From NCBI RefSeq assembly GCF_001433855.1, contig NZ_AZCP01000003.1, forward strand, positions 29,719 through 93,718: 64,000 nt of DNA, in the 5' to 3' direction. This document shows, one piece after another, positions 1-64,000 of this stretch. This stretch comes from Levilactobacillus brevis ATCC 14869 = DSM 20054. GTDB taxonomy: Bacteria; Bacillota; Bacilli; Lactobacillales; Lactobacillaceae. The notes below the pieces were generated by a model. The model had not been told where the DNA came from. It saw nothing but the letters and a program-made list of their open reading frames with translations, and did no database searches. Position 1 is the stretch's first letter. Each line of letters starts with the position of its first letter. The position numbers were made by a program, and so were the translations under genes.

Positions 1-88
1 CCCGATCACGCCGCTGAATCAACAGCGGGTCTAAGTCATTATAAGGCTGCCCAGTCGACATGTAGGCATATTTTTCTGGTAAGTTCAT
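1..88 (-). CDS. Sugar O-acetyltransferase, N-terminal fragment (cut by window edge)
   Basis: The first 29 codons of a minus-strand gene are visible. They resemble the N-terminal Mac region of maltose/galactoside O-acetyltransferases (family pattern: K.YM..G..Y...DP.L...R.R); the acetyl-CoA-binding left-handed beta-helix would lie outside the window. The start ATG overlaps the stop codon of the upstream ADP-ribosylglycohydrolase gene (TGATG), so the two are translationally coupled, and the ribosome site lies in the last codons of the upstream gene (GGAGG about 8 nt before ATG). Family assignment rests on a short stretch and is moderate. Confidence 0.6.
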   Translation of the reverse strand, partial: MNLPEKYAYMSTGQPYNDLDPLLIQRRDR

Positions 89-1032
89 CATTTTTCCTCC
101 CCAAACTTGGCCGCGAACGGCTGCATCATGTGGTCTAATAACTCATGATTCAGCGTTTGGTTCCACCAGTCAGTCGGCACCGACTGTTGTGGCCGTTCAA
201 AGGCCATTAAGGATGCCGCCACAGTCGCCACTGTGTCACTGTCACTCCCTAAATTTGCTGCCGCTAAAATACCGGCGGCTAAGTCGTGGTGGTTTAGTGC
301 AATCCACACCGCGGCCTCTAACGTATCCACCACGTAGCCGGTTGAGCGAATGGCCGTAGCTGGTAGTTGCTGAAAGCGCGGCGTAAAGAGTCGTTGGTAC
401 GTTGCAGCTTCACTAGCAAATTTTTCATGAGTCGCCACAAAAGTTATTAGGGCTTCCTGCACGTGGGATAATGCCTGACGTAAGCTCATCCCCATCATTA
501 AGTCACGCAATAATTCAATGTAGATGAAGCTGCCCATGATGGCCCGGAGATGGCCGTGTGTCACCACCGTGTAATTATGAATAACCGCAAACCGGTTATC
601 CTGATTATCTTCATTTTTTAAGACCAGGGCTAGCGGTGCAATCCGCATCAAGGCCCCATTGCCATTGGCATTCTCGGCAGTATCCCCACAATGCAACGGT
701 TCAATATGATTAATCGCATATTGCCGCACTGCATGGGCACAGGTCCGCCCAACATCAAAAGTGGTGCCCGTTGGGGTGTAGGCTCCCGTCATCATGTAAC
801 GTTCGAACTTATCCATAAGGTCGGCGTAACTGCCCTGCTCATTGATGTTTGCCAAAAGACAAAGCGTCATCGACGAATCATCAGACCAACTACCAGTCGG
901 TTGGTCCCATGAACCATGGCCCGTCATGCCGGTTAGCTGAAAGGTCCCGCGCGCCTTCATTTCCACCGGGACCCCCAGCGCATCGGCTACCACCGCTGCG
1001 CGTAACACATTGAGAATTTCTTGAGCAGTCAC
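88..1032 (-). CDS. ADP-ribosylglycohydrolase family protein
   Basis: A 314-residue protein of the DraG/ARH family, which removes ADP-ribose from modified proteins or small molecules using a binuclear metal site. The N-terminal metal motif SDDSS is at residues 50-54 and the C-terminal acidic metal motif GSDSDT at residues 262-267; length fits the single-domain family. It is cytoplasmic (no signal or membrane segment). Its stop overlaps the start of the downstream sugar O-acetyltransferase, so the two form an operon. The natural substrate cannot be inferred from the sequence. Family certain to the extent that both metal motifs are present. Confidence 0.88.
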   Translation of the reverse strand: MTAQEILNVLRAAVVADALGVPVEMKARGTFQLTGMTGHGSWDQPTGSWSDDSSMTLCLLANINEQGSYADLMDKFERYMMTGAYTPTGTTFDVGRTCAHAVRQYAINHIEPLHCGDTAENANGNGALMRIAPLALVLKNEDNQDNRFAVIHNYTVVTHGHLRAIMGSFIYIELLRDLMMGMSLRQALSHVQEALITFVATHEKFASEAATYQRLFTPRFQQLPATAIRSTGYVVDTLEAAVWIALNHHDLAAGILAAANLGSDSDTVATVAASLMAFERPQQSVPTDWWNQTLNHELLDHMMQPFAAKFGEEK

Positions 1033-1090
1033 GTTATCACCCTCCTAATTATCTCTAGCATAACAGACTCCGCATTAAAAAAGGGGGGAA

Positions 1091-1135
1091 GCTAAAAAAG
1101 TGACGAGATAATTTTTTCAAATTATCTCGCCACTT
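1091..1135 (-). terminator. Intrinsic terminator after the esterase gene
   Basis: A 17-bp inverted repeat (arms 1099-1115 and 1119-1135, one wobble) is followed on the minus strand by a run of six T. It ends the transcript of the alpha/beta hydrolase gene. Confidence 0.8.
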
Positions 1136-1157
1136 AAGCGCCTACTTATCGAAGATG

Positions 1158-2111
1158 TTATTGATTGTTACGTTGCAAAACCCAGCTAGTTGATAAATCC
1201 ATAGCTGCACGAGTGGCGTGCGTGTCATCCAATGAGTTAACCATCACAAAGTCATGAATCATCCCTTGGAATTGAACTTGTGTGACAGCGACACCGGCTT
1301 CACGTAGCTTGTTAGCATACGCTTCACCTTCATCACGCAACACGTCTGCTTCGCCATTTAAAATCATAGCTGCTGGCAAGTCTTTCAACTCATCCAGGCT
1401 AGCTCGCAAAGGTGAAGCCGTAATTTCTGCCCGTTGCTTTGGATCCGTTGTATACTGATCCCAGAACCACTGCATCCCTTCTTTAGTTAAGTAGTAGTTA
1501 TCAGCAAATTGGTTGTAAGATGGCGTGTCAAAGTTGGCATCCGTCACTGGGTAGTATAACAATTGTTGATTGATCTTAATGCCTTGGCGTTGCTTGGTCA
1601 TCAACGTCATAACCGTGGCCATGTTCCCCCCAACAGAGTCACCGGCGACCGTTAACCGATTGACATCAAAGTTCTCATCCTTAGCAATTTCAGGCAATTG
1701 TTGCAAAACCGCATAATTTTGCTCAATGGCCGTTGGATACTTGGCTTCGGGAGACAGCGTGTATTCTGGAAATACAACGACTGAATGTGTCCGCACAGCA
1801 AGTTCCCGCACGAGCTTGTCATGTGTTTTGGCACTCCCAAATACCCAACCAGCACCATGAATATAAAAGATAACTGGCATCTTGGCATAATCGCCAGCGG
1901 GACGAATAATCCGCACATTAATTGCGCCCCACTTACCGGTATCAACCAGTGTATCTTTGATATCAACATTGTACTTCTTGACTGGTGAAGATTGGACCTT
2001 TTCCAGTAATGCCCGTCCCTCGGCTGGCTTCAATTCATAAATCCGAGGATGTGGCGCATTGGCTTCACTAAAGTCCTTAGCAGCTGGTTCCAAAACAATT
2101 TTTTCTGACAT
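1158..2111 (-). CDS. Alpha/beta hydrolase, hormone-sensitive-lipase-type esterase
   Basis: A 317-residue cytoplasmic carboxylesterase of the HSL/bacterial family IV. The oxyanion-hole motif HGAGW lies near residues 85-89 and the nucleophile motif GDSVG near 157-161 (Ser159); the acid and histidine lie in the C-terminal third (motifs around DVLRDEG and the IHDF segment). I start the gene at the ATG at 2111, which has GGGAG 8 nt upstream; a GTG three codons earlier overlaps that ribosome site. The gene is divergent from a MarR/OhrR-type regulator and the shared promoter region carries two palindromes, so it is probably the regulator's target. Substrate unknown; small acyl esters or lipid peroxidation products are guesses. 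Confidence 0.87.
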   Translation of the reverse strand: MSEKIVLEPAAKDFSEANAPHPRIYELKPAEGRALLEKVQSSPVKKYNVDIKDTLVDTGKWGAINVRIIRPAGDYAKMPVIFYIHGAGWVFGSAKTHDKLVRELAVRTHSVVVFPEYTLSPEAKYPTAIEQNYAVLQQLPEIAKDENFDVNRLTVAGDSVGGNMATVMTLMTKQRQGIKINQQLLYYPVTDANFDTPSYNQFADNYYLTKEGMQWFWDQYTTDPKQRAEITASPLRASLDELKDLPAAMILNGEADVLRDEGEAYANKLREAGVAVTQVQFQGMIHDFVMVNSLDDTHATRAAMDLSTSWVLQRNNQ

Positions 2112-2148
2112 AGCAAACACTCCCGTTTCGCATGTTATAATGCAATTG

Positions 2149-2162
2149 AATCGTGCACGATT
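2149..2162. promoter_or_regulatory. Palindromic operator 1, esterase/MarR intergenic
   Basis: AATCGTGCACGATT is a perfect 14-bp palindrome with core CGTGCACG. It lies next to a TATAAT-like hexamer at about 2136 in the esterase promoter. It shares the core with a second palindrome 34 bp away, and is the likely binding site of the adjacent MarR/OhrR protein. Confidence 0.7.
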
Positions 2163-2183
2163 TAATTGATGAACTTATTATAG

Positions 2184-2195
2184 GACGTGCACGTC
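2184..2195. promoter_or_regulatory. Palindromic operator 2, esterase/MarR intergenic
   Basis: GACGTGCACGTC is a perfect 12-bp palindrome with the same CGTGCACG core as operator 1. It is nearer the regulator gene and is suited to autoregulation. Confidence 0.68.
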
Positions 2196-2237
2196 ATAAT
2201 TGTCAACAACTTATTTTAAGAAAGGTTCTGGGTATCT

Positions 2238-2669
2238 TTGACAATCGAAAATTTTCGCGTGCTAGAAGATCATTTTTGCTTCTCTGTTTACAACACGTCA
2301 CACGCCATTCAACACGTCTATCAGCCAACCCTAGCGCAACACGGATTAACCTATCCACAGTACTTAGTCCTGGTCATTTTGTATAAGCAGCAAGGAGCAA
2401 CGGTAAAAGAACTGGGTACCCAATTACACCTTGGCACTGGTACCACCACCCCTTTGCTAAAACGAATGGAAAAGATGGGATTAGTGAATCGCCAAAGGAA
2501 CCCTGCTGATGAACGCAGTGTTAAATTAACCCTGACCCCCGCAGGTGAACAAGAAAGAATCAACCTGAAAGAACTCCCGGATCTATTGATGAAGCAGGCC
2601 AATCTCACAGATGATGAATGGGTCCAGCTCACGAATCTCACGAATAAATTAATGCATGCGTTAAACTAG
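2238..2669 (+). CDS. MarR-family regulator of the OhrR (organic peroxide sensor) type
   Basis: A 143-residue winged-helix regulator. The N-terminal segment EDHFCFSVY places a cysteine at residue 14, the position of the peroxide-sensing Cys15 of Bacillus OhrR; the LTYPQYL, GTTTPLLKRM and DERSV wing segments also match OhrR. The start is a TTG with a weak AAAGG upstream; a GTG six codons later is the alternative but would shorten the region just before the cysteine. It is divergent from an esterase and flanked by two palindromes, so it probably represses the esterase and itself. Unusually, no ohr peroxidase gene is adjacent. Sensing chemistry is inferred from the cysteine only. Confidence 0.82.
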   Translation: MTIENFRVLEDHFCFSVYNTSHAIQHVYQPTLAQHGLTYPQYLVLVILYKQQGATVKELGTQLHLGTGTTTPLLKRMEKMGLVNRQRNPADERSVKLTLTPAGEQERINLKELPDLLMKQANLTDDEWVQLTNLTNKLMHALN

Positions 2670-2759
2670 TGTGGCTTTTGTCGCTATCACCGTCACCATT
2701 GAACGGCTTGTTTGGAGGTCGGGATATGGTCTAATTTATCTGAATTATGCAAAAATTAT

Positions 2760-2799
2760 CGCCCAACAATTGGCTGGAACCGATTGGGGCGTTTTTTTT
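2760..2799 (+). terminator. Intrinsic terminator after the MarR gene
   Basis: Stem CGCCC/GGGCG with an inner CAATTGG/CCGATTG pairing is followed by eight T. It lies 90 bp after the MarR stop. Confidence 0.75.
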
Positions 2800-2811
2800 G
2801 GCCGCTGTATC

Positions 2812-2841
2812 AAAAAAGCGCTAGTGCCACTGCACTAACGC
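2812..2841 (-). terminator. Intrinsic terminator after the LysE gene
   Basis: Ten-bp stem (GCGYTAGTGC and its complement) around a four-base loop, followed on the minus strand by six T, 23 bp after the exporter stop codon. Confidence 0.8.
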
Positions 2842-2863
2842 CCGTTACAATTTCATCCATGGT

Positions 2864-3481
2864 TCACAGCACCATCATGACCGCTTGCCATAGCAGATAA
2901 ACCCCGTACAGCATGACTACTCCGCCAGACACGATGTTGACCCACATAAGGAACTTTTGGGGTAACCGCTCCTTCAATAACCCCAACACTAGCGTTATGC
3001 CGAAGAACCAGATGGCTGTCGCGGAAATCACCCCGGTGATAAATGGCGTAACTTCACTATCAGTCAGCGTGCCCCGTAGCGCACCAAACATGAGGCTGGT
3101 ATCGATAATCGCCTGCGGATTCGCCCAGGTCACTACCCACGCATTAACTAATGACTTCTTCATCGGTAACGGTGTGTTGGCACTTTCCAGCTTAAAACTG
3201 GCAGCTGAACGTAAAATGCCAAACCCAATCCAAATTACCAATAATCCACCGACAAACATAATAATTAATTTGAATAATTCGTGAGCACTGATAATCGCAC
3301 CCATCCCGAAGAATGCCGCTAGTGTTAAGGCGGTATCAGCGAACCAAACCATGACCGTCACTGGCCAGGCCCGCTTCAACGGCTGATTGATTGCATTATT
3401 AAAAACGAATAGATTCTGCATCCCAATCGATGAAACCAGCGCTAAACTCAGCAACAAACCTCGCAAATACATAGCTGACAC
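2864..3481 (-). CDS. LysE/ArgO-family amino acid exporter
   Basis: A 205-residue integral membrane protein with about six hydrophobic segments and the LysE pattern: an N-terminal SIGMQNLFVFN motif at about residues 18-28 and the WANPQAIIDTSLMFG motif in the middle. Members export lysine, arginine or related amino acids in exchange for protons. The start is a GTG at 3481 with GGAGG 8 nt upstream; the ATG three codons later is too far from it. It is monocistronic between two terminators. Substrate specificity cannot be read from the sequence. Confidence 0.88.
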   Translation of the reverse strand: MSAMYLRGLLLSLALVSSIGMQNLFVFNNAINQPLKRAWPVTVMVWFADTALTLAAFFGMGAIISAHELFKLIIMFVGGLLVIWIGFGILRSAASFKLESANTPLPMKKSLVNAWVVTWANPQAIIDTSLMFGALRGTLTDSEVTPFITGVISATAIWFFGITLVLGLLKERLPQKFLMWVNIVSGGVVMLYGVYLLWQAVMMVL

Positions 3482-3814
3482 ATGCTTTTCCTCCCCTAGG
3501 CAACCCAGTTTTAGGCTAGACCGTTAAATAAACATATCCTAATAGAATACCAGAGATCGTTATAAAAGAGTAGTGTCCTTCAATATCCACTGGGTTTTAC
3601 ACAAAATAGCGTTGACTATTCGTTCATTTGCCTCCAATCAATGGAGTCAATTCTATAAACGAATTAATAGTCAAGATAAAGTGATCTTTATTGATTTTAA
3701 TCCTCTTTTCATCTATGATTAGCTCAACTGCACCACTTAAAAGACAATCAACGTCTAATTATTAAAATTAGGCAAGAATGGTGTAAATTAAACCGAAAGA
3801 ATGCGATCACTGTG
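3482..3814. other. Long intergenic region before the ABC-F gene; imperfect inverted repeat
   Basis: No gene is visible. It contains an imperfect inverted repeat with arms at 3612-3623 and 3658-3675 (TTGACTATT/AATAGTCAA, with a short insertion in the right arm) and a small CTAATT/AATTAG hairpin near 3760. These may belong to the ABC-F leader. Confidence 0.4.
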
Positions 3815-3877
3815 AAGAACCGTTCCCGTTTCATCCCATATCACCTGATACTTAGTCACCATAGATGGGAAGTTCTT
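3815..3877 (+). promoter_or_regulatory. Leader hairpin that can hide the ABC-F ribosome site
   Basis: The 3' arm GATGGGAAGTTCTT (3864-3877) contains the only ribosome-site-like sequence (GGGAAG) of the ABC-F gene and can pair with AAGAAC, TTCCC and CATC blocks at 3815-3834, with two bulges. This would place the ribosome site in a duplex, as in translationally attenuated resistance genes. No leader peptide is clear. Confidence 0.45.
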
Positions 3878-3881
3878 TTAC

Positions 3882-5375
3882 ATGACCGAAATCACCATTC
3901 AGCACCTCACATTTGGCTTCGCTGGTACAGCACCACTCTTTGAACACGTTGATTTAAACTTAGATACAACGTGGAAACTTGGTTTAGTCGGTCGTAACGG
4001 GCGGGGAAAGACCACGTTGCTTCAACTCCTCTTGCACCACTACCCGTATCAAGGGACAATTATTAATCCGTTAATCTCACAATACTTTCCCGCCGCGGTT
4101 ACAGACCCCCGCCAAACAACCATTGACCTGCTACAACGCCTAACCGCCACCGAGACGTGGCAGCTAGAACGCGAGTTGCGTCAGCTTAGTTTGAATCCGG
4201 CGCAATGGCAACGACCTTTTAACACCTTATCCGGCGGCGAGCAAACCAAAGCCCTGCTTGCTAGTCTCTTTGCTGCCGATAACACCTATCCACTGATTGA
4301 CGAACCCACCAACCATTTAGATCGGGCCAGTCGCCAAGCCGTCGCCACTTATTTGCAGCAACAGCGACACGGGTTTATCGTGGTCAGTCATGACCGCTAT
4401 TTTCTCAATCAAATAACCGATCACACCCTAGCCATTGAGCAAAAACAAGTCGTTTTATATCAAGGAAATTTTGCCACTTATGAAGCACAAAAATCACGGC
4501 AAGACGCCTTTGAAGAAGAACAAGATGCGCGCTTAAAAAAGGAGGCTGCCCGTCTCAAGTCGGTGGCCACTGACCGAGCGGCGTGGGCTCAAGCTAGTGA
4601 AAACGACAAGCATGGCAATCCGCACGTAAAGAACAGCGGTAAACAGGCCAATAAGAATAATAGTAAGCTCGTCGCTAAGATGATGCGCCGGGCAAAATCA
4701 GCGGAGCGCCGGCGCGACCGACAACTAGCGGCCACTGAAGGCTTACGCCAAAACATTGAACACATCGCGCCCCTAACACTGACCCCACTGGCGACCCATT
4801 ATCCGGTTTTACTCCACGTTCAAGACCTGACGTTGCAATATCCCGGCGGCCAACCTTTATTTCACCCGCTATCCTTTGAATTGAAGCCAGGTGAACGACT
4901 GGCCTTGTTAGGCCCTAACGGTAGTGGTAAGTCATCACTGCTTGCCTATCTAACCGGTCACTTTTCTGGGACGCATACGGGGAGTGTCGACCATCCCCAA
5001 CTCAAGGTGAGCACCTTGAAACAACAAACGACTTTGACTGGCACGCTAGCCGACCTTGCAACTGACCAGCAGCTCAATCTAAATGCGCTCTTGAACACCT
5101 TAAAAAAGCTGGGACTACCACGTGACGTGTTCCACACCCCTATTGAACAGCTCAGTATGGGCCAACAACGTAAGGTGGCACTGGCACAATCCCTCATCAC
5201 CCCGGCTCAGCTCTTTATTTGGGATGAACCACTCAACTATCTCGATGTCTTTAACCAAGATCAGCTACTCACACTGATTCAACAGACCCACCCCACGCTA
5301 CTCGTCATTGAACACGATCAGCACTTCATTGACCAGATAGCCACGAAGCAGGTCACCTTAACCCCATTTTCATAA
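3882..5375 (+). CDS. ABC-F family ATPase (Lsa/Vga-like ribosome protection type)
   Basis: A 497-residue soluble protein with two ATP-binding cassettes and no membrane domain. Cassette 1 has Walker A GRNGRGKTT (37-45), signature LSGGEQ (115-120) and Walker B IDEPTNHLD (138-146); a charged linker of about 90 residues follows; cassette 2 has Walker A GPNGSGKSS (about 344), signature LSMGQQ (about 425) and WDEPLNYLD (about 446). The degenerate second signature and the length of about 500 are typical of the antibiotic-resistance ABC-F proteins of the Lsa/Vga group, which displace lincosamide, streptogramin A or pleuromutilin drugs from the ribosome. Whether this one gives resistance is an inference. 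It may be regulated by the leader hairpin. Confidence 0.85.
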   Translation: MTEITIQHLTFGFAGTAPLFEHVDLNLDTTWKLGLVGRNGRGKTTLLQLLLHHYPYQGTIINPLISQYFPAAVTDPRQTTIDLLQRLTATETWQLERELRQLSLNPAQWQRPFNTLSGGEQTKALLASLFAADNTYPLIDEPTNHLDRASRQAVATYLQQQRHGFIVVSHDRYFLNQITDHTLAIEQKQVVLYQGNFATYEAQKSRQDAFEEEQDARLKKEAARLKSVATDRAAWAQASENDKHGNPHVKNSGKQANKNNSKLVAKMMRRAKSAERRRDRQLAATEGLRQNIEHIAPLTLTPLATHYPVLLHVQDLTLQYPGGQPLFHPLSFELKPGERLALLGPNGSGKSSLLAYLTGHFSGTHTGSVDHPQLKVSTLKQQTTLTGTLADLATDQQLNLNALLNTLKKLGLPRDVFHTPIEQLSMGQQRKVALAQSLITPAQLFIWDEPLNYLDVFNQDQLLTLIQQTHPTLLVIEHDQHFIDQIATKQVTLTPFS

Positions 5376-5378
5376 GCA

Positions 5379-5424
5379 AAAAGCCGCGCCAAACCCCAAT
5401 CGGTTTGACGCGGCTTTAATAATT
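5379..5424. terminator. Bidirectional terminator after ABC-F
   Basis: Sixteen-bp stem (AAAGCCGCGCCAAACC and its complement with a wobble) with A-rich and T-rich flanks; it can end the ABC-F transcript and the converging NTF2-like transcript. Confidence 0.8.
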
Positions 5425-5449
5425 TAGAGAAAATAAAGCAACTGGCATT

Positions 5450-5812
5450 TTAGTACGTCGTGACAACGGCTGATATAATTTGCCAGTGGTCGGCCACTCG
5501 TTGTACGCGTAGGTCCGTATTTAACGGCCATTCAGTCTTTGAGCCACCATGGATCCGAGCTACCACCCGACTTTGACCAACAATTTGCCAACCAGTCACC
5601 ATTTCATGTACGCTCACATGGTCTTCCACGGAAGAATAATAATGCATAGTTCCGGCTTCAAGTTCTTGAAACCACTCTGCCCGTGGTTGAACGTCTCCTG
5701 TCATGTGGGCTAACGTAAACTCCGGTGCTAGAAGTTGAGCCAATACTGACGTGTCATTCGCTGCCATGGCAGCATTATAATCTCGGTATAATTGGATAAG
5801 TTCTTCAGTCAT
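5450..5812 (-). CDS. NTF2-like (SnoaL/DUF4440-type) protein
   Basis: A 120-residue protein with the cone-shaped alpha+beta NTF2-like pattern: an N-terminal helix pair (LIQLYRDYNAAMAANDTSVLAQLLAPEFTL region), then strands ending in DLRVQRVADHWQI. Such proteins are small enzymes or ligand-binding proteins; function is not predictable. The start ATG has GAGAGGG upstream. The gene is transcribed alone from a MerR-type promoter (5843-5873) that is nearly identical to the promoters of the two next transcription units, so it probably belongs to the same stress or detoxification regulon. Confidence 0.75.
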   Translation of the reverse strand: MTEELIQLYRDYNAAMAANDTSVLAQLLAPEFTLAHMTGDVQPRAEWFQELEAGTMHYYSSVEDHVSVHEMVTGWQIVGQSRVVARIHGGSKTEWPLNTDLRVQRVADHWQIISAVVTTY

Positions 5813-5842
5813 TTTAAAACCCTCTCATTAAGTTATGCACTC

Positions 5843-5873
5843 ACTATATCCCCTTGCAGTAACTTCAAGGCAA
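5843..5873 (-). promoter_or_regulatory. MerR-type promoter (19-bp spacer) of the NTF2-like gene
   Basis: On the minus strand: -35 TTGCCT (5868-5873), 19-bp spacer, -10 TATAGT (5843-5848). The spacer is occupied by the 19-bp imperfect dyad CCTTGCAGTAACTTCAAGG (plus-strand reading, 5852-5870). An overlong spacer filled by a dyad is the hallmark of MerR-family activated promoters. Confidence 0.85.
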
Positions 5874-5892
5874 GTACTAGTCACTGAAAAAC

Positions 5893-5937
5893 CAAAAAAA
5901 TGCGTTGGTAACTTCGGGGGAAGTCACCACGCATTTT
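5893..5937 (-). terminator. Intrinsic terminator after the SDR gene
   Basis: Eighteen-bp imperfect stem (arms 5897-5915 and 5920-5937) followed by seven T on the minus strand. It ends the NAD-binding/SDR transcript. Confidence 0.8.
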
Positions 5938-5973
5938 CTGGGGAAAGTCGTTATCGTTAATTTTTATTAAACC

Positions 5974-6813
5974 CTATTCACCAGCCGGAAAATCCGTTGA
6001 GGCAGCTAGGGCGGTTTGGCGCTTAAAATCGGCAACCCGCTTTTCTAGCGTGTCGATGGTGCTTTGCAGCGCTTGTGATCCCAGTACCAGTCGCAATGGC
6101 GCGGGATCTTGGTCCACGCTTTCAATAATTCGGCTAGCCATCCGTTGCGGATCACCAGGGGCCAAACCATTAGCGGGATCCAGCATCCGTTGAAATGCAT
6201 GGGCTGGATTACCTTCATAAGCTGGCATCATTTTCGCTACTTGAGCACTCCCATACCGAAATTCAGTCCGGGCGCCTCCCGGTTCTACAATAGTCACTCC
6301 AATATTAAAATCAGCGACTTCTTGGGCAACAGCTTCCATAAAGCCTTCAATACCAAACTTGGCAGCATGATACATCGAATTCCCTGGAAAGGCCACTTGT
6401 CCACCATATGACGAAATCTGAATCAAACGACCGTGACCTTGAGCTCGCATGCTTGGTAAGATAGCCCGAACCATTTGAATTGAGCCTGTCAGATCAGTCG
6501 CAATAATCCGGTCAACCTCAGCATCGCTTAGCTCTTCTGCAGCACCAAATAACCCATAACCCGCGTTATTAACCAAGACATCAATTTGATAATCCTGTGT
6601 TAGTTTCTCCATCAATTGATGAATATTCGCAACATTCGTGACATCTAACGTCTTGCTGATAAATGTTTGAGGGTATTGTTCAACCAAGCCCTGTACCTTT
6701 TGGATATTACGGACTGTTCCAATAACCGTCTGACCTTGTGCCAACAGTTGCGATGTCATAGCGCGCCCAAACCCACTACTAACCCCTGTAATTAACCATG
6801 TTCTATTTGCCAT
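5974..6813 (-). CDS. Classical short-chain dehydrogenase/reductase
   Basis: A 279-residue Rossmann-fold oxidoreductase. It shows TGVSSGFG (residues 9-16, cofactor binding), NNAG (82-85), a serine near 134 and the catalytic pair Tyr148-Lys152 (YHAAK). The substrate is unknown. It is the second gene of a two-gene operon, 14 bp after the NAD-binding protein, with AAGGAG upstream of the ATG. The operon is driven by a MerR-type promoter. Confidence 0.9.
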   Translation of the reverse strand: MANRTWLITGVSSGFGRAMTSQLLAQGQTVIGTVRNIQKVQGLVEQYPQTFISKTLDVTNVANIHQLMEKLTQDYQIDVLVNNAGYGLFGAAEELSDAEVDRIIATDLTGSIQMVRAILPSMRAQGHGRLIQISSYGGQVAFPGNSMYHAAKFGIEGFMEAVAQEVADFNIGVTIVEPGGARTEFRYGSAQVAKMMPAYEGNPAHAFQRMLDPANGLAPGDPQRMASRIIESVDQDPAPLRLVLGSQALQSTIDTLEKRVADFKRQTALAASTDFPAGE

Positions 6814-6827
6814 TTTTAAAATCTCCT

Positions 6828-7430
6828 TTATTGACGATTAATGCCGAGACTATCCCGTGACCCTAAAGTCTCATTGTGGGCCAAGCGAACGACTAAGTCG
6901 GCAATACTCTTACGTGACACGTCATGCCCGCCAAAGGGTTCACCCTTCTTAGTCACCTGATAATTCGTATCATTGCCGTTGTCGAACCAACCGGGCCGAA
7001 TGACCGTATAGTTAAGGTCAGAGGCTTCCACGACATCGGCGGCATCGCGATACCCTTGTAAAATCGGATTATCTGCCAAATTGCCACCACCAACCCGCGC
7101 CGGAATTTCGTTGTAAATGCCCATTGAAGCAATGAACAATAGCCGATTAACCTTAGCCTCATCCATCGCTGCCACTAGGTGTTTAGCCATTCCTGCTAGA
7201 TTACCACTTAAGGCGGCAAAGACTACATCTTGACCGGCTAGGGCCGCTTTTAACGCTGCTGGATCGGTCACGCTACCCGCAATTGCTCGTTCACGCTCCG
7301 CATTTAATTGCCCCAGTCGCCCCGTACTCCGCGCCATTAAGGTTAATTGATCATCCGTGTTATCCAGGAAATATTGCCGAGTCACGCGGCCTACAGAACC
7401 CGTTGCACCAATAATTAAGACATTTGCCAT
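6828..7430 (-). CDS. NmrA-like/atypical SDR NAD(P)-binding protein
   Basis: A 200-residue atypical SDR with the N-terminal dinucleotide motif GATGSVG (residues 8-14) and no YxxxK catalytic pair in the usual place; it resembles NmrA/YwnB-type proteins that act as small reductases or redox sensors. I start it at the ATG at 7430, which has GGAGG 9 nt upstream, not at the in-frame ATG seven codons earlier, which overlaps that site. First gene of the operon with the SDR; expressed from the MerR-type promoter at 7466-7496. Confidence 0.85.
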   Translation of the reverse strand: MANVLIIGATGSVGRVTRQYFLDNTDDQLTLMARSTGRLGQLNAERERAIAGSVTDPAALKAALAGQDVVFAALSGNLAGMAKHLVAAMDEAKVNRLLFIASMGIYNEIPARVGGGNLADNPILQGYRDAADVVEASDLNYTVIRPGWFDNGNDTNYQVTKKGEPFGGHDVSRKSIADLVVRLAHNETLGSRDSLGINRQ

Positions 7431-7465
7431 GCTGATATTCCTCCACTTCATTTTTGAATAAATTC

Positions 7466-7496
7466 AGTTTACAACCTTGCAGTAACTTCAGGGCAA
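7466..7496 (-). promoter_or_regulatory. MerR-type promoter of the NAD-binding/SDR operon
   Basis: On the minus strand: -35 TTGCCC (7491-7496), 19-bp spacer, -10 TAAACT (7466-7471). The spacer dyad differs from the NTF2-like promoter by one base only (CCTTGCAGTAACTTCAGGG). Confidence 0.85.
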
Positions 7497-7509
7497 GCCT
7501 TTCTTCCGT

Positions 7510-8847
7510 TTATTTACGCTCACCGGGAACAATTAGGAAAATGGCAGCCAATAAGGCCAGCAATAGAAGGCCCGCGCCGGCTAAGATGGCGTGCTGATAA
7601 CCTACAATCCGACCGCTAAATAACCCCTGCGTGGTGACCAAAATTGATAGACCGACTGAACCACCAATTTGATGCATAACATTGACCACACCAGAAGCAG
7701 CCCCGGCATCAGCCCCTTGTGTATGGGCCACTCCGGCCGCCGTGAAGGGACTCAAAGATAATCCTTGACCAATCCCCACAACCAGCATTGGGGCCGCAAT
7801 GCCCCACCAGTAACCAACGGTCGGGGTAAATCTACTCATCCAAAGCATTCCCAACATAGTGAGGCCAATCCCAGCGACCAGCAAACCACCATTTCCCCAT
7901 TTGGCCGTCAGTCGAGCAACTTGTAATGCCACGATAAAGTTCACAATGGTCAATGGAAAGAACGCAACGCCCGCCATCAAGGCACTAAAGCCGAGTTGGT
8001 TTTGCATCAGTTGCGGTGTAATGAACCAAAAGCCCATCATGGCACCCAGATATAGGAAACGACCCACGTAGGCACCAATCCGTTCACGATCGTTGAACAA
8101 TCGTAAAGGCATAATGGGCTGTTCCGTTCGTCGTTCTTGGTAAATGAAGCCCGCCAAGAACACGATTGCTAGTAAAAATGCTGGCAATTTAGCCCAATTA
8201 CCAATGATGCTGTAAACCAACGCACTCATCCCGATTAATGATGTCAACGTCCCAATCCAGTCTAGCTTGCCGGCCTGACCGCGGTCTTTATTCAAGTGGC
8301 GAACGGCTAAATAAAACATCCAGATACTGATAGGAACATTAATGAAAAAGCCAACCCGCCAAGTTAACAGACTGGCAAAGATCCCGCCAATAACTAGGCT
8401 GACACTAGCACCGATACCGGCCATGGCACCATAGTAGGCAATTGCCTTGGTTCGCTCAGGTCCCTCATAGGTATCCATTAGAATGGCCAGCGTTGTCGGT
8501 GCTAAGATCGCCGAACCAATTCCCTGAAAAGCCCGAGCGGCAATGATCATAGGGGCATTTACCGCCGCACCAACTAGCAGTGAGCCTAGTCCAAAAATTA
8601 CCAACCCGACTTGGAAAACCCGGCGGCGACCAAATAAATCACCGGCCCGACCACCTAGTAATAAGAAACCACCAAATGTCAGTGAATAGGCGCTACTAAC
8701 CCATGATAAGGTGGCCTGATTTAGATTCAAATCCTGCGCAATTTTAACTGTTCCAGTAAAGATAATCGAGTTATCCAGTAGAATCATAAAGTAACTCATT
8801 AAAATAACCAATAAAATCCAATCAAACCGTTTTTTTGTCGTTGCCAT
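7510..8847 (-). CDS. DHA2-family MFS drug:proton antiporter
   Basis: A 445-residue transporter with at least twelve, probably fourteen, hydrophobic segments. The N-terminus carries the DHA2 motif LDNSIIFTGTVKI (compare L-D-x-T-V-V-N-V-A) at about residues 24-36, motif A GRAGDLFGRRR near 66-76, and motif B-like RAFQGIGSAI. It would export toxic organic compounds. The start ATG has GAGGAG upstream. It has its own MerR-type promoter, which ties it to the two reductase-type units downstream: modify and export of one toxic class is a reasonable guess. The protein is a little short for a 14-segment pump. Confidence 0.88.
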   Translation of the reverse strand: MATTKKRFDWILLVILMSYFMILLDNSIIFTGTVKIAQDLNLNQATLSWVSSAYSLTFGGFLLLGGRAGDLFGRRRVFQVGLVIFGLGSLLVGAAVNAPMIIAARAFQGIGSAILAPTTLAILMDTYEGPERTKAIAYYGAMAGIGASVSLVIGGIFASLLTWRVGFFINVPISIWMFYLAVRHLNKDRGQAGKLDWIGTLTSLIGMSALVYSIIGNWAKLPAFLLAIVFLAGFIYQERRTEQPIMPLRLFNDRERIGAYVGRFLYLGAMMGFWFITPQLMQNQLGFSALMAGVAFFPLTIVNFIVALQVARLTAKWGNGGLLVAGIGLTMLGMLWMSRFTPTVGYWWGIAAPMLVVGIGQGLSLSPFTAAGVAHTQGADAGAASGVVNVMHQIGGSVGLSILVTTQGLFSGRIVGYQHAILAGAGLLLLALLAAIFLIVPGERK

Positions 8848-8883
8848 TTGTCTTTTACTCCTCGTCTTTAAGTGAATAACGTG

Positions 8884-8914
8884 AGTTTAGACCTTCAACT
8901 ACACTTCAAGGCAA
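8884..8914 (-). promoter_or_regulatory. MerR-type promoter of the DHA2 efflux gene
   Basis: On the minus strand: -35 TTGCCT (8909-8914), 19-bp spacer, -10 TAAACT (8884-8889). The spacer dyad is a diverged version (CCTTCAACTACACTTCAAGG) of the other two. Confidence 0.82.
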
Positions 8915-9043
8915 GCAGTAATTTTATAAAGTTTAAAATGCAATCCACATAACTCGGTTCTGGTCATCGCAATTTACCTTAACTAATTGTATTGTTTCTA
9001 AAGACTTCTCCGAAAAGCTGGAGCCACCAACTAATATTCCGTT

Positions 9044-9059
9044 TGTTTCACATGAAACA
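9044..9059. other. parS-like 16-mer, one mismatch
   Basis: TGTTTCACATGAAACA is a perfect palindrome apart from the central CA/TG step and differs from the parS form TGTTTCACGTGAAACA by one base. It lies in the gap between the MFS promoter and the NlpC/P60 terminator. Two exact copies and another variant occur further right. Confidence 0.5.
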
Positions 9060-9084
9060 AGTGATAAAACTGAACATTGACCTG

Positions 9085-9123
9085 ACTAAAAAAGCAGGTA
9101 GCATCACTATGAGGCTACCTGTT
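9085..9123 (-). terminator. Intrinsic terminator of the NlpC/P60 transcript
   Basis: Stem AGCAGGTAGC/GCTACCTGTT (9093-9123) followed on the minus strand by TTTTTTAG. It lies just beyond the frame-restored stop of the NlpC gene (9160). Confidence 0.78.
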
Positions 9124-9220
9124 GATGAGTCATATTTGAATTTGATAGTAATTGGAGCCCTAACCGACCAACCGACGCACGCTCCCGTTGAACCGCATCT
9201 TCCAGTGCGGATCATTCAAA

Positions 9221-10153
9221 CTAGAGATACCAAACCCCACCAGTATCCGAACTCGGTGAGTCGTGTAGAAATAGCTTGTTGCCTAGATACAAGGCCACAT
9301 GACAATTCTTACCTTCATCCTTATCGTTGAAGAAGAAAATATCGCCACGCTTCATATGACTGGCCTTAACCTTACGCCCCATTCGAATTAATGAATAGGT
9401 GGTACAGCTGGATGTCGGGCCTAAACGCACGCCTGACTTGGCATAAATGTAGTGGATAAATGATGAACAGTCAAACCGCCGGGCACGAATGCTGGCAGCG
9501 CTACGGCCACCACCCCAGTCATATTTGGACTTACCAACCAGCTTAGAACCGGTCTTAACCGCCTTTTCGATCTGCTTAATATTGCCGGCTAACACCTTCG
9601 TGTTAAAGGACAAATACTTTCCCCGAATCCAATAGGTCTTGTGATTTACCTTCAGCCGATAATAACCCGTACCGGTATTCAACTCGGCCCGCCGATCCAC
9701 GTGAACCCAGTGACCAACCAGTTGCTTAGTGCTGGTACTCCCGGTGACCTTGGCACCTTTGAGGCCCCAGGGCTTGTTGTATAGGAGTACATGCGCGTGA
9801 TTCACCTTCATCGAGTAGTTAAGACCCCCCTGATACCGGGTCCAATGGTAAAAGGCATCGCGATTAATCCAGCCACGCGGCGTCTTGAAGAATGTCCCGT
9901 GTCCGTTTTTCGCAATTCGCGTCACCGTGAATTTCTGCTCATAGGTTCCTCGCGCAGAACTGCTACGCTTCATCCCGGTCCGATAGAGTCGATGATAAAA
10001 ATTATATTTTGTATGGTACAACGTCCGAGTCTGATGATAACTCCGGTTGTACACCACATGATCCTTGGCATCACTCGCTTGAGCCGATACTCCCCAACCT
10101 AGTAAAGCCATGCCCAATAAACAACCAATCACTATTTTCTTAAAATGCGCCAT
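9221..10153 (-). CDS. Secreted NlpC/P60 peptidoglycan endopeptidase, C-terminal frameshift
   Basis: A cell-wall hydrolase with a signal peptide (residues 1-26), a long basic/aromatic SH3-like region, and a C-terminal NlpC/P60 domain. Catalytic Cys229 (FDCSSF), His285 (HVAL) and a third polar residue, His297, are present. The translated product ends abruptly with WYL at 9221. Removing one T of the GTTT run at about 9231 restores a natural NlpC end (GISSLNDPHWK..., then RRLVG and a stop at 9160), so the last ~20 residues have been lost by a +1 frameshift (or a sequencing error). Start: ATG at 10153 with GGAGG 7 nt upstream. It lies 24 bp after a Mor-type regulator in the same direction. Confidence 0.82.
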   Translation of the reverse strand: MAHFKKIVIGCLLGMALLGWGVSAQASDAKDHVVYNRSYHQTRTLYHTKYNFYHRLYRTGMKRSSSARGTYEQKFTVTRIAKNGHGTFFKTPRGWINRDAFYHWTRYQGGLNYSMKVNHAHVLLYNKPWGLKGAKVTGSTSTKQLVGHWVHVDRRAELNTGTGYYRLKVNHKTYWIRGKYLSFNTKVLAGNIKQIEKAVKTGSKLVGKSKYDWGGGRSAASIRARRFDCSSFIHYIYAKSGVRLGPTSSCTTYSLIRMGRKVKASHMKRGDIFFFNDKDEGKNCHVALYLGNKLFLHDSPSSDTGGVWYL

Positions 10154-10177
10154 TTCTAAACCTCCAAATTTAGTCAC

Positions 10178-10471
10178 TCAATCACGATGCTGCTTGGCCG
10201 CCAATTGTTCGTCCCGCCTAGCCTGACGCAAGACTGACTTGACCCACTTCTCGCTATAGCCATAAATGCGGGCCAAGTCTTGTTGATTATGCCCGTTGAA
10301 CTCACGAACCACCCGCTGTGCTGCTAAATCGCGGTCGTATAAGTGTACTGGGACGCTTAGCTGCGTTCCTTTATACTGCTCATAAATTTTCATCATGGCT
10401 TCCGGTCCCACCAAATCGCTTAGTCCATGGTAAAAATTATGTAGTGCGCCAATATCCAACTTATCCGTCAT
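10178..10471 (-). CDS. Mor-transcription-activator-like HTH protein
   Basis: A 97-residue DNA-binding protein resembling the Mu Mor/C family: a dimerisation half (LVGPEAMMKIYEQYKG), then the characteristic FNGHNQQDLARIYGYS helix-turn-helix at about residues 58-77. Mor proteins activate phage middle promoters, but free-standing chromosomal copies are common in lactobacilli. The ATG has GGAGGTGG upstream. The secreted NlpC/P60 hydrolase follows 24 bp downstream on the same strand, so the two are probably co-transcribed. Confidence 0.75.
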   Translation of the reverse strand: MTDKLDIGALHNFYHGLSDLVGPEAMMKIYEQYKGTQLSVPVHLYDRDLAAQRVVREFNGHNQQDLARIYGYSEKWVKSVLRQARRDEQLAAKQHRD

Positions 10472-10951
10472 TTAACCACCTCCACGAGTTAGTGTAGACG
10501 ATTGTTTCGCCTTTCATAAGGGCACTACGTCCACCACTATTCCTTGCAGATAGCCTGCTGTTTTATCTTTAAATTAACAAGTCGTTCGTGGTAAGCCTGA
10601 TTATCAAAAAGACGGATTTTATTAAATATGTCCGGCTAGCGCCATAAATACCAGCTAACAGCTAATTTATAATATATCCATTTTTCAAACTGATATTTTT
10701 ATTATCAGCATCACCGATTCCCGAGTTTTCATTTACAAAAAATCTTGCAACCTTCGTGAGCTTAATGAATCGTGAGACTCCTAATTTTAATTATCATCAA
10801 TAGTGGATGATCCCTTTTATAATGCGGAATCATTTGATAAAATCATTAAATATTCTTACATTAATTTATCGCTTTATTGAACGAATTAGACTAGAATAGA
10901 GGTAGAAATTCGGCAAAGATCGGGTGTTTGCCAGATGCGGAGGGGTTACTA
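10472..10951. other. AT-rich intergenic region between Mor-like gene and surface protein
   Basis: About 480 bp with divergent promoters expected. A TATAAT hexamer occurs near 10836. I see no gene, tRNA or strong hairpin. Confidence 0.4.
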
Positions 10952-13021
10952 ATGAAACCGACAACTTTCAAAATGCGTAACAAACAGCGATTGATGACTT
11001 TAATGATCGCGGGAACCGTTGTGGGGATTGGCTACCAAGCCGATATTGCCCAGGCGGATACCACAGCGGTAGAACCTGAGGATTCGACAGATCAGTCAAC
11101 GGCCACAGCAACAACGACCGCTAAAACCGCGACACTGAATCATCAATCAACGACCACGGCAGAAGATGAACCGGCAGCTAAGACCGACTCAAGTACGTCT
11201 GAGAAAACACCGGCTGTTGAGCCGACAAGCACGCCAACACCGGCTACTAACACAGACCAAGCGCCAACAACCACCGCGTCATCGGCTGCCGCGACGACAC
11301 CAACTGCTAAAGCGGTCGCAACACCGGCAGCGGTAACCCCACAGGCCCGGGCCATCAGTACACCAACGGCCACAGCCCCGCAATCGACTAACACGCCAGC
11401 CGTAACGCCCACAACCACCGCTGCTTCTATCGTAAAGACCGGGACTTTTGGAACGGCACCGTGGACGCTTGATAGTGATGGCAACATGGTCATTTCGGCC
11501 GGAACTTTTCGTGATGGCGCACTGGGATCGTATAACCACACCGATGTTAAGCACGTCACCTTTGCTGGAAAAGTTGTCTTAGGTATTGATGCCAGTCGCC
11601 TCTTTTCCGGCTGGTCTAGTCTGACGGGAATTGATGGCCTAGCCAATTTGGATACCAGCCAAACCGTGCTCATGGACGATATGTTTTCCCAAACGGGGTT
11701 ACAGCAGCTAGACTTAAGCACGGCAAATTGGGACACTAGCCACGTGCTGGATATGAGTTACATGTTTGCCAACAACCCCGCCTTAACAACCGTGAACGTG
11801 GCTGGATTAGATACTAGTCAGGTCACTAACATGGCTCAGATGTTCTTTAATGATCCGCTACTCGCCACCATTACTGGCACTGGTGACTGGAATACGGGGC
11901 AAGTGACGGATATGAATGCCATGTTCGCCAACGATAGTATGGATTGGAATACCTGGCAGACAGCCTATAACGATGCCCTACAAACGGTCGATGTCGCCAA
12001 TTGGGATACCAGCCACGTCACCGATATGCGTAGCATGTTCACGGGTGATCGGGCGCTGACGCAGCTCGACCTTAGTCACTGGCAAACTGGTCACGTGAAA
12101 TACTTAGCACAACTATTTGCCGATGATGCGGCCATTGACCACCTCGATGTTAGCCACTGGGACGTTAGTCAGGTTCTCACCACCACATCGATGTTTGAAA
12201 ATGCAACTGCCTTAACAGCCGTCGACCTCAGTCAATGGCACCCGACTGCCATTAGGGCCATGAACAACATGTTTGCTGGCGATCGTTCCCTAACGAAGCT
12301 GGATTTATCAAACATTGATATGAATGCCGTAAGTTCGCTGAACCATCTCTTGCAAGGGACTGTCAGTTTGCAGGAACTGAAACTGGGAACCAATTCCCAC
12401 CTCTTTGACGGTGAGGATCAGGTAAACCTATTAGATGCTTCGATTAGCGCCACCTTCACCGGTAAGTGGCAAGCTGTGGGTAGTGGCAAGACTTATACCG
12501 CGGCGGATTTAAATACGGGTTATGACGGCGCAACGATGGCGAATACTTATGTATGGGAAAAGGTTGCCACAACGGCACCGGATAACAACAATGGCAACAC
12601 CACAACGCCGGATAATACCGGGACAACCCCGGATACGGGTACCCCGACGGAAACACCCGAATCTGGTGACAGTAGTGATACCATTACGATTCCCGATACT
12701 GGCACACCGGTTAAGAAGCCAGCTACTGGCGGTTCCGCTGCACAGATTGACAGTCGCCCCGCTAACAAGACGTCTAAAGCACAAAAGGTTGCGACGCATC
12801 CCCAAACGTTGGTTAAATCGGTGACTGGCGCAACCACTAATCATCAAGTAACGACTAACAAGACGGTTCGCTTAACGACACGGACTAATAGAAACAAATC
12901 AGGTAAGACAACCGCAACGGTCTTACCCCAAACCGCCGAAGCCTCGACCAGTTGGTTAACCGTGCTAGGCGTTTTAGGATTAAGCTTGGTTAGTTTACAT
13001 TGGTTTAAGAAACAGGATTAG
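10952..13021 (+). CDS. BspA-type repeat surface protein with LPQTxE sortase signal
   Basis: A 689-residue cell-wall-anchored protein. It has an extended N-terminal signal peptide (basic residues, hydrophobic core, cut near residue 36), a long Thr/Ala/Pro-rich stalk to about residue 165, then tandem DUF285/BspA-type repeats of about 25 residues (repeating W-D-T-S-x-V-T-x-M-x-x-M-F) to about residue 510, a second Thr/Pro/Gly-rich linker, and the sorting signal LPQTAE near residues 658-663 followed by a hydrophobic helix and KKQD. BspA-type repeats mediate adhesion to host proteins or mucus in other species. I use the ATG at 10952 (GGAGGGG 7 nt upstream); an in-frame TTG at 10928 is weaker. Confidence 0.9.
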   Translation: MKPTTFKMRNKQRLMTLMIAGTVVGIGYQADIAQADTTAVEPEDSTDQSTATATTTAKTATLNHQSTTTAEDEPAAKTDSSTSEKTPAVEPTSTPTPATNTDQAPTTTASSAAATTPTAKAVATPAAVTPQARAISTPTATAPQSTNTPAVTPTTTAASIVKTGTFGTAPWTLDSDGNMVISAGTFRDGALGSYNHTDVKHVTFAGKVVLGIDASRLFSGWSSLTGIDGLANLDTSQTVLMDDMFSQTGLQQLDLSTANWDTSHVLDMSYMFANNPALTTVNVAGLDTSQVTNMAQMFFNDPLLATITGTGDWNTGQVTDMNAMFANDSMDWNTWQTAYNDALQTVDVANWDTSHVTDMRSMFTGDRALTQLDLSHWQTGHVKYLAQLFADDAAIDHLDVSHWDVSQVLTTTSMFENATALTAVDLSQWHPTAIRAMNNMFAGDRSLTKLDLSNIDMNAVSSLNHLLQGTVSLQELKLGTNSHLFDGEDQVNLLDASISATFTGKWQAVGSGKTYTAADLNTGYDGATMANTYVWEKVATTAPDNNNGNTTTPDNTGTTPDTGTPTETPESGDSSDTITIPDTGTPVKKPATGGSAAQIDSRPANKTSKAQKVATHPQTLVKSVTGATTNHQVTTNKTVRLTTRTNRNKSGKTTATVLPQTAEASTSWLTVLGVLGLSLVSLHWFKKQD

Positions 13022-13050
13022 CACTAGCGACGGTTTCATCATTAACTCTA

Positions 13051-13102
13051 AAAACCAGAAGGTATTGTTCAGTGAATTTGAACAATGCCTTCTGGTTTTA
13101 TT
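13051..13102 (+). terminator. Intrinsic terminator after the surface protein
   Basis: About 20-bp stem (AACCAGAAGGTATTGTTCA and its near complement) followed by TTTTATT. Confidence 0.82.
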
Positions 13103-13137
13103 GTTAGCCCCACGCATCAGCCGAATATTCTGCCAAC

Positions 13138-13180
13138 TAAAAAGGGCGGCCCATTCATGCATGAATGAACCGCCCGCCTA
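13138..13180 (-). terminator. Intrinsic terminator after prsA
   Basis: GC-rich stem GGGCGG-CCATTCAT/ATGAATGA-CCGCCC followed by TTTTTAGTT on the minus strand. Confidence 0.8.
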
Positions 13181-13207
13181 AACTCATAATGTTTATTGTT
13201 TATAACC

Positions 13208-14119
13208 CTACTTAGACGATACGTTGCTAGAACTCGATGACATGTAATCAGACAGGACATGTTTTAGCTGACTGTCTTTGATTGAAACATCGCCTTTTTT
13301 CAAAACCTTGGCAATGACCTCGTGGGTCACCTCGCTATTATTCACTTCTTGGTTAACGATTTGCGCCGTTAATGCAGCCTTGTGGTCTTTAATTGTACCC
13401 TTACCAGGATTATTTAACATTAAGATAACATGATACCCGTACTGGGTCTTAACCGGTGCTGTGGTATAATCATCTGTTTTTAACTTGAAGGCCGCTTGCT
13501 TAAAAGCCGAATCAAGTGTGGTATCCGTGCTGTCAAACTGTGCCAGCTTGCCACCCTTATTTTTAGTGATGCTATCTGTAGAATAGCGCTTGGCAAGTTG
13601 CGTAAATTCTTTCTCTCGGTTAGCGGGCTTAGTGTCACTTAACCGTGCAATGATTTTTTGCGCCGTGGCTTTATTAGCAACTAAAATATGGGCAACCGTA
13701 ACTTTCGGTTCATAATGTTTGAATTGCTTTTTAAGTTGGGCATCCGTAATTTTAATATTCGCCTTAACGGCCTCTTTGAACAGTAATCTAAAACGAATAT
13801 CCGATTTATAACTTGATTGAGTAATCCCCCCCTGAGATAAAACACTGTTAAAGGACGAGCCATACTGGGCCTTCGTCTGATTAAAGAGCTTATTAACCGC
13901 GGCCTGACTAACTTTGTCACCATACTGTTTTTCCAAAACTTTGCTCAAGATCATCTGCTGTAAAACTTGCTGTCCAGAAGGTGTCTCTTTCAGGCTACTA
14001 TAGTAGGCCGGCTCCGTAATGTTTCCCCCATTAGTTGTGGCAACAACCTTTTGGCTACCACAACCGGCAAGCGTTGCCGACAGCAACAAACCAGTGAGCG
14101 CGATAGACCATTTTTTCAT
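13208..14119 (-). CDS. prsA: Foldase PrsA, parvulin-type peptidyl-prolyl isomerase lipoprotein
   Basis: A lipoprotein that assists folding of secreted proteins at the outer face of the membrane. Signal peptide with lipobox LAGC (Cys20 counted from MKKW), an N-terminal SurA-like helical segment, and a central parvulin domain ([15 protein letters not shown] through YGYHVILML). Length about 300 matches PrsA. Start uncertain: the MKKW ATG at 14119 has its GAGGA 18 nt upstream; an ATG at 14137 abuts that site and a GTG at 14131 has the best spacing (6 nt). All give the same mature protein. The strong secretome around it is its likely clientele. Confidence 0.92.
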
Positions 14120-14426
14120 AATATCCAACACATCCATTCCTCAAAATTGGTGTAAACACCATGTATAATAGCGTATCACAAATAATCGCACTGATAATAT
14201 ACAATAATCAGACTTTATAAAAAGTTCAACTGATTGCTATTTATCCTAGATGGGGTTAGCTAATTAATCTGCTAATATCAATGCTGGAAATAAAAGGAGG
14301 AATTATTAAGTAGACCCAATGCTAAGCCCGTCATAGCTGGCAGCGTTTTACAATTCATCAGCCGTCACCTATACTACAGAAAGGGGAAAATAGTTTTCTA
14401 ATTTTGTTTCAGGGAGGATCTTCATA

Positions 14427-15554
14427 ATGAAAAAGATTTTTGCACTTACCGTGGTCGGTCTAGCAATTGGCCTTAACGGCGGCTTAATTAACTCGGCGCA
14501 GGCGGCGCAACCTAAGACCAGCTTTAAACATATCGTCTATAATGATAATCACAGCTATTATCATTACACGGCTGTGGCCTACCATGCTAAGCGAGCCACC
14601 AAGAATGCCTACATTTGGAATAACACGCATACCAAGAAACTTTATAATTTAAAATCGTTCCCAACCTATACGTGGTTTCTAACAGCTACCGGTACCTATA
14701 AGGGAAATCATAACTGGATTCAGGTCACGAATACGCCAGGAACTAAGACTGGCTGGATTTACCGGCCACAACTGGTCAAGGGATTTAATCCCAAAGGCTA
14801 TCAAATTACGCATCGTAGATTTCTGCAACCTACTTATGCTGGCGATTATTACCACGTCACTAGTGCCACTAAGAATGCCTATCTTTGGGATTGGACACAT
14901 ACGAAAAAGCGCTTGAATCTCAAAAACTACACGAACCAAAACTTGTACCGCAGTAATTCTGTTCAAATTTCTCACAACGGTAAAACCAGTTGGTACTACT
15001 ATGTTGGTGTCCCCAAAAATGGTCAAACCATTTACGGTTACGTCCCCAGTTCAGCCGTAACTGCTGGCAAAACAACTAACCATTCCGGACGCAATCTCCT
15101 ATTTCCAGACGATTTCGTCAGCACCAAAGACTACGTCCACTATCTAAATGACAGTAAGTACCAGAAGTTGGCGCGATCCATGGTTAAGTTATTTCCCAAT
15201 ACTCCCGTTGACCTCGGGCTCTCCCGTATTGCGGCTTATAACTACGCCACCAACGACACCTGGGATGAAGACGCTCCCGAGGCTATTTCAACCAAAGGCT
15301 ATACCAAGATCGTCCCGTTTACGTCAGTTGCCACCTATTTAATGAACCACAAGACTCAGACTAATACCCAAAAACTGGCTGCCATCAAAAAGTTGTTGGC
15401 TAAACAAGGCTATCCACAAAGTAAACGCACGAAACTTTCAGATTACAAATTGGGAATTTACGTGATTAATAACGTAATGGGGGGCCGAACCAACGAAGAC
15501 GGTAGCGTTCATAAAGGAAATTGGTATGGGCTGATTATTGGTCAAAAAGATTAG
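14427..15554 (+). CDS. Secreted protein with two SH3-like/GW-like repeats, unknown function
   Basis: A 375-residue exported protein with a signal peptide (cleavage after AQA, about residue 27). Two homologous modules of about 90 residues follow, each with a signature ATKNAY-aromatic-W...HTKK...NLK (about residues 56-80 and 151-175), resembling the wall-binding SH3/GW-like modules of lactobacilli. The C-terminal ~150 residues contain a helix pair around KLFPNTPVDLGLSRIAAYNY that is shared with the protein at 58871-59647, so the two are paralogues with the same architecture (one module there, two here). No catalytic motif recognised. The start has GGAGG 9 nt upstream. Confidence 0.75.
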   Translation: MKKIFALTVVGLAIGLNGGLINSAQAAQPKTSFKHIVYNDNHSYYHYTAVAYHAKRATKNAYIWNNTHTKKLYNLKSFPTYTWFLTATGTYKGNHNWIQVTNTPGTKTGWIYRPQLVKGFNPKGYQITHRRFLQPTYAGDYYHVTSATKNAYLWDWTHTKKRLNLKNYTNQNLYRSNSVQISHNGKTSWYYYVGVPKNGQTIYGYVPSSAVTAGKTTNHSGRNLLFPDDFVSTKDYVHYLNDSKYQKLARSMVKLFPNTPVDLGLSRIAAYNYATNDTWDEDAPEAISTKGYTKIVPFTSVATYLMNHKTQTNTQKLAAIKKLLAKQGYPQSKRTKLSDYKLGIYVINNVMGGRTNEDGSVHKGNWYGLIIGQKD

Positions 15555-15570
15555 ATTCACCTGTTTGAAG

Positions 15571-15603
15571 GACGCCTGCGATTGTGTTGGCGTCTTTTTT
15601 TAT
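15571..15603 (+). terminator. Intrinsic terminator
   Basis: GACGCC/GGCGTC stem with a 12-base loop followed by seven T, after the SH3-like repeat protein. Confidence 0.75.
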
Positions 15604-15682
15604 TACGCAATAAGGATTGCATCCGCCAACGCCTAAGATTAAAATACAATTAGAAATCAATCTTACTGAGGAAGTGTTTTAG

Positions 15683-16171
15683 ATGACTCTAACCCACCAC
15701 TACCTTCGCGCAAGCAATGCTGCGGCCGCGGCTCAGCTCATCACGACGACGCTCCTGACAACTAATCGAAAGGATTATACCGCCGACTACCTGGCCGCCA
15801 CAATCGCTAAGCTCCAACCCCAAGATCTCGTCGATAAGGCCACCTGGACCCACTTTTATGTGTTCTATGAAGGAACCGAGCTCGTGGGAACGGGGGCGAT
15901 TGGTTCTTATTGGGGAAAAGCTGATGAGGCCAGTCTGTTCGATATTTTCGTCTCACCCGAGTATCAGGGCAAGGGAATTGGCCGCGCCATCGTGACGACC
16001 TTGGAACAAGATGCCTTTTTTAAAACTGCCAAACGGGTTGAAATTCCGGCATCAATTACCGCCTTGGGCTTCTATGAAAAGCTGGGCTACCGGCCTAAAA
16101 ATCACCAAACACGCCCCGATAATGAACAACTCTTCCGTTTAGAAAAATTCACTGGTGTATCACCAAAATAA
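15683..16171 (+). CDS. GNAT-family N-acetyltransferase
   Basis: A 162-residue single-domain GNAT enzyme. Motif A, the acetyl-CoA pyrophosphate loop, is VSPEYQGKGIGRAIV at about residues 92-106 (Q-x-x-G-x-G); the C-terminal GFYEKLGY motif is also typical. It transfers acetyl to an amine of unknown identity. GAGGAAG lies before the ATG. It is flanked by secreted-protein genes, with no clear operon. Confidence 0.85.
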   Translation: MTLTHHYLRASNAAAAAQLITTTLLTTNRKDYTADYLAATIAKLQPQDLVDKATWTHFYVFYEGTELVGTGAIGSYWGKADEASLFDIFVSPEYQGKGIGRAIVTTLEQDAFFKTAKRVEIPASITALGFYEKLGYRPKNHQTRPDNEQLFRLEKFTGVSPK

Positions 16172-16322
16172 TAAACGCGGCTGGCTTTCCCTTATTTTCT
16201 AGCCTTTCAGCTTTTATCTCGTTAATTGCAAACCTATACGTCATTTACTTCGTGACGGTAATCGGTTTCATTGGTATGCTTAGAGCGTATCAATTTCATC
16301 TTTTCGAGGAGGAGTTATCATC

Positions 16323-18206
16323 ATGGCAAGTGTTCATCACCATAAATTACTCTATAGTTTATTCGTATCCTTATTAGCAGCCGGTAGTGTTACTGCCCTG
16401 CCCGGCTTAGCCGATACCGGGCAAGCGGCCAAGGTCACCACGCAAACCGACAAGTATCGCGTTCCCACCAGCCAACCGGGATTCAAAAAAGTGGCTAAAA
16501 AGTACAAACAAGCCATCCCCATCCAAATCCTCGGCATTAATGACTTACACGGTGGCCTGGAAACCACGGGGAGCGTCACCATCGGGACGAAAACCTATAA
16601 TGATGTGGGAACCGTAGCCCGGTTAAGTGGTTCATTGGACCAGGCGCAAAACCAGTTCAAAAAGAGCCAACACGCCAAAGCGGCCAATACCTTCCGGGTT
16701 GAAGCCGGTGACATGGTCGGCGCCTCGCCGGCTAACTCAACACTGTTAGCCCATGAGTCAACGATGCACGCACTGCGGGCGATGAACTTTCAAATTGGGA
16801 CGTTGGGGAACCATGAATTTGATCACGGTCTGGGTGAATTTAACCGCATTTTGAAAGGCCATAAACCCGCGGCCAGTGCCGATTCCTTGATTAAAAACTA
16901 TCCACATCAGGCCTCAAAGATTAACTTGGTCGTGGCCAATGTGGTTAAGAAGTCTAATCATAAGATTCCATACGGTTACAAGCCCTATACCATTAAAACG
17001 ATTAAGGCCCATGGAAAGACGGCCAAGGTTGGCTTTATCGGTATTGAAACCACCGATCTTCCCCATCTGACTCTGTTGAAAAACTACCAAAACTACCAGG
17101 TTTTGGATGAGGCCAAGACAATTGCAAAATACGACAAGATTTTAAATAAAAAGGGCGTCAAAGCCGTTGTGGTAATGGCTCACACGGGCATTGCCAGCCA
17201 AGATGGTAAAACTGACGGTAGCGCCGTATCTATCCTGAATAAAGTTAATCAATTGGATAAGCAGAATCACGTTGGGCTGTACGTTGCCGGCCATTCTCAC
17301 CAATATGCCAATGCTACGGTAGGCAAAACTCACGTGGTCCAGGCCGTTTACACCGGGAAAGCTTATAACGATACGCAAGGCTATATCAATCCGAAAACGG
17401 GGAAATTTATGCACTTAGAATCCCACGTCTACCCTGTCTTGCCAGCTAAAGCCAATCCCAAGGCTAAGAGTAACGCAAAAGTCGTTGCGATTGTGAAGGA
17501 CGCGGATAAGCGAGTGGCACCAAAGGTTAATGCGGTTATCGGTAAGGCGGCCACACCGGAACCCATCACCGGTCGCAATAACAACAGTAAGACCATGGAA
17601 AATGCCGCCGGAGAATTAGTGGTCGATGCGCAACGTTACGAAGCCCAAAAGGCCGGAACGACACCCGACTTTGCAATGACTAATAACGGTGGTGTTCGTG
17701 CCGATTTGGCGGTCACTAAACAAGGCGATATCACTTGGGGCGCGGCCGTGGCCGTTCAACCATTTGGCAATATTTTACAAGTGGTCGAGATGACGGGCCA
17801 ACAAATTAAGGATGCTCTGAACCAGCAATACGATGAAAACCAAGCCTTTTACCTACAAATCTCGGGCTTGCGTTACACTTATACAGATAATAATGATGCC
17901 AAACAGCCGTACAAGGTCGTTGATATCAAGAAAGACGATGGGACCCCGGTCAGCATGACGGCCACCTATCGCGTGGTGATCAATGATTTCTTGCATGGTG
18001 GTGGTGATAATTTCTACGCTTTCAAGAACACACCGATCAAGGCCTCCATTGGCGCTGATACCGATGTCTTTGTCCAATATTTCAAGGATATGGCGGCGGC
18101 CAACACCCCAATCAAGGCCCCAACTCTGGATCGCAAGATTTATCAGCCGGCTGGTAGCGCGATGGCTACTCACACACAGCCAGTTGAACAGGTGGCATTG
18201 GGATAG
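16323..18206 (+). CDS. Secreted 5'-nucleotidase / UDP-sugar hydrolase family phosphoesterase
   Basis: A 627-residue exported bimetal phosphoesterase. Signal peptide to about residue 36; calcineurin-like metallophosphatase domain with NDLHGG (73-78), GNHEFDHG (about 162-169) and the later GHSHQ; then the C-terminal 5'-nucleotidase domain with NNGGVRADL and the substrate loop GGDNFYAF near residue 560. It releases phosphate from extracellular nucleotides. The C-terminus has no LPXTG, wall-binding or membrane segment, so it should be secreted freely. Start ATG with AGGAGGAG upstream. Confidence 0.92.
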   Translation: MASVHHHKLLYSLFVSLLAAGSVTALPGLADTGQAAKVTTQTDKYRVPTSQPGFKKVAKKYKQAIPIQILGINDLHGGLETTGSVTIGTKTYNDVGTVARLSGSLDQAQNQFKKSQHAKAANTFRVEAGDMVGASPANSTLLAHESTMHALRAMNFQIGTLGNHEFDHGLGEFNRILKGHKPAASADSLIKNYPHQASKINLVVANVVKKSNHKIPYGYKPYTIKTIKAHGKTAKVGFIGIETTDLPHLTLLKNYQNYQVLDEAKTIAKYDKILNKKGVKAVVVMAHTGIASQDGKTDGSAVSILNKVNQLDKQNHVGLYVAGHSHQYANATVGKTHVVQAVYTGKAYNDTQGYINPKTGKFMHLESHVYPVLPAKANPKAKSNAKVVAIVKDADKRVAPKVNAVIGKAATPEPITGRNNNSKTMENAAGELVVDAQRYEAQKAGTTPDFAMTNNGGVRADLAVTKQGDITWGAAVAVQPFGNILQVVEMTGQQIKDALNQQYDENQAFYLQISGLRYTYTDNNDAKQPYKVVDIKKDDGTPVSMTATYRVVINDFLHGGGDNFYAFKNTPIKASIGADTDVFVQYFKDMAAANTPIKAPTLDRKIYQPAGSAMATHTQPVEQVALG

Positions 18207-18263
18207 AACAGGTATATAAAATAAAAATCACCAACCGCAAGAAAACGCGCGGTGGTGGTTGCT

Positions 18264-18306
18264 GAGAAACGGTTGACTGGTCGCTAAGGCTGGTTAGCCG
18301 TTTTTT
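18264..18306 (+). terminator. Intrinsic terminator after the nucleotidase
   Basis: Imperfect stem AACGGTTGACTGG/TGGTTAGCCGTT followed by six T. It can also serve the converging small secreted-protein gene. Confidence 0.65.
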
Positions 18307-18339
18307 GTCGCTTTCAAGTAATGGCTTATACGCGGCACA

Positions 18340-18792
18340 CTAATGTAAAATGGCACCGCCATCTTTAAAATGGTTAACCTTCTTCGCATAATCATACTTA
18401 CTGAAGCCATGCTTTTTATGGTAACTATATCCGGTAGAAGCAAAGGTTTTACCCTTGCGATAAACAGCATAATCCATGTTGCCGCCGAGTACAAACCCAC
18501 TTTTAGCCATGTGGCCTTTAAGTCTGTACAAATGCGTACCGATCTTTTTGTACTTTAAATGTGTTACCAGTTGATCGGGCATATTAGACTCGCTGATATC
18601 AAACTTTTTAGCAGTAAGTGTATAAGCGGGGCCGAATCCCTGAACCGATGAGGTCCGTTTCCCTTGATACTTGCCACGTAACGCCTTAGGTGTCCCTTTG
18701 TGCCAAGTTGCCGCACTAGCCGTTGTCGATACCGTGCCGCCCACTAATAAGACGGTCATCGCCGTCATTGCTAACTTCGCAATTTTTCTCAT
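18340..18792 (-). CDS. Small secreted protein, RG-Y/W family, unknown function
   Basis: A 150-residue exported basic protein. The signal peptide ends near residue 27 (ASA-ATW). The mature N-terminus has P-x-x-LRGKYQG, which recurs as P-x-S-IRGNWYGF in the next protein, so the two are relatives. The rest is beta-rich, Lys/Tyr-rich, with no recognised domain. Ribosome site AGGAGGAAG before the ATG at 18792. One of four small secreted-protein genes between 18.3 and 20.6 kb. Confidence 0.7.
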   Translation of the reverse strand: MRKIAKLAMTAMTVLLVGGTVSTTASAATWHKGTPKALRGKYQGKRTSSVQGFGPAYTLTAKKFDISESNMPDQLVTHLKYKKIGTHLYRLKGHMAKSGFVLGGNMDYAVYRKGKTFASTGYSYHKKHGFSKYDYAKKVNHFKDGGAILH

Positions 18793-19059
18793 GTGCTTCT
18801 TCCTCCTAATTAAAACTGTTGTGCGCTTTCATTAACTAGTTTAGCTGATTTATCGGTTCAATGTAATCGGATTAGGTATTGCCATTCAGACGTTCTTTTT
18901 CCTTGTCGCCTTCCTAAACTACCATGCTGAGAACGCGCAATGATGAATTGAAAGAAGCTTCAAACATGCGCTGGAAAACTCAAGGAAAACGGTTGGTCAT
19001 AGTGGACTTGAAGGGCTTTCAGAGTTACGTATACTAAGGCTAATAAGGAGGCTACATCG

Positions 19060-19629
19060 ATGATACTACATAAAAAGGAATGGCTGCTAGCTCTATTCAC
19101 TGTTACAACAGCGTTGGGACTTGCTGACACTACAGCAAACGCCAAAACTATCTGGTCTTTTGGAAATAAAATGAAGACCGTTCGAACCGCTCCAAAATCT
19201 ATTCGAGGAAATTGGTATGGATTTGGGTACAGTACGGATAAGCATCCCCTCAAACTATCAGTTCGTAAAAAGGGATTCGTTGTCCCGGTTAAAAAACACG
19301 GAAAGACTGTCTCCAAGACTCTAACCTATGTTAAAAACTGGAAAACTGCCTACAAAGGCAAGTTAGTTCCTAGCGTTGACTTGCGAAAGGAAAGTCATGG
19401 GTGGTATTACTTCTCCGTAAACGGTAATCACTGGAACATTTCTGACAACACCTTTTTCACTGGGATGATTCAACCAGTCAAGTACAAGCACACCACTGCA
19501 TTGGCATATTATCCAATCACAATCGAAAAAAAGGGAAAAGTATTGCTACTAACGAAGAAAAAATACAACCATCCCGTCTACATGTCCACTAAACATCTAA
19601 CCATTGTGAATCTATATGGTGGTAAATAG
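19060..19629 (+). CDS. Small secreted protein, RG-Y/W family, unknown function
   Basis: A 189-residue exported basic protein with a signal peptide (cut near ANA-K, residue 29) and a mature start containing P-x-S-IRGNWYGFG. The beta-rich body has alternating basic and aromatic residues. It is followed after 33 bp by another small secreted protein on the same strand, and that one by a third, so 19060-20608 is likely one operon. AAGGAGG precedes the ATG. No domain recognised. Confidence 0.72.
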   Translation: MILHKKEWLLALFTVTTALGLADTTANAKTIWSFGNKMKTVRTAPKSIRGNWYGFGYSTDKHPLKLSVRKKGFVVPVKKHGKTVSKTLTYVKNWKTAYKGKLVPSVDLRKESHGWYYFSVNGNHWNISDNTFFTGMIQPVKYKHTTALAYYPITIEKKGKVLLLTKKKYNHPVYMSTKHLTIVNLYGGK

Positions 19630-19662
19630 TCGACTGGATACTTCGAACTATCAGGAGAAATA

Positions 19663-20178
19663 ATGATGAAAAAACACTTAAAAAATCTGATTTTACTGGT
19701 CGCATCGGCTGGCCTATTTGCTAGTATCACGCCAACCATGACGGCCAACGCCAAAACGAAATACTATACCAATCCCTATACCCTACGTCACCATAAATAC
19801 TGGTACTCTTGCCAACAAGATTATAATGGTAATTGGAATTATAGCCGACTTCATTTCGCCAAACACAGCGTCTTTTTTGCTACTAAGACCAACCGCAAGG
19901 GTAACTGGCACCACAGCCATATCCGAGCGAAATACTACTTCGTTCGTAAACATAACGGTTGGTATACGTTTGGCACTCGAAATAGTGACGATGTCTATCA
20001 CGTCAAGCCAAGCTGGCGGTATATGAACAATCATAAACATTGGACTTTAGGTGAATTTGACCCATCCAACAATGACGGTGGCTATCAGATCAATCCCCCA
20101 TACACGGTCTGGTCATACACCACCTTCATGACTAAAGATGGTTGGTATTATACGCTCAATCATTTACCAAATTTCTAG
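19663..20178 (+). CDS. Small secreted protein, unknown function
   Basis: A 171-residue exported protein, signal peptide to about residue 29 (ANA-K), mature region very rich in Tyr, Trp, His and Asn. The start of the mature part has TLRHHKYWYSCQQ, similar to TIRHHTWYRLTDG in the next gene, so it is a relative of that gene product. Two ATGs (19663, 19666); both are usable. It ends 10 bp before the next start. Confidence 0.72.
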   Translation: MMKKHLKNLILLVASAGLFASITPTMTANAKTKYYTNPYTLRHHKYWYSCQQDYNGNWNYSRLHFAKHSVFFATKTNRKGNWHHSHIRAKYYFVRKHNGWYTFGTRNSDDVYHVKPSWRYMNNHKHWTLGEFDPSNNDGGYQINPPYTVWSYTTFMTKDGWYYTLNHLPNF

Positions 20179-20188
20179 GAGGCCCACT

Positions 20189-20608
20189 ATGCGTAAAGTA
20201 AGCTCATTAATCGCGCTGTCTCTGGCGGCCGTGACACTATCACCACTTGTACTACCGACCACGGCCAGTGCCAAAATAACTTATCTTCCCAGCACCATTC
20301 GCCATCATACTTGGTATCGACTAACCGATGGCGCCCAAGGTGGCTTTCATGACAAGACTCAGGTTAAGGGAAATAAGCTACACTTAAGAACTGCTGCTGG
20401 AAACGCCCAATGGTATTTCACCGGTCTTAAACGACACAGTAAGACTATCTATTACGGCCGTCTGCATTACTCAAAAAAGGCTTCACAACCGGTAAAAGTC
20501 AAAATATTTAGTACCAAACATTTCGATATCGTGCCCAAACATATACACGGTCTCAAGGGAAACTACACCGGAAATGAGCAATACGGCGCAACCATTTTCA
20601 AACGGTGA
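20189..20608 (+). CDS. Small secreted protein, unknown function
   Basis: A 139-residue exported protein with a signal peptide (ASA-K near residue 28) and the mature motif TIRHHTWYRL. The start is the ATG at 20189, which has TAGGAGG 7 nt upstream; the open frame extends further up but overlaps the previous gene. Last gene of the probable three-gene operon; an intrinsic terminator follows. Confidence 0.75.
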   Translation: MRKVSSLIALSLAAVTLSPLVLPTTASAKITYLPSTIRHHTWYRLTDGAQGGFHDKTQVKGNKLHLRTAAGNAQWYFTGLKRHSKTIYYGRLHYSKKASQPVKVKIFSTKHFDIVPKHIHGLKGNYTGNEQYGATIFKR

Positions 20609-20637
20609 GACTTAGTTACCAATATCGCGTTCAAAGC

Positions 20638-20682
20638 AAAGAGCCAACAAGTGGCGTTATCGTCCGCTTGTTGGCTCTTTGT
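20638..20682 (+). terminator. Intrinsic terminator of the small secreted-protein operon
   Basis: Near-perfect 17-19-bp stem with arms AAAGAGCCAACAAG and CTTGTTGGCTCTTT at its base; ends in TTT. Confidence 0.8.
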
Positions 20683-20703
20683 GTTGGTTTGGATTCTTCT
20701 TTT

Positions 20704-20721
20704 ACATCGCTTATGATACGA
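20704..20721. repeat. Possible left att-like repeat of the rlmH-linked insertion
   Basis: ACATCGCTTATGATACGA matches the rlmH 3'-end sequence GCATCACTTGTGATATGG (23653-23670, same orientation) at 13 of 18 positions, all differences being transitions. Together they bracket the AT-rich 878-codon gene. Could be chance (see findings). Confidence 0.35.
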
Positions 20722-20928
20722 AGACCCATAACAGCATCTCAACGTTCTATAAGTATACACAGCTGGGTACCACACAATCATACTAACTGAATAGGTACTT
20801 CCATGACATAATGACTTTCAAATGAATCAATCAGATTTACGACATAGGATCAGAACCCCCGACATTTTATAACTGACCGCAAAATCGACGCGATATGAAT
20901 GCAAGAACTCACCCCCCATAGAAAGCCA
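20722..20928. other. Non-coding gap downstream of the AT-rich gene
   Basis: About 200 bp without a credible gene or hairpin. Confidence 0.4.
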
Positions 20929-23565
20929 TTAATTCTTTCTAATTTCAGAAGCCATGTGTCGTATTCTCCAATCATTATCTGAACTAAATGTTTTAATTAT
21001 ATCTTGGAAGTTTTCCGTTGTTACATATTTTTTATACCGCATAAGAGTTGTTATTACTTTAGCACGTACTTCAATCGACTCAGAAGTATGTAGTCCTAAT
21101 ATTCTCTCTAACATATCCACTTGATTCTCACAAAAGAGTAGGTAAATGGCAAGTGGGATTACCTCTAAAGTAATTTCTGCATTGTTTGAATTCAGCCAAA
21201 TTTTAATATAATCATACCTAGCCTTATTACCACTTATATCTCTTTCTATTGCTAGTATGCAAGCCTTAACCGTATACTTATTTGAATTTGCATATACATT
21301 TAGCCATACACTATCGTTAGATAATAATGTGTAATTAATAATTAATAATAAACTATTAATGTCACGATACGTTCTAGCAAATGTCTCTATACTCGTAGCT
21401 TTTTTAGCTGATTCTGATAAATAGATGTTCCCAACGTTTTTAAAATATTCTGGGACGTTTAAGTTATTTAAATAAATCTTTTCCAAAAGTTCAACCATAA
21501 CTTCCAATACACCTAGTATGATTGAAAGACTTGTTCCCGTAACAGCCTTCTTTAACAGATCAACTAAAATTACTGTTGCTTTATTAATATCATTCTGTGA
21601 TAACTCAAAACCAATAATCGCTGATTCCAGGCACCAAATATTTTTATTTCCCCCAAGAGATATCCCACTTTGTTTTGACTCCTCAATGTCTTTTTCTAAT
21701 GTGCTTTTTAGACCCACTAGGTAATCCTCCGAAAAATTCCCACCATCTAACAATAATCTAAGATTAAAAGTCATAGCCAATGAATGTTCCCTTACACTAT
21801 TGAGAAGATCAGGATTATTAAGTTCTCTTATTGCTGGTGCAACTAAACTGAAATCACCAAATGGTAATTCTTTAGGAGCCATCTCAGCTAATTCTTTTAC
21901 TCTGCTACTGAATGTTAACGTATCATATTCATTTACATTATGGGAAACAAGTATTCTGGGAATATAACCTAGATCTATAGGACTTATATGACTCTTCTTC
22001 ATAATTTTATATGTTAATTCTATAACTTGATTTGGTTTTAGTCTTTTTGAAAGTACTACCAAAGCTGCACCTACACCAATAATGTTTGTATCATCTTTAT
22101 CTTCAAGAATAGAGTAGATAAACCGAACTGCCTTATCAAAATTACCCTGATTAACCTGTTGGCCCCAATTTTTAATGAACTCAAGCCTGCCCGAAATATT
22201 ATTTATGCAATACTTCGAATCAAAAATGGAAAACATGTCATCAATTTCATGGTTAAATTGAGAAAACAATAAACGCTTATTTTTATCAAATAGTTTAATC
22301 CCGACTTCAGTTTGCCCATTTAAAAAATATAATCTGATCGCCTGTATAACCAAATACGGATCCTCAAACTCTAAACCGTATTTACTAAGTACATCTGCCA
22401 ATAATCGTCTTGTACCTTTAATATGCGTTGCAGAACCAAAAATTAATGCAATAAAAAAGTAGTCTTGTAACTTTCCCACAATAACTGGCAAAGAGCTACC
22501 AAAATTCACAGTATCAGGAGACTGTAAATTATACTTCTGCATTTCATTATCTAATTCCTGCAATGCTTCCGATTTAAATCTATCTAGTACCGGATAAACC
22601 AGGATATTTGATCTATTTTCAATTCTCTTTTGAATCTTAGCACTTTCATCATACTGATTGGAATTAAAATATAAGTTTCTGCAATCAATCAACAAATCAT
22701 CGACTAACCATTCTGGTACCTTTTTTTTACCATCATCCAAATTCTGTAATACATTACTTTCTATTGTCGTTGCTAGTTCATAATTTCTATCCATATTATT
22801 CAAAAATGATCTCCATCTTTCTTGAATAATAGGTAAAAATTCACCTAAGCTTTTTTCACTCTTAACAAAATTGATATACTCCTGAACACTTGGTAAATCT
22901 GAACCCTGTAGTAACCAGTTAATGGACTTCAACCCAAACTCATTATCCTTAATGTCAATATGTTTTTGAAATAAGGTATCATACAGATTATCTTTATTCT
23001 TTTCAAATAAGCTAAGTGTACTAGTGAAATTAACATTACTATTGTTAGTTCCCACAATCTTTGAATACTTTGCTTTTCCTTCAACATCTACAACATATCG
23101 TGAGCGTATTTCATCAAGTGTATCTCGTAGAATATTATTACCATTAAAATCTAATAAATTAGTTTCATTAAATGTTTCTCTGTTATCAGCTATCAATTCA
23201 TTTTTAAAATGCTTGGCATCCATTGTTACCTTTGGATCAATCGCATTGCCATCTATAGTGCTTAAAGTCTTATCAAAATACACAAGCAGAGGAACTTTTA
23301 ATTCTAACGCTCTTTGGTACTCAGCGTAGGTACCTGATCTTATCACTGATCCAACCAGAAGAATTACTAAATTGGAATTAGTAACTTCATTTAAAAATAC
23401 ACTCTCTGGATCACGTGTTGCAGCCCTATTTTCAATTTCAAACACTTTCAATAACGGATTAGATTCTAATAATATTTTCAAGTTTCTACGAATATCAAGC
23501 CAATGTATTCCATGTTCGTCATTCATAGATGAACTAATAAACACTCTAATCTTTTCGTTATCCAT
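20929..23565 (-). CDS. Large protein with DUF4062/TIR-like N-terminus and helical repeats; candidate defence gene
   Basis: An 878-residue cytoplasmic protein, not assignable to a named family. Residues 6-100 show a Rossmann/TIR-like pattern seen in DUF4062: RVFISSSMNDE at the start, a VILLVGSVIRSG strand-loop, then AEYQRALELKVPLLVYF with the conserved Glu at about 82. The remaining ~700 residues are almost all helical, with many Leu/Ile/Asn, and could be TPR/HEAT-like repeats; the end (RAKVITTLMRYKK..., DWRIRHMASEIRK) is HEAT-like. I see no Walker A, so it is not a STAND ATPase. Base composition is strikingly AT-rich (17 G/C in 60 bases at 21001-21060) against its neighbours. It sits directly downstream of rlmH with no partner gene. 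Start: ATG at 23565 with GGGGGG upstream. Confidence 0.65.
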   Translation of the reverse strand: MDNEKIRVFISSSMNDEHGIHWLDIRRNLKILLESNPLLKVFEIENRAATRDPESVFLNEVTNSNLVILLVGSVIRSGTYAEYQRALELKVPLLVYFDKTLSTIDGNAIDPKVTMDAKHFKNELIADNRETFNETNLLDFNGNNILRDTLDEIRSRYVVDVEGKAKYSKIVGTNNSNVNFTSTLSLFEKNKDNLYDTLFQKHIDIKDNEFGLKSINWLLQGSDLPSVQEYINFVKSEKSLGEFLPIIQERWRSFLNNMDRNYELATTIESNVLQNLDDGKKKVPEWLVDDLLIDCRNLYFNSNQYDESAKIQKRIENRSNILVYPVLDRFKSEALQELDNEMQKYNLQSPDTVNFGSSLPVIVGKLQDYFFIALIFGSATHIKGTRRLLADVLSKYGLEFEDPYLVIQAIRLYFLNGQTEVGIKLFDKNKRLLFSQFNHEIDDMFSIFDSKYCINNISGRLEFIKNWGQQVNQGNFDKAVRFIYSILEDKDDTNIIGVGAALVVLSKRLKPNQVIELTYKIMKKSHISPIDLGYIPRILVSHNVNEYDTLTFSSRVKELAEMAPKELPFGDFSLVAPAIRELNNPDLLNSVREHSLAMTFNLRLLLDGGNFSEDYLVGLKSTLEKDIEESKQSGISLGGNKNIWCLESAIIGFELSQNDINKATVILVDLLKKAVTGTSLSIILGVLEVMVELLEKIYLNNLNVPEYFKNVGNIYLSESAKKATSIETFARTYRDINSLLLIINYTLLSNDSVWLNVYANSNKYTVKACILAIERDISGNKARYDYIKIWLNSNNAEITLEVIPLAIYLLFCENQVDMLERILGLHTSESIEVRAKVITTLMRYKKYVTTENFQDIIKTFSSDNDWRIRHMASEIRKN

Positions 23566-23615
23566 ATTCAACCCCCCAAAAAATTACAATTTATTTCAGC
23601 ATTCACCAATTATAA

Positions 23616-23631
23616 GCGGTTATTTGTGATG
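23616..23631. repeat. att-like repeat beside rlmH
   Basis: The minus-strand reading CATCACAAATAACCGC resembles the rlmH 3' end (ATCACAA core shared with 23653-23670) and looks like a second, alternative rlmH tail (CAC AAA TAA). It lies 25 bp downstream of the rlmH stop. Confidence 0.4.
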
Positions 23632-23652
23632 TGATACACAAGCGCATCTATC

Positions 23653-23670
23653 GCATCACTTGTGATATGG
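23653..23670. other. rlmH 3'-end insertion hot-spot sequence
   Basis: The last codons of rlmH (Tyr-His-Lys-stop, TATCACAAGTGATGCG on the minus strand) match the conserved sequence used as attB by staphylococcal SCC elements as I remember it. Confidence 0.45.
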
Positions 23671-24135
23671 ACTCCCCTCATTAATCATAAATGCCCGATA
23701 CACCTGCTCCGTCAGCACCAGCCGCATCAACTGGTGAGGCAGGGTGAACTTACCAAAGGAAATCTGCGTGTCGGCACGCTTCAAGACGGCTGGAGTCAAC
23801 CCCAGCGAGCCGCCAATCACGAACGTAATATCCGAGTGACCGTACGTGGTTAGATCCTTAATTTCCTTGGCGAATGCCTCCGACGAGCGTTCCTTGCCCA
23901 AAATCGCCAGCGCATACACGTACTCGCGGTCCTTGATCTTCGCCAGTATTCGCTCCCCTTCCTCTGCCATTACCCGATCCATTTCCGCTTGCGATAAATT
24001 CTCCGGCGCCTTTTCATCTGGCACCTCCACTATTGAAAATTTACAGAAACGCGACAGCCGTTTGGCATACTCCGCAATCCCCTGTTTGAAATACTTTTCC
24101 TTGAGTTTACCCACAACCACAAATTTAATGTTCAT
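23656..24135 (-). CDS. rlmH: 23S rRNA (pseudouridine1915-N3)-methyltransferase RlmH
   Basis: A 159-residue SPOUT-class methyltransferase that methylates pseudouridine 1915 in helix 69 of 23S rRNA, on assembled 70S ribosomes. Start [12 protein letters not shown], the SAM-binding trefoil-knot segment (FVIGGSLGL at about residues 101-109), and the conserved end [18 protein letters not shown]...YHK. The start is the ATG at 24135 with AGGAGG 6 nt upstream. Length is normal. Its 3' end is a known integration hot spot in staphylococci, and a foreign-looking gene follows. Confidence 0.97.
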
Positions 24136-24156
24136 AATTAGCCTCCTATGCACAGC

Positions 24157-24482
24157 TTATCCACAAAGTTATCCACAGGTGGATAAGCCGTTTTCCTAGA
24201 TATAGTGGTTTCATTGGCCCGACCCACTACATTTATTTTTTCTTAAAATGTCAATGATTTTTTAGTTATCCACAAGACACAGACAAAACGCGCGTTCGTT
24301 CTGTCCGCTTACAAACCCTACGGTGACAGTCTTTTCGTCCACAATAGCGATCAATACTTTTATTATCCACAGTTATCCCCAATACCTGTGGATAACTTTT
24401 GCACCGGTTCCATTCCCGGTTTCACCCTGTTCATAACTTTTCTCCCATTTTGTGGCCAAAGTTATTCCCTGAGTTATCCACA
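24157..24482. promoter_or_regulatory. DnaA-box cluster upstream of rlmH
   Basis: Perfect TTATCCACA boxes on the plus strand at 24157-24165, 24169-24177, 24266-24274, 24363-24371 and 24474-24482, and on the minus strand at 24387-24395; one-mismatch boxes at 24178-24186 and 24373-24381. Eight boxes in about 325 bp of otherwise non-coding DNA. Bacillus subtilis has a DnaA-box cluster at the equivalent place (yydA, the rlmH gene), one of the sites that titrate DnaA. Confidence 0.88.
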
Positions 24483-24624
24483 GCCTTGCACCTATCTTTT
24501 TTATCGCCTGAATTACTACTCCCAATTTATACCGGTTCGTTCGGCCTTATCCGCCAAGCTGGCGCTTTCATCCCGCTTAATGCCGCCATAAATTTCGGCT
24601 TTTCACTAAACAGTTTATCATACT
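24483..24624. other. Non-coding gap
   Basis: No gene, box or clear hairpin is visible between the last DnaA box and the htrA terminator. Confidence 0.4.
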
Positions 24625-24661
24625 AAAAAAGCGACCGCAGGAAAATTCCCACGGTCGCTTT
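24625..24661. terminator. Intrinsic terminator after htrA
   Basis: AAAGCGACCG/CGGTCGCTTT stem with T-rich flank on the minus strand (TTTTTTAG); symmetrical enough to act both ways. Confidence 0.82.
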
Positions 24662-24671
24662 CATTTAGCGC

Positions 24672-26015
24672 CTAACTCTCTGACGTTGCCGTCGTCGAGC
24701 TAGTCTTTAATTGAGAAGATGTTTCCGTTAATTTAATGGTGCTGGTCTTCTTCTTACCATTGTGATAGTAAGTGATCGAGACTTTATCGTTCAGCTTATA
24801 CTTGTACAAAATATCTCGCAACGTGGATTGGTCTGAAATCTGATGACCGCCCAGCGCCGTAATCACATCGTACTTGCTCAAGCCAGCCTTCTTCGCTGGT
24901 GAGCCCGCCGAAGCACTCATCACCACGACCCCGTTTTCCACATTAGATGGTAACTTCAGGATCGATTTCTGTTGCGCACTAGAAACGTTCGCCAAGTCAA
25001 CGTAGGTAATCCCTAACGCTGGCCGCACGACCTTCCCGTTCTTGACCAGTTGATTGATGATATTGACCACTTCGTTAGATGGAATGGCAAAGCCCATCCC
25101 TTCAACGCTGGTGCCTTCCGCATCACTGGCGATCTTCGATGAGGTAATGCCGACCACTTGGCCACCAACATTAATCAAGGCCCCCCCTGAGTTCCCAGGG
25201 TTAATCGCCGCATCCGTCTGGATAACCGTCGCATTTCCGGTTTGCGTTCCCGAAGAATTAGTCGTCTCAATCGTCCGCTTCTTGGCGGAGATGATCCCTT
25301 GCGTCAATGACGTTGCGTACTGGCTACCCAGTGGTGATCCAATTGCCAAGGCCGTTTCCCCAACCTTGATATTATCTGAGTTTCCAAATGACGCCACGGT
25401 CTTTAATGACGAGCCGTTAACCTTTAAGACGGCCAAGTCGGTAACGGAATCCTTACCAACCAACTTCGCTTGCAGTTGTTTACCGGAACTCGTCACGACT
25501 CGTAAGGCTGAAGAGCCGGAAACCACGTGATTGTTCGTCACGATGTAAGCCACGTTACCGTCCTTCTTATAAATCACCCCAGAACCTTCGGAAGCTTCTT
25601 CCAGCTCTGACTTGGATTTCGATGAATTGGAGCTCGAGCTTGAGCCGAATAATTGGCCAAGCGTCCCACTACTACTATTTTCCTTCTGTAAATTAATCAC
25701 CGAGACCATGGCCCCTTTAACCTTATTAAAGGCCTTGGTTGATTGACTCGAGACATTGACGTTGACGTTAGAGGTCTTGGTGTTCCCGGTCGAGTTACTC
25801 CCGGCTGGCACCGCCGTATCATTCATCCCACTATTATTAAAGTAGTTGATACCGCCGTACGCAACCCCACCGCCTAAGAGTCCAGCGACCGCAGCCGTCA
25901 CTGCCACTTTCGTCAGTGTCAGGCCACCCCGCCGTTTCCGTGGTTCCGGAGTTGGTGTGGTTTCTTCATTATGATCATGTTGTTGGTTATTAAATTGATT
26001 ATTATTGTTATCCAT
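24672..26015 (-). CDS. htrA: HtrA/DegP-type membrane-anchored serine protease
   Basis: A 447-residue surface quality-control protease. N-terminal Asn/Gln-rich cytoplasmic tail, one membrane anchor (about residues 36-58), a Ser/Asn-rich linker, trypsin-like domain with catalytic His163, Asp193 and Ser276 (GNSGGAL), and a C-terminal PDZ domain from about residue 330. It degrades or refolds damaged exported proteins. It follows the wal cluster as in other lactobacilli. The only good ribosome site (GGAGGG) is about 20 nt from the GTG/ATG pair; the sequence between them (GCGC-GAGC-GCGC type) can fold, which may bring them together. ATG at 26015 is chosen. Confidence 0.95.
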   Translation of the reverse strand: MDNNNNQFNNQQHDHNEETTPTPEPRKRRGGLTLTKVAVTAAVAGLLGGGVAYGGINYFNNSGMNDTAVPAGSNSTGNTKTSNVNVNVSSQSTKAFNKVKGAMVSVINLQKENSSSGTLGQLFGSSSSSNSSKSKSELEEASEGSGVIYKKDGNVAYIVTNNHVVSGSSALRVVTSSGKQLQAKLVGKDSVTDLAVLKVNGSSLKTVASFGNSDNIKVGETALAIGSPLGSQYATSLTQGIISAKKRTIETTNSSGTQTGNATVIQTDAAINPGNSGGALINVGGQVVGITSSKIASDAEGTSVEGMGFAIPSNEVVNIINQLVKNGKVVRPALGITYVDLANVSSAQQKSILKLPSNVENGVVVMSASAGSPAKKAGLSKYDVITALGGHQISDQSTLRDILYKYKLNDKVSITYYHNGKKKTSTIKLTETSSQLKTSSTTATSES

Positions 26016-26164
26016 CACATTGCGCTCGCGCGCGAACCCTCCTCATTTAGCGGTCCGAACCAACCGGTCTTCAACCGCTTCGTTATTTTAATACCCCTAT
26101 CATACCGGGTGCGTGTGAATTTTTTTTGATGATTTAGTGCTGAAGTCCTAAAGTTTCATAAAAT

Positions 26165-26992
26165 TTATAAAGCGACTAGTGGCGTTGCTTCTTCTGGATT
26201 GGTATCAATCAATTGGAAGTCATGGCCCACGCCAAAGTCCCGATTTTCCATCATTGACGCCACCGTCAAATGACACAGGGACTGCATATTATTGTGTAAA
26301 CTACGATGACCGAGATAAATCTTTTTGGTGCGATTACCCAGCACATCCATCAGCGTATCGGCTCCTTCTTCATTGGACAGGTGACCCTTATCACCCAGGA
26401 TTCGTTGCTTCAAGGGCCATGAATACTCCCCCATCCGCAACATTTCCACGTCATGGTTACACTCCAACAAGTACGCGTCCGCATCGCTAATGATGCCTTC
26501 CACATGTTCCGAAACATACCCGGTGTCCGTCAAAATGACAAACGTCTTGCCGTGGTAGTGAATCGCGTAGAACTGCGGTTCTGCCGCGTCATGGGAAACT
26601 GAAAAGCTTTCCACATCAATATCGCCAAAGGTCTGCACGGTATCCGGCGCAAATAAGTGCTTTTGTGCCAGATCTACCTTGCCAATCTTGGAACTCATGG
26701 CGTCCCAAGTCCCTTCATTAGCATAAACATTCAACTGCTCATAACGCCGGGCTAAGATCCCAACGGCTTGGCGGTGATCGCTATGTTCGTGGGTCACCAA
26801 CAAGGCATTGACGTCTGCCATCTTGCGGTCGATATCACCCATTAACTTCTCAATCTTTTTACCACTCAAGCCCGCATCAATCATAATGCGCTCGTTAGGG
26901 CTCTCCACGTAGCAAACATTACCAGTGCTACCACTCGATAACACACTGATCCGTAAGTCATCGGCTACTGTTATTTTCGTCCGCAAATCCAA
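26165..26992 (-). CDS. walJ: WalJ/YycJ MBL-fold hydrolase
   Basis: A 275-residue metallo-beta-lactamase-fold protein, the conserved last member of the wal cluster, implicated in DNA-end processing and coordination of division with replication in related species. The metal motif THEHSDH is at about residues 67-73, with the further LTDTGY and GHRSLHN elements. Start: TTG at 26992 with AAGGAG 8 nt upstream; no ATG is available before the conserved core, so the TTG is well supported. A terminator separates it from walI. Confidence 0.93.
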   Translation of the reverse strand: MDLRTKITVADDLRISVLSSGSTGNVCYVESPNERIMIDAGLSGKKIEKLMGDIDRKMADVNALLVTHEHSDHRQAVGILARRYEQLNVYANEGTWDAMSSKIGKVDLAQKHLFAPDTVQTFGDIDVESFSVSHDAAEPQFYAIHYHGKTFVILTDTGYVSEHVEGIISDADAYLLECNHDVEMLRMGEYSWPLKQRILGDKGHLSNEEGADTLMDVLGNRTKKIYLGHRSLHNNMQSLCHLTVASMMENRDFGVGHDFQLIDTNPEEATPLVAL

Positions 26993-27098
26993 ATTGACCG
27001 CTCCTTTATTTCAATACCGTAATCATACCGCATCTGAGTCGCTTTGTAACTAATATTAATCTCGTTATCTCGCAATTAACGCGACCCCGGTCCAAGAA

Positions 27099-27122
27099 AA
27101 AAGGCTACCCCACGGCAGCCTC
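27099..27122 (-). terminator. Terminator between walI and walJ
   Basis: GGCTGCC/GGGTAGCC-type stem followed by TTTTTTCTT on the minus strand; probably partial, dividing the wal cluster. Confidence 0.65.
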
Positions 27123-27137
27123 TTCACATCATTTTCG

Positions 27138-27992
27138 TTACTCACTCGTCGTTGTCGAGCCGCTAACCGTCTTCACATTGCTATCATTCGTTAGGATGGC
27201 CCCGGTAAAGGCATTCACGTGCTTCAACTGTAAAACACCAGCGTTATTGCCACTATTGGACTTAACCGCGACAACCCACGTGGGAATATAAACGCTACTA
27301 TTCTTCAAATTGAAATAACGGGTGTAGGCCAATTTTGTCCAAACCACCTTGGTATTGTTGGGAATCTGATTATATTGATACAACCAGATCAACGCTTTAC
27401 GTTCCGAGATGGTTTCCGTCTTTTCCCGCAACGTTGAGACGTTTGCCAAGTAGCCTTGCGTATAGCCAGTCACAGTGCCCGCATTGGTCAGGCTAAAGCG
27501 AATCTCACCATACCGCGAATAGATTGGGCCATCCGCCACCTCCTGCGTATAGACCACCGTATTACGACTAGAAAGCTTGGCATTATACGTGTAGTCCGTC
27601 CCGTTAAGAATCAGCGTACTGTTGCTGACCACGGTATCCAAGGTCTTATCCGGATGCTGCGTATCCACGCCGGTAATCGGCGTCTTAAACGTTGACGTAA
27701 TGGTGCCATCACTTTGGTAACGCACCGTTTGATTACTCAAACTGGTCAGGCTACTCTTGATACTACTATCGTTACTCGTTGAAATGTAATACCCCTCGCC
27801 ACTCTTTTTAGAAGGCGCCTTAAAGGAAATATTATCAGCCCGCATTTCCTTTAAAATGGTGGTATCACTACTAGAACGGTTCGATGACGTATCCGTTTCA
27901 CCAGACGTATCACGCTGGAAGGCGGCAAACAAGAATATATCGATGACAATGAACGCAACGAGAAACAACCACTCAATGCGGCGAAAATCCAT
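27138..27992 (-). CDS. walI: WalI/YycI two-component system regulatory protein
   Basis: A 284-residue extracytoplasmic protein with one N-terminal membrane segment (WLFLVAFIVIDIFLFAAF, residues 9-26), which with WalH restrains WalK through membrane-helix contacts. The extracellular part has the YycI pattern (repeated ISERKALIWLYQYNQIP segment). AAGGAGGGCGG precedes the ATG. It follows walH with a 22-bp gap. Confidence 0.92.
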   Translation of the reverse strand: MDFRRIEWLFLVAFIVIDIFLFAAFQRDTSGETDTSSNRSSSDTTILKEMRADNISFKAPSKKSGEGYYISTSNDSSIKSSLTSLSNQTVRYQSDGTITSTFKTPITGVDTQHPDKTLDTVVSNSTLILNGTDYTYNAKLSSRNTVVYTQEVADGPIYSRYGEIRFSLTNAGTVTGYTQGYLANVSTLREKTETISERKALIWLYQYNQIPNNTKVVWTKLAYTRYFNLKNSSVYIPTWVVAVKSNSGNNAGVLQLKHVNAFTGAILTNDSNVKTVSGSTTTSE

Positions 27993-28014
27993 GCCGGACC
28001 GCCCTCCTTTACTG

Positions 28015-29316
28015 TTATGCCTGTGTCTTTAGCATTTGGGTATACGTCTTCCAGCTACCGGCGTAGTACACGTACCAGGTTGGCGTTAAATTAACCACCT
28101 TGTCAGAAGACGTCGACGTCTTCCACTGATACCCTAACTGCAACGTGCTGATTTTCTTTTGACTATACCCCGCCGCTGTTAGCTGGTCAATGACCTGTTG
28201 GGTCCCTGGCAACGTCGCGGACTTTTTATCCGTTGGTACTGGAACTTGTAAACTATACAGTGAGAAATTATACCGCCGAACGCCTTGCGATAGCATCTGA
28301 ATCCTAGCCGCCCCATAATCACTTTGATTAAAGATGGGGAACCCTTCGACAAAGCTCCGGTAAGTCACCGTTGATTTGCCCGTATCATAGCCATAGTAAC
28401 GTAAGTTTTCCATCGGCAACCCAATGGACTTCACCGCTGAGTAACCAGCCGTCAACGCCTGGCTAAAGCTCAATGAGGCTTGCATCGCGCTATAATCCTC
28501 AAATAATGCGGTCCCCCGCTTATTGTAGACGGTCATTTGCCGCGATGCCCCATCACTATACGTGGTGCTATCTTTATTCTTCTTAGCTGACACGTTGGTC
28601 GATTCCCCACTATTTAACAAACGCGTGGTAAAGTAATCGGTCGACTGCTGGTTAACCAAATAACTATAGGATGGGACGGTCACCTGACTCGTGACGTATG
28701 GCATAACTGTTTGGTTCAGCCAATCCAGTTTCACATTAATCCGAAATAAATTCTCCTGCAAGATTTGTTTAAGCGCCTGCGTGTGACTTTTGCGTACCGT
28801 CACCCGGTAAACCCGGTGATCCTGATCGTTTAACAGGTAAATATCTCCCGTATCCGTCAGCGGTACCAAGATCCGTGAGAACTTAGTCGCCGTACGATTA
28901 AGCTGACTGCCAAAAACCGTGTTATACATCTTCACGTTGATTGGCGCCGCATAGGACAGCAAAACGCTACTCTTGGTTTGCAAAAACTTCATGTAAGCCG
29001 CTTTTGATGACACGTTAACCGTCCGCACACGTCCCAGTTCCCATTTTGACAAGGCTTCTCTGATCTCCGTTGTCAAACTCACTTTACGGTTGTTCAACAA
29101 CTCCTGATTCCCATTAGCATTCGTATAAACCACTTGCGTCGGTAAGTACACGTCCTTTTGGGGGCGCGCACTTAATTCAGTCGTCGTGGTATTCGAACTA
29201 CGCTGCCGGTTACGTTCATACTGCGCTGGGTTCGTCCAAATCATCGCTGACAAGGCTACACTCACCGCTACAGCAAGGGTTAATCCCAGAGGCAAAAAGG
29301 TTTTAGTTATCTTCAT
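28015..29316 (-). CDS. walH: WalH/YycH two-component system regulatory protein
   Basis: A 433-residue membrane-anchored extracytoplasmic regulator of WalK. N-terminal membrane helix (about residues 7-26), then the YycH three-domain exterior. I start it at the ATG at 29316, which has GAGGAGG 9 nt upstream, so it overlaps the walK end by 14 bp and is translationally coupled. The open frame continues upstream but overlaps walK further. Confidence 0.93.
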   Translation of the reverse strand: MKITKTFLPLGLTLAVAVSVALSAMIWTNPAQYERNRQRSSNTTTTELSARPQKDVYLPTQVVYTNANGNQELLNNRKVSLTTEIREALSKWELGRVRTVNVSSKAAYMKFLQTKSSVLLSYAAPINVKMYNTVFGSQLNRTATKFSRILVPLTDTGDIYLLNDQDHRVYRVTVRKSHTQALKQILQENLFRINVKLDWLNQTVMPYVTSQVTVPSYSYLVNQQSTDYFTTRLLNSGESTNVSAKKNKDSTTYSDGASRQMTVYNKRGTALFEDYSAMQASLSFSQALTAGYSAVKSIGLPMENLRYYGYDTGKSTVTYRSFVEGFPIFNQSDYGAARIQMLSQGVRRYNFSLYSLQVPVPTDKKSATLPGTQQVIDQLTAAGYSQKKISTLQLGYQWKTSTSSDKVVNLTPTWYVYYAGSWKTYTQMLKTQA

Positions 29317-31159
29317 CCCAGAGATCCTCCTCATCATATGGCTTATAAGGCAAGGAAATATAGAACGTCGATCCGCGCCCTTCACGACTGTCGACCCAGA
29401 TTCGGCCACCTAACATTTGCACAACTTCTCGCGAAATGGCGAGGCCCAAGCCGGTTCCCCCTTGTGCCCGTGAACGGGCCTTATCAACCCGGTAGAACCG
29501 ATCAAAGATCCGCGGAATATCTGCCCGTGGAATCCCCAATCCTTGGTCAGAAACACTTAAAATGACGTTGTTATGGGTCTCTAGTAGGCGAGCCGTCACG
29601 ACCCCACCGTCTGGCGAATACTTAATCGCATTATTCATCAAATTATCTAGCACTTGTGTAAAGCGGTCGGTGTCGATTTCCACCCAGAGATCACGCTTCG
29701 TGAAGTCCCGTTTGATGGTATACGTTTTTTCCGGCTGGTCATCTTGTTTTAACATCATGTCAAAACGATCCAAGACGTAGTTAAACAACTCATTTAGGTT
29801 GACCATTTCCAACTCAACTCTTTGCGTCCCGGAGTCCATCCGTGACAAGGTCAAGAGGTCATTAATCATCCGAATCATCCGGTCCGTTTCTTCTTGTGTC
29901 ACCTTTAAGAAGTCTGGTGCCACCTTAGGGTCCTTCCAAGCACCTTCTGACAAGGCTTCAATGTAAGACCGCACACTGGTTAATGGTGTCCGCAACTCAT
30001 GAGACACGTTTGACACGAACTCACGCCGATCTTGGTCGATCTTCTGCTGTTCCGTGACATCATGCAGCACACAGACCAACCCAGAAATAAATCCGGATTC
30101 CCGTTGAATAAGTGAGAAGTAGGCCTGCAAGATCAGATCGTGTTCCTTGGTTGAAAAGTCCAAGACCAAGTCATCTGGGTCTTCCAGAAGTTCACGTAAC
30201 GTATAGTCATCCCGAATATCCAATAAGTCCAAGATTGACTTGCCCACTGCATCATCCGGTTCATGATCCAAAAAGCTGCTAGCCGTTTCATTAATAATCG
30301 TCACGTTCCCCCGGCGGTCGGTCGCAATCACGCCGTCCGTCATGTGGGCCATAACTGAGTCCAACCGTCGCCGCTCAGATTCCGTAGACTCCTGGGCTTC
30401 TTCCACCCGGACTGACAGGTTATTAACCGCACTAGCCAACTGACCCAATTCATCATTACCATAAACATGAACGTGGCCCGAGTAGTCGCCACGAGCGATC
30501 CGCAACGTTTGCTTCTTCATTTCATCAATCGGTCGGGTAATTGCCCGGGAAATAATGATCGCCATGACCAGTCCCAAAATGATGGCTACAAAAGTAGCGG
30601 AGACATAGATCAAAGTAATCTGGTTAATATTTTGGTAAACGGAGTCTAAACTCGACCGCATATAAATAACCCCGACTAATTCGCTGTTATTGCCTTGGGT
30701 ACGAATTAAGCGCGTAATGGTGGTATAGTAGCGGCTATTGCTCTGAGAGCTATAGGTTGTCCGCACCACGTCTCGGTTATTATAAATGGCATTCTTAATG
30801 TTATTGTCAGTAGTTTTTTGCCCAACAATTCCTTGGTTATCCACTTCGTTAGTTCCGCGGATAATTCCTTTATTATCAATGACGCGGATCTGCGCATTAT
30901 TAGTGTTGTTGATTTCCGACAGCGTCGATTTAATTTGCTTATTACTTTTGGTCATCCCACTCGTCGATAGCTCATCTGACAAGCGATTGACGATATGCGT
31001 TTGGACGACCTGTTGGGCCTTAAACGTATTTAAATTTTGCCGTTCCAACTGCCGGACAAAGACGGCACCAACGATCTCCAGCGTTAACAGGAGGAGTAGC
31101 GCGAAGACCAACGCAATCTTAAAATGAATCGACTGAAACCATCTAATTTTACTATTCAC
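29303..31159 (-). CDS. walK: Sensor histidine kinase WalK
   Basis: A 618-residue membrane kinase that controls cell-wall metabolism. Two membrane segments (about 14-36 and 180-203) flank an extracellular PAS-like domain, then HAMP, a cytoplasmic PAS domain, HisKA with the phosphorylated His in VSHELRTP (about residue 387) and the HATPase domain with GLGIP and GTGLGLAI boxes. Start is GTG with GAGGAG 11 nt upstream. It follows walR with a 44-bp gap. Confidence 0.97.
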   Translation of the reverse strand: MNSKIRWFQSIHFKIALVFALLLLLTLEIVGAVFVRQLERQNLNTFKAQQVVQTHIVNRLSDELSTSGMTKSNKQIKSTLSEINNTNNAQIRVIDNKGIIRGTNEVDNQGIVGQKTTDNNIKNAIYNNRDVVRTTYSSQSNSRYYTTITRLIRTQGNNSELVGVIYMRSSLDSVYQNINQITLIYVSATFVAIILGLVMAIIISRAITRPIDEMKKQTLRIARGDYSGHVHVYGNDELGQLASAVNNLSVRVEEAQESTESERRRLDSVMAHMTDGVIATDRRGNVTIINETASSFLDHEPDDAVGKSILDLLDIRDDYTLRELLEDPDDLVLDFSTKEHDLILQAYFSLIQRESGFISGLVCVLHDVTEQQKIDQDRREFVSNVSHELRTPLTSVRSYIEALSEGAWKDPKVAPDFLKVTQEETDRMIRMINDLLTLSRMDSGTQRVELEMVNLNELFNYVLDRFDMMLKQDDQPEKTYTIKRDFTKRDLWVEIDTDRFTQVLDNLMNNAIKYSPDGGVVTARLLETHNNVILSVSDQGLGIPRADIPRIFDRFYRVDKARSRAQGGTGLGLAISREVVQMLGGRIWVDSREGRGSTFYISLPYKPYDEEDLWDEDN

Positions 31160-31203
31160 GAAGTCACATACTCCTCAATGCGAGATTTAGCGTTATCGCT
31201 AGG

Positions 31204-31920
31204 TTAAGCTTGATCGGAATCCGGGTTACGTAAGTAGTAACCGACCCCACGGCGCGTCACTAACCACGTTGGGTGACTCGGGCTATCTTCAATCTTTTCC
31301 CGTAACCGCCGGACTGTGACGTCCACCGTTCGCACATCACCAAAGTAGTCATAACCCCACACTGTTTGTAGCAAGTGTTCCCGCGTCATAACTTGCCCAA
31401 TGTGTTGGGCTAGGTAATGGAGCAATTCAAATTCACGGTGGGTCAACTCGATGTTGGCACCCCGCTTAGAAACAGAGTAAGCCTCTGGATGAATCGTCAA
31501 ATCGCCAATTTCAATGTCTTGGTTTTCTGGTTCTTCGGGTTGAGCATGGGCTGCCGTGTTTTGCCGCCGTAAGTTAGCCTTAACCCGCGCCACTAATTCC
31601 CGGTTAGAGAATGGCTTGGTGACGTAATCATCCGCCCCCAATTCTAGTCCCAAGACCTTATCCAATTCAGAATCCTTAGCCGTGACCATGATAATCGGCA
31701 TGTCATGCTTCTTGCGAATCTCACGAGCAACTTCTAGTCCATCAATCTTTGGCAACATCAAATCTAGGATCACTAAGTCGGGGACGTCTTCTTCAACGGC
31801 TTGCACCGCTGCTTCACCATCGTAGGCAACCGCTACTTCATACCCCTCTTTTTCGAGGTTAAATTTCATAATATCAGAAATCGGCTTTTCATCATCAACA
31901 ACGAGAATTTTCTTAGGCAT
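31204..31920 (-). CDS. walR: Response regulator WalR
   Basis: A 238-residue OmpR/PhoB-type regulator, the essential partner of WalK. Receiver domain with DDEKP, the phospho-Asp in VILDLMLP (about residue 53) and the conserved TAKD and KPF, then a winged-helix domain ending [13 protein letters not shown] at 31920 with AAGGAGG upstream; the frame is open further up but the conserved core begins here. Transcribed from the extended -10 promoter at about 32153. Confidence 0.98.
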
Positions 31921-31960
31921 AGTAAAAATTTCCTCCTTAAGGGAAATACAAGTGAATCCG

Positions 31961-31982
31961 GTAATTGCAGGATTACCGGCAG
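31961..31982 (-). other. Hairpin in the walR leader
   Basis: CCGGTAAT-TGCAGG-ATTACCGG is a perfect 8-bp stem with a 6-base loop about 40 bp before the walR start. No T-run, so not a terminator; role unknown. Confidence 0.45.
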
Positions 31983-32152
31983 GCCAGCCATCGGGTGTCA
32001 CATTACCACCGACAATGGGGCCACTACGTTAGTTTTTAATCTTTCATCGTTTAAAGTCAAGGAATAATGGTCCCCACTAATTAGGGGCACCCGTTTCAAG
32101 GCGTTGCCCGACCTGATAACGTTCCAGTGTCGGCAAAATCAACGCTACCTGA

Positions 32153-32161
32153 ATTATAACA
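32153..32161 (-). promoter_or_regulatory. Extended -10 promoter of the wal operon
   Basis: Minus-strand TGTTATAAT (TGnTATAAT type). No good -35 box lies 16-18 bp further up, as expected for an extended -10 promoter. The resulting leader would be about 225 nt. Confidence 0.55.
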
Positions 32162-32189
32162 CATCATGAAACTTCTTTCAGTCCTAGAG

Positions 32190-32510
32190 AGCCAAGCTTT
32201 TAAGGTTTCTTTAACCGGATATTTCCCGGGAAATGATGCTTCCATTAGTCAGCTGTTTAAATTTTCACTGCGCATTGATTTTAGTAAGCGCTTTCATCAA
32301 GCCTGCTTCCTTTTATCATTTTAACTGTCACTTATCTAACGCTGTACCAAACGAGTTACTTGTTACTCATACCACGAAATCGCCGCCTATCTTACCTATT
32401 ACCCGGCTATTTTTTGCCGGAAATCTTACTTGATGATCCCCTTGTCGGCAACAGCTAAACCATAAAATGCAAAAAAAATTGAATAAAAATCAATTTTTTT
32501 CAAAAAAGGG
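32190..32510. other. Non-coding region between wal promoter and tRNA-Lys
   Basis: No gene or recognised structured RNA seen; T- and A-rich tracts near 32470-32505 may act as an UP element for the tRNA promoter. Confidence 0.4.
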
Positions 32511-32511
32511 G

Positions 32512-32540
32512 TTGCGCACCTCTGGCCTGCATGATATGAT
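32512..32540 (+). promoter_or_regulatory. Promoter of tRNA-Lys
   Basis: -35 TTGCGC (32512-32517), 17-bp spacer, -10 TATGAT (32535-32540), preceded by A/T tracts. Confidence 0.75.
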
Positions 32541-32579
32541 AGTTCTCGTTGATATGGAAGACATACAACTTAATCACAT

Positions 32580-32652
32580 GGGCAGTTAGCTCAGCTGGCA
32601 GAGCAACGGACTCTTAATCCGTGGGTCCAGGGTTCGATCCCCTGACTGCCCA
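32580..32652 (+). tRNA. tRNA-Lys (anticodon CTT)
   Basis: A 73-nt cloverleaf: acceptor GGGCAGT/ACTGCCC, D stem GCTC/GAGC, anticodon loop CTCTTAA (anticodon CTT), T arm with GGTTCGATCC; no encoded CCA. A terminator follows. Its downstream sequence is duplicated (see repeat). Confidence 0.95.
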
Positions 32653-32879
32653 TCACTTACTAATCAGCTTTCACGAAGTCGACTTCGTGGTTGCTGATTT
32701 TTTTGTACCTTCAAGTATAAATATCCGTATCGCTTATGTTTATTCATCGACTATCAGCGACAACCGCACGGCCAGTTCAGACGTTAATTTTCTGAAATGG
32801 CCGTGTTTTAGCACGCTCCCGTTATTTTGTCTCCTAGACAGACCCACGCAAATTGTTTTAAGCTTAATATGTTTACATT
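32641..32879 (+). repeat. 239-bp direct repeat, copy 1 (tRNA 3' tail plus downstream region)
   Basis: Identical without gaps to 37865-38103 except for 8 substitutions. It begins in the last 12 bases of tRNA-Lys, includes the tRNA terminator, a CGGCCA...TGGCCG hairpin, and ends in the promoter-like sequence that in copy 2 precedes the metalloprotease gene. Confidence 0.95.
32662..32704 (+). terminator. Terminator of tRNA-Lys
   Basis: AATCAGC and inner CACGAAG/CTTCGTG stem followed by seven T. A second copy is at 37886-37928. Confidence 0.82.
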
Positions 32880-32951
32880 GGCAGTTAGCTCAGCTGGCAG
32901 AACAACGGACTCTTAATCCGTGGGTCCAGGGTTCGATCCCCTGACTGCCCA
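32879..32951 (+). tRNA. Degenerate second tRNA-Lys (CTT), possible pseudo-tRNA and attL
   Basis: Same 73-nt gene as 32580-32652 with two changes: the first base is T instead of G (mismatch with C72) and the D stem reads GAAC for GAGC (A:C mismatch). The anticodon and T arms are intact. Its 3' tail CCTGACTGCCCAT recurs at 37865-37877, so it marks the left end of the island. Confidence 0.7.
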
Positions 32952-33051
32952 TTGATCAACACCAGTAAGTGTCATTAAGGTTCATTTAACGGCGTTTTAA
33001 CAGCTTTTGTAAAAAACGACAACTCATTAAATATCAGCGAAGATCACTTCG

Positions 33052-33073
33052 ATGGTAGTCAAAATGGTAGTCA
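33052..33073 (+). repeat. Two ATGGTAGTCA direct repeats at the left end of the island
   Basis: ATGGTAGTCA occurs at 33052-33061 and 33064-33073 (12-bp period), and again in the same orientation at 37783-37792 near the other end. The layout resembles integrase arm-type sites. No integrase gene is present. Confidence 0.5.
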
Positions 33074-33264
33074 CTATCAAAAGAAAACCCGTTGTGTAAA
33101 CCACGTTTTATACGACTTATGTATAATCGAAAGAAGAAATTTGGGTATAAGTTACCTGAGTTTCTTTTTTTGTGTCTTAAAATCCCTCCAGCAAAGATGT
33201 ATTGAGACTTTTGCTTATTGTATACAATCTGGAACAAAATGATATTGAGGGGCCTTTAGAATAC

Positions 33265-33318
33265 AAATACCCTCAAGAGTAAAGTGCTGTGAATTACGCT
33301 TTACTCATGGGGGTATTT
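33265..33318 (-). terminator. Probable terminator after the P-type ATPase
   Basis: AAATACCC..GAGTAAAG/CTTTACTC..GGGGTATTT long imperfect stem, 22 bp after the ATPase stop; the T-run on the minus side is weak. Confidence 0.55.
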
Positions 33319-33339
33319 TACGTCGGGCACGCATAGGAA

Positions 33340-35613
33340 CTATTCTCTCGGATTTCTCTTACTGTAAAACCATACAAGCGCACAGTCCAAAAGTACACCT
33401 ACAACTAGTACTAAAATGATTAATTTTATAATCAACCGAATTGAAATAGCCGCGATGCCCAGCCCAAAGACAGACAAAACCAATGTTAGAAACAGGTTAA
33501 GCGCAATTGCCGTAACAACCCACTTACTAGGGCGACTTGACCAAAAGAACGATTTAGTGCGTGTCATCAAAATTGTTAACATGGCACTTGCAATCAAGAA
33601 AACGTACATCGCACTGCTTATTTGGCCCGCAGCTAATTCCGACTGATGTAACCAAGTTAACATCGCAATACCTGTCACTGTCCAACCAACCGTCAAAATA
33701 CCCGCAATGCTGCTAAGACGCCGAAAATTCCATTGTTCTGGCTTGTAGGAAATAGTTGTATTGTCGGTCCCCAGCACCAAAGTAACAAGATCATTTAAAA
33801 TAGCCACTAGTACCATCGCATTTAAGGACAATGGGATTTGCTTAAAAACTAAATAACCAAAAGTTAACATCAACGTTAGTTCGGCCGTTCGAGCTAATTT
33901 AGTAATGGTCCATGTCATCATACGTTGGTACACGCGGTGACCACTATCTAAAATTTGGGGAAAGGAAGATAAACCAGTTTTCATTAAAATAATCTTTGCC
34001 GATTTTTTAGCTAAATCAGCTGCATTTGCCACTGCTACACCGACTTCAGCCCTTTTTAGCGCTGGTGCATCATTGATGCCATCACCAGTCATCCCAACCA
34101 CATATCCATCAACCTGCAACTTCTCCACGATTGCAAGTTTATCTTCGGGCAAAACACCAGCAATGCCAGCGACTTTACTAAAGTCGGTCATCTTTTGAAA
34201 ATCTTCTGATGCAATGATATCGCCTTTTAGTCCGACTTCTCTAGCTACTTGCTGAGCAGTCACTGCGTTATCACCAGTTAACATCATGACACGGACTCCT
34301 CGACGCTGAATTTCCAAAATTGACGCTCGGCTATCGTTCCGCGGCGCATCGCGCAAAATAAAAATACCGATTAACTCATCATCATCCGTGACGGCCAATG
34401 AACGTCCAGTATTCAATTGTTTGCGCCATTTAGCACTCTCAATCGTATCTGCGTCAACTAATCTTTTGAGAGATCCTAAGCGAATTACATGTGATTTTTG
34501 GCTAGTATTTACTATCGCCTCGGAGTACCCCAGACTAGGGTCAAAGGGTTTAAAATCTAACGCGTTATACTGACCCATTTTTTCTGTGTACGATTGAACT
34601 GCGGTATCGACGACACTAGGTTGATGATAGTCAGTCGCTTGTCTAGCAAGGTATAAGACATCATAATCCGACAGTTGGCTTGTATTCAGAAAAGACACGA
34701 CCTTCGTTTGATTTTCCGTAATTGTTCCTGTCTTATCAACCAGCAAGATATTTAAGTTACCGGCTTCTTGAATACCCGTTAAGTTGCTCACTAGAATATC
34801 TTCGTCACTTAAAACTCGTGCTTCAACAGCGTTTGCAACAGAAAAACTTGATGGCATTGCTATGGGGATAGTAGCAATAAATAACATTCCTAAGAACGGC
34901 ACCATAGACAATGAGCTTTCGCCCCGAATAAACGAAGTTATTAAAATTACTACTGCTAATACTGTATCTAAAATTGCTAGATAACCAATAATTCTACTTA
35001 ATAGTTGCTGTAAATGTCCTGGAGCTGAAGAGGTTGTCGCCAAATTAACGGTTTTGCCTGAGCGACTTCTTGCACCGGTTGCAATTACTTCTGCCATAGA
35101 ATTACCCTTTAATATCTCAGTACCCGCATAGACGTTGTCTTTAACCGATTTTGTAACAGCCGTTGATTCACCTGTGATGCTACTTTCATCAACTTCAAGG
35201 CCACTATCCAACAATTGGGCGTCTGCAGGTATGAGATTGCCCCGGTGCAAATCTATAATATCTCCCACGACTAATGCCCTGCTTGGTATTGAAATCCATT
35301 TATCAGACCTAATCACACGGGATGTCAAACTTAACTGTTTGGAGAGCTTACCGAGAACTCGACTGGCACGCCCCTCCTGAACCGCACCATTTATAGCGGC
35401 AAATAGAAGCATGAGCACAATAAAGCCAGCTTGTATTGTCTTACCCAGCACTATCTCAATAATTAGCGCTACTTCTAGAATCCACGCGGATGGTTCCCAC
35501 AAACGACTCAGTACGGATTTGCCAAAATTAAAATCATGACTGGCAACTTCGTTTGGACCATCCTTTTTTAAACGCAACTCCGCCTGCTCATCTGTTAACC
35601 CCTTTAAAGTCAT
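33340..35613 (-). CDS. P-type (P3A-like) proton-efflux ATPase under a fluoride riboswitch
   Basis: A 757-residue ion pump. Actuator motif TGES at about residue 146, intramembrane PIAMP motif near 254, phosphorylation motif DKTGTIT at about 293, KPFDPS, MLTGDN near 450, TGDGINDAP near 507, and LNDLVTL in the helix-6 region, where plasma-membrane H+-ATPases carry their proton acceptor Asp. About ten membrane segments and no N-terminal metal-binding domain or C-terminal heavy-metal motif; it is closest to plant/fungal-type H+-ATPases. It would expel protons at the cost of ATP. A 12-nt gap separates AGGAGG from the ATG. Its leader (35641-35737) looks like a fluoride riboswitch. First-choice role: countering acidification by HF. 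Ion specificity is inferred. Confidence 0.87.
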   Translation of the reverse strand: MTLKGLTDEQAELRLKKDGPNEVASHDFNFGKSVLSRLWEPSAWILEVALIIEIVLGKTIQAGFIVLMLLFAAINGAVQEGRASRVLGKLSKQLSLTSRVIRSDKWISIPSRALVVGDIIDLHRGNLIPADAQLLDSGLEVDESSITGESTAVTKSVKDNVYAGTEILKGNSMAEVIATGARSRSGKTVNLATTSSAPGHLQQLLSRIIGYLAILDTVLAVVILITSFIRGESSLSMVPFLGMLFIATIPIAMPSSFSVANAVEARVLSDEDILVSNLTGIQEAGNLNILLVDKTGTITENQTKVVSFLNTSQLSDYDVLYLARQATDYHQPSVVDTAVQSYTEKMGQYNALDFKPFDPSLGYSEAIVNTSQKSHVIRLGSLKRLVDADTIESAKWRKQLNTGRSLAVTDDDELIGIFILRDAPRNDSRASILEIQRRGVRVMMLTGDNAVTAQQVAREVGLKGDIIASEDFQKMTDFSKVAGIAGVLPEDKLAIVEKLQVDGYVVGMTGDGINDAPALKRAEVGVAVANAADLAKKSAKIILMKTGLSSFPQILDSGHRVYQRMMTWTITKLARTAELTLMLTFGYLVFKQIPLSLNAMVLVAILNDLVTLVLGTDNTTISYKPEQWNFRRLSSIAGILTVGWTVTGIAMLTWLHQSELAAGQISSAMYVFLIASAMLTILMTRTKSFFWSSRPSKWVVTAIALNLFLTLVLSVFGLGIAAISIRLIIKLIILVLVVGVLLDCALVWFYSKRNPRE

Positions 35614-35640
35614 CGTTTCCCACTTCCTCCTATGAAAGAA

Positions 35641-35737
35641 AATAAAAAGACGCCTATTGTCCCGAGACTAACCCCAGAACAATAGACGTCATCAAATTTA
35701 AAAATTAATTACGGCGAACGTCATCGCCTATGTTATT
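35641..35737 (-). ncRNA. Fluoride riboswitch (crcB motif) with terminator, P-type ATPase leader
   Basis: Minus-strand GGCGATGACGTTCGCC (35713-35728) is the core hairpin of the crcB/fluoride motif. Its loop GACGT (35718-35722) can pair with ACGTC (35685-35689) in the downstream TGATGACGTCTATT segment, the fluoride pseudoknot. The same downstream strand is the 5' arm (35678-35690) of an intrinsic terminator whose 3' arm is 35649-35660, followed by TTTTTATT. Ligand binding should therefore block the terminator and turn the ATPase on. Promoter at 35744-35772. Confidence 0.85.
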
Positions 35738-35743
35738 AGACTT

Positions 35744-35772
35744 AGTTTACTTCATAAGTCTGTCGGTTGCAA
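35744..35772 (-). promoter_or_regulatory. Promoter of the P-type ATPase leader
   Basis: -35 TTGCAA (35767-35772), 17-bp spacer, -10 TAAACT (35744-35749) on the minus strand. Confidence 0.7.
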
Positions 35773-35809
35773 ACCAAAAAATTGCTCATTTGATCATTCT
35801 TGTTACCTC

Positions 35810-35838
35810 TTGCACTTTCAAAAAAATGGCAGTATAAT
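35810..35838 (+). promoter_or_regulatory. Promoter of the enolase leader
   Basis: -35 TTGCAC (35810-35815), 17-bp spacer, -10 TATAAT (35833-35838). Transcription should start near 35845. Confidence 0.8.
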
Positions 35839-35844
35839 GACTTC

Positions 35845-35941
35845 GAAACAACGGTGATGGTGTTCACCGAAAAAAACTATTCATTAGAATTGACGACACC
35901 TACCTCTATTTTAATTGGAGGTAGGTGTCGTCTTTTTTTTA
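35845..35941 (+). ncRNA. Fluoride riboswitch (crcB motif) with terminator, enolase leader
   Basis: GGTGATGGTGTTCACC (35853-35868) is a textbook crcB/fluoride hairpin. The loop GGTGT (35859-35863) is complementary to ACACC (35896-35900). That strand is also part of the 5' arm (35892-35906, GACGACACCTACCTC) of a 15-bp terminator whose 3' arm is 35918-35932, followed by eight T. Pseudoknot and terminator are mutually exclusive, giving an ON switch. It ends 17 bp before the enolase start. Confidence 0.9.
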
Positions 35942-35957
35942 GAAAGAAGTCCTATCT

Positions 35958-37241
35958 ATGTCAGTTTATATTGAAAAGGTTCACGCCAGAGAGGTCTACG
36001 ATTCTCGTGGCAATCCAACTGTTGAGGCGGATGTTATTTTATCTGATGGTACCCTTGGTCGAGCAGAAGTTCCATCTGGTGCTTCCACTGGCGAAAAAGA
36101 AGCTATTGAATTACGTGATGGTGGTACTCGCCTGCAGGGCAAAGGGGTTTTAAAGGCCGTCAACAATGTTAACACTGAAATTAACCAAGCCTTACATGGA
36201 TTAGACCCATTAAATCAACCACTAATTGATCAAACAATGATTGCGCTAGATGGAACCGACAATAAGGCCCGCTTGGGTGCCAATGCAATTCTGGGTGTAT
36301 CTATGGCAACTTGTCGCGCGGCAGCCAATTTCCAAAAAGTCCCACTGTACCGTTACTTAGGTGGGACTGACTTAGAACTCCCTCAATCTTTCCACAACGT
36401 TATTAACGGCGGTAAACATGCAGATTCAGGGATTGATACGCAAGAATTTTTGATTACTCCCGTTAAGCGTAATTCATTCCGTGATGGCATTGAGAAAATT
36501 GCCAACACCTATCACACGCTAAAGACTATTCTCAAAGAAAGAGGATATGATACCGGGTTAGGTGATGAAGGTGGATTCGCGCCTCATTTGGCTTCAACTG
36601 ACGATGCTATCAAAATCTTAATTGAAGCCATTAAAACAGCGGGGTATAAGCCGGGGTCAGAAATTGCGATTGCAATAGATCCTGCATCATCCGAATTCTA
36701 CAACACCGAAACCGGATATTATCAGTTTGAGGGCGGTCAAAAATCCCCCGATGAAATGATTCAGTACTATCAGAATTTGGTATCTGAGCATCCCGAAATC
36801 ATTTCAATTGAAGATCCTTTTAGTGAAGATGATTGGGAGAATTATGCTAAGTTCACTACTGCTATGGGAAATAAAATTCAGATAGTGGATGATGACATAG
36901 TCGTTACCAATCCAAAAATCATCCGTGAAGCGATCAAACAAAACGTTGGGAACGCGATTTTGATTAAACTCAATCAAATTGGGACAGTTACTGAAACGTT
37001 AGAGGCCATTAGACTCGCCAAGAAGAATAACTTTACTGTCATGATTTCCCACCGCTCCGGCGAAACTGGCGATACATTTATTTCTGACTTTGCAGTGGCG
37101 ACAAATGCCGGTCAAATCAAAACCGGCGCAATGGCGCGTTCTGAAAGAGTCGAAAAATACAATCAATTTCTTCGCATTGAAGAAGAGCTCGGAAAAGGCG
37201 CAAGACTAGCACACTTCCCAAACGACGTTGATTTTGATTAA
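35958..37241 (+). CDS. Divergent enolase under a fluoride riboswitch
   Basis: A 427-residue phosphopyruvate hydratase (2-phosphoglycerate to phosphoenolpyruvate). Catalytic elements present: SGASTG loop, GDEGGFAP glutamate, metal ligands in [15 protein letters not shown] and VDDDIV, catalytic lysine in IKLNQIG, SHRSGE, and the K in [11 protein letters not shown]. Several near-invariant positions differ: GGKHADSG in place of [22 protein letters not shown] in place of [18 protein letters not shown] in place of GAPARSER. It is therefore probably a second, specialised enolase, not the housekeeping copy (which is normally with the gap-pgk-tpi genes). Being placed behind a fluoride switch suggests a fluoride-tolerant replacement of the fluoride-sensitive enzyme. 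Weak ribosome site AGAAAGAAG. Confidence 0.93.
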
Positions 37242-37261
37242 TCAAGAAGGGTAAGAAGATT

Positions 37262-37540
37262 ATGGATAATCAGCCATTAAATAATTTTAGTGAATTACTA
37301 ATGATTGTCCCTCAGAAAAAGAATGGGAGCCAGGCTGAAATCGTGCAGAATATTATTCATTATTTAGAGAGCCACGATGTATTATGGTATGATGTTCAAT
37401 CATCTCAAAACGAACGTCATCACAAACATTCGGCCATCCGAATTCAGGCTCATATGCCAAACCAATCAGTCAACGAAACAATAAATGTCCTTTCCGCTTT
37501 CATCGATGTTTCTCAAATCATTGTTAGGCCATTGGGCTAG
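37262..37540 (+). CDS. Small protein, unknown function, fluoride-switch operon
   Basis: A 92-residue soluble protein 20 bp after the enolase, in the same transcript and followed by a terminator. It starts at the ATG at 37262 with GAAGGG upstream. The predicted order strand-helix-strand-strand-helix-strand (LLMIVPQ; AEIVQNIIHYLESH; WYDVQSS; AIRIQAHM; NETINVLSAFI; IIVRPLG) suggests a ferredoxin-like or PII-like fold. DUF190 proteins, which have such a fold, accompany CrcB channels in other bacteria, but I see no clear sequence match. Function unknown. Confidence 0.72.
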   Translation: MDNQPLNNFSELLMIVPQKKNGSQAEIVQNIIHYLESHDVLWYDVQSSQNERHHKHSAIRIQAHMPNQSVNETINVLSAFIDVSQIIVRPLG

Positions 37541-37545
37541 CCCTA

Positions 37546-37580
37546 AAGGAATCTTCTAATACAAGGAGATTCCTTTTTTA
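37546..37580 (+). terminator. Terminator of the enolase operon
   Basis: AAGGAATCT/AGATTCCTT stem (37546-37554, 37567-37575) and T-run 37574-37579. Confidence 0.82.
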
Positions 37581-37707
37581 TTTGGTAAGCATTTGTTTGT
37601 CTGGTAATAGACAGACAAATCTATTACATAAAAATTGTTGGTTTCACCGACGAAAAAATACAACCTAAAGAGTGTATTTCATTCGTCCAATTGCGAAAGC
37701 AATTGCT

Positions 37708-37750
37708 GGGTTTGGGTTTGGGTTTGGGTTTGGGTTTGGGTTTGGGTTTG
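37708..37750 (+). repeat. (GGGTTT)7 hexanucleotide tandem repeat
   Basis: Seven perfect GGGTTT units (37708-37749) plus one G, in non-coding DNA near the right end of the island, preceded by an AATTGC-GAAA-GCAATT hairpin (37690-37705). The run is G-rich enough for G-quadruplex formation. Confidence 0.95.
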
Positions 37751-37782
37751 ACCGTCGGCAGGACCCTCTCGGGAGAGTTCTA

Positions 37783-37792
37783 ATGGTAGTCA
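37783..37792 (+). repeat. Third ATGGTAGTCA copy, right end of the island
   Basis: Same orientation as the two copies at 33052-33073. Confidence 0.5.
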
Positions 37793-37864
37793 TTCGCAAA
37801 AATCGCAGAATTTTGGAGGTCTAAATGCCTATAAATAAGCCTTTCTCTAAAAAATGGATCTTTT

Positions 37865-38103
37865 CCTGACTGCCCATCACTTACTAATCAGCTTTCACGA
37901 AGTCGACTTCGTGGTTGCTGATTTTTTTGTGTCTTCAAGTATAAATATCCGTATCGCTTATGTTTATTCATCAATTAGCAGCGACAACCGCACGGCCAGT
38001 TCAGGCGTTAATTTTCTGAAATGGCCGTATTTTAGCACGCTCCCGCTATTTTGTCTCCTAGACAGACCCACGCAAATTGTTTTAAGCTTAATATGTTTAC
38101 ATT
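37865..38103 (+). repeat. 239-bp direct repeat, copy 2, beginning with the tRNA-Lys 3' tail (attR-like)
   Basis: Gap-free match (231 of 239) to 32641-32879. It begins with CCTGACTGCCCAT, the last bases of tRNA-Lys, with no tRNA body before it, as expected at the far end of an element that integrated into a tRNA gene. Its terminator copy is 37886-37928, and its end supplies the upstream region of the metalloprotease. Confidence 0.95.
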
Positions 38104-38155
38104 TTGCTACAAGTTACTTTTACCCTAATTTAGTCATGGAGAGGAACCCCGTCAC

Positions 38156-39157
38156 ATGAAAAAACGTTTGTCTCTAGCGCTGGGCTGCTTGGTCTTACTC
38201 GGCTGTTTACCAGCCAGCGCCGCTACAAAGCGAACCACCCCAGCCAACAAATTTCGTTATAGGACCAATAAAGCCAGCTACTACAATAAATCAACTAGCT
38301 CCTATTATCGCGCCGTTTGGACCAGTGCTCGCAAGGCTTGGAACGGTTCTAAGACCTTCAAGTGGTCCACTACAAAAAACAAAAAGTCCCGTTCATTTAC
38401 CACATCCGTGAACCGAAATACCGGCGTATGGACTAACGCCACCGGTATGGCTTATAACGGCCTTGCAATTAACAGTCAAGGTATTCAGACCGGTGCGGGC
38501 ATGTATTTGAATCGAACTGTTTTGAAGAAGTATAAATACACCAAAAAACAGCGAGTCAACGTCGCTATTCATGAAATGGGACACGCATTAGGTCTTGCTC
38601 ATAATAATGGCGGCTCCGTCAGTGCGATGAATCCTGCTAATCGAGTTTACGCTCTCCGGTCTTGCGATCTTCGAGGAACTAAACGCGTCTACGCCACCGC
38701 AGCCACCACCACGAAGGCCCTTGCCACCGCGGCACAACCCAGTCTAACCGTTGACCACCTAAAAGACTATGACAATGGTATTTCCGGTATCAACCAATTG
38801 AAAAAGACTGCTCCCGTCATTGTTGAAGGGCACATTACCAAGAGCGTTGGTCATCATAAAGCGCCCAAGAATTATTACACGACACAAACACTAGCTGTCG
38901 ACAACACCTTTAAGGGTAAGGTTGGGTCGACACTAACCTTCACACAAGGGGGCACCACCCAAATGGCCGTAACGGCGAGTGAAATCTTGCCGCAACACCA
39001 AACAATCATCGTCATGTTGGCTAAGAACACCCACGGTACCTACTACGTCATTAATGACGGCCAAGGCATGTTCGTTGATACGCACACTAGCAATGGTCAC
39101 AAGTTATTTGATCACGTCTCAGACCATGCTATTTATACCGAAAATATGCTCCACTAA
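38156..39157 (+). CDS. Secreted metzincin (M10-like) metalloprotease
   Basis: A 333-residue exported zinc protease. Signal peptide to about residue 23 (ASA-ATK). The zinc site HEMGHALGLAH at about residues 140-150 is the full HExxHxxGxxH metzincin consensus, followed by the Met-turn SAMNP at about 155. The C-terminal ~140 residues form a separate beta-rich domain (Thr-rich, function unknown). It resembles the small matrixin-like proteases of lactobacilli. Ribosome site GGAGAGG before the ATG. It probably was the original neighbour of tRNA-Lys before the island entered. Confidence 0.9.
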   Translation: MKKRLSLALGCLVLLGCLPASAATKRTTPANKFRYRTNKASYYNKSTSSYYRAVWTSARKAWNGSKTFKWSTTKNKKSRSFTTSVNRNTGVWTNATGMAYNGLAINSQGIQTGAGMYLNRTVLKKYKYTKKQRVNVAIHEMGHALGLAHNNGGSVSAMNPANRVYALRSCDLRGTKRVYATAATTTKALATAAQPSLTVDHLKDYDNGISGINQLKKTAPVIVEGHITKSVGHHKAPKNYYTTQTLAVDNTFKGKVGSTLTFTQGGTTQMAVTASEILPQHQTIIVMLAKNTHGTYYVINDGQGMFVDTHTSNGHKLFDHVSDHAIYTENMLH

Positions 39158-39190
39158 AAAAACGCTAGACTGCCGTCTGGCGTTTTTTCT
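39156..39190. terminator. Bidirectional terminator after the metalloprotease
   Basis: AAAAACGCTAGAC/GTCTGGCGTTTTT stem-loop between converging genes. Confidence 0.82.
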
Positions 39191-39203
39191 TACTATAGTA
39201 GGA

Positions 39204-39449
39204 CTATATCTGTCGATAATAGCGCCACGCGGCTCCAATGACGTCAATTAACAAAAAGAGGCCGAGAAAACCACCGATACACTCGCCTAATAATCGGCCG
39301 TAATCCCACCAAAATAACTGGCCCATCGCAATGAGGTCCATCACACATTTTAAGCCAAAGATCGGGATCAACAGCCCCAGGTAGAGCTTCAACAAGTCAA
39401 TCGTCTGCTGAACCTGTTGCCACAAAATCTCGCGAAAGGTCACAATCAC
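39204..39449 (-). CDS. Small membrane protein, unknown function
   Basis: An 81-residue protein with two hydrophobic segments (about residues 18-40 and 54-72) and a basic C-terminus (WRYYRQI). GTG start with GGGGAGGAG 5-8 nt upstream, which supports it as a real gene. No family recognised. Confidence 0.65.
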   Translation of the reverse strand: MIVTFREILWQQVQQTIDLLKLYLGLLIPIFGLKCVMDLIAMGQLFWWDYGRLLGECIGGFLGLFLLIDVIGAAWRYYRQI

Positions 39450-39601
39450 CGTCTCCTCCCCTATAACATTTATAACCAGACGTAAGGTTACGCACTGATT
39501 CCCCTGAAATGATCAGTCATTATTCTCCACCAGCTATTTTACACTAAGCTGGCCAAAAAAAGCGACGACCAACACTTTTTCCCCCCATTATAGTGCGACT
39601 A

Positions 39602-39643
39602 ATAAAAATTCCCCGCTTTGATCACCAGATCATCGCGAGGCAT
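39602..39643 (-). terminator. Terminator after the first OppA-type gene
   Basis: CCTCGC...TGATC/GATCA...GCGGGG stem followed by ATTTTTATT on the minus strand. Confidence 0.65.
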
Positions 39644-39648
39644 TTTCG

Positions 39649-41259
39649 TTATTTCCAATAAGCGTATTTATACTGAGCATCCGTGGTCATCGTGTAGGTT
39701 AAGCCACCAACTGTCTTGGAAACCAGGTGTGCTTTAGCCTGTTGGTACAAGGGAACTAATCCGGCTTGCTTAGTAACATACGTATCGGCTTGCTTCATCA
39801 GATTCCACCGTTGTGCTGTGGTGTACGTCGCCGTATCGTCCACTTTCTTCATCAAATTCGTGAAATGCGCATTCTGCCACTTCGTGAAGTTCACTGAACT
39901 AGTCCCATCCGCCATCTGCAAGAAGTCAGCTGGATCACGCCAATCGGTCGTCCACCCATCCAGATCAATATCAAAATTCCCGGCGGCACCCTTGGCAATC
40001 TGTTGCGCTAACGGCATCGACTTAATGGTAATCGTCAAGCCCGGTAAGTACTTTTGGGCCTGTTGCTGCAGGTATTGGGCTGCGTGCTTTTGTTCATCCG
40101 TATCAGCCGTCAGTAACTCCAGACTGGCCTTCTTGATTCCCAATTCCTGTTTGGCTTGCTGCCAAAGTTTAGTGGCCTTTTGGGGATTATAACTCACCAA
40201 GTTCCCCACTTCTTTGGTGAAGTCTTTACCCGTCTTAGGATTCGTGCCATCTCCCGACGGAATTAAACTCGTGGCGGCCTTGGACCCATCTTGCAAGACA
40301 TTCTCGGTCAGGGCCTGACGATTAACCACGTAGGAGAACGCTTGGCGAACTTTGGTATTGTGCGTAATGGTCCGTTTGTCATTAAATTCTAGGAACCGCA
40401 TCGAACTATTGAGGGTCGTAGTCATTTCCGGATTATTGGCATTCTGCTTGATATATTGGCCGGTCAACACGGTCTCTTGCACCTTACCTGACTTGAATAA
40501 GTTAGAAGAAGTCCCCGCATCCTTGACTACTTGAACGTTAACCCGCTTAATTTTGACGTTCTTAGCATTCCAATAATGGGGATTCTTCACGTAAGACCAA
40601 CTATCGGCAGCACCATTCCACCCGACTAACTTATAGGCTCCTTCGGACATGGTCTTCGCCGCTGACGTCCCATATTTACTGCCACCAACCTGCTTAAACA
40701 GGCTAGTCTTAATCGGGTAAACTGCCGTGGCTAAAATATCGGGTAGCCAAGGTTGCGGCTGGGTTAGCGTGATCTGTAAGGTCCGTTGATTCAACGCCTT
40801 CACCCCTAGTGTGGACGCCGCCTTTTTCCCCGCTTGAATCGCTGAATAATTTTTAACGTATTTAAGCTTATTGGCTACCTGTGATTTAGATTGCGGGTTA
40901 ACCTGCCAATCCATTGACGTCACAAAATCCTGGGCTGTCACCGCATCACCATTTTGCCATTTGGCATTCTTTTTGAGCTTAAACGTATAAACAGTCCCAT
41001 TCTTAGTGGGTTTAACCACTTTCTCTGCCACACCAGCAATTACCTTACCGTGACTATTCAGGGTATACAGGCCCTCCGACGTTTGTGAAATCATGCTGGA
41101 ACTATTCGTATCACCAGAAATCGCCGGATTAGCCGTTGCGGGATTTCCCGTCATTGTTACGTTCAACGCCTTATCCGTCGTACTCTTCGCCTGGGCCCCA
41201 CAGCCGGCCAACGCCATCACTGCTAGCAACCCGACACCCAATCCCATAACCTTATTCAT
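39649..41259 (-). CDS. OppA-type peptide-binding lipoprotein, T-box controlled
   Basis: A 536-residue SBP_bac_5-family extracellular solute-binding lipoprotein. Lipobox LAGC (Cys20), then the family pattern: an ISGDTNSSSMISQTSEGLYTL segment near 48-68, NAKWQNGDAVTAQDFV near 103-118, and WTTDWRDPADFL near 430. It should deliver peptides to an Opp-type ABC importer, but no permease or ATPase gene is nearby, so it is an orphan binding protein. It is related to the two OppA-like proteins at 55916 and 60256. Preceded by a T-box leader, so it is induced by shortage of an amino acid. Confidence 0.92.
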   Translation of the reverse strand: MNKVMGLGVGLLAVMALAGCGAQAKSTTDKALNVTMTGNPATANPAISGDTNSSSMISQTSEGLYTLNSHGKVIAGVAEKVVKPTKNGTVYTFKLKKNAKWQNGDAVTAQDFVTSMDWQVNPQSKSQVANKLKYVKNYSAIQAGKKAASTLGVKALNQRTLQITLTQPQPWLPDILATAVYPIKTSLFKQVGGSKYGTSAAKTMSEGAYKLVGWNGAADSWSYVKNPHYWNAKNVKIKRVNVQVVKDAGTSSNLFKSGKVQETVLTGQYIKQNANNPEMTTTLNSSMRFLEFNDKRTITHNTKVRQAFSYVVNRQALTENVLQDGSKAATSLIPSGDGTNPKTGKDFTKEVGNLVSYNPQKATKLWQQAKQELGIKKASLELLTADTDEQKHAAQYLQQQAQKYLPGLTITIKSMPLAQQIAKGAAGNFDIDLDGWTTDWRDPADFLQMADGTSSVNFTKWQNAHFTNLMKKVDDTATYTTAQRWNLMKQADTYVTKQAGLVPLYQQAKAHLVSKTVGGLTYTMTTDAQYKYAYWK

Positions 41260-41285
41260 TCTCCATTACCCCTCTCAATTCGCCA

Positions 41286-41545
41286 CAAAAAAATCGTTCG
41301 TCTCGTTGGCCGTCTCCGGTCAACAAGGGCGAACGATTCGCGGTACCACCTTGATTTATCTCTTATGGTGTTCATGAGAACACCGCGTGCGTTAATGGGC
41401 ACGACCCAGTACGGACTACTCATTTCACCCGTACGACTTCCAGATGCGCTTCATGGCGATTGCTGACCCGGCTTCCATCATTCCCGGACTCGCTAAACAG
41501 TTGATCCACCATTACTCTTCTGGGCAACGTCGTTTTGATTGATAT
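41286..41545 (-). ncRNA. T-box riboswitch of the first OppA-type gene
   Basis: The conserved T-box AAGGTGGTACCGCG is at about 41339-41352 (minus). Stem I carries an AGTA motif and, opposite it, GAAGCGCA between CCAT and TCTGG; the specifier is GCG or CGC, depending on offset. A terminator with AATCGTTCG/CGAACGATT arms and seven T ends at 41286. Promoter at 41548-41576. Confidence 0.9.
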
Positions 41546-41547
41546 TA

Positions 41548-41576
41548 AATCTATCATCATTCATTTTCACTGTCAA
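41548..41576 (-). promoter_or_regulatory. Promoter of the first T-box leader
   Basis: -35 TTGACA (41571-41576), 17-bp spacer, -10 TAGATT (41548-41553), minus strand. Confidence 0.7.
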
Positions 41577-41624
41577 TAGTTTTATAAATATTCATTTAAT
41601 TGAATATAAGTCCAGAATCAGTGC

Positions 41625-41664
41625 ATAAAAAAGACGACCCCACGTCGCCGTAAGGTCGTCCACT
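41625..41664 (-). terminator. Terminator after the small membrane-anchored protein
   Basis: GACGACC...GGTCGTC stem, followed by TTTTTT on the minus strand. Confidence 0.72.
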
Positions 41665-41707
41665 TGAATATAGCCTAAAAAATAGCTCGTATTTACGATA
41701 AATCTTT

Positions 41708-41977
41708 TTATTTATTCACATCTTGCGACTGGCGGCCCGTCATCGTGGTCGTTTCCCGGCTAACCGTTTTACCGGCCTGACTGGTCGTCGTTTGCGTCTT
41801 GACCGCCACGTGCCCCTTACCCGTGGTATCCGTCAATTGAACGGCCGTCTGCCCTGAAGCCGGCTTAACAACCGAATCCGTCACCGTTGAGCGGTTTTGC
41901 GGCACCTGGCTGAAGAGCAATCCCCCAGCAACGAGGCCCAGCGCAAGCCCAGTAATGCCCCTCGTTCGTTTTTTCAT
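41708..41977 (-). CDS. Small exported or membrane-anchored protein, unknown function
   Basis: An 89-residue protein. Residues 1-25 form a basic start and a hydrophobic segment (GLALGLVAGGLLF), so it is membrane-anchored or secreted; the rest is Thr/Ser/Gln-rich and probably disordered. ATG at 41977 with AGGGG upstream; the open frame runs further up but overlaps the MFS gene. Low-complexity composition gives no function. It lies 73 bp downstream of the MFS gene, in the same direction. Confidence 0.6.
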   Translation of the reverse strand: MKKRTRGITGLALGLVAGGLLFSQVPQNRSTVTDSVVKPASGQTAVQLTDTTGKGHVAVKTQTTTSQAGKTVSRETTTMTGRQSQDVNK

Positions 41978-42050
41978 ATGATTTCCCCTGATTTCCCTAT
42001 TGTTCGTGACAATTCCTCTGATGCCATTATACACCAAACGCCCAAATAAA

Positions 42051-43226
42051 TTACTTATAAATTTCCACACGGTGTTGGTTCCGTTGAATCACGAGGCCAT
42101 TTAGCCCCAAAATCATTAAATTAGCCACTGCCGCCAGAATAAACAGCAATGTATAAGACCCGTGATCAATCACGAGACCACCAAATAACGGACCAAAAGC
42201 TTTGCCAACACTGGCCCAAGCATTGGCCATCCCCTGGTACTTTCCCTTAACCGCGTGCGGGGTCAAACTGTTAACAATCGCTGGAATCGCGGGGAATGCG
42301 GTGGCCTCACCCAGCGTTAAGATAACCATCGCTACCACAAAGTGGGCGTAATCTTTGGCGAAGATCAGCGTGAAAAATGACAAGGCCACAAAGAAAATGC
42401 CGGCATAAACTTGTAAGTATAAATTGCTGAAAAAGTTACTCAACCAATTAATGATCGCCTGGAAAACCACGATCAACCCCGCATTAAGTGTCCACAACAG
42501 ACTGTAGTCACGCATAGGAATACCCATCCCCGTCATATACACGGAAAGATTGGACACCCATTGCTCATACATCATCCAAATGATCACTAGCGAAAGAAAA
42601 AAGGCCGCCATGATGCGGCGATTAGGCCGTGCAATGGCTACTTTCTCCCGTGTCTGCGCAACCACGTGGCGGTGCATCACGGCTGGTGCGCGATAGCACG
42701 TCACCACTACCCCCATAAAACAAACGAAGAGACTAAAGGCAATGGCAAATAAGAGCGTGACACTAGTACTATACACGAATCCCACCAGAGCTGTTCCCAA
42801 CACCACTCCTAGGTTTTGCGCAAAGTACAGCATATTAAAAATATATCGACCGTCCCGGCTATGAATCGTGGTACCCAGCGAGTTGACCATCGTGAGCGTC
42901 CAACCCGAAGCTAACCCTAAGAAAATCAGGGCGATGGGAAAGGCCGGCCAGCCATGGTTCAGCATTAGCCCCCCCAAGGTTATCAGCGATAAGGTGACCC
43001 CACCGATTGTGAGATAGTAAGGGTTAAAGCGGTCAAACAACCGGCCGCCCAAAACACTACCAACCACGTTGGCTGATGAATATAGAAGTAAGATCACCCC
43101 GACCACTGTTAGTGATGCGCCCAGGCGATTATGGAGGTAAATGGTCGTTAACGGCCAAATAAAACTCATCCCAATACTGCTACACAAAGCCCCCAATAGT
43201 AGCCATCGTAACCGAATCTCTTGCAT
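42051..43226 (-). CDS. MFS transporter, YttB/TetA-like (DHA1)
   Basis: A 391-residue, twelve-segment major facilitator. Motif A variant GGRLFDRFNP near residues 59-68 between segments 2 and 3, and a basic middle loop near 185-200. The start MQEIRLRWLLLGALCSSIGMSFIWPL fits multidrug exporters of the YttB group. AAGGTGG precedes the ATG. Substrate not predictable. Confidence 0.85.
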   Translation of the reverse strand: MQEIRLRWLLLGALCSSIGMSFIWPLTTIYLHNRLGASLTVVGVILLLYSSANVVGSVLGGRLFDRFNPYYLTIGGVTLSLITLGGLMLNHGWPAFPIALIFLGLASGWTLTMVNSLGTTIHSRDGRYIFNMLYFAQNLGVVLGTALVGFVYSTSVTLLFAIAFSLFVCFMGVVVTCYRAPAVMHRHVVAQTREKVAIARPNRRIMAAFFLSLVIIWMMYEQWVSNLSVYMTGMGIPMRDYSLLWTLNAGLIVVFQAIINWLSNFFSNLYLQVYAGIFFVALSFFTLIFAKDYAHFVVAMVILTLGEATAFPAIPAIVNSLTPHAVKGKYQGMANAWASVGKAFGPLFGGLVIDHGSYTLLFILAAVANLMILGLNGLVIQRNQHRVEIYK

Positions 43227-43366
43227 CGAACCCCACCTTTCCTAAAGTTAAAATTCAATTAGATTCCATTCTAGCATAGGCGCGCTTCAAAACACTACCC
43301 CTCCGAGTCATTTCAATTGCCTTTTACCGCTGGTTCCCCGTAAACTGGTGATCAGGAGGTGGCGAA

Positions 43367-43894
43367 ATGACTGTTTTATTTATCAACGGCAGTCCCCGTA
43401 AAACGGGCAACACGGCCGCACTGGGCGAAAGACTCTTACATCAGGTGCCTCACACCACGTGGCACTTAACCGATTATGCTCTACACTTCGAACACGACCA
43501 GCGCGAAACTGGGCGTCCGCAGCAAGACTTAACGGACGATTATGAACAACTCATGACGCAATTTGCGACGTTTGATGACATTGTGCTGGGGACGCCGGTC
43601 TATTGGTACGGGATGACCGGCCAACTTAAAGTCTTTATGGATCGCTGGTTTGATAGCTATACCCACGATTTCCCCTTTGCCGGTAAACGCCTCTACCTTT
43701 TGGTCGTTGGCGCTGACCAGCCCCAAATTAAGGCGACTGGGATTACGCAAGCCGTACAGTATTCCTGCGACTGGCTTCATATGCACTTTCAAGGCGCAAC
43801 TGTGATTACGGCTGACGGTCCCGATGATGTTCGGCAATTAACGACGCTCCCGGCGAGTTATGCCGCGCTGGCCGCGAAGCTACAAAACACTTAA
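43367..43894 (+). CDS. NAD(P)H-dependent FMN reductase, flavodoxin fold
   Basis: A 175-residue flavodoxin-like reductase. The phosphate loop NGSPRKTGNT (residues 7-16) binds FMN; GTPVYWYGMTGQLKVFMDR at about 75-93 is the flavin-stacking region of the iron-sulfur-flavoprotein/WrbA-like group. Probably reduces quinones or azo compounds. AGGAGG 6 nt before the ATG. Confidence 0.88.
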   Translation: MTVLFINGSPRKTGNTAALGERLLHQVPHTTWHLTDYALHFEHDQRETGRPQQDLTDDYEQLMTQFATFDDIVLGTPVYWYGMTGQLKVFMDRWFDSYTHDFPFAGKRLYLLVVGADQPQIKATGITQAVQYSCDWLHMHFQGATVITADGPDDVRQLTTLPASYAALAAKLQNT

Positions 43895-43906
43895 CGTCTT
43901 ACATAA

Positions 43907-43953
43907 GAATAGCGGCAACTTCAGTATGATTAGAACTGAAGTCGCCGCTATTT
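43907..43953 (+). terminator. Terminator after the FMN reductase
   Basis: AATAGCGGC..ACTTCAGT/ACTGAAGTCGCCGCTATT stem followed by TTT. Confidence 0.8.
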
Positions 43954-44005
43954 TAGGACAAAAAAAACCACCGCTCGGGGAAAGCGATGGTCATCGGAGT
44001 AGGGG

Positions 44006-44042
44006 TAACGTCATTATATAAGAATGACGTTAACTATTTTTT
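44006..44042 (+). terminator. Hairpin with T-run upstream of the small broken frame
   Basis: Perfect 10-bp stem TAACGTCATT/AATGACGTTA (44006-44015, 44023-44032) followed by ACTATTTTTT; a terminator or attenuator 26 bp before a very strong ribosome site. Confidence 0.6.
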
Positions 44043-44067
44043 CATTATTCCAGGGGAGGAGGAGTAC

Positions 44068-44295
44068 ATGAAAAAAGATTGTTAATCTTTGGTAGAAGCA
44101 CCTTACTGGTTAACTTCTATGTTTTATATACTAATCGGAAAATATGATGAAATTGTGAACTTTCTGGCACACTCTTATGAATTTTATCAATTTTGGTGGT
44201 TTATTTGGTTACTGTCTAACCAAACATTGATAAAAAATAATCCGATCATCAATTTCACAATCGGTGATCGGATTACTTCCCATCATTACCCCTGA
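44068..44295 (+). pseudogene. Small hydrophobic frame with an early in-frame stop
   Basis: GGGGAGGAGGAG is followed after 3 nt by ATG AAA AAA GAT TGT TAA. The same frame then stays open from 44086 to 44295 and encodes a strongly hydrophobic aromatic segment (WLTSMFYILIG; YQFWWFIWLLSN). Either a nonsense-mutated small membrane protein, a five-codon leader peptide, or chance. The upstream hairpin with a T-run makes a regulatory leader possible. Confidence 0.35.
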
Positions 44296-45674
44296 TCCGG
44301 CGTGTAGGCTACCGAAGAGAACTTGTTGAACGACTTCACGAAGAGTAACTTAACCGTTCCTCGAGGACCCGACCGGTTTTTTTCAATGATGACTTCGACT
44401 TCTCCCACGTCTTGATCCTCTTCTTCTCGCGGATCACCGCCACCATCACTGTCGTCGCCTTCCCGTTCGTAATAATCATCCCGGTAAAGGAAGGACACGA
44501 TATCAGCATCTTGTTCAATTGATCCGGATTCTCGGATATCAGACAAGACTGGTCGTTTATCTTGTCGTTGCTCCACGCCCCGTGATAGCTGCGACAAGGC
44601 AATCACTGGCACGTGAAGTTCTTTAGCTAATTTCTTCAATTGCCGTGAAATATCGGACACTTCTTGCTGACGACTTTCGTGGTTACTTCCTTCAATCAAT
44701 TGGAGGTAATCAATGACAATCAGTCCGAGGTCGCCGCGTTCCTTAGCCAGTCGCCGACATTTGGCCCGAATTTCGGTAATCTTATTTCCAGCCGTATCGT
44801 CGATATAAATGCTGGCCTTCGCCAAACTGCCCATGGCGACAATTAAATTTTGCCACTCGTCTTCAGAGAGTTGCCCCGTTCGCAAATGGTTGGCATCAAT
44901 CGAACCTTCCGCACACAGCATCCGGTTAACCAATGATTCGGCACTCATTTCCAAACTAAAAATTGCCACCGTTTTATCCGTCTTAGTGCCAACGTTTTGC
45001 GCAATGTTCAACGCAAACGCTGTCTTCCCCACGGCCGGCCGGGCGGCTAAGATCATGAGTTCATCATCATGTAATCCGGTCGTCATCTTATCCAACTCCG
45101 CGTAACCCGTCGATAGACCCGTGATGGTGTCGCCTTGTTCCGACAATTGGTTGATTTCTTCAAATGAACTATTTAGGACCTCACGAATTGGCTTAAACCC
45201 GGATTGATTGCGGGTTTCAGCCACACCCATGATGTCGCGCTCAGCGTTATCTAAAAGGTCTGAGACATCCCCATCTTGTTGATAACCCTGAGTGGCAATG
45301 TTTGTAGCCGTTTGAATCAGCCGCCGCAAAATCGCTTTTTCTTGAACAATTTTGGCATAGTACGTGGCGTTCGCCGCCGTGGGCACAGCCCCTGCCAGTT
45401 CGGCAATATACGTGACGCCGCCGACATCATCTAATTCATTCTTAGCCGTTAACCGGTCAGTAATGGTCACCACGTCAATGGCTTCGTCGCGGTCATTTAG
45501 GTCCATCATGCTTTGGAAAATAATCTGATGTTCCCGCCGATAGAAGTCTTCTGGGGTGAGATATTCCAACGCATCCACCAACGCATCGGTACTCAAAAAG
45601 ATCGCCCCTAAGACGGCCTTTTCAGCTTCGAGGTTCTGTGGTGGTGTGTGGTCTGTTAATACGCTATTATCCAT
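44286..45674 (-). CDS. dnaB: Replicative DNA helicase DnaB (DnaC in Bacillus naming)
   Basis: A 462-residue hexameric fork helicase. N-terminal DnaG-binding domain starting PPQNLEAEKAVLGAIF, linker, then the RecA-like domain with Walker A ARPAVGKTA near residue 212, Walker B VIDYLQL near 317 and the KNRSGPRGT segment near the end. ATG at 45674 with AAGGGG upstream; the open frame extends 57 codons further but that stretch is not conserved-looking and has no ribosome site. No intein or insertion. In many lactobacilli it follows rplI directly; here ~5 kb of sugar-utilisation and small genes lie between. Confidence 0.97.
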   Translation of the reverse strand: MDNSVLTDHTPPQNLEAEKAVLGAIFLSTDALVDALEYLTPEDFYRREHQIIFQSMMDLNDRDEAIDVVTITDRLTAKNELDDVGGVTYIAELAGAVPTAANATYYAKIVQEKAILRRLIQTATNIATQGYQQDGDVSDLLDNAERDIMGVAETRNQSGFKPIREVLNSSFEEINQLSEQGDTITGLSTGYAELDKMTTGLHDDELMILAARPAVGKTAFALNIAQNVGTKTDKTVAIFSLEMSAESLVNRMLCAEGSIDANHLRTGQLSEDEWQNLIVAMGSLAKASIYIDDTAGNKITEIRAKCRRLAKERGDLGLIVIDYLQLIEGSNHESRQQEVSDISRQLKKLAKELHVPVIALSQLSRGVEQRQDKRPVLSDIRESGSIEQDADIVSFLYRDDYYEREGDDSDGGGDPREEEDQDVGEVEVIIEKNRSGPRGTVKLLFVKSFNKFSSVAYTPDQG

Positions 45675-45993
45675 GCTTACCCCTTCATTTTTAAACGCTG
45701 TTCTAAATGACCATTTTACCATGAGAGGACCGGGGTCGTAAAATATATGCTTCAATTTCAGCGCTAGTCCGCACTGGTCAACCCGCGCACGGTAATCTGG
45801 CATTTCCATCCAAGTCGTTGTCAGCAATCGGGTAGTTTCCGGCATTTTATCATATTTTTCCGTCAGACCGACGAGTTTAGATCACACGAGAAACAATTCG
45901 ATAGCTAATCAAAATAACCGTTTTGGCAACAAAATCCCCACGATCATTTACGATCAGGTAATCTGGTGATGCATCATTAGGAGGTGTTACACC
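45675..45993. other. Divergent intergenic region between dnaB and the 47-codon gene
   Basis: About 320 bp; must contain the dnaB promoter. I see no RNA gene or strong hairpin. Confidence 0.4.
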
Positions 45994-46137
45994 ATGTGGG
46001 CATTAATTTTGTTACCAGCTGAAAGAGAATTCCCAGAGCCAGATTTACGCACCAAGTGGTTTTATGATTTTGGCTTTCTATACTATCAGGCACACCAAGT
46101 CGTACTGCAACCTAATTGGCACTACCACGTCGCATAA
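45994..46137 (+). CDS. 47-residue small protein, unknown function
   Basis: ATG at 45994 has the near-ideal TAGGAGGTG 7 nt upstream, and the stop at 46135-46137 is followed after 5 bp by a strong terminator. The product begins MWALILLPAERE and is rich in Trp/Tyr/His, with no signal peptide and no recognised family. The tight ribosome-site/terminator framing makes it a believable gene. Confidence 0.65.
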   Translation: MWALILLPAEREFPEPDLRTKWFYDFGFLYYQAHQVVLQPNWHYHVA

Positions 46138-46142
46138 TACCA

Positions 46143-46189
46143 AAAAGCAGACTGTCACCGAACATGCGATGGTGACAATCTGCTTTTTC
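46143..46189. terminator. Bidirectional terminator
   Basis: AAAAAGCAGACTGTCACC/GGTGACAATCTGCTTTTT stem; serves the 47-codon gene and the converging small membrane gene. Confidence 0.85.
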
Positions 46190-46199
46190 TGTGGCTATT

Positions 46200-46418
46200 T
46201 TAACGATTCCGTCGCCGATTCATATTGGTGGCTTCCTGCATCCGCAAGTTCTTACCAGTGATTTCATCAAGGACTGCTGACCCGAGTAAGATTAAACCGG
46301 CAATTCCAATGATAAAGTTGATAAACCAGATAAAACTAATGACTGAATCGGAGAAAAGTGCTAGAAAATTAACCAAAAAAATTAAACTAGCCCAAAATTT
46401 TGGTGTCTTAAATAACAT
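46200..46418 (-). CDS. Small membrane protein, unknown function
   Basis: A 72-residue protein with two membrane segments (about residues 10-26 and 30-47) and an Arg-rich C-terminus (NRRRNR), so the C-terminus is cytoplasmic. ATG at 46418 with AAGGGAG 8 nt upstream. No family recognised. Confidence 0.68.
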   Translation of the reverse strand: MLFKTPKFWASLIFLVNFLALFSDSVISFIWFINFIIGIAGLILLGSAVLDEITGKNLRMQEATNMNRRRNR

Positions 46419-46544
46419 CGCATACACTCCCTTTTACGGTTAAGTATATCGCGATTAGTCGCACCCGTAAAAACGTTTTCTATATAACCTTTAGTCTATT
46501 AATGCCATTTACCCCATAATCATATTAAAACTCACTTAGACATA

Positions 46545-46577
46545 GAAAAACCAGCTGAGATACCTCTAACTGGTTTT
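46545..46577 (-). terminator. Terminator of the xyloside operon
   Basis: AAACCAG/CTGGTTT stem, followed by TTTTTCTATG on the minus strand. Confidence 0.65.
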
Positions 46578-46594
46578 CGTCTATAATTATTAAG

Positions 46595-48148
46595 CTATCG
46601 CGTTACTTTATAGGAAAAGTCCGTGAAGGTTGCACTGGATTCATTGCGCCGATACATATCAATGACGTCTAACCCAATAAAATTCCCAGTATATCCTCCC
46701 GACAAGAAGCTAACGTCCACCGCGCCCAATGACAGTTGCCGGTGACTATCACTAACAATAAATTCCGCCTGTGACTCATTCATTTGAATACTGAACTGAT
46801 ATTGTCCCTCACCATCAACTGAAACTTGAGCTACTCGTTCAAATTCACCGGCCACTTCCTTATGCAAGATCGCGCAAGGCTTGCCTTGTTCGTCTACCGT
46901 AATCATCAGCAAAACGTAGTTTGATAAATCTAAATACAGTGTCATTCCAGCCATCTGTAAATAATTGTGTGGTTGATATTTCATCGTTACTGCTGATCGA
47001 CAATAGAAATCAACTTGGCGCGTCGCAATTAGGTGCTGATCAAAAGCTGACTGAGGCGATTGACCACCCCGGACAACCAAACCAGCCGTCCCTGGTTGCA
47101 ACCAATTAGCCTGCGGGAATTGGCGTAACGTATTCCAATACTTTGTATTCAATCCGGCATGTCGGAAATCATCAATAAACTGATGGCTTTCTATCGGCCG
47201 TTCACTAACACCTTTGGGTGCTGGCGTTTCGAGGCTAGGATGATTGCCACCATTTGCCAATCTTAGCCAGCCATCGGCCGTCCAATTGACCTTCTGAATG
47301 GCTGTTTCACGGCCTAAAATTGGGTCATCCCCTTTAAGCGGACGCGTACATAGGTGTGCCAGATACCATTCATCCTGATCGGTTACCATCAAACTTGCAT
47401 GCCCTGCACACTGCAACGGTAAAATCGGATCATCAGCAGATGTCAATACTGGATTTTGCGGATCAACTTCATAAGGTCCCCAGACACTACGACTACGAGC
47501 AACTGTCTCCTGATGACCAGCCTCCGTACCACCTTCTGCACACAATAAGTAGTAATAGCCATCGTGTTTATAGATTTGTGGTGCTTCCGTTTTTCGTGCT
47601 GCAGTTCCATCAAAAATCACTCGCGGATCTCCTTGTAATTTAAGCGTTTTCAGATCCAACTGCTGAGCTACAATCCCGACTGATTTATTATGCGTAGCCA
47701 GTCGATAATCCCAAATTTCATTTAGAAAATAAGCTTGACCATCATCATCCACGAAGATCGATGGATCAAAGCCGGAGCTATTAATATACACTGGTTGGCT
47801 CCACGGGCCATGAATATCGCTAGCCGTAATTACGTAATTATCACAGTCTTTATAAGGAATCCGAGTAGCATTTACATTGGTATAAACGATGTAAAACTTT
47901 CCCTCATGATAACTAGCATGCGGTCCCCAAATTGAGCATCCAGTTGGATTTCCCTGTAGGTTAACACCCGTTTCAGGACCCAGGATAGATGTCTCATACT
48001 GCCAATTAACCAAATTATCTGATGAATAGACGCGAATGCCTGGTAACCATTCAAAAGTTGATACAACAATATAGTATTTTTCATTAGCCTTAAACAAAAC
48101 CGGATCAGGGTTAAAACCGGTCAGGACTGGATTTTGAATCGTTGCCAT
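46595..48148 (-). CDS. GH43 beta-xylosidase/alpha-arabinofuranosidase
   Basis: A 517-residue glycoside hydrolase of family 43, probably subfamily 11: five-bladed propeller plus a C-terminal concanavalin-like domain (from about residue 325). Catalytic base Asp in GFNPDP (about residue 14), transition-state Asp in GFDPSIF (about 128) and catalytic acid Glu in RKTEAPQ (about 187) are present. No signal peptide, so it acts on imported xylo-oligosaccharides. Second gene of an operon with the GPH symporter 24 bp upstream. Confidence 0.92.
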   Translation of the reverse strand: MATIQNPVLTGFNPDPVLFKANEKYYIVVSTFEWLPGIRVYSSDNLVNWQYETSILGPETGVNLQGNPTGCSIWGPHASYHEGKFYIVYTNVNATRIPYKDCDNYVITASDIHGPWSQPVYINSSGFDPSIFVDDDGQAYFLNEIWDYRLATHNKSVGIVAQQLDLKTLKLQGDPRVIFDGTAARKTEAPQIYKHDGYYYLLCAEGGTEAGHQETVARSRSVWGPYEVDPQNPVLTSADDPILPLQCAGHASLMVTDQDEWYLAHLCTRPLKGDDPILGRETAIQKVNWTADGWLRLANGGNHPSLETPAPKGVSERPIESHQFIDDFRHAGLNTKYWNTLRQFPQANWLQPGTAGLVVRGGQSPQSAFDQHLIATRQVDFYCRSAVTMKYQPHNYLQMAGMTLYLDLSNYVLLMITVDEQGKPCAILHKEVAGEFERVAQVSVDGEGQYQFSIQMNESQAEFIVSDSHRQLSLGAVDVSFLSGGYTGNFIGLDVIDMYRRNESSATFTDFSYKVTR

Positions 48149-48172
48149 AATTAATCGCTCCTCAATATTCCA

Positions 48173-49585
48173 CTATTTTTCGGTAGCCTCCGCTGCCATT
48201 TCCTTAGCATTCCGTTCTTTTAGTTCAGCGGAAATCTTATCATAGGTTGCTTTATCCAAGTTGTAGAACTTCATTGAGAAAATCGCAATAAAGTAAATAA
48301 CAATTGGCACAATCGTTGTGGCAATTACAATCCCATGTAGTGCACCGCTGGTTTGATGAGTGGCCGTTGCCACATAACCTGTTGCTGATAGAATCAAACC
48401 TGGAATCATACCGCCTAAAGCATTCCCACACTTGAAAACAAAGCCAACAATTGCATAAATCACACCACTCATCCGTTTATTAGTTTGATACTCACCATAT
48501 TCAACTGTTTCAGGAATTAGGGCCCACATATATGCTGAAATCATCCCATTCCCGATAGAAGCAATACCACGAGAAACAAAGATCCAGACTAACCATTCAG
48601 GACGAGCAAAGAACAATCCCACCATCCCAATAATATCAGCCGCTACAGAAAGAATAATCAACTGAAATTTAGATAAGTGGTTCGCTAACCACGGAATTGC
48701 TGGAATAAAGGCCAACGCTGGTAAAGTTCCAGCTAAAGAATACCACTTCACTAGATCGGCTCGACCAACATAATAAGTTACATAGTAAATCCCAGTCGCG
48801 CTGACAATCGACTTTACACCATAAATTACGAAGAAAAAAATACAAAGGATGACTAAGGGACGGTTATGTAGCAATTGTTCAAAGACATCTTTCACTTTGA
48901 TCTTAGTGTGTGCAGCCGGTACTTTAACCCGTTCATGGGTAGAAAAGAAACAGCCCCATAATAATAGACCACCTAAGATGCCCATCACCGTCATGGTTAA
49001 CTGCCATCCACGAGCAGCCCCCATACTCTTGGTGAAAATATCCGCCAAAAATGGAACGAAGAAGGCCACAATTACCTGGCCTACATTGGCTAAGAATGTC
49101 CGGTAAGTCGTCAGACTCACAGATTCCTGTTGATCGTTGGTCATCGCCGCTGTTAGACTCCCATAAGGGACATTAACAAACGTATAACAAATCGATAAGA
49201 GAATATAGGTAATGTAGGCATAAGCCAACTTAGTCGCTCCGCCAAAACTTGGCACCGTGAAACACAAGACGGCCAAAATGGCAAATGGAATCGCTCCATA
49301 TAGTAAAAACGGCCGATACTTTCCCCAGCGCGTATTGGATTTATCCACAAAAAAACCAATAATGGGATCGGAAAGTGCATCCACAAAGCGAACCACTAGG
49401 AACAGAAACGATGCGGCAGCGGCTGTGATACCAAACACGTTCGTATAAAAGAATAACAAATAACTTGAAAGACTGGCATAAATCAGATTACAGGTAAAGT
49501 CACCTAAACCAAATCCGACCTTTTCACCCACACCAATTTGACCGATCGGCCGAATGGCCGGTTTCGTAGGACTGGTACTCATCAT
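48173..49585 (-). CDS. GPH-family xyloside:cation symporter
   Basis: A 470-residue, twelve-segment carrier of the glycoside-pentoside-hexuronide family (motif VGFGLGDFTCNLIY at residues 23-36, DALSDPIIGFFVDKS near 68-82, RWGKYRPFLL near 86-95). With the GH43 enzyme it forms an import-and-cleave pair for xylosides or xylobiose. AGGAG precedes two adjacent ATGs. The promoter region has a cre site and XylR-type half sites. Confidence 0.92.
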   Translation of the reverse strand: MMSTSPTKPAIRPIGQIGVGEKVGFGLGDFTCNLIYASLSSYLLFFYTNVFGITAAAASFLFLVVRFVDALSDPIIGFFVDKSNTRWGKYRPFLLYGAIPFAILAVLCFTVPSFGGATKLAYAYITYILLSICYTFVNVPYGSLTAAMTNDQQESVSLTTYRTFLANVGQVIVAFFVPFLADIFTKSMGAARGWQLTMTVMGILGGLLLWGCFFSTHERVKVPAAHTKIKVKDVFEQLLHNRPLVILCIFFFVIYGVKSIVSATGIYYVTYYVGRADLVKWYSLAGTLPALAFIPAIPWLANHLSKFQLIILSVAADIIGMVGLFFARPEWLVWIFVSRGIASIGNGMISAYMWALIPETVEYGEYQTNKRMSGVIYAIVGFVFKCGNALGGMIPGLILSATGYVATATHQTSGALHGIVIATTIVPIVIYFIAIFSMKFYNLDKATYDKISAELKERNAKEMAAEATEK

Positions 49586-49611
49586 AATTGTTTCATCTCC
49601 TGATTAAATTT

Positions 49612-49628
49612 AAAAAAATAAACTAACC
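49612..49628. promoter_or_regulatory. XylR-type half operator before the symporter gene
   Basis: AAAAAAATAAACTAACC (reverse complement contains TTAGTTTATTT), similar to the xylose-repressor operator core; a related sequence (AAAAATAAACAAATG) lies at 49777-49791. Confidence 0.5.
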
Positions 49629-49642
49629 AGGGGTAATTATAG

Positions 49643-49657
49643 CAGAAAGCGTTTTCC
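49643..49657. promoter_or_regulatory. Catabolite-responsive element (cre)
   Basis: CAGAAAGCGTTTTCC fits the CcpA site pattern (W-G-N-A-A-N-C-G-N-W-N-N-C) and lies about 60 bp upstream of the symporter start. Confidence 0.7.
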
Positions 49658-49792
49658 TTTCAAGCTTGCGTAATACTGCAAATTGCTTTCATACAAGCAT
49701 TTAATTAACAAGAAAGCTTTGTTTCATTAATTTGGGCGTTGCTATATATTTTTTTGATTTTATTTTATTAATTTATAAAAATAAACAAATGA

Positions 49793-49820
49793 AAAGGATC
49801 CGTTCTACCGAACAGATCCT
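49793..49820 (-). terminator. Terminator after the ROK regulator
   Basis: AGGATC-GTTC/GAAC-GATCCT stem; T-run short (TTTTC). Confidence 0.55.
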
Positions 49821-49821
49821 C

Positions 49822-50991
49822 TTAATCATTACTATACTCCCATAAATTCAGCGTTTGACCATCTAGTCCCAATGCCTGATGAGTCAACAAAGCAGCACCA
49901 CCTAGTAGAGTTGCTAATTGAATGTTTGGCATGAGTTGAATTGAAATATCATACCCGGATAGTCGCTTAAAATACCGTCGAATTTGTCCCAAAGCGCTAG
50001 GCACTTGATGTAGGAGTGGTGAGTTCAAATAGAAAACATCTGGATCTAACATTCCAGCCATGTTATGGAGCATCTCCGCAACTCCATTCGCAAACTGGGA
50101 AATAACTGTCACAACTTCACTATTGTGATCATCATATAATTTTGAAATATCATCTAAAGACAACGTTGTTTTTTCTACTAGCTCACTAATCTGACGAACA
50201 ATGGCTAATTCCGAGTAGACATCCTGATAGGTCACTAAACTACGCCGATTATTAATTGGAAATGCTGGCATCACAATATTAGTCCCGATCTTTCCTACTC
50301 GCCCTTGAGAGCCTCGATAAAGCTGATCACCCAAGATGAGTCCGGCTGAAATCCCCTGATGAATACTCAAAGTGACCGTATTTTTTTGTGCCGCTGTTTG
50401 AATAAAGTCTCGTGAATACAGAGCAGCTAAGTTTGCCTCATTTTCCAAAATTATAGGAACTTGATAATCTGCAAAAAGATCCATAAACGCAACCTGACTA
50501 AGATCCACAAAAGAGCTTTGAATCTGATTATGATTGACTAGTCCATGAATAGCGAAACAAATACCCAATAGGCCATGCTGCGTATCTTCAATATCTTTAA
50601 ATTTAGCAACCAATCGTTGTAATTCTTGCGGTAAATTGCTTGTTGTCGTTAGCTTAAATTGCTGAAAGGCAATAGTTTCACCGTCTAAATAACATGCCAA
50701 AGCCCGCACTAACTGAGCCTCAATCTCGACCGTAATTGTGTACCCGTATTGTTTATTGATCTCAAGCAACGTTGGCTTCCGCCCACCATTGGCCGAGGCC
50801 GATCCTGATCCGACTTCACTAAGTAGCCCCTGTTGTTGCATTTCACCGCAAAGCAATGACACCGTGGCCTTATTGAGATCTAGGGCCGCCGCAATATCCG
50901 AGCGCGAAATCGAGCGGTGATTAAAGATATAGGCAATGATCCGCTGATAATTATAATCATGTGAATTACGTCGATTCTGTTCCTTAACCAT
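49822..50991 (-). CDS. ROK-family transcriptional regulator (XylR-like)
   Basis: A 389-residue regulator: N-terminal winged helix-turn-helix (SRSDIAAALDLNKATVSLLCGEM, about residues 19-41), then a ROK actin-like domain without the zinc-binding cysteines of the sugar kinases. Upstream of, and in the same direction as, the GPH symporter/GH43 genes, so it is probably their xylose- or xyloside-responsive repressor. Confidence 0.88.
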   Translation of the reverse strand: MVKEQNRRNSHDYNYQRIIAYIFNHRSISRSDIAAALDLNKATVSLLCGEMQQQGLLSEVGSGSASANGGRKPTLLEINKQYGYTITVEIEAQLVRALACYLDGETIAFQQFKLTTTSNLPQELQRLVAKFKDIEDTQHGLLGICFAIHGLVNHNQIQSSFVDLSQVAFMDLFADYQVPIILENEANLAALYSRDFIQTAAQKNTVTLSIHQGISAGLILGDQLYRGSQGRVGKIGTNIVMPAFPINNRRSLVTYQDVYSELAIVRQISELVEKTTLSLDDISKLYDDHNSEVVTVISQFANGVAEMLHNMAGMLDPDVFYLNSPLLHQVPSALGQIRRYFKRLSGYDISIQLMPNIQLATLLGGAALLTHQALGLDGQTLNLWEYSND

Positions 50992-51090
50992 TAATCGCTC
51001 ATCCTTCTTCGTTCAAATTGTCTTCACTTATTTTAGCACAACCAGTGCCGTAAGCGGCTAACCGCCCCATCTTAAATTCTATCTCCCCAA

Positions 51091-51119
51091 AAGAAAAAGG
51101 CCACCCAGCGGCGACCTTT
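51091..51119 (-). terminator. Terminator after rplI
   Basis: AAGGTCGCC/GGTGGCCTT stem (with wobbles) followed by TTTTTCTTTT on the minus strand. Confidence 0.72.
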
Positions 51120-51129
51120 CAAATACAGA

Positions 51130-51588
51130 CTACTGTTGTTTAGCAACCACGTGCACCCGAATCTTAGCGGTCACGTCAGCATGCAATTTAACCGGCACAT
51201 TGGTGAAGCCCAGAGACCGAATTGGTTCCGGTAATTCAACCTTGCGTTTGTCCAGCTTCAGATTGTATTGCTTATCCAGTGCTTGAACAATTTGCTTACT
51301 TGGAATTGACCCGAACAAGCGGCTGTCTTCACCAGCTTTGGCGACAATTTCCACCACCGTCTTATCATCTTCCAGGCGCTTTTGTAAGTCCTTAGCTTCA
51401 GCTAATTCTTCTGCTTCGCGGCGCTGTTCAGCTTTCCGTTCTGCATTCAATTGACTCATTGCGGATTGGTTAGCTTCCTTAGCCAAGCCCCGCTTGATGA
51501 GAAAGTTTTGGGCGTAGCCATCTGGGACATTCTTAATTTCGCCCCGCTTACCCTTGCCTCGAACATCTTTCATAAAGATCACTTTCAC
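51130..51588 (-). CDS. rplI: 50S ribosomal protein L9
   Basis: A 152-residue ribosomal protein: N-terminal rRNA-binding domain with [15 protein letters not shown]...GYAQNFL, the long charged connecting helix, and the C-terminal domain. GTG start at 51588 with GAGGA 9 nt upstream; an earlier GTG directly abuts that site and is rejected. It follows gdpP with a 68-bp gap, an arrangement conserved in lactobacilli. Confidence 0.97.
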
Positions 51589-51656
51589 GTCGGTCACTCC
51601 TCACTTATTCCATTCTAGGTTCAATCCTACGCCAAGTCTGACGCAGAAGCAATTAA

Positions 51657-53672
51657 CTACATTGTCGCCGTTTCTGGCTCATCGCTATGCGTTAAAATAT
51701 CTAGCAATTGTTGGCGAACCTCCGCCACCGTCTTATCAGCAATTTGAGTTGCCGCATTAGACAAATGACCGCCGCCTCCCATAGCTTCCATGGTTAACTG
51801 GACGTTGATTTCACCCAATGATCGCGCTGAAATACCAACGCGTCCATCAGCTCGCCGGGTTACCACGAAAGAAGCATCGACCCCCGACATATTCAACAAA
51901 TCATCCGCCGCTTGAGCCGCCGTAACGGGATCATAGCTTTGGTCTTCTTCACCCACAATCAACGCCATATCCTCGTTAACGAACTCAACCATTTCAATCA
52001 AGTGGTTACGTTGCAAATAACTATCAACATTTTCTTTCATGTACTGTTGCATCTCAACGGCATCGGCACCGGCAGACCGTAAGTAACTGGCGGCATCAAA
52101 CGTCCGCGTCCCGGTCCGTAATGAGAAGTGCTTGGTATCAACGAAGATCCCCGTCAACATCGCCGTTGCTTCCAGTTTATTGATCGGTTCGCCTTCTTGA
52201 GACTGATACTCAAACATTTCCGTAATCAACTCACACGTTGAGCTCGCATACGGCTCGATATAAACCAACAACGGGTTCTCAGGGAATTCTTCGCCCCGCC
52301 GGTGATGGTCAATAATCATCACGCGGTTTTCCAATCGATGATACAGGTCGGCAGAAATTGAAATCGACGGTTTAGAGTGATCCACCATCAAGAGCATGCT
52401 TTGATCGGTTGCCTTCTCTAAAGCCGTTTCTGGTGAAATAATCGCCGCATCAATGTCCGGATACTGTTTCAAGTTGTCCAATAAACGTTGCACATCGGAG
52501 TGCACCGTTTCCTTATCCAACACAATCCAGCACGTCTTGTTGTTCATCTTGGCAATCCGCCGAATTCCGAGACAAGCACCCAGTGAATCCATATCTGGCT
52601 GTGAATGTCCCTGAACAAAGATCTGATCGGATTCGTTCATCAACTCTTGCAAGGCCTGCGAGATCATCCGTGCACGGACCCGCGTCCGTTTCTCCATCGG
52701 GTTAGTCTTACCACCGTAGTACCGGGCTTCTTGATCGGCTGCTTTGACCACAACCTGGTCACCACCCCGGCCTAAGGCTAAGTCCAGATTACTCTGAGCC
52801 TGGTCGGCCAACTTGTTAAGATTAGGATCACCATACGCAATCCCCATACTCAAGGTCAACGGGAAGTTTTGCTTCGAGGTGCTTTCACGAATCGTATCCA
52901 AGATTTTGAACTTATCCGCTTCAATCGCGGCTAACGACTTCGCATAAGCCAAAATGAAGTAATGGTCATCATCCAATTGCTTGAGGTACATATCAAACTG
53001 CTGGACCCACGTTGACAGCTCATTGGTCACGTAATTTCGCAGGTTGGAAATGTCCTGATCCGTCATCGACTGGGTAATCTCATCATAGTTATCCAAGAAA
53101 ATCTGGCCAATCGCAATCTTTTCATTGTCGTATTGCTCCTGAATCAACTGATAGTGCGTGATGTCATAGAGATAAACGGCATGAAAATCTGGTTGAACAT
53201 ACAACGTAAAGCGATAATCGCGCCAAGTGACCGTTGTCATCGTCTGGGCTGGCGCGTCTGCGATTAACTTCGCTAACTCACCATCAACAGCTGTCAGTGA
53301 GCGGTTCAAGACATCCGTATCACCAAAATAATGCTGGAGATACGGGTTAACCCATTCAATCTGATCACTATCGCCCAGAATCATAACACCCGGCGGCATG
53401 CGGATCAGGGCTTCTTGCTCACCCTGTTGAATCCGAAAAGACAGATCGGAAATATATTGCGTCGTATCCGCACCAATCTCAGCCATCGTATTAAACACCA
53501 TCAGTGTCGCCACGCCCACCAAGATTAGGATAACGATCCCAAAAATCCAATTAAGCAAAAACGCCAATACAATACCTAAAATGGCGAGTCCGGCCGTCAT
53601 CATCGCGATGCCCCGTAAGCGCCGGTTCTGTAAAAACTCCGGCACGTTCGCTCGTGAAAATAATTTATTCAT
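51657..53672 (-). CDS. gdpP: Cyclic-di-AMP phosphodiesterase GdpP
   Basis: A 671-residue membrane enzyme that hydrolyses c-di-AMP to pApA, controlling osmotic and wall homeostasis. Two N-terminal membrane segments (about residues 20-55), a degenerate PAS domain, a degenerate GGDEF domain, then the DHH domain (PDMDSLGA near residue 353, DHHRRGEE near 450) and DHHA1 with GGGGH near 630. ATG at 53672 with GAGG 6-7 nt upstream. Confidence 0.96.
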   Translation of the reverse strand: MNKLFSRANVPEFLQNRRLRGIAMMTAGLAILGIVLAFLLNWIFGIVILILVGVATLMVFNTMAEIGADTTQYISDLSFRIQQGEQEALIRMPPGVMILGDSDQIEWVNPYLQHYFGDTDVLNRSLTAVDGELAKLIADAPAQTMTTVTWRDYRFTLYVQPDFHAVYLYDITHYQLIQEQYDNEKIAIGQIFLDNYDEITQSMTDQDISNLRNYVTNELSTWVQQFDMYLKQLDDDHYFILAYAKSLAAIEADKFKILDTIRESTSKQNFPLTLSMGIAYGDPNLNKLADQAQSNLDLALGRGGDQVVVKAADQEARYYGGKTNPMEKRTRVRARMISQALQELMNESDQIFVQGHSQPDMDSLGACLGIRRIAKMNNKTCWIVLDKETVHSDVQRLLDNLKQYPDIDAAIISPETALEKATDQSMLLMVDHSKPSISISADLYHRLENRVMIIDHHRRGEEFPENPLLVYIEPYASSTCELITEMFEYQSQEGEPINKLEATAMLTGIFVDTKHFSLRTGTRTFDAASYLRSAGADAVEMQQYMKENVDSYLQRNHLIEMVEFVNEDMALIVGEEDQSYDPVTAAQAADDLLNMSGVDASFVVTRRADGRVGISARSLGEINVQLTMEAMGGGGHLSNAATQIADKTVAEVRQQLLDILTHSDEPETATM

Positions 53673-53863
53673 TTTGCTCCTCATCTGATTCTTCTGGAAA
53701 AGTTAGATTATCCCCAACCAGTCGTTGGGGTAAAAAGGTTATAAATAACAGTTTCATTTTATCACACTAACCCGCAATCACAAAACCGGTTTACCACGAC
53801 AACCCGCGACATGACGGGATTAGTAGCGTATTTGGCCGTTTTCAATATTTTACGTACTTGCGT

Positions 53864-53879
53864 TGTTTCACGTGAAACA
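53864..53879. other. parS chromosome-partitioning site
   Basis: TGTTTCACGTGAAACA, a perfect 16-bp palindrome matching the parS consensus TGTTNCACGTGAAACA bound by ParB/Spo0J. It is intergenic, upstream of gdpP. Confidence 0.9.
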
Positions 53880-53939
53880 TCACCCTAAACACCCTGTTAC
53901 GATGACTCGACGGACGACACCTAATCACTGTGTGCCTAC

Positions 53940-54692
53940 CTAAACCAGCATTCGCCAGCCAAAGTAGCTAATAATTACCCCTAAAAACGGCATTAACCAG
54001 CGATTAAGCCGTTCTGTATTTAATCGATGCAAGACAAGCGGTGTCCCAATTGATCCGATAATCGCGCCCACCATTAGCCCCATTCCGGCGGACCAGTCCA
54101 CGGTGCTCGTTATCAGATGAATCGCCAGTCCAATGGCGGACATGACCCATAAAACATAGGTGGCCGTTCCAGCTGCCTGTAAAGCTGACAAGCCCAAAAT
54201 AGCTAGTCCCGCTGCGGTCGTTGCGCCACCACTTAGCCCGCCAATACCAACCATCAGACCACTCAATAGCCCAAACAGACTGGCGACCCAACCTGATTGT
54301 CGAACGTCCCGTTGTTTTCCTGGTCGAAGGGCCTTCACTACCACAATGATTCCCATGACGAGTAAAATTACGCCAACGATCCGGTTATACAGCGTTGCCG
54401 TGATATATTTTGCTAAGAGCGCGCCAGCTAAGATTCCAGGAATCGCCGTCAACAGCAATTGGTTGCCCAATTTAAAATTGACGTTATGAATCCGAACTTG
54501 GGTTAAGAAACCCAAAAATAGCGCCGGTAAAGCAACAAATAATGACGTTGGTACCGCGACAGCCGTTGCCAATCCCAATTGACTGGTCAAGACTCCCAGA
54601 TATAACGACGCGCCCCCGCCGCCAATTAAACTAACAAAAACCCCGATCATAAAGCCATACCCGATACTTAACAAGGCCAACACACCTTTCAA
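53940..54692 (-). CDS. TSUP (TauE/SafE) family membrane protein
   Basis: A membrane protein of about 245 residues with about eight hydrophobic segments in two halves, each beginning with a Gly-rich motif (SLIGGGGASLYLGVL; VGIGGLSGGATTAAGL). Family members export sulfite, sulfonates or other organic anions. The start is uncertain: TTG at 54692 overlaps its own best ribosome site (GAAAGG), and a TTG at 54674 has better spacing. It is divergent from a TetR regulator over a paired-palindrome operator, so it is the likely target. Confidence 0.82.
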   Translation of the reverse strand: MKGVLALLSIGYGFMIGVFVSLIGGGGASLYLGVLTSQLGLATAVAVPTSLFVALPALFLGFLTQVRIHNVNFKLGNQLLLTAIPGILAGALLAKYITATLYNRIVGVILLVMGIIVVVKALRPGKQRDVRQSGWVASLFGLLSGLMVGIGGLSGGATTAAGLAILGLSALQAAGTATYVLWVMSAIGLAIHLITSTVDWSAGMGLMVGAIIGSIGTPLVLHRLNTERLNRWLMPFLGVIISYFGWRMLV

Positions 54693-54696
54693 TTAA

Positions 54697-54739
54697 AAGT
54701 GGAATATATTCCATATCATAATCGGAATATATTCCACTT
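54697..54739. promoter_or_regulatory. Double-palindrome TetR operator
   Basis: AAGTGGAATATATTCC (54697-54712) and its exact inverse complement (54724-54739). Each arm contains the 12-bp palindrome GGAATATATTCC; the two centres are 23 bp apart, about two helical turns. Confidence 0.85.
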
Positions 54740-54793
54740 GTCAATACCGTGTATTTAGACTATCTTAGAGATAACTTGAAAGGAGTTATTTTT

Positions 54794-55360
54794 ATGCGAC
54801 AAGATGCGCAGTACAATCATCAAAAGATTTTGACAACTGCAACCCACCTACTTTCGACACAAGACATTGCAACCATGAAAATGACCGATATCGCCCACGC
54901 TGCTGGGATTGGTGTGGGCACGCTCTATCGTAACTATCCTAATAAAAGTGCGCTTTGCCTTGCGCTAGTCTATGATCGACTACGGGTCTTTATTACGACA
55001 ACGCAGGCCCAAATAAAACAAACGACCCCCACACCAGCCACGCTTAAAGCTGTCTTAACAGATTACTTGGCCTTTCGTGATGCTAATCAGGCATTGCTCA
55101 ACACCATTAGTGAGGTGCCACAAGCCGGTCAAGATTTTTACCAAAGCCCCTTATTCCAACAACTCACAGATCTTTTCCAAAAGTTGCTGACCCCCTTACA
55201 TCCCGATTGGTCAGCCCAGACGATTGTGTTTCGCTCGGATATGCTAGTCGCTATGCTCAAGAGTGAAATGTACGCTTTCGAACGCCAGCAGCGCGGACTA
55301 AGCAATCCGGATTTGTTACACGAACTCTTAAGCCTCCTAGAGGTATCGCCCGCTGACTAA
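54794..55360 (+). CDS. TetR-family transcriptional regulator
   Basis: A 188-residue regulator: N-terminal helix-turn-helix (MTDIAHAAGIGVGTLYRNYPNKSAL, about residues 26-50) and a helical ligand-binding domain. The start is the ATG at 54794 with AAAGGAG 8 nt upstream. Divergent from the TSUP exporter across the double-palindrome operator, which it should occupy. Ligand unknown. Confidence 0.9.
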   Translation: MRQDAQYNHQKILTTATHLLSTQDIATMKMTDIAHAAGIGVGTLYRNYPNKSALCLALVYDRLRVFITTTQAQIKQTTPTPATLKAVLTDYLAFRDANQALLNTISEVPQAGQDFYQSPLFQQLTDLFQKLLTPLHPDWSAQTIVFRSDMLVAMLKSEMYAFERQQRGLSNPDLLHELLSLLEVSPAD

Positions 55361-55514
55361 CCGCCCATTTCAGTTGTCAAATTCTCATTTTCCGCTAATC
55401 ATTGATTAGTCATTAAGTGTTACCAAACGGGGGCTCTCCCACAAATTCGTTTTTAAAAAGTTCTCTACATACCTAGTATGCTGCATTTTGGGTCGTTGTT
55501 CATTAAATTTCTCG

Positions 55515-55542
55515 TTGACATTCTCAATAGGCATGCTAAACT
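55515..55542 (+). promoter_or_regulatory. Promoter of the second T-box leader
   Basis: -35 TTGACA (55515-55520), 16-bp spacer, -10 TAAACT (55537-55542). Confidence 0.75.
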
Positions 55543-55569
55543 AGCAATCATTAACAAACGATTAGAATT

Positions 55570-55866
55570 TTAAAAGTGATGACGAAGACTAGTACCCCTG
55601 TTGCTCATTGTTAGCGAGCCCGGTTAAGTGCAAGCGGGTCAAGAACAATGGTGGAAACTCCCTTCTGAACTGTCAGCTGAATTCACAGTAAGCCCGACCG
55701 GTGGCCCCGTTATCCCCAAGTGAATCGCGACCTGGCCCAACTAACGGGACCTAGCCCGTGACATTTGGCCTTCTAGGAGTGTCGCCGTTCACGATTGAGT
55801 CCCAATTAAGGTGGTACCGTGCGCAAGCGCCCTTACAGAGAAATTTTTCTGTAAGGGCGCTTTTTG
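55570..55866 (+). ncRNA. T-box riboswitch of the second OppA-type gene
   Basis: Stem I with AGTA (55591-55594) and, opposite it, GGAAACTCC; the T-box AAGGTGGTACCGTGCG at 55808-55823; a 14-bp terminator GCGCCCTTACAGA/TCTGTAAGGGCGC plus TTTTT ends at 55866. The specifier is ACT or, one base on, CTC. Confidence 0.92.
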
Positions 55867-55915
55867 CCGTTCCCCTGACAGCTCTGTTCTAACCGTTTGC
55901 CTAGGAGGCTATTTT

Positions 55916-57517
55916 ATGCGACGTTTTGTATCTCTGATTCCAATTACCCTACTGCTACTCGCTGGCTTAAGTGCCTGTGGTAGTAAATCCAGTGCTAACC
56001 AAAATAAAACGCTCAACGTGACTTTGGCCGATGAGCCAGCCACCGTTGACCCCAACAAAGACACCGACACCAATAGTGCCAGCGTCATCGCCCAAACCAT
56101 GGAGGGACTGTACACCTACAGTAAATCCAATAAGATCATCCCAGGCGTAGCAACCAAAGTGGTGAAGCCCACCAACCATGGCAAGACCTACACGTTTACC
56201 TTAAAGAAAACTGCCAAGTGGGCTAACGGGCAACGCGTCACGGCGCAAGACTTCGTGACGTCACTTCGCCGAATGGCTGACCCGACCACTAAAGCGCAAT
56301 ACGCGAGCGTCCTGTCCGCCTTTAAGAATTACAACGCCGTGCAGCACGGTAAACTCGCGCCGTCTAAACTTGGCATCACTGCACTCAGTAAGACCAAGCT
56401 TCAAATTCAATTGACCAAGGCCGTGCCCTACTTTAATGACTTAGTAGCCAGCAAGTATTACCCGCTTAATACGGCGGCGGTCCGAAAGTATGGATCAAAA
56501 TACGGGACAAATGCCGCCAGAGCAATGAGCAATGGCCCTTACAAATTGGTTGGTTGGACCGGCAGCAATTCCACTTGGCGTTACGTCAAGAACCCTCACT
56601 ATTGGAATGCCCAAAACGTCAAGATTCACCAAATCAAGATGGCGGTCACCAAAGATTCCACGACCGCAGCCAATTTATTTAACGCTGGTAAAATCCAAGA
56701 AACCACGGTTAGTGGCGAATATGTCCGGGCAAATGGTAACAGCAAGCAACTCCACACCCACCTGCTTGGCCGGATGAATCTACTGTACTTCAACAGTAAA
56801 CGCCAAACGACGGCCTCGGAAAACCTCCGTCAGGCTGTCTCCTACGCCATTGACCGTAACCAATTGACTAACTCCGTCCTCAAAGATGGCTCCAAGGCGG
56901 CTTTAAGTGCCGTTCCCCGCGGTGATCAGACCAACCCGCAGACTGGCAAGGATATGGCAAGTGAGGTGGGTAATCTGTTAACTTACAACGTCAGCACGGC
57001 CAAACGCTATTGGCACAAGTACTTAAAGGAAACCGGCAAAACCAAGGTGACCTTGAGTATCTTGACCGATGATAGTGATGACGATAAGAAAGTCGGGACT
57101 TATTTACAATCCGTCTTGGAAAAGAATCTACCGGGCCTGACCATTACGCTCACGCAGATCCCCCACGCCCAACACGTATCCCGCGACTTTGCTGGTAACT
57201 TTGACATCAATCTCATTGGGTGGTCGACCAACTGGCTCGATGCCTCAGACTATCTTGACTTGGCCGCCAAAGGTAATTCCGTGAACTTCACCAACTGGAA
57301 CGACCAGACATACAACCAAATCCTAACGAGCGCTGAGAATCAAAGCGGCCAAGCCCGTTATAACGGGTTGGTTAAGGCGGATAAGTATCTGATGCGTGTT
57401 AAAGGCTACGTCCCACTCTACCAGCCATCTGAAGCGAAATTAATTAGCAAGCAAGTTGGGGGCCTAACTTACTCGCTACTCAACGATGCCCAATACCAGT
57501 ACGCTTATTGGAAATAA
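55916..57517 (+). CDS. OppA-type peptide-binding lipoprotein, T-box controlled
   Basis: A 533-residue solute-binding lipoprotein. Lipobox LSAC (Cys21), SBP_bac_5 motifs (DTNSASVIAQTMEGLYTY near 47-64; AKWANGQRVTAQDFVTSL near 99-116; WSTNWLDASDYL near 442). Highly similar along its whole length to the protein at 60256 and less so to that at 39649. The true start is the ATG at 55916 with AGGAGG 7 nt upstream; the open frame upstream runs into the terminator. Followed 21 bp later by an amidohydrolase: uptake plus cleavage in one amino-acid-responsive operon. No permease or ATPase is encoded here. Confidence 0.93.
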   Translation: MRRFVSLIPITLLLLAGLSACGSKSSANQNKTLNVTLADEPATVDPNKDTDTNSASVIAQTMEGLYTYSKSNKIIPGVATKVVKPTNHGKTYTFTLKKTAKWANGQRVTAQDFVTSLRRMADPTTKAQYASVLSAFKNYNAVQHGKLAPSKLGITALSKTKLQIQLTKAVPYFNDLVASKYYPLNTAAVRKYGSKYGTNAARAMSNGPYKLVGWTGSNSTWRYVKNPHYWNAQNVKIHQIKMAVTKDSTTAANLFNAGKIQETTVSGEYVRANGNSKQLHTHLLGRMNLLYFNSKRQTTASENLRQAVSYAIDRNQLTNSVLKDGSKAALSAVPRGDQTNPQTGKDMASEVGNLLTYNVSTAKRYWHKYLKETGKTKVTLSILTDDSDDDKKVGTYLQSVLEKNLPGLTITLTQIPHAQHVSRDFAGNFDINLIGWSTNWLDASDYLDLAAKGNSVNFTNWNDQTYNQILTSAENQSGQARYNGLVKADKYLMRVKGYVPLYQPSEAKLISKQVGGLTYSLLNDAQYQYAYWK

Positions 57518-57538
57518 TTTATTTAGGAGGACTTATCT

Positions 57539-58723
57539 ATGACGCAAACAACTTTTTATAACTGTTATTTCTTTGATGGTACCAACGACCAGAATCAAAC
57601 CGATACGTGGTTTACGGTTGACGACACCGGGCGGATCACCGCAATCGGTCACGGCACCCCGACCGACACAACCGATACTGTCGATCTCCACGGACAATAT
57701 GTCATGCCCGGATTTATTAACGTCCATACGCACATCACCAGTGATCCTGATGCCTTTAGCGGGCACTTCGGTGGCTCGGAAACGGAGTCCGCGGTCTTCG
57801 CCTACGAAAATCTCCGGACCCTTCTCAAGTCCGGGGTCACCTACATTCGTGAATGCGGAACGACTTACGATATTGATATCAAACTCAAACGCCTACAGCG
57901 TCAGGGTAAACTTCCCCAAACGCCGCACATGATGGCATCCGGCCGGGCCTTTTCGATGACGGGGGGCCACGGGGACGGCCCCCACGCTGCCTATCTGGTC
58001 GACTCGCAAGACGAGATGCGTAAGGCCGTGCGCACCGCTTTTAAAGGTGGGGCTGAATGCATCAAGGTCATGGCGACCGGTGGTGTCATGACGCCCAACG
58101 ATTTCATGGAAGACCCCCAGCTCTCCACGGCTGAGATCGCCGTTGCGGTTGAAGAAGCCCACCATAAACGCCGCATCGTGGCGGCCCACGCTGAAGGTAA
58201 TCCGGGCATTCAAAACGCCCTTAATGCTGGCGTTGACTCGATTGAACACGGCTTCTACGTCAACAGCGATGAGGCCCACCAGATGGTTGAACAGGGTACC
58301 TACCTCACCCCCACGCTCGTGGCCGAAGCGGCAGTCGCCAATCAGGGACAGGGCCAACTTCCTGACTGGGAAGTTAAAAAGGCGGCTGATGCCATGGCCG
58401 ACACCTATCTTAACCTCAGCCAGGCCTTTAAAATTGGGGTCAAATTCACTTGTGGTACCGACGCGGGTACGCCCTTTAATGGCTTTGAGCGCACCCCCGA
58501 AGAATTTGGATTTCTTGCGAAAATTGGCTTGACCCCCGCGCAAGCCTATCAGTGTTCTAGCATTAATGCGGCTACTCTCATGGGTATCGCTGATGATTAC
58601 GGCACGCTAACGGTCGGCAAATTCGCGGATTTCCAAGTGCTCCGCGCCGACCCACTAGCTGACACGGCCGCAGTAATCCAAGCGGATAAGGCCGTCTATG
58701 TCGGTGGTGTGCGCCAGTTTTAG
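57539..58723 (+). CDS. Metal-dependent amidohydrolase (imidazolonepropionase/prolidase-like)
   Basis: A 394-residue cytoplasmic TIM-barrel amidohydrolase. Metal ligands His63 and His65 (NVHTH), the bridging Lys in IKVMATGG (about 174), His in AAHAEG (about 216), His in IEHGFY (about 237) and catalytic Asp in GTDAGTP (about 310) are all present. Relatives include Xaa-Pro and Xaa-Arg dipeptidases. Coupled to the peptide-binding protein 21 bp upstream, so a peptidase role is likely. AGGAGG before the ATG. A close paralogue lies at 61894. Confidence 0.9.
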   Translation: MTQTTFYNCYFFDGTNDQNQTDTWFTVDDTGRITAIGHGTPTDTTDTVDLHGQYVMPGFINVHTHITSDPDAFSGHFGGSETESAVFAYENLRTLLKSGVTYIRECGTTYDIDIKLKRLQRQGKLPQTPHMMASGRAFSMTGGHGDGPHAAYLVDSQDEMRKAVRTAFKGGAECIKVMATGGVMTPNDFMEDPQLSTAEIAVAVEEAHHKRRIVAAHAEGNPGIQNALNAGVDSIEHGFYVNSDEAHQMVEQGTYLTPTLVAEAAVANQGQGQLPDWEVKKAADAMADTYLNLSQAFKIGVKFTCGTDAGTPFNGFERTPEEFGFLAKIGLTPAQAYQCSSINAATLMGIADDYGTLTVGKFADFQVLRADPLADTAAVIQADKAVYVGGVRQF

Positions 58724-58797
58724 GTGAGTCTGATCAGTATGCTAGTATGATCTAAAATGCTCCGCAATTTCGACTTAAAGAGTAGTTACTATCGCGT

Positions 58798-58848
58798 TAA
58801 AAATATGGACCTAAATCTCAGAACTTTAACGAGATTTGGGTCCATATC
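58798..58848 (-). terminator. Terminator after the SH3-like secreted protein
   Basis: Seventeen-bp stem (58803-58819 with 58830-58846, one wobble), followed by ATTTTTAAC on the minus strand. It may also stop the converging amidohydrolase transcript. Confidence 0.8.
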
Positions 58849-58870
58849 TGTATTGCCATAATTAGCGATC

Positions 58871-59647
58871 TTAATTTGAAGGGAGCAAAAGAATCATCGA
58901 CTCTCCGTACCGTTTGTCGTGCTTAGGGAAAGCATACGCACCGATTCGATATCCCTTAAAACTCGTGAATTTTTTATGCTTTGTGACAAGTTCTTCCTTT
59001 AAGGAATTTCGCTGAAAAGACAAAAAATTCTGATTTTTCTGTATCCGTTTATCAGAAGAGAGTCTGAATACAGAAGGTTCATTTTCAGCTCCTACCAATT
59101 CTTCAATCACACTCGTATAGTCATCAGGATTAGCACCTGCATTCGCAAAAATAAAGTCAGCAGCAAGTTGTAATGGTTCATCTGGAATTGTTCCCGGAAA
59201 CAAATTCAGCAACTGCTTGTTCAGATTATCATCAACATTGTACGTGCTCATCGCCGCCCCAAAAGGATCTGTCAGAGTTCCATTCGGATTGGCTGGGTTA
59301 ACCCCCTTTTTCAAATATCCCGTCCATACATACCCCTTGGCTTTCCCAGTCCCATTAGTCACCTTTAAATATGTCCCACTATTTCTAACAGACTTCATCG
59401 AATACTTTGCTGTCGCATACCAAGTCGTTTTAGGATAATTTTTTAGGTTATGCAGGCGTTTTGTATGAGACTTATTCCATAAATAACCGCTCTTGGCGCT
59501 TTTAGCATAATAAGACGTTGGTTGTCTAAACCCCATTAACTTCTTCACTTGATACGTTGCTGCTTGAGCGTGTTGCGGCATTTGAACAACTGCCAGGCCA
59601 CCCATAACCGCCCCTAACACTAATGATCCCGTAACCACTTTTTTCAT
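58871..59647 (-). CDS. Secreted SH3-like-module protein, unknown function
   Basis: A 258-residue exported protein: signal peptide (AQA-ATY, about residue 29), one SH3/GW-like module with SGYLWNKSHTKRLHNLKNYPKTTW-type signature (about 53-77), and a C-terminal domain sharing LLNLFPGTIPDEPLQLAADFIFA with the two-module protein at 14427 (KLFPNTPVDLGLSRIAAYNYA). The gene interrupts the pair of T-box/OppA/amidohydrolase modules on the opposite strand. GGAGGAG before the ATG. Slightly AT-rich codons. No catalytic motif recognised. Confidence 0.75.
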   Translation of the reverse strand: MKKVVTGSLVLGAVMGGLAVVQMPQHAQAATYQVKKLMGFRQPTSYYAKSAKSGYLWNKSHTKRLHNLKNYPKTTWYATAKYSMKSVRNSGTYLKVTNGTGKAKGYVWTGYLKKGVNPANPNGTLTDPFGAAMSTYNVDDNLNKQLLNLFPGTIPDEPLQLAADFIFANAGANPDDYTSVIEELVGAENEPSVFRLSSDKRIQKNQNFLSFQRNSLKEELVTKHKKFTSFKGYRIGAYAFPKHDKRYGESMILLLPSN

Positions 59648-59833
59648 AGTATTTCTCCTCCTGTAAAGCTTAATTCCCTACCCTGATCTGAAGTTTACCG
59701 TATATTATTCGATTGTGCAAAACTGATATCTGGGCATCACCGATTACCAGCTTATCTATCTAGTGAGTAATGGGTAATCTCTCTGATCAGCCAGTTAGCA
59801 ATCTGGCGCGTTCAACTAATCTTCAATTTGCCA

Positions 59834-59861
59834 TTGACAATTTTTCAATCGGTGATAAACT
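59834..59861 (+). promoter_or_regulatory. Promoter of the third T-box leader
   Basis: -35 TTGACA (59834-59839), 16-bp spacer, -10 TAAACT (59856-59861); same architecture as the promoter at 55515. Confidence 0.75.
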
Positions 59862-59889
59862 CATAATCATTAACAATTGATTAGAAAAT

Positions 59890-60208
59890 TAAAAAGTGAT
59901 GATGAAGTCCAGTAGTGACCAACCACCTCTTCAGCGACCCCGGTTTAGTGTGAGCGGGGACAGGTGCTGGTGACGAACATCCCTTCGGAGCCGTTAGCTG
60001 AATTTAAGTAAGTTTACACCGGAAGCATCCGTTATCAATGCAGTGAATCGCGGGCAGGATTGTCCTTTAGCGAGCCTAGCGCTGAATTCCGATCTCTTAG
60101 GTCGTCCGCCGTTCATAGATAAGGCTACTTTTTGAGTAGCAAAAAATAAGGTGGTACCGTGCGAACAGCACCCTTACGGAGAAGTTATTTCCGTGGGGGT
60201 GCTTTTTA
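59890..60208 (+). ncRNA. T-box riboswitch of the third OppA-type gene
   Basis: Stem I with AGTA (59911-59914) and, opposite it, GACGAACATCC; the T-box AAGGTGGTACCGTGCG at 60148-60163; terminator AGCACCCTTACGGA/TCCGTGGGGGTGCT plus TTTT to about 60208. The specifier is CAT or, one base on, ATC, and differs from that of the other two leaders. Confidence 0.92.
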
Positions 60209-60247
60209 TTTTCCGCGTAATCCTCTAATCAATTGGCACTAGGAGGG

Positions 60248-60263
60248 TGTTTCACATGAAACA
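60248..60263. other. parS-like 16-mer overlapping the OppA start codon
   Basis: TGTTTCACATGAAACA (one mismatch to parS) spans the gap between the ribosome site and the ATG of the OppA-type gene. Identical to the variant at 9044. Confidence 0.45.
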
Positions 60264-61863
60264 TTTTGTTTGGACCTTACCAGTTGGCCTGCTACTACTC
60301 GCTTCATTGAGCGGTTGCGGTCATGCTGCGGGTCATACGACCAATAAGAATCGGCCTTTAAACGTCACCTTGGCCAGCGAACCAGCCACGGCTGATCCGA
60401 ATAAATCTACTGATACCAATAGTGGTAGCCTGATTTTTCAAACCATGGAGGGCCTCTACACCTATAATCGCAACGGTAAAATTACCGCGGGGGTTGCCAC
60501 CAAAATGGTTAAGCCGACGAATAATGGCAAAACCTATACGTTTACGCTGAAGAAGCAGGCGAAATGGGCGAATGGTCAACGGGTGACCGCCCAAGACTTC
60601 GTCACGTCGCTACAACGAATGGCGAATCCTAAGACTAAGGCCCAATATGCCAGTGTGTTATCGGCCTTTAAGAACTTTACGGCTGTTCAAACCGGTAAGG
60701 CCGCCCCGAGCAAGTTAGGCGTTAAGGCCTTGAGTTCAACGAAGCTCCAGTTTCAATTAACCAAGGCGGTACCTTACTTTAATGATCTTATCGCCAGTGA
60801 GTATTACCCGCTAAACACAGCTGCGGTGAAGAAATATGGTGCTCAATATGGCACTAGTGCCGCTAAAACTGTCAGCAACGGCGCCTATAAACTAGTTGGC
60901 TGGACCGGGAGTAATGCCAGTTGGTCTTACGTTAAAAACCGCCACTATTGGAACGCTGACAGCGTTAAGATCAACCGCGTTAAGGTAGCTGTCACTAAAG
61001 ACGAAAGTACCGCCGCTAACCTCTTTAACGCCGATAAGGTCCAAGAGACCACCGTTACGGGTAATTATGTACGGGCTAACCGTAACAGCAAGAACCTCCA
61101 CACCCATTTAACTGGCCGGCTCCAATACCTCTACGTCAACAGCAAAAAAACGGCGACCAACTCCACCAATTTACGTCAGGCCATTTCTGACGCCATCAAC
61201 CGCTCACAGTTAACTAAATCCGTCTTACAGGATGGCTCAAAGGCTGCCCTGAGTGCGGTACCAACTGGCGATCAAAAAAATCCACAAACAGGGCAGGACA
61301 TGGCGGCCCAAGTCGGTAATCTACTACCCCAAGATAAGCAACAGGCCAAAACCTACTGGCAGAAATACTTGAAAGAAACGGGCCAGACTAAGGCAACCTT
61401 GAATCTGCTGACCGATGATACCGATGACGATAAGAAAGTCGGCACATATCTCCAATCTGAATTGGAGAAAACCTTACCCGGCCTGACCATTACCACCACC
61501 GCAATCCCTCATGCCCAACACGTGGCCCGCGATTTTGCTGTTAATTTTGAATTAAATCTCACCGGTTGGTCAACCAGTTGGCTGGATGCGGCAGACTTTC
61601 TCAGCCTCGCTGCCAAGGGGAATTCGGTTAATTTCACCAATTGGTCTGATACGACCTTTAACCAGTTACTCACGAAAGCCAATAGTCAAACCGGACTGGC
61701 TCGCTATAACGGTTTAATGGCCGCCGACAAGCGACTGATGGCGGTTAAGGGATATATCCCCCTGTACCAACCGTCTGAGGCCAAGTTAATCAGTAGCCAA
61801 GTTGGTGGCTTGACCTACACCCTGCTACACGAAGCCAAGTATCAATATGCTTACTGGAAATAA
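60256..61863 (+). CDS. OppA-type peptide-binding lipoprotein, T-box controlled (paralogue)
   Basis: A 535-residue solute-binding lipoprotein, lipobox LSGC (Cys21), co-linear with the protein at 55916 throughout (for example the shared TMEGLYTY, AKWANGQRVTAQDFVTSL, PHAQHV, VNFTNW and QYAYWK segments). The ATG at 60256 has GGAGGG 8 nt upstream; a GTG three codons earlier overlaps that site. Followed by an amidohydrolase 30 bp downstream. Its T-box specifier differs from that of the paralogue, so the two copies probably answer to different amino acids. Confidence 0.93.
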   Translation: MKHFVWTLPVGLLLLASLSGCGHAAGHTTNKNRPLNVTLASEPATADPNKSTDTNSGSLIFQTMEGLYTYNRNGKITAGVATKMVKPTNNGKTYTFTLKKQAKWANGQRVTAQDFVTSLQRMANPKTKAQYASVLSAFKNFTAVQTGKAAPSKLGVKALSSTKLQFQLTKAVPYFNDLIASEYYPLNTAAVKKYGAQYGTSAAKTVSNGAYKLVGWTGSNASWSYVKNRHYWNADSVKINRVKVAVTKDESTAANLFNADKVQETTVTGNYVRANRNSKNLHTHLTGRLQYLYVNSKKTATNSTNLRQAISDAINRSQLTKSVLQDGSKAALSAVPTGDQKNPQTGQDMAAQVGNLLPQDKQQAKTYWQKYLKETGQTKATLNLLTDDTDDDKKVGTYLQSELEKTLPGLTITTTAIPHAQHVARDFAVNFELNLTGWSTSWLDAADFLSLAAKGNSVNFTNWSDTTFNQLLTKANSQTGLARYNGLMAADKRLMAVKGYIPLYQPSEAKLISSQVGGLTYTLLHEAKYQYAYWK

Positions 61864-61893
61864 CTGTCACGTCTCACTTAGGAGGACTTATTT

Positions 61894-63081
61894 ATGACCC
61901 AAACTACATTTTTTAATTTTACCTTATTCGATGGTGCCACTGACCACAACCAGCCCGCTGCTTGGTTTACCGTTGACGACAATACTGGCCGGTTAACGGC
62001 CCGGGGACACGGAACACCGGAGGCTACCGACCACCAAGTTGATTTGCACGAACACTATGTCATGCCAGGCTTCTTCAACGTTCATACCCACGTCACACTT
62101 GATCCGCAATCCTTTAGCGGCGATTCCGGACAGTCAGAAGCCGAAGCTGGCGTCTTTGCCTTTGAAAATCTCCAAACGCTACTAAAATCCGGGGTCACCT
62201 ACGTTCGCGAACTCGGCACCAACTACGATGTTGATGTGAAGCTCAAGCGATTACAACAACGCGGCCTTCTCCCCCACACCCCCCATCTGTTAGCTTCAGG
62301 CCGCGCTTTTTCCATGACTGGCGGTCACGGCGATTCACCGCACGGGGGGCATGCCGTTGACTCACCCGATGAAATGCGCAAGGCGGTCAGAACGGCCTTC
62401 AAACACGGCGTTGAAACGATCAAGGTTATGGCGACTGGGGGCGTCATGACGCCCAATGATTTCATGGAAGACCCCCAACTATCCGTAGCGGAAATGCGCG
62501 TAGCCGTCGAAGAAGCCCACCATAAGCGGCGACTGGTAGCGGCTCACGCGGAAGGAAACCCGGGCATTCAAAATGCACTTGATGCCGGCGTAGATTCCAT
62601 TGAACATGGCTTCTATGTAACTGAAGCCGAAGCCAAACAGATGGTGGCCCAAGGCACTTACCTCACACCCACCCTGATTGCCGAATGGACTATTCCAGAA
62701 TTTGGTAAGGGACAACTGCCAGACTGGGAAGTCAAAAAAGCTGCCGATGCACTCGACGATACGTACGTTAATTTACGGCACGCCTACCAACTAGGCGTTA
62801 AATTCACCTGTGGCACCGATGCGGGTACGCCGTTCAACGGTTTTGACTTAACTCCAGCTGAGTTTGGTTTACTGACCAAGCTGGGCATGACTCCCGCACA
62901 AGCCTATCAGTGCTCTAGCTTGAATTCTGCCGCGTTGTTAGGTGTCGCTGACGACTACGGCACCCTGGAAGTGGGCAAATTCGCGGACTTTCAGGTCTTG
63001 GCCGCTGATCCACTAGCAGACACAGCCAACGTCCAACAGGCGGACAAGCACGTCTACTTAAGTGGAAAACGTGAATTCTAA
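61894..63081 (+). CDS. Metal-dependent amidohydrolase (paralogue)
   Basis: A 395-residue amidohydrolase, close paralogue of 57539-58723 with the same metal and catalytic residues (NVHTH, IKVMATGG, AAHAEG, IEHGFY, GTDAGTP). Same place in its operon, 30 bp after an OppA-type gene. AGGAGG precedes the ATG. Probable dipeptidase acting on the imported peptides; specificity unknown. Confidence 0.9.
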   Translation: MTQTTFFNFTLFDGATDHNQPAAWFTVDDNTGRLTARGHGTPEATDHQVDLHEHYVMPGFFNVHTHVTLDPQSFSGDSGQSEAEAGVFAFENLQTLLKSGVTYVRELGTNYDVDVKLKRLQQRGLLPHTPHLLASGRAFSMTGGHGDSPHGGHAVDSPDEMRKAVRTAFKHGVETIKVMATGGVMTPNDFMEDPQLSVAEMRVAVEEAHHKRRLVAAHAEGNPGIQNALDAGVDSIEHGFYVTEAEAKQMVAQGTYLTPTLIAEWTIPEFGKGQLPDWEVKKAADALDDTYVNLRHAYQLGVKFTCGTDAGTPFNGFDLTPAEFGLLTKLGMTPAQAYQCSSLNSAALLGVADDYGTLEVGKFADFQVLAADPLADTANVQQADKHVYLSGKREF

Positions 63082-63091
63082 TTGCAACGAC

Positions 63092-63132
63092 TAATCCCCG
63101 TACCGTCATCAACTGACGATACGGGGATTTTA
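63092..63132 (+). terminator. Terminator after the second amidohydrolase
   Basis: AATCCCCGTACCGTCA/TGACGATACGGGGATT stem followed by TTTAATT. Confidence 0.82.
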
Positions 63133-63134
63133 AT

Positions 63135-63150
63135 TGTTTCACGTGAAACA
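63135..63150. other. parS chromosome-partitioning site
   Basis: TGTTTCACGTGAAACA, identical to the site at 53864; lies directly after the terminator, between converging transcripts. Confidence 0.9.
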
Positions 63151-63185
63151 GTTATTACCGTTTCAATCTCAGTAAACGTGGAACA

Positions 63186-63216
63186 TAAAAAAAACGACCA
63201 ACCCAAAAGGTCAGTC
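63186..63216 (-). terminator. Terminator after rpsR
   Basis: ACGAC..ACC/GGT..GTCGT stem followed by an eight-T run on the minus strand. Confidence 0.75.
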
Positions 63217-63226
63217 GTCATTTAGA

Positions 63227-63463
63227 CTACTCTTCGCTAACGAATGGCATTAAGCCCATGATCCGTGAACGCTTGATAGCAATAGTTAACTTACGTTGGT
63301 TCTTGGCACTCGTACCAGTTACCCGGCGATGTAAGATCTTACCTCGTTCAGAGATGAACCGACGTAATAAGTCAGTGTCTTTGTAATCAATGTATTCGAT
63401 GTGGTTGGCTGCAATAAAGTCAACCTTACGACGGCGACGGCCGCCACGACGTTGTCCTGCCAT
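63227..63463 (-). CDS. rpsR: 30S ribosomal protein S18
   Basis: A 78-residue ribosomal protein: basic start [17 protein letters not shown], the conserved [19 protein letters not shown] block and the end [21 protein letters not shown] precedes the ATG. It follows ssb by 28 bp, the usual rpsF-ssb-rpsR operon. Confidence 0.98.
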
Positions 63464-63491
63464 GAGAAATTCCCTCCTCGTATTTTAGATA

Positions 63492-64000
63492 TTAGAACGG
63501 TAAATCATCATCGGAAATGTCAATGGAATCGCCAGAATTGGCAAACGGATCAGCTGCATTGTTGTTCGCATTACTGTTCTGATTGTTACTTCCAGAATTC
63601 GGGGCCATACCTTGAGAAGGCGCAGCCGGAGCTGGATTCCCACTCGTGTATGGATTGGCATTTTGATTCTGATTTTGAGGAGCATTATTATTCATGGAGC
63701 CGCCATTGTAGTTTCCACCACCGTTGTTCTCGTTACGAGAACGGGGTTCCAAGAACGAAAAGTTCTCGACAACCACTTCGGTGACGTAAACCCGTTGGCC
63801 CTGTTGATTTTCGTAATTCCGGGTCTGGATGCGTCCTTCAATACCGACAAGGGAACCCTTGTGGAAGAAGTTGGCAAAGTTTTCCGCGGACTTGCGCCAA
63901 ATGACGCAACTTACGAAATCAGCTTCTCGTTCACCTTGTTGGTTGGTGAACCGCCGATCAACGGCCAGCGTGAAGGTGGCTACAGCAGCACCGCCTTGGG
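63492..64000 (-). CDS. ssb: Single-stranded DNA-binding protein, C-terminal part (start beyond the window)
   Basis: The frame is open to the window edge, so the first ~20-30 residues are missing. The visible part has the OB-fold core ([13 protein letters not shown]...[16 protein letters not shown]...[16 protein letters not shown]...[11 protein letters not shown]), a Gly/Asn/Gln-rich disordered linker, and the acidic protein-interaction tail ending DDDLPF. It binds single-stranded DNA at forks and recruits repair partners. Confidence 0.97.

Follow-up and report, generated by a model that had tools for sequence, protein, structure and literature searches.

Fluoride is the established ligand of the RNA family RF01734, the crcB motif, and enolase is known in general as a target of fluoride riboswitches, according to the available text of a review (PMC11139923). 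As described there, fluoride enters the cell as HF and burdens the proton gradient, Fluc export is passive and driven by the membrane potential, acidification of the cytoplasm is correlated with fluoride exposure, export needs the proton-motive force, and Na+/H+ antiporters are the usual pH partners; no word beginning with 'ATPase' was found in the text of this review. Among the closest described gene sets is the fluoride-induced operon of Enterobacter cloacae FRM, for which the available portion of PMC5533749 reports induction of the enolase (176.9-fold) and of an ATPase fragment (15.5-fold; orf05249, named 'divalent cation transporting ATPase'), as well as persisting growth at 1,000 mg/L fluoride without gpmA, crcB and the ATPase fragment. 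By the table coordinates of that source the ATPase ORF spans only 261 nt; the FRM ATPase is therefore probably truncated, and the deletion tests would say little on the pump. A fluoride riboswitch, a P-type ATPase and an enolase were not found together in the open-access papers searched, where a search for fluoride, riboswitch, P-type ATPase and crcB led, in the text available, to a copper ATPase, and where the available texts yielded no description of a P3A pump under a fluoride riboswitch. No priority is claimed for the ATPase as a target; the gene lists of the founding paper (Baker 2012) may name this ATPase.

The window analysed here is the whole stretch of 64,000 nucleotides of Levilactobacillus brevis ATCC 14869 = DSM 20054 (contig NZ_AZCP01000003.1, positions 29,719 to 93,718). 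Its intergenic stretch 35641-35941 is flanked by the genes for a P-type ATPase (minus strand) and an enolase (plus strand), a divergent pair proposed by the first-pass annotation and borne out by gene calls and family searches (Table 1). Taken as a whole, the locus is read as two fluoride riboswitches that would co-induce an enolase and a probable proton-exporting ATPase, a reading to which a probability of about 85% is given.

Table 1. Features of the divergent ATPase-enolase locus and of the surrounding island, in window positions
Feature	Position	Strand	Remarks
tRNA-Lys(CUU), left island edge	32579..32654	+	
239-nt direct repeat, left copy	32641..32879	+	
Second, altered tRNA-Lys copy	32878..32952	+	3' 13 nt (32940-32952) recur at 37865-37877
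Double ATGGTAGTCA repeat inside left edge	33052..33073	+	third copy near 37783; putatively integrase-arm-like
P-type ATPase, 757 aa, P3A (proton-pump) like	35613..33340	-	family scores, solved relatives, M4/M6 residues
Intrinsic terminator, ATPase leader	35690..35649	-	-26.7 kcal/mol; tail TTTTTATT; 5' arm contains pseudoknot strand GACGTC
Fluoride riboswitch aptamer, ATPase gene	35737..35676	-	RF01734 42.8 bits, E 1.7e-8, full length; P1 and pseudoknot conserved
Candidate sigma-70 promoter, ATPase	35744..35772	-	TTGCAA-17-TAAACT; weak match, inferred by eye
Candidate promoter, enolase	35810..35838	+	TTGCAC-17-TATAAT; inferred by eye
Fluoride riboswitch aptamer, enolase gene	35844..35909	+	RF01734 38.1 bits, E 5.5e-7, full length
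Intrinsic terminator, enolase leader	35892..35932	+	-30.9 kcal/mol; tail of eight T; 5' arm contains pseudoknot strand GACACC
Second enolase (Eno2 type), 427 aa	35958..37241	+	TIGR01060 609.5 bits; catalytic residues kept
92-aa ORF just 3' of enolase	37262..37540	+	no family; possibly co-transcribed
239-nt direct repeat, right copy, 97%	37865..38103	+	starts with tRNA 3' end

Two riboswitch leaders and their terminators

The whole window was searched with cmscan and exactly two RF01734 matches were found, both above the gathering score of 34 bits, and at E ≤ 0.001 these two were the only ones in the whole genome (2.47 Mb). The two crcB-type cores quoted by the first-pass annotation are present in the sequence, and the Rfam search that it had proposed places both leaders above gathering. 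The distance of 125 bp that it had given between its two hits holds from core to core, whereas the Rfam matches are separated by 106 nt. An alignment of 48 fluoride riboswitches (47 distinct rows) of the bacterial family, including both window leaders, was used to examine the fold, and in a family model built from these 48 the window leaders score 68.7 and 50.9 bits. P1 is paired in 99.5% of the cells of the 47 distinct rows and the six-pair pseudoknot in 99.6%, while a third helix is weaker, with 61.4% of cells paired. Changes on both sides were observed for three pseudoknot pairs and three P1 pairs, and the observed covariation score was reached by none of 500 shuffles; the number of further pair types does not exceed that of the shuffles, 185 of 500 reaching the observed value. 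Read by eye on the alignment, both window leaders retain all six pseudoknot pairs, so the complementarity between loop and 3' segment pointed out earlier is real and belongs to a covarying element. A chance match, previously considered very unlikely, is ruled out as the origin of the leaders by the Rfam scores, the covariation and the family-model scores; a single riboswitch read on both strands is ruled out by two separate leaders with separate terminators. At the level of sequence and predicted fold, both leaders are confirmed as ordinary members of the known fluoride (crcB-type) riboswitch class.

All six nucleotides of the pseudoknot strand fall inside the 5' arm of the terminator in both leaders, and by sequence and folding each leader thus carries a mutually exclusive expression platform. 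A hairpin of this kind follows 100 of 106 riboswitch hits in the family against 82 of 530 dinucleotide-shuffled controls, and the terminator overlaps the pseudoknot strand by at least 3 nt in 97 of 106 hits against 27 of 530 controls, the strand position being approximated in this count by a fixed distance from the hit end. The conserved, covarying pseudoknot and the overlapping terminators back the earlier claim of 'ligand on, terminator off' for both strands, and the predicted logic on each strand is fluoride on, terminator off, a transcriptional on-switch.

The enolase leader differs from most of the family in having TGACG in place of TGATG, a variant seen in four of the 48 rows, the window's included. 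Its lower score (38.1 bits) and its C at a usually conserved U would fit a decayed aptamer, with only the ATPase leader still switching and the enolase constitutive or off, but the other three TGACG rows sit upstream of HAD-crcB operons and the enolase leader has kept its terminator and every one of its six pseudoknot pairs, so decay of this leader is regarded as very improbable and switching of both leaders is preferred.

Each candidate promoter ends just 5' of its aptamer. Because a promoter consensus scan lists neither of them, and neither is a full consensus match, both are kept as candidates. An inverted repeat, AGACTTA...TAAGTCT, was also seen by eye around the candidate -10 of the ATPase (window 35738-35761) and is possibly an operator.

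The enolase and the ATPase

The window enolase lies above the curated cut-off of TIGR01060 (300 bits) and is 55% identical to the other enolase of the genome, on contig C7. Among the matches listed for the 301 genomes of the bacterial family, 69 places are at least 63% identical to the window enolase and are referred to as Eno2, the rest reaching at most 58%. Residues H154, E163, E204, D241, E285, D312, K337, H365, R366, S367 and K388, the catalytic and Mg2+ positions by homology, are conserved in all 63 Eno2 rows and all 21 Eno1 rows; Eno1 and Eno2 differ at 39 listed alignment positions, of which two are gaps and a few stand beside active-site residues. In 13 of the 301 family genomes the sole enolase match at E ≤ 1e-60, among the matches listed, is of the Eno2 type, and Eno2 is therefore probably a working enolase; a dead paralogue is ruled out by the kept catalytic residues together with this sole-enolase status. 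The 92-aa ORF 3' of the enolase showed no family match over a cut-off, and no relative was found by phmmer among the ORFs of other riboswitch loci. The other enolase of the genome is followed by an ORF and then by the genome's only CLC match (C7:124658-128464). This sole CLC match (C7:127445) carries GSGIP and GREGP, which we take to mark the chloride type, and a CLC-F exporter in this genome is thereby ruled out.

The best family of the ATPase is TIGR01647 (P3A proton-efflux) with 496.3 bits, against 209.4 bits for the Mg family and 190.3 bits for the Ca family. Because 496.3 bits is below the curated equivalog cut-off of TIGR01647 (615.5 bits), the protein is termed P3A-like and not a member of TIGR01647. 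Among proteins of solved structure it is closest to plasma-membrane ATPases, including Pma1 and AHA2, and the motifs DKTGT (293-297), TGES (147-150) and PIAMP (250-254) as well as D608 were located. Residues were counted over distinct ORFs of more than 650 aa and more than 500 bits (51) and one plasmid row, broken copies (G127, G290, G124) being excluded. The 11-residue M4 core follows the pattern P-[IV]-x-M-P and is free of acidic residues in all 52 rows, whereas the aligned Mg- and Ca-ATPases have Glu there. By these features the window ATPase looks like the P3A proton pumps.

The RNAs might be fluoride riboswitches and the ATPase still move a divalent cation (Mg2+, Ca2+ or Mn2+), correcting a metal imbalance caused by fluoride chelation, as the annotation of the homologous FRM fragment (PMC5533749) and the over-representation of divalent cation transporters with fluoride exporters, stated in the available text of PMC11139923, would suggest. 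The HMM scores, which put P3A over 280 bits ahead of the Mg and Ca families for both the window and the plasmid proteins, and the M4 core without an acidic residue argue against divalent-cation transport, which is considered unlikely, and proton export is retained as the probable activity.

Differential patterns were observed at the position aligned with AHA2 D684, which we take, in number and role, to be the M6 Asp. All 30 riboswitch-linked rows, among them the window row with its D608, have Asp here, as does the plasmid row; of the 21 rows without a riboswitch, 18 have Asn and three have Asp. About two changes between Asp and Asn are placed on a tree that has long branches and an unsure place for the window row, and the association is therefore suggestive and not statistically independent; a sign test of the D608/N608 split was not significant, the split being confounded by descent. 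Such a pump is a doubtful remedy for fluoride, since metal-fluoride complexes also inhibit P-type ATPases. At two loci without a riboswitch (L164, L169), an ORF that looks by eye like a regulator of the LysR type is divergent to the ATPase.

Recurrence, plasmid relatives and the island at tRNA-Lys

The riboswitch was detected at E ≤ 0.001 in 68 of the 301 family genomes and over the gathering score in 58. For the 106 hits listed with stricter filters (the window's two included, 24 of the 106 under gathering), the longest ORF with its start no more than about 450 nt away was taken as the first gene, giving enolase for 38, CrcB for 28, ATPase for 13, HAD hydrolase for 7, metallophosphatase for 3, other genes for 11 and none for 6. 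A few of these labels differ from the gene map, such as L096 and L098, which are MutS-like in the map and not in the first-gene table; the enolase count includes fragments, two of which were checked (L045, L063) and match Eno2 better than Eno1; and the labels HAD, metallophosphatase, MutS-like and EamA rest on one scanned example each. Seven genomes of one genus (L037-L039, L042-L044, L047) have a HAD hydrolase and then a crcB pair behind one riboswitch. A single locus with three fluoride riboswitches (L057 and L058) has enolase-ATPase on one side and, on the other, a crcB pair, a 189-aa protein without a Pfam match, and metallophosphatase-like and DUF190-like proteins.

At E ≤ 1e-150, 54 ATPase homologues were found in 51 of the 301 genomes, and a riboswitch hit lies upstream of 31 of them: within 600 nt for 13, in the order riboswitch-eno2-ATPase for 16, and within 3 kb on the same strand for two; 23 of these 31 linkages rest on a hit at the gathering score and eight on a weaker one. 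The 23 ATPases without a riboswitch at the search threshold comprise three that follow eno2, six divergent from eno2 within 10 kb and 14 without eno2 within 10 kb. For the 69 Eno2 places, a riboswitch hit within 600 nt was found in 37, and 32 are without one at the search threshold. When the family model was applied to 42 stretches (all 23 unlinked ATPases, the own crcB and Eno1 regions, and only part of the unlinked enolases), two further hits above 30 bits were obtained, one each upstream of an ATPase and an Eno2. The CrcB pair of the own genome is at another place, unlinked to the cassette, and no riboswitch was found in the stretch around it. A class-level search gave an ATPase match at E ≤ 1e-120 in four of 398 genomes; three of the four, the own genome being one, belong to this family.

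Ten divergent riboswitch pairs within 3 kb were listed, and an ATPase stands directly opposite an enolase only in the window's; in genome G020, crcB is opposite a broken enolase, the riboswitches being 115 nt apart. The earlier suggestion that the divergent pair makes one fluoride cassette gains backing from the recurrence of both genes downstream of fluoride riboswitches in the family, and on the genomic evidence the predicted regulon recurs in several layouts, of which the window's is one.

Among plasmids, 34 relatives of the ATPase were found at E ≤ 1e-100, each below 60% identity. One of the 34 was opened, an Enterobacter ludwigii plasmid (NZ_CP094842.1, L134), and its operon reads riboswitch-PPase-uspA-eno-gpmA-crcB-ATPase. 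Two more fluoride riboswitches precede genes for a CLC-type protein and for an antiporter on this arsenic-resistance plasmid, and the three riboswitches together lie around a large cluster of fluoride genes. Its ATPase is 39% identical to the window's over nearly the full length, and its best family is also P3A, with 600.3 bits just below the cut-off. Matches to the operon DNA were found in 52 plasmid records and in two of 5426 Escherichia coli genomes; they cover 80% or more of the operon in 29 of the records and in one of the two genomes. Relatives of the window enolase at E ≤ 1e-100 number 281 on plasmids; the best 11, at 72.2% identity, belong to Levilactobacillus, Pediococcus, Loigolactobacillus and Secundilactobacillus, several being from breweries. 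On the one plasmid opened among these, of Levilactobacillus brevis (NZ_CP031201.1, L221), a fluoride riboswitch (44.7 bits) precedes the enolase gene, and a crcB pair lies divergent to it; this crcB pair showed no riboswitch over gathering, and no ATPase is annotated there. No plasmid DNA matching the window's intergenic region was found.

The gene pairing could also be passive: assembly of the island would have joined two independent fluoride-controlled units, the ATPase and the enolase being functionally unconnected. Such joining would fit the crcB, metallophosphatase, DUF190-like and MutS-like genes that also combine with enolase or crcB in varied orders, and the L. brevis plasmid just described. 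Against it stand the 16 of 54 ATPases in the riboswitch-eno2-ATPase order, the three that follow and the six that diverge from eno2 without a riboswitch, and the enterobacterial operon that holds both genes; passive pairing is rated rather unlikely, and a shared role of ATPase and enolase in fluoride defence is the reading kept.

The cassette is bordered by walR with tRNA-Lys at one end and, at the other, by genes for a protease and an OppA-like protein; a T-box leader (100.7 bits; window 41536-41322, minus strand) was also noted upstream of a gene for an OppA-like substrate-binding protein. The cassette (32953-37864) is missing in 20 of 20 genus relatives compared by blastn at E ≤ 1e-6, in which the walR, tRNA-Lys and OppA sides align; of the 35 genomes of the genus, counting the own, 34 have walR. 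No riboswitch match was obtained in 13 of the 14 same-genus relatives of the family sample, the exception (G135) carrying a riboswitch-enolase-ATPase stretch on a 4.4-kb contig. The double ATGGTAGTCA repeat was found at one place in the genome. The tRNA-Lys gene is doubled also without the cassette in two of 11 loci scanned (L140, L141), and probably in L137 and L153, which speaks against too simple an account of the island. The two copies in L141 are about 1.7 kb apart at the same site and perhaps reflect another insertion. A perfect TGGGTT tandem run of 7.3 copies, telomere-like, was seen near the right island edge (window 37707-37750).

Two features of a tRNA island, a repeat of the tRNA 3' end and absence in relatives, were found, and an integrase of its own was not: the ORFs of at least 90 aa inside the cassette are the ATPase, the enolase, the 92-aa ORF and an ORF overlapping the enolase start. 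Judged by its edges and its distribution, the cassette is a 4.9-kb tRNA-Lys island, and since no integrase lies inside, it is taken to be non-autonomous or a decayed remnant.

Proposed mechanism and comparison with known systems

The two divergent leaders would be transcribed from the candidate promoters in the 106-nt spacer. With fluoride absent, each leader would form its terminator and transcription would halt before the gene; with fluoride in the cytoplasm, the Mg-fluoride-bound aptamer would keep the pseudoknot and occupy the 5' arm of the terminator, and the gene would be read, so that a single fluoride signal may switch on both genes. The second enolase could then compensate flux through the fluoride-inhibited glycolytic enzyme, while the P3A-like ATPase probably exports protons, which would offset acidification by HF and restore the membrane potential that drives fluoride out via the unlinked CrcB/Fluc pair. 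Put more broadly, and tentatively at somewhat less than even odds, the P3A-type pump may be a dedicated riboswitch-controlled fluoride-defence protein of this family (probably lactobacilli) and of enterobacterial plasmids, recharging the membrane potential and expelling HF-borne protons so that passive Fluc can drain fluoride, its riboswitch-less relatives having lost the M6 Asp in two clades while every riboswitch-linked row examined keeps it.

The RNAs themselves are ordinary; what is uncommon is that the divergent pair is so compact and that a P3A-like ATPase recurs as a gene of the fluoride regulon, which would make the ATPase a little-noticed member of the fluoride defence set. If true, a fluoride-induced primary proton pump would close the proton-gradient loop between Fluc and HF, and the reading of the operon ATPase as a divalent cation transporter would be corrected. 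The compact divergent pair may act as a naturally occurring fluoride sensor with two outputs. Its location in an island suggests a small chromosomal unit as the form in which these bacteria pass on fluoride resistance.

The window shares with the crcB motif (RF01734) the P1 stem, the pseudoknot, the conserved 3' strand and the transcriptional terminator platform, and differs from the motif in general in having two adjacent, divergent copies spaced by 106 nt and in one target, a P3A-like ATPase absent as such from the target lists found in the texts available. With the P3A H+-ATPases Pma1 and AHA2, the window protein shares Asp at the aligned M6 position and an M4 PIAMP that is AHA2's; at 757 aa it is shorter than the chains with which it was aligned (833 to 920 residues), and it scores below the TIGR01647 cut-off. 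The locus most like the window in layout, in another genus (G127:C4, L041), also has divergent riboswitch hits, 127 nt apart, with an enolase on one side and an ATPase ending the other, but two crcB genes stand there between riboswitch and ATPase, the ATPase is in two ORFs, and the hit on the crcB/ATPase side (29.2 bits) is under gathering, whereas both of the window's are above. As far as described in the available portion of PMC5533749, the FRM operon, like that of NZ_CP094842.1, shares with the window a riboswitch-controlled enolase, the plasmid's ATPase being in addition homologous to the window's; both are one polycistronic operon with PPase, uspA, gpmA and crcB, whereas the window is arranged as two divergent units without crcB.
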